Shown here piece after piece: positions 1-22,297 of a stretch of 22,297 nucleotides of DNA; the first letter of the stretch is position 1, and each line of letters starts with the position of its first letter. The position numbers were made by a program, and so were the translations under genes. Below the pieces are notes generated by a model that was given only the letters and a program-made list of their open reading frames with translations, was not told the origin of the DNA and made no database searches. The stretch spans positions 1 through 22,297 of IMG/VR virus record IMGVR_UViG_3300027851_000135; one strand, written 5' to 3'. This stretch comes from a virus.

Positions 1-269
1 GACGTGAAGTTCACGCCGATGTGCTTTTGCGAAGCAACAGTCAGGGTCGTGTACTGCTCGTTGTCGTCTTGAACTTGCAGAGCGGCACCATCAGTGACCA
101 GAGCGCGGTCAGGCAGACGGATACGCAAAGTCGAACCAATCTTGGCACCTTCAACAGCGAAGCTGTCGTCGTACTGACGGTTTACGTTACGGGTGACTAC
201 CAAGTTATTCTCAAGGATCTCAAGAGCTTTACGGGTAATCATGTCAATGGTCAAAATGCTATTTGACAT
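1..269 (-). CDS. P22-type major capsid (coat) protein, N-terminal part
   Basis: The first 89 codons of a minus-strand gene that runs off the left edge of the window. The N-terminus (MSNSILTIDMITRKALEILE, then a NNLVVTRNVNRQYDD stretch and an AKIGSTLRIRLP stretch) is typical of the P22 coat protein family, which forms the icosahedral shell around scaffold and portal. The ATG at 269 follows a good ribosome site (AAGGAAATAAC). It lies 24 bases downstream of the scaffold gene, the usual scaffold-then-coat order. The C-terminal HK97-fold core is outside the window, so the assignment rests on the N-terminal pattern and the gene order. No promoter is visible between scaffold and coat, so they are probably co-transcribed. 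Confidence 0.85.
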   Translation of the reverse strand, partial: MSNSILTIDMITRKALEILENNLVVTRNVNRQYDDSFAVEGAKIGSTLRIRLPDRALVTDGAALQVQDDNEQYTTLTVASQKHIGVNFT

Positions 270-293
270 AGTTATTTCCTTTCAAAAATGAAA

Positions 294-1091
294 TTAGCGG
301 TTTCTTTGTGCTTCAATCTTCTTGATCTGACGCAGCCGTTCCTGCTCAATCCACTCAGACGTGCTCATGGTTTTAACAGAGCGTGGGTCAGTCGTGTCAT
401 AAGACGGTGTACCAGAGGTACGGGCTGTTACAGGTGCAATTGGAGCTGGAGCACTAGAGGTTTTCTTTGTGACCGGTTCAGCTGCCAGTTTGGCTTCGAT
501 CCGACCGATTTCTTTGGCTTGCAAAAAAGGCGCTAGTTTGGAAATGCGGTCCGCTTCTTTGGGATTAGATCCGAGGTAGTAAGCTACATCGGGGCCAACA
601 TCCGAAGCCTGAATTGTCTCGGCCATCACGTTGGTGATTCGCAACTGCGGGTTATATGCGACTTGTTCAAAGTCATCATACTTATTCCGAGCTTCTTCTT
701 CACGATCGTGATACGCCTCAATCATTTCTGATTGTTGACGTTCAGCTTCCCGTCTGGCAACCAATTCCTGAGCTTTACGTTCAGCCAGTGCTTCTGCATA
801 GGCTTCAGTTGACTCAAATTGATCAGCAGGCGGCAGGTCAGCAGGAGCTTTGGTCGTTTGCGTTTCCGCTACACGACGTTGTTGCTCACGTTCCCATTTG
901 CGTTGCTCTCTAGCAAGTCGCTTACCGATTGCAGCGTCCAGTTCTTCCTGTGTGAAAGATTTCGCAGCAGGTTGTTCTTCTGGTTGCTGTTCATCAGCAA
1001 TTACTTCCGGCGAAGAAACTTCGGGTTCAGGTGCAGCCGTTACATCCTGTTCCGGCACGGGGATTTCACCCGCTAGTTCATTTTCACTCAT
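294..1091 (-). CDS. Phage scaffolding protein
   Basis: A 265-aa acidic, charge-rich protein with no obvious globular core. Residues 1-45 are Pro/Glu-rich and probably disordered. Residues about 46-135 are long charged helices (FTQEELDAAIGKRLAREQ, then Arg/Glu/Gln repeats) likely to form coiled coil. The C-terminus (TSEWIEQERLRQIKKIEAQ) is a basic amphipathic helix of the kind that binds coat protein in P22-like scaffolds. Scaffolds direct procapsid assembly and leave before or during packaging. It sits directly upstream of the coat gene and is preceded by a strong ribosome site (AGGAATCAACAA before ATG) and by a promoter-like sequence at 1143-1170. Scaffolds diverge fast, so the call leans on composition and position as well as the C-terminal helix. 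Confidence 0.82.
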   Translation of the reverse strand: MSENELAGEIPVPEQDVTAAPEPEVSSPEVIADEQQPEEQPAAKSFTQEELDAAIGKRLAREQRKWEREQQRRVAETQTTKAPADLPPADQFESTEAYAEALAERKAQELVARREAERQQSEMIEAYHDREEEARNKYDDFEQVAYNPQLRITNVMAETIQASDVGPDVAYYLGSNPKEADRISKLAPFLQAKEIGRIEAKLAAEPVTKKTSSAPAPIAPVTARTSGTPSYDTTDPRSVKTMSTSEWIEQERLRQIKKIEAQRNR

Positions 1092-1111
1092 TTGTTGATT
1101 CCTGAGAATCC

Positions 1112-1178
1112 CTGGTGTGCTGCACCAGTACAGTTAATGCAGATGTTACACATTACTCCGCAGGTGTCAATACCTGCG
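1112..1178. other. Two hairpins between tailspike and scaffold genes
   Basis: The 89-base gap holds two perfect inverted repeats. CGCAGGT/ACCTGCG (1159-1165 with 1172-1178, 6-base loop) starts just after the tailspike stop. CTGGTG/CACCAG (1112-1117 with 1123-1128, 5-base loop) lies upstream of the scaffold ribosome site. Neither is followed by a T-run, so they are not classical terminators. They could be partial terminators or RNA-processing or stability elements separating the tail transcript from the scaffold-coat transcript. The -35 box of the candidate scaffold promoter overlaps the first hairpin. Confidence 0.4.
1143..1170 (-). promoter_or_regulatory. Candidate sigma70-like promoter for scaffold and coat
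   Basis: On the minus strand there is a perfect TTGACA (1170-1165), a 16-bp spacer and TAACAT (1148-1143). Transcription would start near 1136, about 45 bases before the scaffold ATG. It sits in the only sizeable gap in the downstream half of the late operon, directly before the two capsid genes needed in highest amount. It is a sequence match only and has not been tested. Confidence 0.5.
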
Positions 1179-1180
1179 AA

Positions 1181-2434
1181 TTACTTTCCAACCCAACCAG
1201 TATTACCTGTACCGGATTGCTTTACATACAGCGTAGTTCCTGCTCCACCAGTTGTGTTAGTATAAAGTGAACCTACCACGGCGGTCAAAACACCTTCTGG
1301 AGAACCTGTACCGCTGGTCCAGATAGGAGTTCCGTCACCAGGTGCAAACGTGTTTGTTGCAGTTCCATCATTTGTTCCAGTTAGCTTGTAAGCATTTGGA
1401 TTAGTGTTATTAGGTGTATTGTTTTCAGTTACCCAACTTACGCCTACATTGCCAGAACCAGCATTACCTTTGCGAATGGTGCAATTTGTATTAACAAATT
1501 TGTTATTGAACGAGTAAAGATAATTTGTATTTGCCACGTTATCAGTGATCATTTGATAACGAATCGTTGTTGGTTGCGTTCCTTTAGTCGTTTGACGGCA
1601 ACCGGAAATGTTTACATGACTTGTGTTGTAAACATTAAACAATACGGTTGTGTTTGCATTTTCATAAATATCAATATCGCTACCAATAATGTTTACTGCA
1701 TCTGTATTAACAAGATCATAGCAAGTAAAATTACCTGCGTATGGATTGCCTTCAATATGACTAACATAGTAGTTAATAGAACCGCAACTATCCAAAGCAA
1801 AAGCTGTTGTGTTTACAACGGAATTATCGAGTTCTCCAATGTCAACAGCACAGTTTCTAAATTCGCCATCAGTTACATTGTAAAGTTTATACCCAATACC
1901 GCAGGAAAGTGCATAACAACGGTCAAAGACTGTAGTAGTTGCAGAACCTGGAGTGCTTGAATTTTGAAACCCTGTATTACATTCTAATGCTTCACAACTT
2001 TCTACAAGAGTTAAAGCTGTTACTGTAGCCAAATTTAACCCAATGTTGAAATACGACATTCTTACATTTGTAAAAAGCGTGGAAATAGGATTTGTTGTGA
2101 CAATAGCAGATTTAGTTGATGTTTGAGGAGTCCCTTGTCGAATAATGAATAAATCATTTACATTTAATTCACCGTTACCAAAAGAAAAACCATGAACATC
2201 GTTATATACATTGATAATTGCATCATTACCATTAACAATGATGTTTCCAGATTTTGTAATAGTATCTGTAATTTTGTATGTAGCACCCGGAACAAAATCA
2301 ATAACAATTCCTGCGTTAAATGCTGCTTGAAGTGCTGCTGTATCATCCGTTGTGCCATCACCAACAGCGCCAAAATCAACAACATTAACAGGCGCTCCGT
2401 TAATCATTGAATAAGATACTTTAGTTAAAGACAT
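1181..2434 (-). CDS. Tailspike protein, pectate-lyase-like beta-helix
   Basis: A 417-aa protein opening with the signature VNVVDFGAVGDGTTDDTAAL (from residue 16), which marks the first turn of the right-handed beta-helix in pectate-lyase-3-like phage tailspikes. The middle is rich in Asn, Thr, Val and Ile, as in helix rungs. The last about 40 residues (GSPEGVLTAVVGSLY, then a GGAGTTLYVKQSG stretch) are a C-terminal cap seen in many phage spikes and fibres. Such proteins bind, and often cleave, surface polysaccharide. No catalytic residues can be assigned by eye, so enzyme activity is open. The ATG begins 1 base after the S74 fibre stop, with AAGGG about 9 bases ahead. Base composition is noticeably AT-rich compared with the portal and terminase genes, as expected for an exchangeable host-range gene. 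Confidence 0.8.
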   Translation of the reverse strand: MSLTKVSYSMINGAPVNVVDFGAVGDGTTDDTAALQAAFNAGIVIDFVPGATYKITDTITKSGNIIVNGNDAIINVYNDVHGFSFGNGELNVNDLFIIRQGTPQTSTKSAIVTTNPISTLFTNVRMSYFNIGLNLATVTALTLVESCEALECNTGFQNSSTPGSATTTVFDRCYALSCGIGYKLYNVTDGEFRNCAVDIGELDNSVVNTTAFALDSCGSINYYVSHIEGNPYAGNFTCYDLVNTDAVNIIGSDIDIYENANTTVLFNVYNTSHVNISGCRQTTKGTQPTTIRYQMITDNVANTNYLYSFNNKFVNTNCTIRKGNAGSGNVGVSWVTENNTPNNTNPNAYKLTGTNDGTATNTFAPGDGTPIWTSGTGSPEGVLTAVVGSLYTNTTGGAGTTLYVKQSGTGNTGWVGK

Positions 2435-2435
2435 T

Positions 2436-3665
2436 TTATTTTCCCTTTAATGTGGAAATTTCTGTTTCCAGTTGTTCAATTTTGATTTGTAATTCTTGCA
2501 ATGCTTTGATTGCCGCTGGAATTAAAAAAGAGGTGTCAACGCCCCATGTATCTTCTTCTGTTATACCTTTTACAACAGCGTCAGGACAAATATCAATAAG
2601 TTCTTGAGCTATAACGCCAAAATCTTGTGATTTTTCTTTACCTATCCAATCAAAACTTCTAATTTTTACAGAATTAATTAAAGGTAATGCTGATTTTGCA
2701 TCAACAATGTTTTCTTTTAATCTACTATCTGATGATGTTGCATAAGTTGTGTTTGTTCCATTTGATGTAATAGAGCCATGAGAAGTTCCTGCATCACTAA
2801 AATAAAAATGGTAATAAGTACCACCATTGCTTACAGCATAAGAGTTGTAAACGTAACCCCCAGCACCTAATTGATAACCACCAATTGTACCGTTACCGTT
2901 TGAATAAACCTCATGATTTAAAGACGACCCGCCAATATTAGTAATTGCTGTGCCGCTTACTATGCATTTACTGTTTACGCTTAAATTTGCTGCACCCGGA
3001 TCAGTGGTGTTGCCAATGGATACGCCGCCGGATGTAAAAAAACGTACTTTTTCAGCAGCACCGACCAAAATCGATACATCCGTTGATGATATTGAACCTA
3101 TTTGAACCGCAGATGCGCTGCATCCCATAACTGTGCTAATAGAACCGCCGGTATATCTAATACCGTCACCAGTTGGACCGCTTACGTCCAGCTTAAAAGC
3201 TGGGGTTGTTCCAACTCCTACATTGCCTGTGTTGTAATAAATGGTAGAGCCAGAAGTTGTCCATTGGCTAGAAACTTTGTTGTTAAATGTGCTCCAATCA
3301 GTGCTGGTCAAATAACCGTTTGTACTACCATTTGCAGCAGCCATACTGATAGCAGGAGTTGTGCCACCACTGGATACAACGGGAGCAGTACCTGTAACAG
3401 ATGTTACATAAGTGCCTGCCGGTTGTTTGTTATTAAACGTATTCCAATCAGTAGATGATAACCAACCATTTGACGATGCACTAGACTGCCGAATCGGCAC
3501 AGTATTAACGACGTTGGTCGAATCTTTGAAAAATAGATTTTTGTCAGCAACATTGATTGCAATTTCGCAACCATCTGTACTGTTTGTTAGGTTTCCTGCT
3601 GTCGGCGCATTGGTCGGAGTTGTGCTACCGTATAGCAGAATAGGTGTTTTTCCTGTAGCGGCCAT
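2436..3665 (-). CDS. Tail fibre with S74 intramolecular chaperone domain
   Basis: A 409-aa fibre. Residues 66-80 and 116-130 are near-identical repeats (NGWLSSTDWNTFNNK and NGYLTSTDWSTFNNK), a motif common in phage fibre shafts. Residues about 140-310 are Gly/Ser/Thr-rich beta structure. Residues 311 onward hold the peptidase S74 auto-chaperone: SSDSRLKENI (Ser312, Lys317 region) followed by FGVIAQELIDICPDAV, and a coiled coil at about 381-409 (IKALQELQIKIEQLETEI). Known S74 domains help fibres trimerise and then cut themselves off next to the SD-R-K motif. If this one does so, the mature fibre would be about 311 residues. The start lies 3 bases after the adaptor gene. It is one of two receptor-binding candidates, together with the neighbouring spike. 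Confidence 0.87.
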   Translation of the reverse strand: MAATGKTPILLYGSTTPTNAPTAGNLTNSTDGCEIAINVADKNLFFKDSTNVVNTVPIRQSSASSNGWLSSTDWNTFNNKQPAGTYVTSVTGTAPVVSSGGTTPAISMAAANGSTNGYLTSTDWSTFNNKVSSQWTTSGSTIYYNTGNVGVGTTPAFKLDVSGPTGDGIRYTGGSISTVMGCSASAVQIGSISSTDVSILVGAAEKVRFFTSGGVSIGNTTDPGAANLSVNSKCIVSGTAITNIGGSSLNHEVYSNGNGTIGGYQLGAGGYVYNSYAVSNGGTYYHFYFSDAGTSHGSITSNGTNTTYATSSDSRLKENIVDAKSALPLINSVKIRSFDWIGKEKSQDFGVIAQELIDICPDAVVKGITEEDTWGVDTSFLIPAAIKALQELQIKIEQLETEISTLKGK

Positions 3666-3668
3666 GAT

Positions 3669-4355
3669 TTATACGCTGGTAATTGTTTGCCAACCTGTTG
3701 ATGTATTGACACATAATTTTTGTAAATCTGTGTCAAATACCACCAATCCTTCAGATGCGCCAGTGATTGCGTTTTTCTGAGCAGTTGTTACATTTGGCGC
3801 AATAAAAGGAAATGCGTTTTGAGCAGAACTTGTTGTAAACTTAACAGAAGCGTTTACATGAAGACCTGATACGAATGTAACTGTGTCTGAATCGGTTTCC
3901 ACAAATGCGTATTGAGCACCTGGACCGTATTGATTCACACCGTCCACAAAAACCGACAGGTTATTAGTTCCTGGCTGGTATTGCATGGTTGTCAAATTAA
4001 ACACAGTCTGACCAGCAGTAGCTGTTTGAATCTCTTGCTGATTGGTGTAAGCAATAAAGTTGCTGTTGATACCGCTCAAGTTGTCCCATGTGCCAATTAG
4101 CACATCGTTGCTGTCTTTGAGGACAAACTTGTAGTTTTGGCCGTCAGTCAGCCAAATTTCGTAAGGTACACGGCCAGCGGAGTTAAGAACAATTGGATTG
4201 CTATTGGCTGTAAGACCACTATTGCTGGTGTACGTTGCCACCTGAGTCGTGGTACCAGCGGCGTATGTGTAAATCTTGCCGCCAGAAAGGACGTTGCCGC
4301 TATTGTCGAGGAGCTGAGCGCCAGCGCCCCAGATCGGGGAAAGATTTACAGCCAT
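3669..4355 (-). CDS. Tail adaptor with head-binding-type N-terminal domain
   Basis: 228 aa, starting MAVNLSPIWGAGAQLLDNSG. Residues 1-95 (GGKIYTYAAGTTTQVATYT, AGRVPYEIWLTDGQNYKFVL, and a final VLIGTWDNLSGI) match the widespread domain found at the virion-proximal end of podovirus tailspikes and fibres. Residues 100-185 form a second beta domain (QTVFNLTTMQYQPGTNNLSV, VDGVNQY) seen as a fibre-attachment module. The end (GASEGLVVFDTDLQKLCVN) is a fibre-like repeat. With no large receptor-binding region of its own, it probably anchors the fibre and/or spike encoded just downstream. The reading frame is open further upstream (to 4475), but that extension overlaps the preceding gene. The ATG at 4355 has a clear GGAG 7 bases ahead, so it is preferred. 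Confidence 0.72.
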   Translation of the reverse strand: MAVNLSPIWGAGAQLLDNSGNVLSGGKIYTYAAGTTTQVATYTSNSGLTANSNPIVLNSAGRVPYEIWLTDGQNYKFVLKDSNDVLIGTWDNLSGINSNFIAYTNQQEIQTATAGQTVFNLTTMQYQPGTNNLSVFVDGVNQYGPGAQYAFVETDSDTVTFVSGLHVNASVKFTTSSAQNAFPFIAPNVTTAQKNAITGASEGLVVFDTDLQKLCVNTSTGWQTITSV

Positions 4356-4368
4356 AGTATTACTCCAA

Positions 4369-4635
4369 TTAGTCGTAAGCCACTGTATAAGACGCGCTAT
4401 TAGCCAGAACGATGTACAGACCCTTATTAAAATACAGACCAGCTGGGAAATTTGCATAGGTTGTACCTGCTGCAACGGTGATCGTATCTAGGATTTTAGG
4501 ATCAGACGCACTGGAAGCAGCCGAATCATATACAGTCAGGGTGCCGCTGGATGTCGTTGAAACAAAGATGCCGTACAGCTTGCCAGCACCGACTTTAACC
4601 TGCTCGGTAGCGTTGGTTTGAGTATAGTTCGCCAT
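4369..4635 (-). CDS. Small beta-rich virion-like protein of unknown function
   Basis: An 88-aa Thr/Ser/Ala-rich protein (MANYTQTNATEQVKVGAGKL, with GIFVSTTSSGTLTVYDS in the middle) with alternating hydrophobic residues typical of a small beta-sandwich. I do not recognise a named family. Similar small proteins occur beside fibre genes in phages and may be minor capsid or tail decorations. A strong ribosome site (AAAGGACTTAAC) precedes the ATG. It heads the tail block, 13 bases upstream of the adaptor gene, so a structural role is a reasonable inference. Confidence 0.6.
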   Translation of the reverse strand: MANYTQTNATEQVKVGAGKLYGIFVSTTSSGTLTVYDSAASSASDPKILDTITVAAGTTYANFPAGLYFNKGLYIVLANSASYTVAYD

Positions 4636-4645
4636 GTTAAGTCCT

Positions 4646-5242
4646 TTAAATCAAATAATGATTTCGTTTGGCTCGGTTATCTGCTTTAGGTATTACTTGC
4701 AAATTTGTAGGAACGTGCAATCCTGAAACATTTTCACCGCGTAGTGGAAGTATGTGATCAACTTCCCAAACAAAACCAAACATCTCGGTTCGCAGTTTAG
4801 CAAGTTTATACGCTTCACGCATCATCCATCGATCATCCGATGTAAGCCATTTTGGCACACGTTTGGCTCGTCTGGCAACACTTGCAACAGCAAGTGATGT
4901 GTATGTTGCCGGATTTTTAGCAATCCATCGTTTACGCTTAGCTGTCACTTTATCTGGATTAGCTTTTTCCCATGCCTTTTGATCAGATTTAACCTTGTCT
5001 TTGTTGGCAGCTTGCCATCGTTTTACACGGATTCCGTGAAGTTCTCGATTATTTTCTAACCATTTTCGCATCGACTGCGAATACTTTTCTGGGTTTTCAA
5101 TACGCCACGCTACTGACTGAAGTTTGGTACATTCTACGCATTTTGCGCCTTTAACATACCGATCTGCAAAATGACCTCGTTTACACGGCTTACCCGTGTT
5201 ATATCTATCTAGTCCGAGGTTTTTTGCTTCTTTTCGTTTCAC
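4646..5242 (-). CDS. HNH homing endonuclease with N-terminal zinc-finger motif
   Basis: 198 aa. Residues 20-38 hold C20-x3-H24 and C35-x2-C38, a likely zinc site found at the N-terminus of a group of phage HNH proteins. Residues about 50-120 are Lys/Arg/Trp-rich helical repeats (NPEKYSQSMRKWLENN, NKDKVKSDQKAWEKANPDKV) likely to bind DNA. The HNH nuclease lies at about 158-195: WEVDHILPLRG, then LHVPTNLQVIPKADNRAKRN. These are free-standing selfish endonucleases that cut alleles lacking the insertion. Translation starts at GTG (5242) inside a GTGA overlap with the upstream gene's stop. It is inserted between the DUF5856-like gene and the tail block and is more AT-rich than its upstream neighbours. 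Confidence 0.87.
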   Translation of the reverse strand: MKRKEAKNLGLDRYNTGKPCKRGHFADRYVKGAKCVECTKLQSVAWRIENPEKYSQSMRKWLENNRELHGIRVKRWQAANKDKVKSDQKAWEKANPDKVTAKRKRWIAKNPATYTSLAVASVARRAKRVPKWLTSDDRWMMREAYKLAKLRTEMFGFVWEVDHILPLRGENVSGLHVPTNLQVIPKADNRAKRNHYLI

Positions 5243-5601
5243 GCAAGGAACCTTAACTTATACAGTGTGGAAAGATACAGCTCAATGATACCATCAATCA
5301 GGTTCTGAAGGGGGGCATCGTCCTTCTCACAGACATCGTAGCGCCCTTTTTCGATCTCAGCAAGCTGATCTTGCAGAAACTCCACCACATTACCTGTTTT
5401 CTTGGCTGACATGAGAGAAATCGGACCAATCAGACCATGACGGCCCTGATATGCCTCAGCAAACCCGTCTGCCAGCTCAATAATCTTATCATAAAACCCG
5501 TTAAGGGCTTTGTGTTTAGCGTAACTGCGGGTGTTCAAGTGAACGGAATGAGTTACATCCCGTGCCAAAAACAACATCCCAATAAAATCATTGCATTTCA
5601 T
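5239..5601 (-). CDS. DUF5856-like helical protein, possibly ferritin/Dps-like
   Basis: A 120-aa, mostly helical protein. Its pattern (MLFLARDVTHSVHLNTRSYA, then HKALNGFYDKIIELADGFAE with an AYQGRHG stretch, and ALQNLIDGIIELYLSTLYKL) matches a small conserved phage family I recall as DUF5856, with the four-helix, His/Glu/Asp-bearing look of Dps or ferritin-like proteins. Its role is not established, and metal or DNA binding would be a guess. The start overlaps the 3' end of the portal gene by 14 bases, with GGGAG 6 bases before the ATG, implying translational coupling to portal. The next gene begins in the GTGA of its stop codon. Confidence 0.62.
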   Translation of the reverse strand: MKCNDFIGMLFLARDVTHSVHLNTRSYAKHKALNGFYDKIIELADGFAEAYQGRHGLIGPISLMSAKKTGNVVEFLQDQLAEIEKGRYDVCEKDDAPLQNLIDGIIELYLSTLYKLRFLA

Positions 5602-7744
5602 TAGTTTCTCCCGGTTCTTCTTGACCCGGCATCTCGCGTGGTTCTAACTCACCGCCGACCAGATCACCCGTGTCCAGAGCTGCGGCAATCGTACCCATCA
5701 CGATGTCCTGGATCTGCTCAGGCGACATACCGGCTTGAACAGCAGCAATACGTTGCGTTTCAGCTTGGTAAGCCTTAATCTCAGCCTCGTAGTCCTTACG
5801 GCGCTGTTCCTGAGCCTCAATGGACTTAGCGGCATTTTGGATCATCTGATGCATCTGCTCCATTTCCTGACCCATTGCCTGCATTTGCTGCTGGGCGGCT
5901 TGCAGGGCAGGCGATTCATCAGCTTCAGACGTAATCTTAGGATCGATGGTCTTGGCAAAACGCTTCGCCATCTCCTGAGCACCCGGCCAGTCCATGTTCT
6001 TAACGAACAGATCGCCAGCCACTTGCCACAGTTGCGGATTACCTTGCAGCAGCTGAGCCATAGCTTCCAGAGCTTCTTGGCGCTTGGTGGCATAACCAGG
6101 ACCAGTGGTAACGACCACATCATACTTACCAACGCCAGGATTGTAGATTTTTTCAATTACTATCCCGTTCTGATCTTGAATTTTGCGAACTGGTTCTGGC
6201 TGCATCGGGTCCATCTTGACCATGCTGGTTTCACCATCTTCACCAATGATTCGGGCGATACGTTGAGTATCGTAAATCTTCGGGATTAGGTCCACCAATT
6301 GACGGGTCACATGGCGCACAGCACGGGCTAGGTTATCGACGTAGTGATAAGTGCCGACATCAGACTCTTTCTGACGGGCGAGGATCGCTTTACCACTACG
6401 CTCGTTGGATTGCATACCCAAGGAGGCATTGTATTGACCCGTGGCGCTCTTAATATCGTCCGCAGCACCCATCTTAGCCTGAATGAGTCCCGTCTGCGCC
6501 AGAGGCGGCGCAGCACGCTGTGGCAGCGGTAAAACAGCACCATTACCGTCAGTTACATCAGAGTTGACTTCCAAATACGGCCAGTTATTCGTATTGGCCG
6601 TTTTCCACTGCATTTCGTAGCCTTCAAACTGACCACCGTAGCCGACAAACGGGGCTTTCGGTGCAAGTGCCAGCATCTCAGCTTCTTGCGATACCCAGTA
6701 GTTGTACATACGCTGGGCATCTTTGGCGTTGCGGACCAGACCGGACACATACATCCGACCTTCCACTTCAAACTCGTTACCGACCACGCGGACTACAGGA
6801 ATCCATTTACCAGCCCACTCACGTTCCTCAAGGATCTCGTAGCCGTTGGTCTTGCACCACATGATCTTCTTCATCTCCGAGTCGCGTGAGCGAAGCGGAC
6901 GGCCATACATGACCTTCAGTTCCTTATCTTCCGGTGTACCTTCAAATACCGACTCACCATTCGGATACAGATTCAGCTTCTTCTTCTTGTAATCGATGTA
7001 GAAATACTCAGCAATCTTGACCGTGTGCTGCCCGATCCACTGACTAATCTGCTGATCACCTACACCCAGCGTTGCCAGCGTTGAGATTGGCGCTGCATCT
7101 GGGTACATATACTCGTATTCTTCTTTGGTGACATCTTCAGTAATGAAGCACCACTTGGCATCAGCACCCGTAGGATCTTGAATCAGCGGGTCCATGTACA
7201 CACTAAAGCTGTTACGGATGCGGCAAATCTTAATGTCCTGCTCGAAAGTGGCTTCGTCGCAGTATTCGGTCAGGATACGGATATAACCCTCACCGTAAGC
7301 CACTTGGTTCTCACAGGCGGTGTCGTAGGCTACGTCCGCGTCCGAGATGTACTGGATGTGACGTACGACGCCGTTGAAAATCTCGGCCACCTCAACGTCA
7401 GCCTTATCGTCGGCGGGGATAACTTTACCCGATGGGCGGTTCTGACGCTGATCGTTAGTAACCTGGTGAACATGTTGTGGCAGCTTATTGATGGTTAAGG
7501 TAGGGCGTGCATTGATTGTCTGACCCTGCACAGCACCACGGGTTGCCAGAACATCAGACGGCCACTGCCATTGATTGTCTGGGCTACCAGCGTAAAACTT
7601 GAGATCGTCTAGCTCATCTTCGCGGCTATCGGAAAGTGCGGAAATGGCAACATTCAATCGCTGCCGCATCGTGGACAGCATTTCCTTTTTAGGAGTGCCA
7701 CCATCGGCTACTTTTGCAACAGGATTAAGGTCACCATTAGGCAT
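5588..7744 (-). CDS. P22-like portal protein
   Basis: 718 aa, close to the usual size of the P22 portal family. The N-terminal region (MLSTMRQRLNVAISALSDSR, with DELDDLKFYAGSPDNQW soon after, then RPTLTINKLPQHVHQVTNDQ) and the central segments (ACENQVAYGEGYIRILTEY, NSFSVYMDPLIQDPTGADAK) are characteristic. The C-terminal about 110 residues are Gln/Glu/Met-rich coiled coil (QQQMQAMGQEMEQMHQMI), corresponding to the helical barrel of P22-type portals. The dodecamer sits at one capsid vertex, docks terminase during packaging and later the tail. The ATG overlaps the co-chaperonin stop by 8 bases, with GGAG 6 bases upstream, and the stop overlaps the DUF5856-like gene. Confidence 0.95.
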   Translation of the reverse strand: MPNGDLNPVAKVADGGTPKKEMLSTMRQRLNVAISALSDSREDELDDLKFYAGSPDNQWQWPSDVLATRGAVQGQTINARPTLTINKLPQHVHQVTNDQRQNRPSGKVIPADDKADVEVAEIFNGVVRHIQYISDADVAYDTACENQVAYGEGYIRILTEYCDEATFEQDIKICRIRNSFSVYMDPLIQDPTGADAKWCFITEDVTKEEYEYMYPDAAPISTLATLGVGDQQISQWIGQHTVKIAEYFYIDYKKKKLNLYPNGESVFEGTPEDKELKVMYGRPLRSRDSEMKKIMWCKTNGYEILEEREWAGKWIPVVRVVGNEFEVEGRMYVSGLVRNAKDAQRMYNYWVSQEAEMLALAPKAPFVGYGGQFEGYEMQWKTANTNNWPYLEVNSDVTDGNGAVLPLPQRAAPPLAQTGLIQAKMGAADDIKSATGQYNASLGMQSNERSGKAILARQKESDVGTYHYVDNLARAVRHVTRQLVDLIPKIYDTQRIARIIGEDGETSMVKMDPMQPEPVRKIQDQNGIVIEKIYNPGVGKYDVVVTTGPGYATKRQEALEAMAQLLQGNPQLWQVAGDLFVKNMDWPGAQEMAKRFAKTIDPKITSEADESPALQAAQQQMQAMGQEMEQMHQMIQNAAKSIEAQEQRRKDYEAEIKAYQAETQRIAAVQAGMSPEQIQDIVMGTIAAALDTGDLVGGELEPREMPGQEEPGETNEMQ

Positions 7745-8018
7745 CGAATACTCCGATCACGTCTTTTTCGCGCATTGCGAGGTATGTTTTGCCGTCATGC
7801 TTAATCGGCTGTCCGCTATATTCCCCGAATAATACACGATCCCCGACATTTAGGCACAATTTAATCCAATCGCCACTATCCGTGCGAACACCTGGTCCAA
7901 CAGCGACTACCACACCTTGCGACAGCTTTTTTTCAGAACTTGGTACTACCAGTAAGCCATCGTGCTTCTCGACTTCTTGCTCGATATACACGCAGTCAAA
8001 CATTGGCTTGATGTTCAT
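7737..8018 (-). CDS. GroES-like co-chaperonin
   Basis: 93 aa, about the length of GroES (97). It has the Cpn10 beta-barrel pattern: [20 protein letters not shown], a GLLV tripeptide-type mobile loop at about 21-24 (equivalent to GIVL in GroES), GVVVAVGPG at 35-43, VGDRVLFGEYSG at 58-69 and YLAMREKDVIGVF at 80-91. Phage co-chaperonins such as T4 gp31 replace GroES on host GroEL to fold the coat protein. By analogy this one may serve the P22-type coat or a tail protein, which is an inference. It starts in a TAATG overlap with the small upstream gene and ends 8 bases into portal, so it is tightly coupled to the packaging genes. The loop between the tripeptide and the barrel looks slightly shortened. 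Confidence 0.88.
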   Translation of the reverse strand: MNIKPMFDCVYIEQEVEKHDGLLVVPSSEKKLSQGVVVAVGPGVRTDSGDWIKLCLNVGDRVLFGEYSGQPIKHDGKTYLAMREKDVIGVFDA

Positions 8019-8167
8019 TATTTACCCTTTTTCGCAGGTTTAGCGGCAGCTTTACGCTGCACGGAGTATGCAATAGCGACGCTTTGGTCAACCGGTTTAC
8101 CGGATTTTACCTCAGCGGCGACATTTTTACGGAACGCGGCTTTACTTGCACTTTTAACGAGGGGCAT
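8018..8167 (-). CDS. Small conserved basic phage protein (49 aa)
   Basis: 49 aa beginning [20 protein letters not shown] and ending in an Ala/Lys-rich tail ([12 protein letters not shown]). The N-terminal half, with [18 protein letters not shown] in the middle, belongs to a very common small family of unknown function encoded near terminase, portal or capsid genes in many phages. It is strongly basic, so nucleic-acid contact is plausible but unproven. The ATG starts 1 base after the large terminase stop, with GGGAAG just ahead, and its TAA overlaps the next ATG (TAATG). Confidence 0.82.
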
Positions 8168-8168
8168 T

Positions 8169-9695
8169 TTAGCTTCCCATCCATGATGTGTTCATTATTG
8201 ATCGATCATAAGTACGGCGTGGTACTTTGTCAATACGCGACTCACGATGCGCCACAGGATAGGCGAACGTCACAGCCAGCGCATCGGCAGAGTCTGGTGA
8301 CGCTAATCCACGCGACTTCATCTCTTTCTTCCCCTCTAGTTGGATCGCACCAGATGAGTTGATTTTCATGGCAGGGGCAGTCAGGTCAGATTTAAGCTGT
8401 CTGTCTGTGGGAATACTAGCAGTTTTGAGCCAATCACGCATAGCACCCCAAAGCTCTGCCCTTTTGTTGAGCCAAGTCACCGGATTCTTCGACTTCCAGC
8501 CGAAGTTGACACCCCGCACCTTATAACGCTGCTCGTTAAGTCGATCCAGGATGCCATAGCCCAAACCACCCTCGTCAATCACGGTCAGTGTCGGCTTGTA
8601 TTCCTCAATGGCGTCAATTACCCGACCCACCACCTCCATCGTATCCTCACCACGATACCGCTTGATGGCGATCAGGTCACGACCTTGGCGCACCACGATC
8701 ACCGTGGCATCGTTACCACCCCGTGCAGGGTCAACCCCGATCACAATAGGTGCCGTAATGTCCTTGTATCGTTCTCGTTTGAACGCAGCCTCAACGGAAC
8801 TCGGCGAAATAAACTGGTCGTCACCCGCCGACGGGAACTCACCGTATACCTCCACACGCGCCTGTATTGAATCTTCACCATACTCGTCGATGATTTGCTG
8901 GTATATCTGCTTATCAGTCCCCTCGACTGTACGCGAATCGATCTGGCGACCTCTCCAGAAGTCGCGTTTAGAGTTGAAGCACTCAAAGAAATACCCCGTG
9001 TTCCGACGAGGGTTGGAAAACGCCAGCCAGTAACGGTCAAGGATGTTCTCTGTAAAGAAACCAGCCGCAACCGACCAAATACCATCAGGAATACCGCTTG
9101 CCTCATCGAATATCACCATCATCCCACGTTCATTATGCACACCCGCGTAACTATCTGGGTTTTCTTCGCTCCACAATTTACCTTCTGCCGCCCAATACCG
9201 CGTACCAATTTTTAAGTCTCGTTCTACTAATTCGGTCATCCATTGAGCAGGTATCAATTTAGTCGCTGAAATTTCCCACCAATGAGCGTTAATAATCATT
9301 GTTGACCATTTTGTAAGTTCGCCCCATGTGACCGAACGTAACTGATTTTCACTATTGGCCGATACAACCACACTAGCACCGATTCGGGTGGTCATCATCC
9401 ATAAAATAAGCCACGAGACAAGGGCAGATTTACCAATTCCGCGTCCAGATGCAACAGCTTCTCGCATTGAATCCATTTCCAACTGACCATCGTTCTCTTT
9501 GATGTGTCGGGCGATGTCGCGCAAAATCTCACGTTGCCATTTACGGGGACCGGCGTGTTTTTCCAAAGGTGTGTTTCTTTGACCCCATGGGAAAGCAAAA
9601 AGCACAAATGCCTCTGGATCGTTTTTTACAACTGGACTCCACAACTGCGACATCAGCATTTGCTCGTCATCGGGCGAATATATAGGCTTTTGCAA
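8169..9695 (-). CDS. terL: Terminase large subunit
   Basis: 508 aa, a normal length. The ATPase domain has Walker [10 protein letters not shown] (82-90), Walker B MVIFDEAS (193-200) with Asp197/Glu198, and a coupling-like FSNP (226-229). The RNase H-like nuclease has [11 protein letters not shown] (Asp322), TVIDEGGLG (Asp374) and a late DSADAL (468-473). It pumps DNA into the procapsid through the portal and cuts concatemers. The start is an unusual TTG at 9695, with a perfect AGGAG 7 bases upstream lying inside the end of the HNH-AP2 gene. No ATG nearby fits better. Small terminase is upstream and portal is downstream with two small genes between. Confidence 0.97.
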
Positions 9696-9697
9696 AA

Positions 9698-10195
9698 TTA
9701 AACTCCTGGTCTGTGAGTATGATACTCGGAAAGTGCGGATTGTCTGACTTTTACAGCATCTTCGATTGTTGAAAACGTACCCAGATAGATATTTTTTCCG
9801 TGTACCTTAATCTGTGCTTGCCATTTTTGATTGGCTTTATGCCATGTCACACCTTTATGCCCACTGGTGTTGTGTGAAAACCATGCAATGTTTTGCTTGT
9901 TTTCACTAGAGTCAACCTCACGCAGGTTACTTATTCGATTGTTGTGTTTGCATTGATCGATATGGTCAATCTCTGTAGGCCACGCGCCATGCACATACAA
10001 CCACGCCAATCGATGAGCTTTATACAATCTTCGATCCAGCATGATATTGACATATCGATCAGGTTCAGCGTGACCGGCAATAGATCCAGCTAATGCTTTT
10101 GATCCCCTCGTGTGTATCCAAGTAAACACACCAGTCTCAGGATCATAGTCCAATAATTCTTTAAGACGGTCTTGCGATATAATGTTGTCAGCCAT
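9698..10195 (-). CDS. HNH homing endonuclease with AP2 DNA-binding domain
   Basis: 165 aa from the ATG at 10195 (GGAG 6 bases ahead). The frame also allows an ATG at 10207, which has no ribosome site. Residues 55-100 carry the HNH signature (YKAHRLAWLYVHG, EIDHIDQCKHNNRISNLREV). Residues 112-160 form an AP2-type DNA-binding domain (GHKGVTWHKANQKWQAQIKV, then IYLGTFSTIEDAV). This architecture is typical of free-standing phage homing endonucleases. It sits between small and large terminase, and its last codons contain the ribosome site that feeds the TTG start of terL. A strong hairpin (10221-10255) separates it from the small terminase gene. Confidence 0.9.
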   Translation of the reverse strand: MADNIISQDRLKELLDYDPETGVFTWIHTRGSKALAGSIAGHAEPDRYVNIMLDRRLYKAHRLAWLYVHGAWPTEIDHIDQCKHNNRISNLREVDSSENKQNIAWFSHNTSGHKGVTWHKANQKWQAQIKVHGKNIYLGTFSTIEDAVKVRQSALSEYHTHRPGV

Positions 10196-10220
10196 TTGAT
10201 GCTCCATTCATCAGTGGTTA

Positions 10221-10255
10221 AAAGCCCTGACCTGTTCTCAGCACGTCAGGGCTTT
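10221..10255. terminator. Strong hairpin between small terminase and HNH-AP2 genes
   Basis: A perfect 11-bp inverted repeat, AAAGCCCTGAC / GTCAGGGCTTT, with a 13-base loop. Read on the minus strand it is followed only by a short U stretch (CTTTTAACC), so it may be a weak or bidirectional terminator. It lies inside the packaging operon, where full termination would cut off terL. An attenuator, an RNA-processing site or a remnant of the homing insertion are alternatives. Confidence 0.55.
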
Positions 10256-10266
10256 ATCATTATACA

Positions 10267-10776
10267 TCATTCTTCGTCGTGATCAATAATTCTTCCGGTA
10301 ATTAACCGCTGGTTAGCCTGCTCCAGCGCAGCCGTGATCGATATGTTCTGGTTCACCTCCAGCGTCTTGATGTCACCGTAGCGTTTCCTGTTCCAAGTCT
10401 TAATCAGGAACTGGCGCGAGTCGATACGCAGCTTAGATCGTTGAACATCCTCTGGTACACCGCTGTCATTCACACCATCAGCAATTTCCAGGATCTCAGC
10501 GGCGATCATTTCGCTACCAATCTCCTGAGCCTCGTAATACCTCGACTTACGCTGTGGGTCTTTGTGAATCCAGCGCAACAGTTGCGGATAGTCAAAATCA
10601 CGCTGGTCGTCCCGCAGAATCTCTTTTAGGTTGATTCCACGAGATAGCTTATCGAGAACGGTTTCAAAAAATACGCTGAATTGGGTTTCCCTCAACTCTT
10701 TAACTTGAGTCGATGGGTTAAGCCACGATGGTAATTCGATTGGTTGTGTCATTGTCAGCATGATAGCGCCATTCAT
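10267..10776 (-). CDS. terS: Terminase small subunit (Sf6-like)
   Basis: 169 aa. The central part (LSRGINLKEILRDD, LLRWIHKDPQRKSRYYEAQE) looks like the helix-turn-helix DNA-binding region of small terminases. The following segment (MIAAEILEIADGVND, VQRSKLRIDSRQFLIKTWNR, KRYGDIK) is the conserved oligomerisation helix pair of the Sf6-like family. It recognises the packaging site and hands DNA to TerL. It is the first gene of the leftward operon. The start is uncertain: ATGs at 10776, 10761 and 10752 are all in frame and none has a good ribosome site. A promoter candidate with its -10 at 10794-10789 would leave almost no leader for the first, which favours an internal start or another promoter. 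Confidence 0.85.
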   Translation of the reverse strand: MNGAIMLTMTQPIELPSWLNPSTQVKELRETQFSVFFETVLDKLSRGINLKEILRDDQRDFDYPQLLRWIHKDPQRKSRYYEAQEIGSEMIAAEILEIADGVNDSGVPEDVQRSKLRIDSRQFLIKTWNRKRYGDIKTLEVNQNISITAALEQANQRLITGRIIDHDEE

Positions 10777-10788
10777 TGAACGTGCTTC

Positions 10789-10817
10789 TATGTATCACAT
10801 CGGCAAGTAAGATGCAA
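10789..10817 (-). promoter_or_regulatory. Candidate leftward promoter before small terminase
   Basis: On the minus strand TTGCAT (10817-10812), a 17-bp spacer and TACATA (10794-10789) form a sigma70-like promoter with an extended -10 (TGA before TACATA). A CACAATGTG palindrome (10833-10841) lies 15 bases upstream of its -35. The predicted RNA start is only about 6 bases before the first terS ATG, so it would suit one of the internal starts or be leaderless. Confidence 0.35.
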
Positions 10818-10850
10818 GTGAGTTAGGTGATTCACAATGTGTAAATGTGT

Positions 10851-10880
10851 CATTTGAAAAAAATAATAAAATTTTCTTGG
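10851..10880. other. AT-rich tract beside the repeat arrays
   Basis: Thirty bases made almost entirely of A and T (runs AAAAAAAATAATAAAATTTT) stand out in an otherwise balanced region, just left of the decamer array. This could be a duplex-unwinding element if the region is an origin, or an UP-element-like or bent segment near the leftward promoter. Confidence 0.4.
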
Positions 10881-11030
10881 GGTACCTTACTGCCATTTTC
10901 CCATTTCCCTCGGACCCACCCCACCCCTTAATCAGGAATCCGGATTTTCCCAGCTTCACGTTGTCACAGTTGTCACAGTCACCACAACTAGGCGGATCAC
11001 TTGTCACAGTAGACAATGTGAACCATGTGA

Positions 11031-11090
11031 CCATGTGACCATGACCAATACACAATGTGACCATGTGACCATGACCAATACACAATGTGA
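11031..11090. repeat. Perfect 30-bp tandem duplication
   Basis: Bases 11031-11060 and 11061-11090 are identical. Each unit runs CCATGTGACC, ATGACCAATA, CACAATGTGA. Partial units flank both sides: AACCATGTGA before and ACCAATG after. Each unit contains one exact CACAATGTG palindrome. The sequence looks like recent unequal expansion of a binding-site array. Confidence 0.9.
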
Positions 11091-11139
11091 ACCAATGAAT
11101 TAGCACACATTGTGAGCAGGGGCAAACTGTGACAACTGT

Positions 11140-11166
11140 CCCTCCGCAGGCGAGGGGGGTGTTTTT
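11140..11166 (+). terminator. Candidate rho-independent terminator in the control region
   Basis: CCCTC/GAGGG stem (11140-11144 with 11152-11156), 7-base loop, then GGGTG and six T residues (11161-11166). It would stop plus-strand RNA before it enters the early promoter region. The stem is only 5 bp, although all but one pair are GC. Confidence 0.35.
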
Positions 11167-11367
11167 TGATACTTACCGCGATATTTCTCAAAAGTGGATA
11201 CCCCCGATTTCAGTCACACTTGTCACAGTTGATCATCACGCACAGTCTGACAATGTGATACATTGACAAGGTGAAAAGGGTAAACCCCATCGTATTAAAC
11301 CCTGAGCTCAGATCATTTTTCACATTGTGGAATGTAGATTATTTTCACTTTGTGGTGCAAAATAGTG

Positions 11368-11395
11368 TTGACAATGTGAAAACAGGTGCTACAAT
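11368..11395 (+). promoter_or_regulatory. Main rightward early promoter overlapped by operators
   Basis: Perfect -35 TTGACA (11368-11373), 16-bp spacer and -10 TACAAT (11390-11395). Both boxes are embedded in palindrome-like sites (GACAATGTG 11370-11378, TACAATGTG 11390-11398), so a protein bound there would block RNA polymerase. RNA should start near 11402, giving a leader of about 40 bases before the first early gene at 11442. Confidence 0.75.
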
Positions 11396-11441
11396 GTGAA
11401 TCATGCAGTCAGGTAACAGTCAATCAACTAGGAGCAACAAA

Positions 11442-11552
11442 ATGAATCCACTAACCAAACGTGCCACGCACAATGTAAACCGTGAAAACAATTTAATCGC
11501 CTGGGGTTCTGGTGTAGTGCTTGCCGCCCTTGTTATCGCTTTCCTTCTGTAA
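11442..11552 (+). CDS. 36-aa single-pass membrane peptide
   Basis: The first early gene after the promoter. MNPLTKRATHNVNRENNLIA is a polar, net-positive N-terminus, followed by WGSGVVLAALVIAFLL, a 16-residue hydrophobic segment that reaches the C-terminus. This looks like a tail-anchored inner-membrane miniprotein. A good AGGAG ribosome site lies 8 bases before the ATG. No family is recognised. Roles such as host takeover, superinfection control or lysis timing are possible, but nothing here selects among them. Confidence 0.65.
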   Translation: MNPLTKRATHNVNRENNLIAWGSGVVLAALVIAFLL

Positions 11553-11571
11553 TCGTTAGGAGTAATTAATC

Positions 11572-11844
11572 ATGCAACGTATCACTAATGCCCAACTGCA
11601 TTGCCTTGTCGCATATCTTAACAAACTAACCAATAGTCCTGCCGAATACATGGGCGCGGACCGTCGCACAAACGTGGATCATTATTGCCTAAGCTTTGCT
11701 TATGGTGGTGCCGAGTTGCAGCGCGTCTGTAACGAATCCGGTGGCGTGCGTGACGTATTGCATACCGGCCATACCACAAAGCGCGATTTGTTCAATCAAA
11801 TCCATTCATTCATTCGCGGCATTGAATCGCAACAAGGGGCATGA
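11572..11844 (+). CDS. Conserved hypothetical early phage protein
   Basis: 90 aa with a pattern seen in many phage early regions: TNAQLHCLVAYLNKLTNSP near the start, HYCLSFAYGGAELQRVCNES in the middle and KRDLFNQIHSFIRGIES at the end. The family has no established function that I know of. AGGAG lies 9 bases before the ATG. The stop overlaps the next possible start (ATGA). Confidence 0.75.
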   Translation: MQRITNAQLHCLVAYLNKLTNSPAEYMGADRRTNVDHYCLSFAYGGAELQRVCNESGGVRDVLHTGHTTKRDLFNQIHSFIRGIESQQGA

Positions 11845-11846
11845 TC

Positions 11847-12059
11847 ATGGCGCACGTTAAAAAACTTACACTTTGCAACAATCACGGATATCTGACGCAC
11901 GCGGAAAACTGCCAATGCGACAAAGCGCACCATTACACAAAGTTTGCCGTATTCGGTACAGACTACGGCCACCTGCACAACACCTCAGGCGATATGCGCC
12001 TATGGTCTAGCTATTCTGGCGCTTATGCCGCTGCACGCAAATATCAAGGGAGCAAATAA
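11847..12059 (+). CDS. Small Cys/His-containing early protein, unknown
   Basis: 70 aa from the ATG at 11847. An ATG at 11841 is in frame, but AAGGGG is 7 bases from the second and only 1 from the first, so the second is preferred. The N-terminal half has C-x2-NHGY and C-x-C (LCNNHGYLTHAENCQCDKAH), which could bind metal. The C-terminus (YSGAYAAARKYQ) is helical. I recognise no family. It is part of the early gene chain. Confidence 0.6.
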   Translation: MAHVKKLTLCNNHGYLTHAENCQCDKAHHYTKFAVFGTDYGHLHNTSGDMRLWSSYSGAYAAARKYQGSK

Positions 12060-12060
12060 A

Positions 12061-12549
12061 ATGACAAACTTTGTACAAATTCAATCGGGTAACTTCCGCG
12101 CATTAGTGCGCCCTGAAAACCTGGCAAAGCGTGAAGCGCTACTGGCTAAAGTTAAACCCGGCTATAAGTTACCGGCCCCGCGTGAAATGGCCCGGACTTA
12201 TCCAACGTATAAACCCGGCATGAGCACGCTTGAATATGTGCGTGCGTTCGAGAAGGCCAACAATATGCGTTACCCCCAGCACCTGGGGATGGTTAGCCCA
12301 TACGAACGCCTTAACGCGGCCCCGGCGACACAATACGACCCAACGGTCCCGCTATGCGTAGAAGATGCTAACCCGGACTATGTGCCGGGCCTGGACGATG
12401 CACCGGTTAAACCTAAGCGCACCAAGAAAGCAGCAAAGGTAATGCCAGATAAGTCTGCCGTAATGTGGCTGCTAATGGATCACGGCCTCACAATGTACCA
12501 AGCCGATCCACTGGCTGATAAGCTAATCGCATTGTTTAAAGGGGAATGA
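12061..12549 (+). CDS. Early protein of unknown function, basic linker
   Basis: 162 aa starting MTNFVQIQSGNFRALVRPEN, with AAGGGAGC 8 bases ahead. The frame is open further upstream, but that stretch overlaps the previous gene. Residues 20-90 are basic and Pro-rich. Residues about 115-130 are a Lys-rich linker (KPKRTKKAAKVMP). Residues 130-162 form a small amphipathic domain (AVMWLLMDHGLTMYQADPLA). The layout suggests a nucleic-acid or protein-binding adaptor, but no family is recognised. Confidence 0.6.
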   Translation: MTNFVQIQSGNFRALVRPENLAKREALLAKVKPGYKLPAPREMARTYPTYKPGMSTLEYVRAFEKANNMRYPQHLGMVSPYERLNAAPATQYDPTVPLCVEDANPDYVPGLDDAPVKPKRTKKAAKVMPDKSAVMWLLMDHGLTMYQADPLADKLIALFKGE

Positions 12550-12551
12550 TC

Positions 12552-12791
12552 ATGCAAGGATTTAAGGCATACGCATTAGGATGCAGTGCTATGGCAACAA
12601 CGCCAAAAGACGCAGCAATTAAGTTTTTCACAATGTACCCAACAAAACGTAAATGTGACGTTATCGCGGGAGAATCTAACAATGGGTTTTTTACTGTTAC
12701 TTATGGCCGCGCCAGTGTTGGCGAATGGCCCCAGTTTTACAAAGCAGTGACAAAGAAAACCGCCAACGCTTTGCCTGGGGGTGACGCATGA
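12552..12791 (+). CDS. Small early protein of unknown function
   Basis: 79 aa beginning MQGFKAYALGCSAMATTPKD. Middle segments (AIKFFTMYPTKRKCDVIAG, GFFTVTYGRASVGEWPQFYK) suggest a compact alpha/beta fold. An in-frame ATG at 12546 overlaps the previous stop. AAGGGG sits 7 bases before 12552, so that start is preferred. The stop overlaps the next start (ATGA at 12788). Confidence 0.6.
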   Translation: MQGFKAYALGCSAMATTPKDAAIKFFTMYPTKRKCDVIAGESNNGFFTVTYGRASVGEWPQFYKAVTKKTANALPGGDA

Positions 12792-12961
12792 ACCGGATAG
12801 ATGAATTGGCCCTTAGTTTGTCACTGCTATCCGATGATGATATGAGCAGGTTAGCCCTCACTTTGTGGATGCGTTACCCGCGCACCTGTAGAAGCATAAT
12901 CAATGAAACGCAGCTTGCGGAGAATCTGCTAACCGCACCAACTGATCAAGGGGGTCAATGA
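12788..12961 (+). CDS. 57-aa acidic/helical early protein
   Basis: MNRIDELALSLSLLSDDDMS begins a mostly helical 57-residue protein with LALTLWMRYP in the middle and TQLAENLLTAPTDQGGQ at the end. It is coupled to the preceding gene by an ATGA overlap, and its stop overlaps the next tiny gene. The tail codons contain the AAGGGGG that could serve as that gene's ribosome site. Function unknown. Confidence 0.5.
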   Translation: MNRIDELALSLSLLSDDDMSRLALTLWMRYPRTCRSIINETQLAENLLTAPTDQGGQ

Positions 12962-13020
12962 TGATTGCCGCACTAGCTGCCCTTGCAGCGTTTCTTTTAT
13001 CAATCGTTTTGAAGGTGTAA
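12958..13020 (+). CDS. 19-20 aa transmembrane micropeptide
   Basis: ATGs at 12958 and 12961 both open a frame encoding (M)MIAALAALAAFLLSIVLKV, almost entirely hydrophobic and long enough for a single membrane crossing. AAGGGGG (12949-12955) lies 2 or 5 bases ahead, which favours the second ATG. It is too short to prove by sequence alone, but the perfect fit between two coupled neighbours and the similarity in type to the 36-aa peptide at 11442 support it. Confidence 0.4.
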   Translation: MMIAALAALAAFLLSIVLKV

Positions 13021-13022
13021 TC

Positions 13023-13130
13023 ATGCAGCGTATTTCAAAAAGAGAATGGCTTGGACTTGGTGGTATATCTAGCCCAAGAACTGCTAGGAAAATGATTTCT
13101 GGCAAATGGTTTTATTATCGTATTGACTAA
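13023..13130 (+). CDS. 35-aa basic early peptide
   Basis: MQRISKREWLGLGGISSPRT begins a 35-aa basic peptide ending MISGKWFYYRID. GAAGGTG precedes the ATG at a normal distance. The short helix-turn-like segment (WLGLGGISSPRTARKMI) recalls small DNA-binding or excisionase-like peptides, but that is a weak resemblance. It lies directly before the Cro-like regulator. Confidence 0.45.
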   Translation: MQRISKREWLGLGGISSPRTARKMISGKWFYYRID

Positions 13131-13140
13131 AGGAATCATT

Positions 13141-13368
13141 ATGACCACGGAATTATCTAAAGCCGCTTTTATCCTATCGTACCAGGACCGACACAATATA
13201 ACCGATGATAAACTGTGCGACTTGTTAGGCGTTACTAAGTCGGCCTTATATAGCTGGAAAACGGGGGCGCGTGCCCCTAGTACGTCAGCGCACCGCATCG
13301 TCACGTTATTATCGCTATTAGAGACGCTTGCGCCTGATATTCATAGCTACATGGCGGGTAAGCCCTGA
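13141..13368 (+). CDS. Cro/XRE-like helix-turn-helix regulator
   Basis: 75 aa from the ATG at 13141 (AAAGGA 7 bases ahead; a longer open frame upstream overlaps the preceding peptide and lacks a ribosome site). Residues 21-42 (TDDKLCDLLGVTKSALYSWK) form a clear helix-turn-helix of the Cro/CI or YdaS-like type, followed by two helices (AHRIVTLLSLLETLAP). It is the last gene of the early operon and is followed by a terminator. It is the leading candidate to bind the CACAWTGTG array at the operon's own promoter, giving negative feedback. That link is an inference. Confidence 0.75.
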   Translation: MTTELSKAAFILSYQDRHNITDDKLCDLLGVTKSALYSWKTGARAPSTSAHRIVTLLSLLETLAPDIHSYMAGKP

Positions 13369-13386
13369 TCGTTGCACCATGATGCG

Positions 13387-13410
13387 AAAACGCCCCTTGC
13401 GGGGCGTTTT
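13387..13410. terminator. Bidirectional rho-independent terminator
   Basis: AAAACGCCCC, loop TTGC, GGGGCGTTTT: a perfect 10-bp stem with a tetraloop, A-run on one side and T-run on the other. It lies between the stop codons of the convergent Cro-like gene and primase gene and would end transcription from both sides. Confidence 0.95.
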
Positions 13411-15879
13411 TTATTTGTTGCCGTATACTTTCGGTTTCTCTTTACTTGATAGAGTGTAAATCTCATCAAGCTGACGCTGACGCGCTTCTATAACCTCGCG
13501 CCTATATTCGGCGTGCTGATCCACCAGCGCGGGATTGATGGCCCATTGAGCGCGATGCGTACCACTTAGGTCATCAATGCGTAGCACATAGCCTGCATCC
13601 TCTAACGGGATCATGGCAACGATGACCCGCGCTTCTTGTTGGTTCGGGTGGATATGGTCAAGCTGTCTGCGCCCTGCCCGTTTAATGTCGGACATGGTCA
13701 CCGTCTGCTTGTCCGCGTGCTGGATAATCCAATCGTGTACCCAACGCTCAAGGGTAGAACTGCCCCCGATGTCGCACAGGGCAGCGCGTAAAGCTGGCAC
13801 GATATAGGCTTTAGCAAAAGCCACAGCGCGGCGCATAAGGTCAGCGGTTACGAATGGTTCAAATGGGGCTTCGATAAGGTGAAAGATCAGGGCGATTCTG
13901 CCCGTAAGCCCCTCGAGCTTACCGAAGGCGGTCATAAACGATTCATCGGATTGTAATAGCCGTTCATCCTGTCGGCGCATGGCGTACCAGTCCTGGAAGT
14001 CGCTATAAACGGATGCTGCTTCGGGTGTTAGTCGGTACGTCATAGCCGGAAGGCTAAAGATGGCGCGTAAAGCCTGCGACCATTCGGCATCGTTTCGCAT
14101 ATAAGCGGGGATTTGCTCAGGCTTGCGCGTAAGTGATCCGTCAAGCACAACAGGGATAAAACGCTGAAGCAGACCATCGGCAGACAATGCAGCCATAGAT
14201 TCACGCAATACGCGAGGCTGGATGTTGCCATAGATCGCTACGGCCATGTTCTCCGCGTGGATCGTACCTGCACCAACTCGATCCATATCATAAGGCGCGG
14301 CCTCATAGCTGACTGTCCACGCTGACCGATCCTCACCGCTGCTACGATCGCATAGCTTACGCACCCAGCCTGCCATCTCATCGAGGTGACATAGCAGACC
14401 CTGGGGGCGGTCGGCAGCGAGACGCACGAGTTTTTGACTGGTGATGTCGCTGACCTTGATGCGTAAGGGAACGGGCTGCGGTGGCAGGTCGGGTACAGCG
14501 GGAGCTTGACCGCCTAATAAGGCTTCGGGGCTTTCGTTGAACTGGATAAAGGCTTTATGGGCTGACGCATACATGGCTTCGCGCCCCTCCCAGTCCAGCA
14601 GGGCTTTCTTATGCCGTGGTCGATCTTCTTGCTCAAGATCACCCAGGGTGGCGAACATAGGCGTAGAGCCAGGGGTTTTCTTATCGGCTGGCTCACCGAT
14701 GGTCATAAGCCACAAAACTGGTGGCACTTTGAACCCTTCGATTAGTTCTAATCGGCTTTCAGCATTAGCCACACCGCATACGGCAGCGAGTCCTGACCAT
14801 AGCGGCACCATCGGGTCGCAGCCTACCGTGATGCTGATTTGTTCTGCGCGAGTAGCAAGGACAGAAGGAAAGAGGGATAAGTCGGCGCGGGGTGCTGGTG
14901 GGTTGAGACTTTTTAACACCTGTTCGGGTGCGGACAGCTTAACGTGATTCTTAAACAGTTCGGTCACATCCACAGCAGGGCGTACCCAGCCGTGACGCTT
15001 GGCGATATGGAATAGCGAACCCAGCTTGACCGAATTGGCCTTGTCGGACTTGAAGCTCTGCCACTGCGTATAAATCTCACGCTCACCGGGGTACTTGGTC
15101 GGTGCTTCTTTGCTCCAGTCGTTCCAGATGTATAGCGCCTGGTCGAGTTGGTTAGTCTGACTACCTGCCCAGTGCAGCGCCATACCGCAAGCGATCCACT
15201 CATCGCGGGAGCAATCGCCAGGGATATGCTCCAGGGCTGCGGTGATCTCTTCCCATGACGCGTTAATAGCCTCACCGGATACCTTGATTGATCGCTCTTT
15301 GTCCAGATCCAGCAGCTCGTGCCATAGGTCCATCAGAGCTTCAGGGATCATCGGTAAGCGTGACCAGTGGCCCGTGCCTGCCCAGGTGTAGGGCTTACCT
15401 GTAGTTGGGTGCACAGAGGGTGGTAATACGTCTTGAACGGTTAAGCCGGTAGCACTCGCACAACGCAGCTCGTAAACGGTTTTACCCTCTAAAATGACCT
15501 TTTTCGTCACAGGAGCCATACCAAATGGCATCTGGTAAAGCAGTTTGCCATGCCCTGCCCTGCCGCTATCGACTACAACAGCATCGGGAGCGTGGTATAA
15601 AGCATTGAGATCGATACCCTTAGCAGCAAGCACGGAAGCGCATAGCTCCCACTCATCAATATCAAACGCCATCGTGCCTGAATAGGCATGAGCAAGCCCG
15701 ATACCATAGCCTACGGGTAGATCGGATTGCGACTTAAGTGCGTTTTCCTTGAGCTGCCAGCCTGGTGATCGTGGACCTTTGGTATTCGGTGGGATCGGTA
15801 CAAGTGACCAACCGTGTCGGATATAAGCATCGACTGAAGCGGGTGACTGTAGGATCTGTGGTTGCGGTGCGGTGTTCAT
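13411..15879 (-). CDS. Primase-polymerase with PriCT-2 and DUF3987 helicase-like domain
   Basis: 822 aa. The N-terminal AEP/Prim-Pol domain (about 15-190) shows AFDIDE (catalytic Asp73/Asp75), VVVDSGRAGHGKLLYQMP (about 101-118) and VLPPSVHPTTGKPYTW (151-166). A PriCT-2 domain follows at about 213-298 (DCSRDEWIACGMALHWAG). The C-terminal half is DUF3987: LWLMTIGEPADKKTPGS at the P-loop position (about 389-405), HLDEMAGWVRKL (498-509) and FIPVVL. It probably primes and unwinds replication forks. The P-loop lacks the usual second glycine (GEPADKKT, 395-402), so ATPase activity is uncertain. The ATG has GAGGCG just ahead. It is the only minus-strand gene in the replication half, convergent to the early operon. 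Confidence 0.88.
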   Translation of the reverse strand: MNTAPQPQILQSPASVDAYIRHGWSLVPIPPNTKGPRSPGWQLKENALKSQSDLPVGYGIGLAHAYSGTMAFDIDEWELCASVLAAKGIDLNALYHAPDAVVVDSGRAGHGKLLYQMPFGMAPVTKKVILEGKTVYELRCASATGLTVQDVLPPSVHPTTGKPYTWAGTGHWSRLPMIPEALMDLWHELLDLDKERSIKVSGEAINASWEEITAALEHIPGDCSRDEWIACGMALHWAGSQTNQLDQALYIWNDWSKEAPTKYPGEREIYTQWQSFKSDKANSVKLGSLFHIAKRHGWVRPAVDVTELFKNHVKLSAPEQVLKSLNPPAPRADLSLFPSVLATRAEQISITVGCDPMVPLWSGLAAVCGVANAESRLELIEGFKVPPVLWLMTIGEPADKKTPGSTPMFATLGDLEQEDRPRHKKALLDWEGREAMYASAHKAFIQFNESPEALLGGQAPAVPDLPPQPVPLRIKVSDITSQKLVRLAADRPQGLLCHLDEMAGWVRKLCDRSSGEDRSAWTVSYEAAPYDMDRVGAGTIHAENMAVAIYGNIQPRVLRESMAALSADGLLQRFIPVVLDGSLTRKPEQIPAYMRNDAEWSQALRAIFSLPAMTYRLTPEAASVYSDFQDWYAMRRQDERLLQSDESFMTAFGKLEGLTGRIALIFHLIEAPFEPFVTADLMRRAVAFAKAYIVPALRAALCDIGGSSTLERWVHDWIIQHADKQTVTMSDIKRAGRRQLDHIHPNQQEARVIVAMIPLEDAGYVLRIDDLSGTHRAQWAINPALVDQHAEYRREVIEARQRQLDEIYTLSSKEKPKVYGNK

Positions 15880-15912
15880 TTGCGCCTCGGTGAAAATTTT
15901 TGTGATTTAGTG

Positions 15913-15942
15913 TTGACAAGCATAGCACAAATAAACTACACT
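15913..15942 (+). promoter_or_regulatory. Rightward promoter for replication/recombination genes
   Basis: Perfect TTGACA (15913-15918), 18-bp spacer, TACACT (15937-15942). RNA would start near 15949, about 24 bases before the ribbon-helix-helix start codon. Confidence 0.55.
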
Positions 15943-15946
15943 GCAA
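15919..15946 (-). promoter_or_regulatory. Leftward promoter for the primase gene
   Basis: On the minus strand TTGCAG (15946-15941), 16-bp spacer and TATGCT (15924-15919), with an extended -10 (TGC directly before). It almost fully overlaps the rightward promoter, so the two should compete for RNA polymerase. Confidence 0.4.
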
Positions 15947-15972
15947 GCACTAAAACACATTTTCTACAAATT

Positions 15973-16164
15973 ATGACTCTACCAAAGAACTTTACAGCTT
16001 TCCTGACAGTGCGGCTGAATCGCAAGACAGCCGATGCTTTCAGAACCAAAGCTAAGGAATATGGCGGCACTTCTGAGGTGATGCGAGAGATCGTTGAAGC
16101 CTTCATTGATGGCCGTCTGACAGTGCAGCCCAACCCCAACCGTAAGACCCTTTTTAACCAGTAA
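15973..16164 (+). CDS. Ribbon-helix-helix (Arc/CopG-like) DNA-binding protein
   Basis: 63 aa starting MTLPKNFTAFLTVRLNRKTA. The layout is a beta-strand (FLTVRLN), helix A (KTADAFRTKAKEYG), a turn with TSE, and helix B (VMREIVEAFIDGRL), the standard ribbon-helix-helix fold used by small phage repressors. It lacks a clear Shine-Dalgarno (only ACAAATT before the ATG), unlike its neighbours, so it may be translated weakly. It is the first gene after the divergent promoters and their inverted repeat, suggesting self-regulation. Confidence 0.72.
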   Translation: MTLPKNFTAFLTVRLNRKTADAFRTKAKEYGGTSEVMREIVEAFIDGRLTVQPNPNRKTLFNQ

Positions 16165-16175
16165 GGAGTAATACC

Positions 16176-16586
16176 ATGTTAGAAACTAAAATTGAAGCCC
16201 TGACACAAGCCGTAATCGCACTAACTGAAGTAATCCTAAAGATTGAGGCTAAAGAAACTGCTGAGCCTACACCAGCTCCGGTCGTAACTACACCAGCTCC
16301 GGTGGTAACTACACCAGCTCCGGTGGTAGAAGTTGCACCCGCTGCACCGGTTATGCCTGCTGCACCCACCTTTGAGCCTGTAGTGGAAGCGCCTGCTGGT
16401 GTCAAAGCACCGTTTACCGATGGCAAGGGTTTGATCGAGTATGTCATGTCGGCTTATAAGGAGATGGGTGCTGAGAAAGGTGCCAAGATCCAGGGTGTGC
16501 TGACTGAGCTGGGTTTGCAGAATGTTAACGAGCTGCGCCCGACTGAGTACGATGCGTTCTACACCAAGGTAGAGGCGCTCAAGTGA
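16176..16586 (+). CDS. Phage protein: coiled coil, Pro-rich linker, conserved C-terminal domain
   Basis: 136 aa in three parts. Residues 1-27 are a coiled-coil helix (LETKIEALTQAVIALTEVIL). Residues about 30-75 are a Pro/Ala/Val-rich linker with three TPAPVV units. Residues about 80-136 (LIEYVMSAYKEMGAEKGAKI, VLTELGLQNVNELRPTEYDA) form a helical domain found in small proteins of many phages next to replication genes. Function is unknown. The shape suggests an oligomerising adaptor that tethers a binding domain, perhaps to the nuclease or the single-stranded DNA-binding protein encoded next. AAGGAG lies 8 bases before the ATG. Its stop overlaps the next gene's GTG start. Confidence 0.72.
   Translation: MLETKIEALTQAVIALTEVILKIEAKETAEPTPAPVVTTPAPVVTTPAPVVEVAPAAPVMPAAPTFEPVVEAPAGVKAPFTDGKGLIEYVMSAYKEMGAEKGAKIQGVLTELGLQNVNELRPTEYDAFYTKVEALK
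16268..16330 (+). repeat. Three 21-bp tandem repeats encoding the Pro-rich linker
   Basis: Units at 16268-16288, 16289-16309 and 16310-16330 share the sequence TACACCAGCTCCGGT followed by SGTARM. The second and third units match over 19 of 21 bases. Each encodes TPAPVV plus one residue. In-frame repeats of this kind expand and shrink easily, so linker length probably varies between related phages. Confidence 0.9.
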
Positions 16587-17830
16587 CCACTCACGCCCAA
16601 TTAAGTCCCAGTAAGGCGCACCGCTGGGTCGCCTGCCCTGGATCTATTAGAGAAGAATCTAAATTTCCAGACACATCGGGCCCAGCTGCTGTGGACGGTA
16701 CGCATAGCCATACGCTACTGGAGCACGCGATTCGTGATCGTCGTGACCCGATGGAGTACATTGGTTATGAGCTGACTGACCACGAGGGCACCTTCACCGT
16801 TGATAAGGAACGCGCTACCCGTGTGGCGCTGGCTTATAGTCATGTGCAGCATCGGGCTGAAGAGCTGGATGCGTTTATGGTGGTGGCTGAGTCGCGTGTC
16901 AATCCTGCTGGCCTAATGGGTCGTGATGATTGCAGCGGTACCGTGGACGTGCAGATCCACACCCGTACCCATGTGGACATTATCGACTACAAGGACGGTA
17001 TGGGTATCGTCAGCGCCAAGGATAATCAGCAGTTGGAGCTATACGCTCTAGGTGTGCTGGCTGACAATCCGCATATTGAGTCGGTTCGCATGACGATTAT
17101 CCAGCCTAAGCTGGCGATGCGTGGCATGAAGGCAATCACATCTTATGATATGATGGCTGTTGATCTGTTAGCGCGTGTGGACCAGTACAAAGCTGCCGCC
17201 GCTGCTACAGATAGTCCTGATGCACCGCTGGTACCTGGTGAGAGTCAATGTAAATTCTGTAAAGCCAAAGGGAGCTGTTCTGCTCTGGCTAGTAACGTAA
17301 TGGAGGCACTCGATATGTTCCAGTCAATTGACATCGCTCAGCAAGCCGCTGACAAAAACCCCAATGAACTATCTGACCAGCAGATCCGCGAGATCGTGGA
17401 GTCGGCACCGCTTGTGCGCCAACTACTCGAAGCCGTGGAAGCTGAAGCACTGCGCCGTTTTGAAGCAGGTGTGACCATTCCCGGCCTCAAGGCTGTCTAT
17501 GGTCGTGGTATCCGTAGCTGGGCGCTACCTGAAGCAGAGATGGCCGATAAGCTGGTTAAGATGGGTATCCCCAAGACTGCAATCTTTGAAACCAAACTCG
17601 TGACACCCGCCAAGGCTGAGAAGCTGACATGGGAAAAGCGTGATGGTGAGAAGAAGCAGCTATCCGATCGTCAACTGAAAACCCTTGAGACTGAGTACAT
17701 TAAGAAGTCACAGGGTAAGCTGACAATCGTTCCAGAATCTGATCACCGCGCTGCCGTGGTGTTGGATGCTGCTCCGATGTTCGGTGCAGTAAATGATCCG
17801 GTGGATTCTCTGCCGGATTGGTTAAAGTAA
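16583..17830 (+). CDS. DUF2800 protein, Cas4/RecB-like PD-(D/E)XK nuclease with Fe-S motif
   Basis: 415 aa. The N-terminus (LSPSKAHRWVACPGS) is the DUF2800 signature. Nuclease motifs are GTVD (Asp122), IIDYKDG (Asp135, Lys137) and the QLELYALG helix (150-157), matching the RecB/Cas4 family. Cys18 with Cys223, Cys226 and Cys232 (CKFCKAKGSC) gives the one-plus-three cysteine arrangement of AddB/Cas4-type iron-sulphur nucleases. The region after 240 is helical and family-specific. It probably resects DNA ends for recombination. Translation starts at GTG in a GTGA overlap, with AGAGG about 8 bases ahead. It is followed by the DUF2815 single-stranded DNA-binding gene, a pairing seen in other phages. 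Confidence 0.88.
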   Translation: MTTHAQLSPSKAHRWVACPGSIREESKFPDTSGPAAVDGTHSHTLLEHAIRDRRDPMEYIGYELTDHEGTFTVDKERATRVALAYSHVQHRAEELDAFMVVAESRVNPAGLMGRDDCSGTVDVQIHTRTHVDIIDYKDGMGIVSAKDNQQLELYALGVLADNPHIESVRMTIIQPKLAMRGMKAITSYDMMAVDLLARVDQYKAAAAATDSPDAPLVPGESQCKFCKAKGSCSALASNVMEALDMFQSIDIAQQAADKNPNELSDQQIREIVESAPLVRQLLEAVEAEALRRFEAGVTIPGLKAVYGRGIRSWALPEAEMADKLVKMGIPKTAIFETKLVTPAKAEKLTWEKRDGEKKQLSDRQLKTLETEYIKKSQGKLTIVPESDHRAAVVLDAAPMFGAVNDPVDSLPDWLK

Positions 17831-17849
17831 ATCACAAGGAGTAATACAA

Positions 17850-18494
17850 ATGTCTGACGTAATCTTTCTATCCAATGTTCGCCTTTCGTTTCCACATATC
17901 GCTGAGCCACAGAAGCAGGTCAATGCCGAGACTGGTAAAGAGCGTATCAGCTACAACTGCGAGTTTATCATGCCCCAAGATCACGCTGGCTTTCAGCAGT
18001 TCATGGCTAAGTATGGCGAACTGGCACTGGCTAAGTGGGCAGAGCACGCACAAACCGTTATGGGGATGATCCAAAATGATCGCAAATCACGCTGCTACGG
18101 TCGCGGTGAAGAGAAGGTCAACAAAAAGACTTTTACGCCGTATGACGGCTACGCTGGCAATGTGTTTATCACTGCTGGTCGTGACTCCCAGCCGCAGATT
18201 ATCCAAGCTGATGGCTCGGCAATCGACCCAAATAATACGATGGCTTACCAGCAACTGACCCGCAAGATGTATGGGGGCGCATATGTAAACGCAGCTATTA
18301 AACCGTGGTTACAAGATAACCGTCACGGACGCGGTGTACGTTGTGATCTAGTAGCTTTGCAGTTTGCCAAAGACGGACAACCATTCGGTGAGGGTGCAGT
18401 TGACGCATCTGCCATGTTTGGCTCTGTTGCTAGCACACCAGTAATTGCAACTGAACCATCATCAATGCCTTTGCCACCATTCATGGCGGGTTAA
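17850..18494 (+). CDS. DUF2815 (Enc34-like) single-stranded DNA-binding protein
   Basis: 214 aa, of the size expected for this family. Signature segments: VIFLSNVRLSFPHIAEP at the start, ISYNCEFIMPQDH, RSRCYGRGEEKVNKKTFTPY with DGYAGNVFITA following, then KMYGGAYVNAAIKPWLQDN and GVRCDLVALQFAKDGQPFGE. Known members such as Enc34 SSB have an OB fold and bind single-stranded DNA at the fork or during annealing. The tail (SSMPLPPFMAG) lacks the strongly acidic stretch of bacterial SSB. AAGGAG lies 8 bases before the ATG. It is placed directly after the nuclease and upstream of DNA polymerase. Confidence 0.88.
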   Translation: MSDVIFLSNVRLSFPHIAEPQKQVNAETGKERISYNCEFIMPQDHAGFQQFMAKYGELALAKWAEHAQTVMGMIQNDRKSRCYGRGEEKVNKKTFTPYDGYAGNVFITAGRDSQPQIIQADGSAIDPNNTMAYQQLTRKMYGGAYVNAAIKPWLQDNRHGRGVRCDLVALQFAKDGQPFGEGAVDASAMFGSVASTPVIATEPSSMPLPPFMAG

Positions 18495-18501
18495 GTTCCA
18501 C

Positions 18502-18555
18502 GGGGTGGCGTCGATCAACTAACTGGAGATCGTGCACGGGAAATGCAGCCACCCC
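18502..18555 (+). ncRNA. Predicted three-way-junction RNA element
   Basis: All three helices pair perfectly. P1 is GGGGTGGC (18502-18509) with GCCACCCC (18548-18555). P2 is CGATC (18512-18516) with GATCG (18528-18532). P3 is TGCA (18533-18536) with TGCA (18544-18547). P2, P3 and the closing strand of P1 abut without spare bases, leaving only GT unpaired in the junction, which looks designed rather than random. A short T-containing tail (ATCTTTT) follows P1, so it may act as a terminator or stability element. It matches no riboswitch or ribozyme core I know. It lies in the gap between the single-stranded DNA-binding gene and the HNH gene. Confidence 0.5.
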
Positions 18556-18576
18556 ATCTTTTGTAAAGTAAATGTT

Positions 18577-19119
18577 ATGTCAACTAGATCAGAATCTGAT
18601 AAAACATATTATCAAAAAAACCGCGAAGCACGACTTCAGTGGCAGCGGGAATATTATCAAAAGAATCGTGAAAAACGGCAGCAGTCTATTAAAAAATATG
18701 ACGCTGCCAATCTTGAACGATTAATCGAGTATCGCAAAGAATATCGAAAAATCAATGCTACGGAACTAAATCATAAAAAACGTGAATACATAAAAAAGAA
18801 GTATTCTGTAGATCCACTTTCTCGATTTAAAAAACGAATCCGTACATTGATTTACACCAAATTAAAGAATCAAGGATATACCAAACGATCTAAGACGTTT
18901 GAGATTCTTGGCTGTGAATACAATGAATTTCTTGAACACATCTCGTCTAAATTTTCTGATGGTATGTCTTGGGAAAATCATGGTGAATGGCATCTTGATC
19001 ATATTGTTCCAGTTGCTATTGCTAAGACTGAAGAAGAAGTTATTCGATTGAATCATTACACTAACTTTCAACCTTTGTGGGCTATTGATAATCTTCGCAA
19101 GGGTGTGAACTATGTCTAA
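18577..19119 (+). CDS. HNH homing endonuclease (third in window)
   Basis: 180 aa from the ATG at 18577. Residues 1-90 are a highly charged Lys/Arg/Tyr-rich helical region (KTYYQKNREARLQWQREYYQ and similar repeats) likely to grip DNA. The nuclease part has FEILGCEYNEFLEHISSKF, GEWHLDHIVPVA and HYTNFQPLWAIDNLRKG, the standard phage HNH layout. An upstream in-frame GTG (18532) is poorly spaced from its GGAG (3 bases) and lies inside the predicted RNA fold, so 18577 is preferred, although its own ribosome site is weak. The gene is AT-rich and its stop overlaps the DNA polymerase start by 8 bases. Confidence 0.87.
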   Translation: MSTRSESDKTYYQKNREARLQWQREYYQKNREKRQQSIKKYDAANLERLIEYRKEYRKINATELNHKKREYIKKKYSVDPLSRFKKRIRTLIYTKLKNQGYTKRSKTFEILGCEYNEFLEHISSKFSDGMSWENHGEWHLDHIVPVAIAKTEEEVIRLNHYTNFQPLWAIDNLRKGVNYV

Positions 19120-20947
19120 TGATTGGATTTATGATATTGAGACGTACCCCAATGTGTTTACATTGGCCGTGGAGCACGCTGAAGCGCCGCTAACGTGGAT
19201 GTTTGAGATCAGTGACTGGCGCAATGATTCTAAAGAGATCATCGCTTTTCTACAGCATCTGAAGGAAACCAATGCCCGTCTGGTCGGGTTTAACTCGCTG
19301 GGCTTTGACTATCCGGTGCTGCACACCCTGATCCGTATGGGTCACGGTGATGCCAAAACTTTGTACGACAAGGCTCAGGCCATCATTCAATTGCAGGATA
19401 ATGAGGATCGTTGGGCGCACCAGGTTAATCCGTCTGATCGGTTCATCGAGCAGATCGACTTATTCAAGATCCATCACTTCGACAATAAAGCTCGTGCCAC
19501 CAGCCTAAAAGTGCTGGAGTTTAATATGCGCTCCGATGACATTCAGGATCTGCCGTTCAAGGTGGGCACCTATCTGACCCGTGAGCAGGTAGAAAAGCTG
19601 AAGCAGTACAACCGGCATGATGTAGCCCAAACCAAACTGTTTTACTACAAAACGCTGGATATGATTCGGTTCCGTGAGGAGCTGACGGTTAAGTACAAGC
19701 GTGACTTTATGAATCACAACGACACTAAGATCGGGAAAGACTATTTTGTAATGAAGCTGGAAGAGGCAGGCGTGCCCTGCTATGACTATTCTGACAAGGG
19801 ACGCAAGCCCCGTCAGACCCCGCGCCCTCAGTTGGCACTGCGGGATGCCATCTTGCCTTGGATTCAGTTTGAGCAGCCAGAATTTGTCCGCGTGTTAAAT
19901 TGGCTTAAAAATCAAACGATTACAGAGACAAAGGGGGTATTTAATGATCTTGTGGCTAGAATCGATGGTTTCGATTTTGTGTTTGGTTTGGGTGGTATTC
20001 ACGGTTCTGTGGAATCTGTTATTCTCGATTCATCTGAAGAAGCAGTCATCGTGGACTTGGATGTTTCTAGTTACTACCCCAATCTGGCTATTTCTAATCG
20101 CTTTCATCCTAAACATCTGGGTGTAGAGTTTTGCGACATCTACAAGAACCTGTACGAGCAGCGTAAGACATACGCTAAAGACTCAGCCGAAAACGCCATG
20201 CTAAAGCTGGCCTTGAACGGTGTGTACGGAGACAGCAATAATAAGTTCAGCGTGTTCTACGACCCGCTGTTTACCATGTCGATTACACTTAACGGGCAAC
20301 TGTTGCTGTGCGTGCTGGCAGAAAACTTGATTAAGATCAGTGGGTTGACTTTAATCCAGATCAACACGGACGGTGTGACTGTGCGCCTGCCGCGTAGCGA
20401 GATGCACCATTTGCAAGAGGTTCGCCAGTGGTGGGAGCGCCTGACCGGTTTGGAGCTGGAGGAGGCGATCTACAAGTCGATGATGATCCGCGATGTCAAC
20501 AACTACATCGCCCAATATGAGTCCGGTAAGGTCAAGCGTAAGGGTGCCTACGAGTACAGCCTGAGCTGGCACCAGAACGCTGGTGGCCTGGTGATCCCGA
20601 AGGTAGCCGAGAAGGTGCTGATCGAGGGTGCGCCTATCCGTGAGACTGTGGAGAACTGGCCTGAGCTGATGGACTTCATGCTGCGTACCAAGGTTCCACG
20701 CTCTAGTTATCTGCAATGGGGCGATGAGCAGGTGCAAAATATTTCTAGGTATTACATCACCAAGGGTGGGAAACCGCTTAACAAGTGGATGCCGCCACTA
20801 GCCAAGAAGCCAACTGAATGGCGCAAGATTGGCGTGGAGTCTGGCTGGAATGTACAAGTCTGCAACGATATAGCCGATGCCACGCTGCCTGTGGACTACG
20901 ACTATTACATTGCAGAAGTAGAAAAACTCACTCTCGGATTGTCATGA
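19112..20947 (+). CDS. Compact family B DNA polymerase
   Basis: 611 aa, shorter than most family B replicases. The proofreading exonuclease has ExoI YDIETYPN (Asp8, Glu10), ExoII LVGFNSLGFDYPVL (Asn61, Asp66) and ExoIII YNRHD (Asp170). Polymerase motif A is DVSSYYPNL (Asp317), motif B KLALNGVYGD (Lys365 to Gly373), and motif C INTDG (Asp420), where the usual DTDS is NTDG but the key second aspartate is kept. It is the phage's replicase and works with the primase, single-stranded DNA-binding protein and helicase encoded around it. Its start overlaps the HNH stop, and its stop overlaps the VRR-NUC start (ATGA). Confidence 0.93.
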   Translation: MSNDWIYDIETYPNVFTLAVEHAEAPLTWMFEISDWRNDSKEIIAFLQHLKETNARLVGFNSLGFDYPVLHTLIRMGHGDAKTLYDKAQAIIQLQDNEDRWAHQVNPSDRFIEQIDLFKIHHFDNKARATSLKVLEFNMRSDDIQDLPFKVGTYLTREQVEKLKQYNRHDVAQTKLFYYKTLDMIRFREELTVKYKRDFMNHNDTKIGKDYFVMKLEEAGVPCYDYSDKGRKPRQTPRPQLALRDAILPWIQFEQPEFVRVLNWLKNQTITETKGVFNDLVARIDGFDFVFGLGGIHGSVESVILDSSEEAVIVDLDVSSYYPNLAISNRFHPKHLGVEFCDIYKNLYEQRKTYAKDSAENAMLKLALNGVYGDSNNKFSVFYDPLFTMSITLNGQLLLCVLAENLIKISGLTLIQINTDGVTVRLPRSEMHHLQEVRQWWERLTGLELEEAIYKSMMIRDVNNYIAQYESGKVKRKGAYEYSLSWHQNAGGLVIPKVAEKVLIEGAPIRETVENWPELMDFMLRTKVPRSSYLQWGDEQVQNISRYYITKGGKPLNKWMPPLAKKPTEWRKIGVESGWNVQVCNDIADATLPVDYDYYIAEVEKLTLGLS

Positions 20948-21231
20948 TGCTTGAAAAAGATATTGAGAAAGCTGTTAAACGCTATGCCGAATCGAAAGGC
21001 TGGTTGACCCGTAAGTGGACATCACCAGGACATATGTTTGTCCCTGACCAGATATTCATCACGCCTTACGGCCATGTGATCTTTATCGAGTTTAAGCGGG
21101 AAGGCGCTAAACCAACCCCAGGGCAGCTGCGGGAGCACGAGAAGCTCCGTAATCAAGGCTGCATTGTGTATGTAATTGATAACGTAAATGATGGAAAGGT
21201 AATTGTCGATGCGCATACTGGTAGCGTGTGA
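20944..21231 (+). CDS. VRR-NUC domain nuclease
   Basis: 95 aa, the size of a stand-alone VRR-NUC protein. The N-terminal helix (LEKDIEKAVKRYAESKGW) leads into the PD-(D/E)XK core: VPDQIF (Asp35), VIFIEFK (Glu49, Lys51), then TPGQLREHEKLRNQGCIVYV, where Gln61 is the conserved glutamine. Known VRR-NUC enzymes cut branched DNA such as flaps or junctions, so a role in processing replication or recombination intermediates is likely. ATGs at 20944 and 20947 are both possible. The frame is open further back into the polymerase gene, but no start there fits. It overlaps the next gene by 23 bases. Confidence 0.9.
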   Translation: MMLEKDIEKAVKRYAESKGWLTRKWTSPGHMFVPDQIFITPYGHVIFIEFKREGAKPTPGQLREHEKLRNQGCIVYVIDNVNDGKVIVDAHTGSV

Positions 21232-21808
21232 ATACAGCGGCACAGTCCGTGATGCTTTTGCCAAGCTGGGGCATTTCGCCATGTCCTGCGACTTGTTGCC
21301 ATCTGACAAGCTGGGCAATCACTATTGCGGTGACGTGATGGATATTCTGGATCAAGACTGGGATCTGATGATTGCCCACCCACCCTGTACTTATCTGACC
21401 AATAGCGGGGTGAGTTGGTTGCACAAAGATCCATCTCGTTGGGTGCAGCTTGACGAGGGTGCTGCCTTTTTTAAGCTACTGCTGGAAGCGCCTATCCCAC
21501 GCAAAGCCATTGAAAACCCGATCATGCACAAGTACGCTAAAGAGCGTATCGGTGGAGTAAAGCAATCGCAAATCATTCAGCCGTGGATGTTTGGTCACAT
21601 GGAGCAAAAGGCTACATGCCTGTGGTTGCACAATCTGCCACCGCTTCAGCCGACTAATAATGTCAAAGATGAAATGATGAAGCTGCCCAAGAACGTGAGA
21701 GAGAGACTGCACTATTTACCACCATCGGCTGACCGGTGGAAGATCCGCAGCACTACCTATCAGGGCGTCGCTGACGCTATGGCTGCTCAGTGGGGGTCAT
21801 TGTGCTAA
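21209..21808 (+). CDS. Small cytosine-methyltransferase-like phage protein
   Basis: 199 aa from the ATG at 21209 (GGAAAGG about 9 bases ahead, inside the VRR-NUC gene). MRILVACEYSGTVRDAF is a Rossmann-type motif I with CEYSG, CDLLP follows at 27-31, HPPCTYLTNSG (57-67) matches the Pro-Cys catalytic motif of C5-cytosine methylases, and IENP (101-104) matches the ENV-type motif. KATCLWLHNLPPL is family-typical. The protein lacks room for the target-recognition domain of a standard methylase (usually over 300 aa). It may use a partner, have relaxed specificity, or act on nucleotides or RNA. Many phages carry close relatives, usually annotated as DNA methylase. Confidence 0.75.
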   Translation: MRILVACEYSGTVRDAFAKLGHFAMSCDLLPSDKLGNHYCGDVMDILDQDWDLMIAHPPCTYLTNSGVSWLHKDPSRWVQLDEGAAFFKLLLEAPIPRKAIENPIMHKYAKERIGGVKQSQIIQPWMFGHMEQKATCLWLHNLPPLQPTNNVKDEMMKLPKNVRERLHYLPPSADRWKIRSTTYQGVADAMAAQWGSLC

Positions 21809-22297
21809 CTCCTGATCTGCTACACGACTATCAGAAGAAAGCAGTAAACTTCCAATGCACGCATCCTAACTCGATGCTCTGGCTCGATATGGGCCTTGGC
21901 AAGACGGTTATCACGCTCACCAGCCTATCGCATCTGCTCAGCACGGGCTTTCTGCGTGGCGTGATTATCGTTGCCCCTATTCGGGTTATTAGGCTTGTCT
22001 GGAAGCAGGAAGCAGCCAAGTGGCAGCACACCAAAGGACTCACGTTCAGCATGGTGGCTGGCACTAAAGATCAGCGCACCCGCGCCCTGCTGCGCCAAGC
22101 TGATATTTTCCTAATTAATTACGAAAACCTCGGCTGGCTCGCGGAAACGCTACAGACTTACTTCGTCAAGAAGGATCGCCCGATGCCCTTTAACGGGATT
22201 GTCTGGGACGAGATCAGTAAGATGAAGAACAGCAGCACCAATCGGGTCAAGGCTTTCCGCAAGATCGCTGACAAGTTCGACTGGACTACTGGCCTGA
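21802..22297 (+). CDS. SNF2/superfamily 2 helicase, N-terminal part
   Basis: The first 165 codons of a gene running off the right edge. It starts at GTG (21802) overlapping the previous stop, with GTGGGGG ahead. LLHDYQKKAV is the Q-like motif, LDMGLGKT (28-35) is Walker A, IIVAPIRVIRLVWKQEAAKW (55-74) is motif Ia, FLINYENL (103-110) follows, and WDEISKMKN (135-143) is Walker B of the DEAD/DExx type. It resembles phage SNF2-like helicases that translocate on double-stranded DNA during replication or recombination. Motifs IV-VI lie outside the window. Confidence 0.9.
   Translation, partial: MLTPDLLHDYQKKAVNFQCTHPNSMLWLDMGLGKTVITLTSLSHLLSTGFLRGVIIVAPIRVIRLVWKQEAAKWQHTKGLTFSMVAGTKDQRTRALLRQADIFLINYENLGWLAETLQTYFVKKDRPMPFNGIVWDEISKMKNSSTNRVKAFRKIADKFDWTTGL

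Follow-up and report, generated by a model that had tools for sequence, protein, structure and literature searches.

Palindromic operators at the early and late promoters of a phage family, and a conserved stem-loop beside them: a probable early-to-late switch with a putative replication origin

Genes around the control region and in related phages

The window analyzed here is one complete IMG/VR virus record of 22,297 bases. Its genes are arranged around a divergent intergenic region at 10777–11441, as described in the initial annotation. Leftward from this control region run the late genes, the first coding for an Sf6-type terminase small subunit (TerS; 10267–10776, minus strand; 62.8 bits in Pfam), followed by the large terminase (TerL) and others. 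Rightward, small early ORFs begin at 11442 and end with the gene for a 75-amino-acid helix-turn-helix (HTH) protein (13141–13368, plus strand; assigned from sequence and a structure model). Beyond the HTH gene lie a leftward gene for a Prim-Pol/PriCT_2/DUF3987 primase-helicase (13411–15879, minus strand; Pfam and a model, with a predicted C-terminal winged helix) and then a rightward block coding for a ribbon-helix-helix (RHH)-like protein (15973–16164, plus strand), a DUF2800 protein, an ssDNA-binding protein (SSB), and a DNA polymerase. Inspecting the translations by eye, we also noticed HNH-type homing endonuclease-like ORFs at 4646–5242 and 9698–10207 (both minus strand) and at 18532–19119 (plus strand); one such ORF lies between terS and terL.

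Among the named phages of the collection, the closest is Phage DSL-LC05 (OR003940), which matches the primase at 64% across 79% of the query and TerL at 75%. Passages of the paper on this genome present it as assembled from a lake metagenome, predicted to be lytic, and not near known families (PMC10611076). Its gene list is podovirus-like, and its annotation contains no integrase. A pattern-based scan with the primase alignment across 84,980 bacterial and archaeal genomes found no clear prophage and confirmed a single relative. The phage family is probably lytic and, judging from the DSL-LC05 gene list, podovirus-like. The one relative from the scan (L190; JAGWWT010000012.1; primase 55% identity) is a contig of 36 kb assigned to a Patescibacteria MAG, and is probably a phage contig swept into that bin.

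We gathered the control regions adjoining terS from DSL-LC05 and from IMG/VR relatives found through the HTH protein, the primase, and TerL, setting the region borders in relatives from the TerS match itself. Leaving out duplicates (>300 common 40-mers) and regions shorter than 900 nt, this yielded 70 non-redundant loci, the window among them, each with TerS, the HTH protein, and a region of at least 900 nt; L007 is identical to the window. Since the relatives all come from metagenome assemblies, promoter logic read from the sequence is the main way into this family.

Motif 1 at the early and late promoters

The initial annotation reported about ten CACAWTGTG-type sites (motif 1), and we indeed count five exact copies (10833, 11051, 11081, 11106, and 11321) and five with one mismatch (11012, 11249, 11346, 11370, and 11390) within 10777–11441. 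The remaining record has no exact copy and six with one mismatch; for the flanked form TCACAWTGTGA, one mismatch allowed, there are seven sites inside the region and none outside. The five exact TTGTCACAGT decamers (motif 2) that had been reported are also present, at 10961, 10970, 11001, 11126 (minus strand), and 11220, with none elsewhere in the record; at one mismatch the decamer occurs nowhere inside the region and once outside, and the backwards pattern gives no match. The count over the whole record thus finds no exact copy of either motif beyond the region, and the AT-rich tract that had been noted corresponds to an A/T tract at 10857–10875. Equal frequency elsewhere and a lack of conservation in relatives had been named as grounds for abandoning the control-region reading; we found neither, and the layout of the region recurs in related loci.

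Across these loci the letters of motif 1 change and its place is kept. In 57 of the 70, ACCCnnnGGGT-type sites stand in place of CACAWTGTG, with at least five ACCCNNNGGGT sites in 1.4 kb at up to one mismatch, and by the same measure another four loci have three or four. The window clade makes up six loci, each with at least three TCACAnTGTGA; two loci carry AGCCAnTGGCT, and one falls into none of the classes by these cut-offs. With the CACA- and GCCA-class loci set aside, ACCCNNNGGGT at up to one mismatch reaches 5.79/kb in the regions versus 0.55/kb in the remainder of the same loci. Exact ACCCANTGGGT is found in 22 of 24 records of 35.5–39.2 kb, its copies confined, among the matches listed, to ∼1.4 kb per record; reversed ACCCANTGGGT, used as a control, is absent from 23 of the 24. 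Most loci have 5–13 operators within one region. In the window clade, ACAATGTGA is present in seven of eight records, the eighth ending within the region. A 37-kb record has six copies and a 15-kb record eight; of the 11 copies in an 18-kb record, 10 lie in the region; L040 and L041 have merely two each, one of the two lying beyond the region. A literature search on the operator strings returned unrelated papers among the matches listed. Other repeats were noticed in passing: CCGTAACCC-type repeats before early-gene starts in the control regions of L131, L139, and L135, and a TTGTAAC-type unit in tandem ahead of the first early gene of L072.

This change of letters bears on the idea that host CRP, or a relative of it, binds the TGTGA/TCACA pentamers common to both motifs. 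These pentamers reach 23.8/kb in 800 nt of L033 versus 1.8/kb elsewhere, and the half-site resembles that of CRP. However, the window has no TGTGAN6TCACA, the pentamers are everted, and most relatives keep the layout with ACCCAnTGGGT, so that we regard binding by CRP as highly improbable.

The HTH protein is the best candidate among possible readers of motif 1. It reaches no Pfam family cut-off (HTH_3, PF01381, 18.6 bits against 23; Phage_CI_repr, PF07022, 19.6 against 22). Its predicted structure is all-helical, with five helices (pLDDT 92), and finds weak Foldseek matches to antitoxins, C proteins, and phage repressors, including P22 C2 and C.Esp1396I; XRE-type chains are among the top matches (best E-value 0.032). 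In 66 different HTH proteins, the residue preceding the recognition-helix tryptophan is Ser or Ala in the six of the CACA class and Lys or His in the other 60, and S38 of the window protein falls in the predicted recognition helix (residues 33–41, pLDDT 92). This agreement is suggestive only, because the switch between CACA and CCCA is one evolutionary event, and for that reason the HTH protein cannot be singled out statistically. A specificity code of His versus Lys at this residue was rejected, His being found both with GCCAnTGGC (L073 and L076) and with ACCCAGTGGGT (L129). The RHH-like protein makes a poorer candidate: its FLTVR strand is common to the window clade and CCCA-class relatives such as L022, L023, and L102 (it varies in others), which argues against its reading motif 1.

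The early promoter of the window, TTGACA-16-TACAAT (11368–11395, plus strand; consensus scan), matches at 11 of 12 positions and is TG-extended. Motif-1 sites lie over its −35 (11370–11378) and its −10 (11390–11398), 20 bp apart, with two more upstream at 11321–11354 (11321, exact; 11346, one mismatch) and a further one-mismatch site at 11249–11257. A strong terminator-like hairpin just behind the HTH gene (13386–13411, plus strand; scan) closes the operon, so that the HTH gene should be the last gene transcribed from this promoter. The scan found three promoter-like sites in the window, one of them before the RHH-like gene (15913–15942), versus 6.7 in shuffled sequences; the count thus proves nothing, and it is conservation that carries the argument. 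A promoter matching at least 10 of 12 positions is found within 900 nt in 38 of the 70 loci, and an operator overlaps it in 30 of these 38; 1000 random shifts gave 11.1 such loci on average and never more than 21. The operator typically occupies the spacer between −35 and −10 in relatives (TTGACACCGTGACCCAGTGGGTTATAAT in L170, for example), and its center is 6 nt upstream of the early −10 in 25 of 36 loci (L073 and L076 excluded). We do not claim phasing between the two operators of the early promoter, where R varies from 0.35 to 0.67 with the period and many related loci sit at 59–60 bp. Our reading of operators over the early promoter is repression and, through the position of the HTH gene, negative autoregulation; that motif 1 is the operator of the HTH protein, and that this protein represses the early promoter, seems to us very probable.

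On the other side of the region, the terS promoter (10789–10817, minus strand; identified from the sequence) consists of a −35 TTGCAT at 10812–10817, a spacer of 17, and a −10 TACATA at 10789–10794 within TGTGATACATAG. It was not among the sites listed by the consensus scan. The −10 appears in the window as TGATACATA, with similar forms in relatives, many of which have in common an extended −10 upstream of terS (TGnTAGnnT, often TGATAGCAT). A search of the stretch 13–18 nt ahead of the terS ATG places the start of the best −10 hexamer at 15 or 16 nt in all of 38 loci, and the leader of the late mRNA should therefore be only a few bases long. An almost leaderless late mRNA is expected in many relatives, L042 and L006 among them.

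Upstream of this promoter is the motif-1 operator CACAATGTG (10833–10841), its center 43 bp from the start of the −10, or roughly −55 from the expected start of transcription; the A/T tract lies upstream of it. We measured the distance from the late −10 to the nearest operator center in 62 non-redundant loci, after dropping 22 loci without a recognizable terS start and loci with an identical 100 nt upstream of the −10. An operator is present at 25–115 bp in 50 of the 62; the 12 loci with none within 115 bp include L076 and L110, which were searched with the ACCC pattern although they belong to the GCCA class. Four classes, defined after the data were seen, take in all 44 distances from 31 to 63 bp: 31–35 bp (11 loci), 42–44 bp (26), 52–54 bp (six), and 63 bp (one). 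The fitted period is 10.3 bp (R = 0.88; periods of 6–20 bp scanned), and the distance from the operator to the terS ATG, which is independent of the choice of −10, gives 10.2 bp (R = 0.82, 38 loci).

On a TerS tree, the spacing class changes at least 16 times, a number that weak forks can inflate in this quick tree with 14 of 57 inner branches strongly supported. Near relatives differ by one turn in L158/L160 (53 and 44 bp), L179/L183 (52 and 43 bp), and L118/L119/L120 (43, 34, and 54 bp). When 17 at a time were drawn from 23 hand-picked sister-group values, R stayed at or above 0.87; none of 20,000 uniform sets of 17 exceeded 0.82. The remaining six distances, 68–102 bp, are unphased and all come from one subclade of seven, the seventh member of which has 52 bp. 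In this subclade (L023, L024, L025, L092, L095, L100, and L114) operators are plentiful, GACACA-like blocks lie between the operators and the terS promoter, and the HTH protein, where seen, reads LNV...IKW. A stricter search for a TG-extended −10 succeeded in 36 of the 70 loci, five of them without an operator; its two outliers from the phase, L111 (21 bp) and L009 (60 bp), are taken for misassigned promoters, and L127 (63 bp) and L126 (73 bp), both from the 22 dropped loci, are in phase.

A bound regulator in direct contact with RNA polymerase would demand that the same helix face be kept, and we think it likely that the HTH protein makes such a contact at the late promoter. What the contact does is a separate matter. 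Several late promoters are near consensus (TTGACA-17-TAGCAT in L071), so that contact might repress or merely modulate. Two points make us lean somewhat toward activation: the same protein would sit on the early promoter, and the −35 element is poor at many late promoters.

It is also conceivable, if less probable, that the HTH protein is a repressor only, shutting the early promoter and holding the late promoter down from upstream or by looping between the array and the promoter, with no activation. The overlap of operators with the early promoter fits this reading, the near-consensus late promoters may need no help, and looping between operators also predicts helical phase. What speaks against a pure repressor is that phase relative to the late −10 is kept whereas spacings between operators within the array are unphased (n = 128; no period tried gave R above 0.14). 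In addition, in 44 loci the mean distance between the end of the longest A/T run and the operator center is 18 bp (SD 6), and on average this tract shifts with the operator. In the window, the putative array comprises the sites at 11012 (one mismatch), 11051, 11081, and 11106 (11012–11114) and contains 30-bp direct repeats at 11022–11081.

A conserved stem-loop element and its possible roles

Aligning the stretch ahead of the early promoter brought out a second conserved element of ∼110 nt. A profile of it, from whose seed the misplaced rows L119, L151, L176, and L184 were excluded, gives a single match per locus in 106 loci, duplicates included. Among the non-redundant set the element is present in 66 of 70 loci and in every operator class; the profile finds none in L096, L030, L176, and L119. 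In the window it spans 11125–11231 (plus strand; alignment, profile, and folding) and consists of arms at 11125–11139 and 11216–11230, an inner hairpin CCCTCCGCAGGCGAGGG, and an AT-rich part. It contains two of the TTGTCACAGT copies, the other three (10961, 10970, and 11001) lying at 10961–11010 (plus strand). The order in relatives is a GTGACA arm, a hairpin core such as CGCGCAGGCGAGG, an AT-rich stretch, CCCCC in many loci, and a GTCACA arm.

The initial annotation described both motifs as odd palindromes. The sites are real, but TGT-S-ACA is probably not the true unit of motif 2: relatives repeat GTCACA, twice per arm in many loci, with the two arms inverted about a hairpin. The inner arm halves vary by clade and yet pair, as do GTGCGTCAATTGTGAC with GTCACAACTGACGCAC in L071 and TGACAAGTTGCCCTTT with the complementary AAAGGGCAAATTGTCA in L006. 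Arms score 9.46 for pairing with their own partner versus 7.29 when swapped (79 elements); for 38 dissimilar representatives the values are 8.95 and 7.11, which none of 5000 permutations reaches. A score of at least 9 is attained by 48% of elements and 1.8% of random segments, and pairing is weak in some loci (score 5 in L170). Folded as single-stranded DNA, the window element forms a modest stem (z = −2.63). An automatic consensus fold of the element alignment came out empty, probably because the arms are out of register, and Rfam gave seven matches up to E = 5, none at the gathering score.

That two binding systems are at work, one of the two options in the annotation, now appears likely because the motif-2 element accompanies every operator class. 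The same observation tells against the notion that both motifs are iterons of one origin, with motif 1 bound by a replication initiator instead of a regulator. Many direct copies beside an AT-rich tract, in a region with a conserved stem-loop, are what iterons would look like; but all classes have the stem-loop even though motif-1 letters differ among clades, and the operators have set places in promoters. We judge a single iteron origin to be very unlikely.

The element has the stem-loop anatomy of pRN1 (see below), which makes a replication origin for the phage's own Prim-Pol/helicase the best explanation, one to which we give an even chance. The Prim-Pol domain of the window protein is clear (PF09250, 61.1 bits against a cut-off of 22.8). 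Residues 356–699 match DUF3987, and no SF3 helicase family appears up to E = 0.1 among Pfam profiles. The C-terminal 159 residues are modeled as winged-helix-like, with helices and wing strands (pLDDT 78), and the model has weak MarR-like structure matches (best E = 0.006). The GC skew that the annotation suggested computing gives, at fourfold sites, no pointer to an origin; the coding-strand skew is gene-dependent (TerL +0.17, SSB −0.35).

Motif 2 may be read by this winged helix or by the RHH-like protein, both possible candidates. A T-V-R strand is also what the omega repressor of pSM19035 uses to recognize WATCACW heptads, and we take it to be similar to the FLTVR strand of the RHH-like protein. 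By sequence, the RHH-like protein has no solved relative, with one chance match at E = 1.1.

The position of the element near terS, together with a window hairpin that is terminator-like on the plus strand, would also suit a role in packaging, as a pac or cos site, or in transcription termination, in place of an origin. We consider this explanation rather unlikely, given that the hairpin lacks a following T run in several other clades and that the three full-length contigs that terminate in or near the region have no end point in common; two of them show terminal overlaps of 120 and 127 bases, the third none. A cos site or terminus was rejected on account of these differing ends and of the assembler-type overlaps in two contigs. 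Overlaps like those of the two contigs concerned, G014 and G024, are left by assemblers on circular or circularly permuted DNA.

Our preferred explanation, which we hold to be reasonably probable, is a two-part control region: an early-to-late switch and, separate from it, an origin-like stem-loop. The HTH protein would be the last product of the early operon and would bind odd palindromes (CACAWTGTG in the window, ACCCAnTGGGT in most relatives). On the early promoter it would shut off early transcription and its own gene; at the operator upstream of the terS promoter it would touch RNA polymerase, most likely activating late transcription. It is the phased operator spacing, suggesting polymerase contact, that points to a switch made by one protein. 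The stem-loop, with its GTCACA arms (TTGTCACAGT sites), would serve as the replication origin for the Prim-Pol/helicase. The annotation had left the choice among origin, switch, or both; the layout, the helical spacing, and the conserved stem-loop fit best with both, although motif 2 is not a palindrome family as such. A further-reaching picture is tentative: one small HTH protein might make up the whole early-to-late switch of a large lytic family, the array around the origin might tie late transcription to DNA replication, the recognition helix might change together with the operator letters from clade to clade, and at the late promoter the operator might keep its helix face toward the polymerase through many insertions and deletions of whole turns.

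Comparison with known systems

The family offers a natural experiment on helical phasing, in which the operator has moved by one, two, or three turns relative to the late promoter and, loci without such an operator aside, half-turn moves are absent except in one subclade. The proposed switch is compact, with operators of two or more specificities, and the stem-loop is a candidate phage origin of the Prim-Pol kind that lends itself to testing. Dual regulators and Prim-Pol stem-loop origins are kinds already known; searches of one open library, mostly directed at other questions, turned up no account of their combination in this phage family.

According to PMC4234260 on the pRN1 origin, a construct without the 100-bp stem-loop replicated again once this was supplied, the symmetry of the stem mattered, and a small repressor gene is located inside the replication operon; its authors proposed that phage BIP-1 has an origin of this kind too, and the mechanism of Prim-Pol stem-loop origins is disputed. 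The window resembles these systems, as presented there, in its Prim-Pol protein with a predicted winged helix, a small putative repressor gene nearby, and an element of ∼100 nt whose arms are kept by complementarity more than by letters. It differs in that the helicase part is DUF3987, not SF3, the stem is shorter, and the element lies 2.2 kb past the 3′ end of the primase gene, behind the early operon.

Repressor–operator specificities that evolve within a phage group are known from the stoperators of Cluster A mycobacteriophages (PMC6550527; PMC9283540), a likeness to the present family. Stoperators are described as asymmetric and spread over the genome (PMC9283540); the sites here are palindromic and, among the matches listed for the 24 records of 35.5–39.2 kb, clustered in the control region.

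In its small HTH protein the system is like lambda CI, which according to a passage in PMC3100819 represses and activates by position, and like other phage repressors and the C proteins of restriction-modification systems, which PMC3115060 describes as a genetic switch that works by activation as well as by repression. It is unlike lambda CI and the C proteins in the lack of an annotated integrase in DSL-LC05, in an HTH protein that scores below Pfam cut-offs, and in having 5–13 operators per region.

In layout, a parallel can be drawn with p4 of phi29. According to PMC3100819, p4 is an early protein that has several inverted repeats as its sites between the early and late promoters; two of them cover early −35 elements, and p4 activates a late promoter whose −35 is poor. 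In both cases the sites, putative in the window, of one early protein lie at early and late promoters within one divergent region. The p4 protein has a novel, unrelated fold with beta strands, 15 bp between the arms of its sites, and a partner, p6; the window has instead a 75-amino-acid HTH protein with an all-helical model and short odd palindromes, and its activation of the late promoter is proposed from the phased spacing.

Follow-up and report, generated by a model that had tools for sequence, protein, structure and literature searches.

A Cro-like regulator and a promoter-embedded operator array predicted to time early and late transcription in a family of aquatic phages

The early genes of the freshwater-type phage described here appear to be driven by a promoter whose −35 and −10 boxes are each built into a palindromic operator. 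The explanation that best accounts for the observations as a whole (probability roughly 0.7) is that a Cro-like protein shuts this operator-embedded promoter off and probably also aids the start of late transcription. The case is built from sequence: the promoter, the sites, their conservation and register among relatives, a switch of operator class and helical phasing upstream of the late promoter.

The window, that is, the whole stretch of DNA analysed, is an entire IMG/VR virus record of 22,297 bases. Its left side reads leftward and encodes a P22-type portal, a scaffold, an Sf6-type small terminase and the large terminase; its right side holds a small early gene cluster (11442–13368) followed by replication genes for a primase/helicase with Prim-Pol and DUF3987 domains, an exonuclease, a single-strand-binding protein and a family B polymerase. 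A gap of 666 bp (10777–11442) separates the two divergent transcription units, the leftward terminase and late genes and the rightward early operon.

Early promoter boxes lie within predicted operators

The early promoter (11368–11395, plus strand) consists of TTGACA (11368–11373) and TACAAT (11390–11395), which are separated by 16 bp; it includes an extended TG and matches 11 of 12 consensus bases. A predicted operator, GACAATGTG (11370–11378, plus strand, centre 11374), is fused to the −35 box and another, TACAATGTG (11390–11398, plus strand, centre 11394), to the −10 box, exactly 20 bp apart from centre to centre. The initial annotation had described both boxes as fused to palindrome-like sites 20 bases apart, and its coordinates were confirmed. 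When 10777–11442 was shuffled 2,000 times with dinucleotides preserved, an equally good promoter arose 20 times and a composite with both boxes inside such sites never did. Each promoter site deviates by one base from the perfect palindrome CACAnTGTG, and in each the deviating base is the one that the promoter requires (C to G yields TTGACA, C to T yields TACAAT), which is the expected look of a sequence under two demands.

Relatives keep this arrangement. The same promoter position and boxes occur in L037–L041, and in L038–L041 the composite stands at the same place with a spacer of 17 bp, so that the operators are 21 bp apart (16 and 20 bp in the window). Among distinct clade members the −35 operator is kept in 6/6 and the −10 operator in 5/6; L042 and L043 retain the −35 operator and have a −10 box, TACACT, that carries none. 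The segment 11368–11398 is most likely the main early promoter of this phage. The first open reading frame downstream of it (11442–11552, plus strand), an unlisted one, encodes 36 amino acids with one predicted membrane segment (MNPLTKRATHNVNRENNLIAWGSGVVLAALVIAFLL) and has an AGGAG ribosome site at 11430. Homologues of it are visible in L038, L039 and L041, and comparable small membrane peptides are encoded near the start of the early cluster in several relatives.

Operator-like sites across the divergent gap

The composite promoter–operator proposed by the initial annotation stands, with its architecture kept in the clade, but as a picture of the region it was incomplete, covering only 2 of about 13 sites and omitting all others, including one upstream of the opposing late promoter. 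About 11–13 CACAnTGTG-like sites lie in the gap and just past it, two of which make up the early promoter boxes. Within the gap and the following 36 bases, 13 places differ by at most one mismatch from CACAnTGTG (centres 10837, 11016, 11055, 11085, 11110, 11127, 11245, 11253, 11325, 11350, 11374, 11394 and 11473), those centred at 11127 and 11245 perhaps by chance. Exact copies of ACAATGTGA number 7 in the gap (dinucleotide shuffles: mean 0.04, maximum 2) and copies with at most one mismatch number 17 (mean 0.80, maximum 5), and the shuffles therefore rule out chance repeats. Across the whole window there are 24 matches where 8.5 are expected, the majority within 10832–11478. The site is best written as CACAnTGTG within TTCACAnTGTGAA.

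Immediately upstream of the early promoter, two further predicted operators are spaced in steps of 24–25 bp, in the window as in L038–L040: a perfect palindrome, CACATTGTG (11321–11329, centre 11325), lies 25 bp from the next site, CACTTTGTG (11346–11354, centre 11350), which lies 24 bp from the −35 operator. The −35 operator sequence, GACAATGTG, recurs on the plus strand at 11249–11257 (centre 11253), and a cluster of predicted operators occupies 11012–11114 (centres 11016, 11055, 11085 and 11110), partly inside a 30-bp tandem duplication (11022–11081). Tandem duplication carrying operator copies is a likely way for the array to grow; one relative, L022, has about five 40-bp repeats, each with an operator of the CCCA class described below. 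A further operator-like sequence, CACAATGTA (11469–11477, plus strand, centre 11473), falls inside the first early reading frame and is kept in L038 and L039, where its conservation may reflect coding. Most operators sit mid-gap and are left unexplained by promoter occlusion.

Operator classes and promoter register among relatives

IMG/VR holds at least 590 relatives by large terminase (TerL); our comparison set comprised 117 distinct gaps collected with terminase and Cro queries. Palindromes were ranked without bias by counting each of the 256 odd palindromes of 9 bases. CACAnTGTG came out on top within the window's clade, CCCAnTGGG among almost all distant relatives, and one or the other ranked first in most of the 117 gaps and in nearly every Cro-carrying genome. 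The CCCA-class operator has the consensus TAACCCAnTGGGTTA (963 sites) and can be written TAACC-n5-GGTTA, with the half-site spacing of the MqsA site TAACCTnnnAGGTTA.

For each gap, the best plus-strand promoter was chosen blind to operators and retained at a score of at least 10.5, giving 76 genomes. These early promoters overlapped an operator in 69/76, where random placement within the array predicts 28.3, counts that, like the phasing counts given later, come from related phages. The register differs between the classes. In 62 CCCA-class genomes the operator centre lies 16 to 18 bases after the start of the −35 box (for example TTGACAccttgACCCAATGGGTTATAAT), so that its right arm abuts the −10 box; in the window's clade it lies at +6 in 6/6, with an additional operator at +26 or +27 in 5/6. 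The window's clade has therefore moved from one spacer operator to one operator per box, or the reverse.

Other palindromes form arrays in further relatives. Phages that have no Cro-like gene carry 10–20 copies of TGGCAATATTGCCA in the same gap, adjoining the small terminase (L063, L066–L068, L071, L077, L081, L083, L086, L091, L097, L101 and L119), and the listed reading frames of two of them, L086 and L068, yielded no obvious helix–turn–helix (HTH) gene as a candidate regulator. In the GC-rich L062, L064, L065, L075, L084, L108 and L122, an array of GCCGnCGGC exceeds the shuffled expectation, with up to 30 copies in L084.

A Cro-like protein as the predicted operator ligand

The proposed ligand is a 75-residue XRE/HTH protein encoded at the far end of the early cluster (13141–13368, plus strand). 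Its matches to Pfam HTH_3 and Phage_CI_repr fall below cut-off and those to PHROG HTH families are weak, but the AlphaFold model (pLDDT 91.4) has helices at residues 3–17, 22–29, 33–41, 48–63 and 65–72, with 33–41 as the recognition helix, and is confidently assigned to a five-helix XRE fold of the Cro/CI type (XRE, HTH_3). By sequence, its closest relative of solved structure is MqsA (E = 9e-5, low identity). Foldseek returned no match below E = 0.001; the best hits above that value were XRE proteins, and the MqsA C-terminal domain gave a TM-score of 0.61–0.67 (E above 0.001).

The arrays track this protein. A Cro homologue was found in the flanks of 103/117 distinct gaps, many of the remainder being short fragments that end before the gene, and Cro-carrying genomes show C(A/C)CAnTG arrays. 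In a first set based on TerL, 25/25 genomes with a Cro homologue had a CACA or CCCA array, and relatives lacking the homologue over more than 4.3 kb of searched sequence had neither, many carrying the TGGCAATATTGCCA array instead. Recognition-helix residues also change with the operator. Position 38 is K in 97/97 CCCA-class proteins and A or S in 6/6 CACA-class proteins, and position 34 is F, Y, H, P or A in 97/97 and S in 6/6, respectively; on the TerL tree, the CACA/CCCA switch amounts to about one event, as does gain or loss of the homologue, so the correlation does not comprise many independent pieces of evidence, and a test of independent origins adds no force to it. Positions 34 and 38 align with N97 and R101 of MqsA, through which that protein is reported to read TAACCTnnnAGGTTA (PMC4901048; PMC4894380). 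A reading code would predict this pattern, in which a basic residue goes with GG in the site and is lacking where the site reads TG. We consider it highly probable, from this co-variation, that the Cro-like protein binds the operators.

The initial annotation had read the promoter as autoregulated by the Cro-like gene at the end of the same operon. As to the ligand, the arrays and recognition residues support this, but the phased late site described below suggests more than autorepression. As to the operon, the palindromic operators overlap the promoter of the transcription unit predicted to hold the regulator gene, and a shared transcript is likely. A common operon is plausible because the sequence immediately before the Cro-like gene yielded no promoter-like site, but the gene is preceded by a gap of 180 bp that contains two weak hairpins resembling terminators.

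Helical phasing upstream of the late promoter

A candidate late promoter, TTGCAT-17-TACATA with a TGTGA extended −10 (10789–10817, minus strand), reads into the terminase and structural genes. This is a match to consensus whose −35 is weak; a stronger TTGACA-17-TACATA occupies the same place in L038, L040 and L042. In most genomes a minus-strand promoter directly precedes the terminase gene, its −10 extended and its −35 often poor. The window's late −10 lies only 13–18 bases from the annotated small-terminase (TerS) ATG, and an inner Met (10761 or 10752) is therefore the probable TerS start.

Upstream of this promoter, the predicted operator CACAATGTG (10833–10841, centre 10837) lies 43 bp from the −10. 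Across 106 of these related genomes, distances from operator centre to late −10 cluster at 32–33, 42–44 and 52–54 bp with almost nothing between. With the late −10 fixed at 69–70 nt from the TerS start (n = 53), 14 fall at 32–33, 23 at 42–44, 16 at 52–53 and 0 between. The best period is 10.0–10.5 bp, with a mean resultant length R of 0.77 at 10.25–10.5 bp after removal of similar spacers (n = 42), a value reached by 0/20,000 jittered sets. Both operator classes share these phases, the window's clade at 32–33 and 42–43. When the distance to a site changes in whole turns of the helix, the protein bound there usually has to face RNA polymerase, and the phasing upstream of the late promoter thus suggests activation; at slightly better than even odds, we favour the reading that the Cro-like protein activates late transcription.

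At the start of infection, host sigma70 RNA polymerase would transcribe the early genes from 11368–11395, and the Cro-like protein would build up from its gene (13141–13368) at the far end of the cluster. Dimers on the −35 and −10 operators, which lie on one face of the helix because they are 20 bp or about two turns apart, would then occlude polymerase and turn the early operon off; this repression we regard as likely. The same protein, bound upstream of the divergent terminase and late promoter, would probably contact polymerase and help late transcription to start.

Plain negative autoregulation, in which the Cro-like protein only represses early and late promoters and the late phasing reflects contact-dependent repression or looping, is the strongest alternative, though an unlikely one. 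Small Cro proteins usually just repress. Looping would fit the weak 10.5-bp component in the late-to-early operator distance (R = 0.29) and the weaker phase between first and second operators (R = 0.40 for all, 0.25 for distinct values); there is no helical phase between second and third (R = 0.08). MqsA represses csgD through a site located 78 bp ahead of the start (PMC4894380). However, phase relative to the late −10 (R = 0.77–0.79) is far stronger than that between operators, the late sites lie about 45, 55 or 65 bp upstream of the presumed late start beside a usually poor −35, as activator sites do, and, unlike the early sites, they leave the promoter boxes uncovered.

Replication-origin and host-factor explanations

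Alternatively, the gap could contain a replication origin, with the repeats as its iterons or initiator sites and the promoter overlap secondary, and some features have that look: about 13 short intergenic repeats are clustered, partly in the 30-bp tandem duplication, and a second conserved repeat, TTGTCACAGT, borders a conserved block in the same gap. This is improbable, as it is the Cro-like helix that operator class follows, the replication proteins being common to both classes (the primase is 58–97% identical), and the register to both promoters is held to a base or a helical turn. The second repeat, TTGTCACAGT or ACTGTGACAA, is found at 10960–10979, 11125–11139 and 11213–11229 of the window, and the block it borders, TGTCCCTCCGCAGGCGAGG followed by AGTCACACTTGTCACAGT, recurs in nearly all relatives read, of both operator classes; this is a candidate replication origin or packaging site.

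Binding by a host factor such as a CRP-like regulator, or by another phage protein, is very improbable: the sites contain TGTGA and TCACA, the CRP half-site words, but in inverted orientation (TCACA-n-TGTGA against TGTGA-n6-TCACA), which rules out a CRP-like site, and sister phages have a different palindrome at the same places, the classes going with whether the Cro-like protein is present and with its recognition residues.

Comparison with known regulatory systems

A close parallel in logic is protein p4 of phi29, an early protein that binds several sites between divergent early and late promoters (A2b/A2c and A3), overlapping the early −35 boxes and rescuing a late promoter with a poor −35 (PMC3100819). 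The placement of the predicted sites at both promoters matches the p4 layout, but p4 has a fold of its own and works together with p6, whereas the candidate regulator here is XRE/Cro-like, both promoter boxes are made of operator sites in the window's clade, and activation is inferred from site placement.

The lambdoid Cro/CI systems (lambda OR, P22, 434) share with the predicted arrangement a small HTH dimer, palindromic operators over an early promoter and autoregulation of the protein's own operon. The proposed switch also resembles CI in its logic, since CI represses PR and, from a site immediately ahead of PRM, activates that promoter. The window's phage differs in having about 13 sites instead of three plus three, in enclosing both promoter boxes within operators, and in that neither an integrase nor a second, CI-type HTH_3 protein was found.

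The antitoxin MqsA (E. coli YgiT) represses its own expression from TAACCTnnnAGGTTA, whose half-site spacing matches that of the CCCA-class operator; the phage protein, at 75 residues, has only the HTH domain and not the N-terminal, toxin-binding zinc domain. No MqsR family hit was obtained among the neighbouring reading frames tested, and no adjacent toxin gene was recognized. The stoperators of mycobacteriophage L5 (PMC9283540) are likewise many copies of a repressor site that differ between relatives in the manner of specificity groups, but they are asymmetric, bound by monomers, oriented with transcription and spread genome-wide; palindromic sites clustered in one control region rule out a stoperator system here.

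Lifestyle and significance

This phage appears to be virulent. Its nearest annotated relative, Phage DSL-LC05, is a 37.6-kb lake phage predicted to be virulent (PMC10611076). No match to integrase family PF00589 was found in 13 records, most of 36–40 kb and near-complete ones included; in 25 records no genome gave more than a single HTH_3 hit; and among 84,980 cellular genomes scanned by terminase, no close prophage came up apart from one MAG contig at 73% TerL identity. On present evidence the region is therefore not a lysogeny module, and a prophage immunity region of lambdoid type is rejected because these records yielded neither an integrase nor a CI-type partner, although uncultured phages may hide surprises about lifestyle.

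Cro-type autoregulation and operator–promoter overlap are well known; for the family-wide version, with operators on both boxes, a phased late site, class-specific pairs and apparently virulent phages, we found no description in the open-access literature. That a single 75-residue Cro-type protein works a two-way switch throughout a large, apparently virulent, podovirus-like family with diverging specificity classes is a claim we make tentatively, at a little under even odds. It offers a testable model of how an abundant and mostly uncultured aquatic phage family could schedule early and late transcription using the host's polymerase and a single very small protein, and more than 100 natural versions in two operator classes allow direct tests of promoter–operator trade-off, recognition-helix specificity and face-of-helix activation. 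If it holds, the operator–protein pair splits into specificity classes like the immunity groups of temperate phages, though lysogeny genes were not found. Cro-type arrays that diversify where lysogeny is not evident raise the question of why specificity classes arise with no prophage immunity to escape.

Other features of the window

A free-standing HNH endonuclease gene (9698–10207) lies between the small and large terminase genes. It is missing from the close relatives L038–L040 and is therefore probably a recent homing insertion. Further HNH genes are located at 4646–5242 and 18532–19119.
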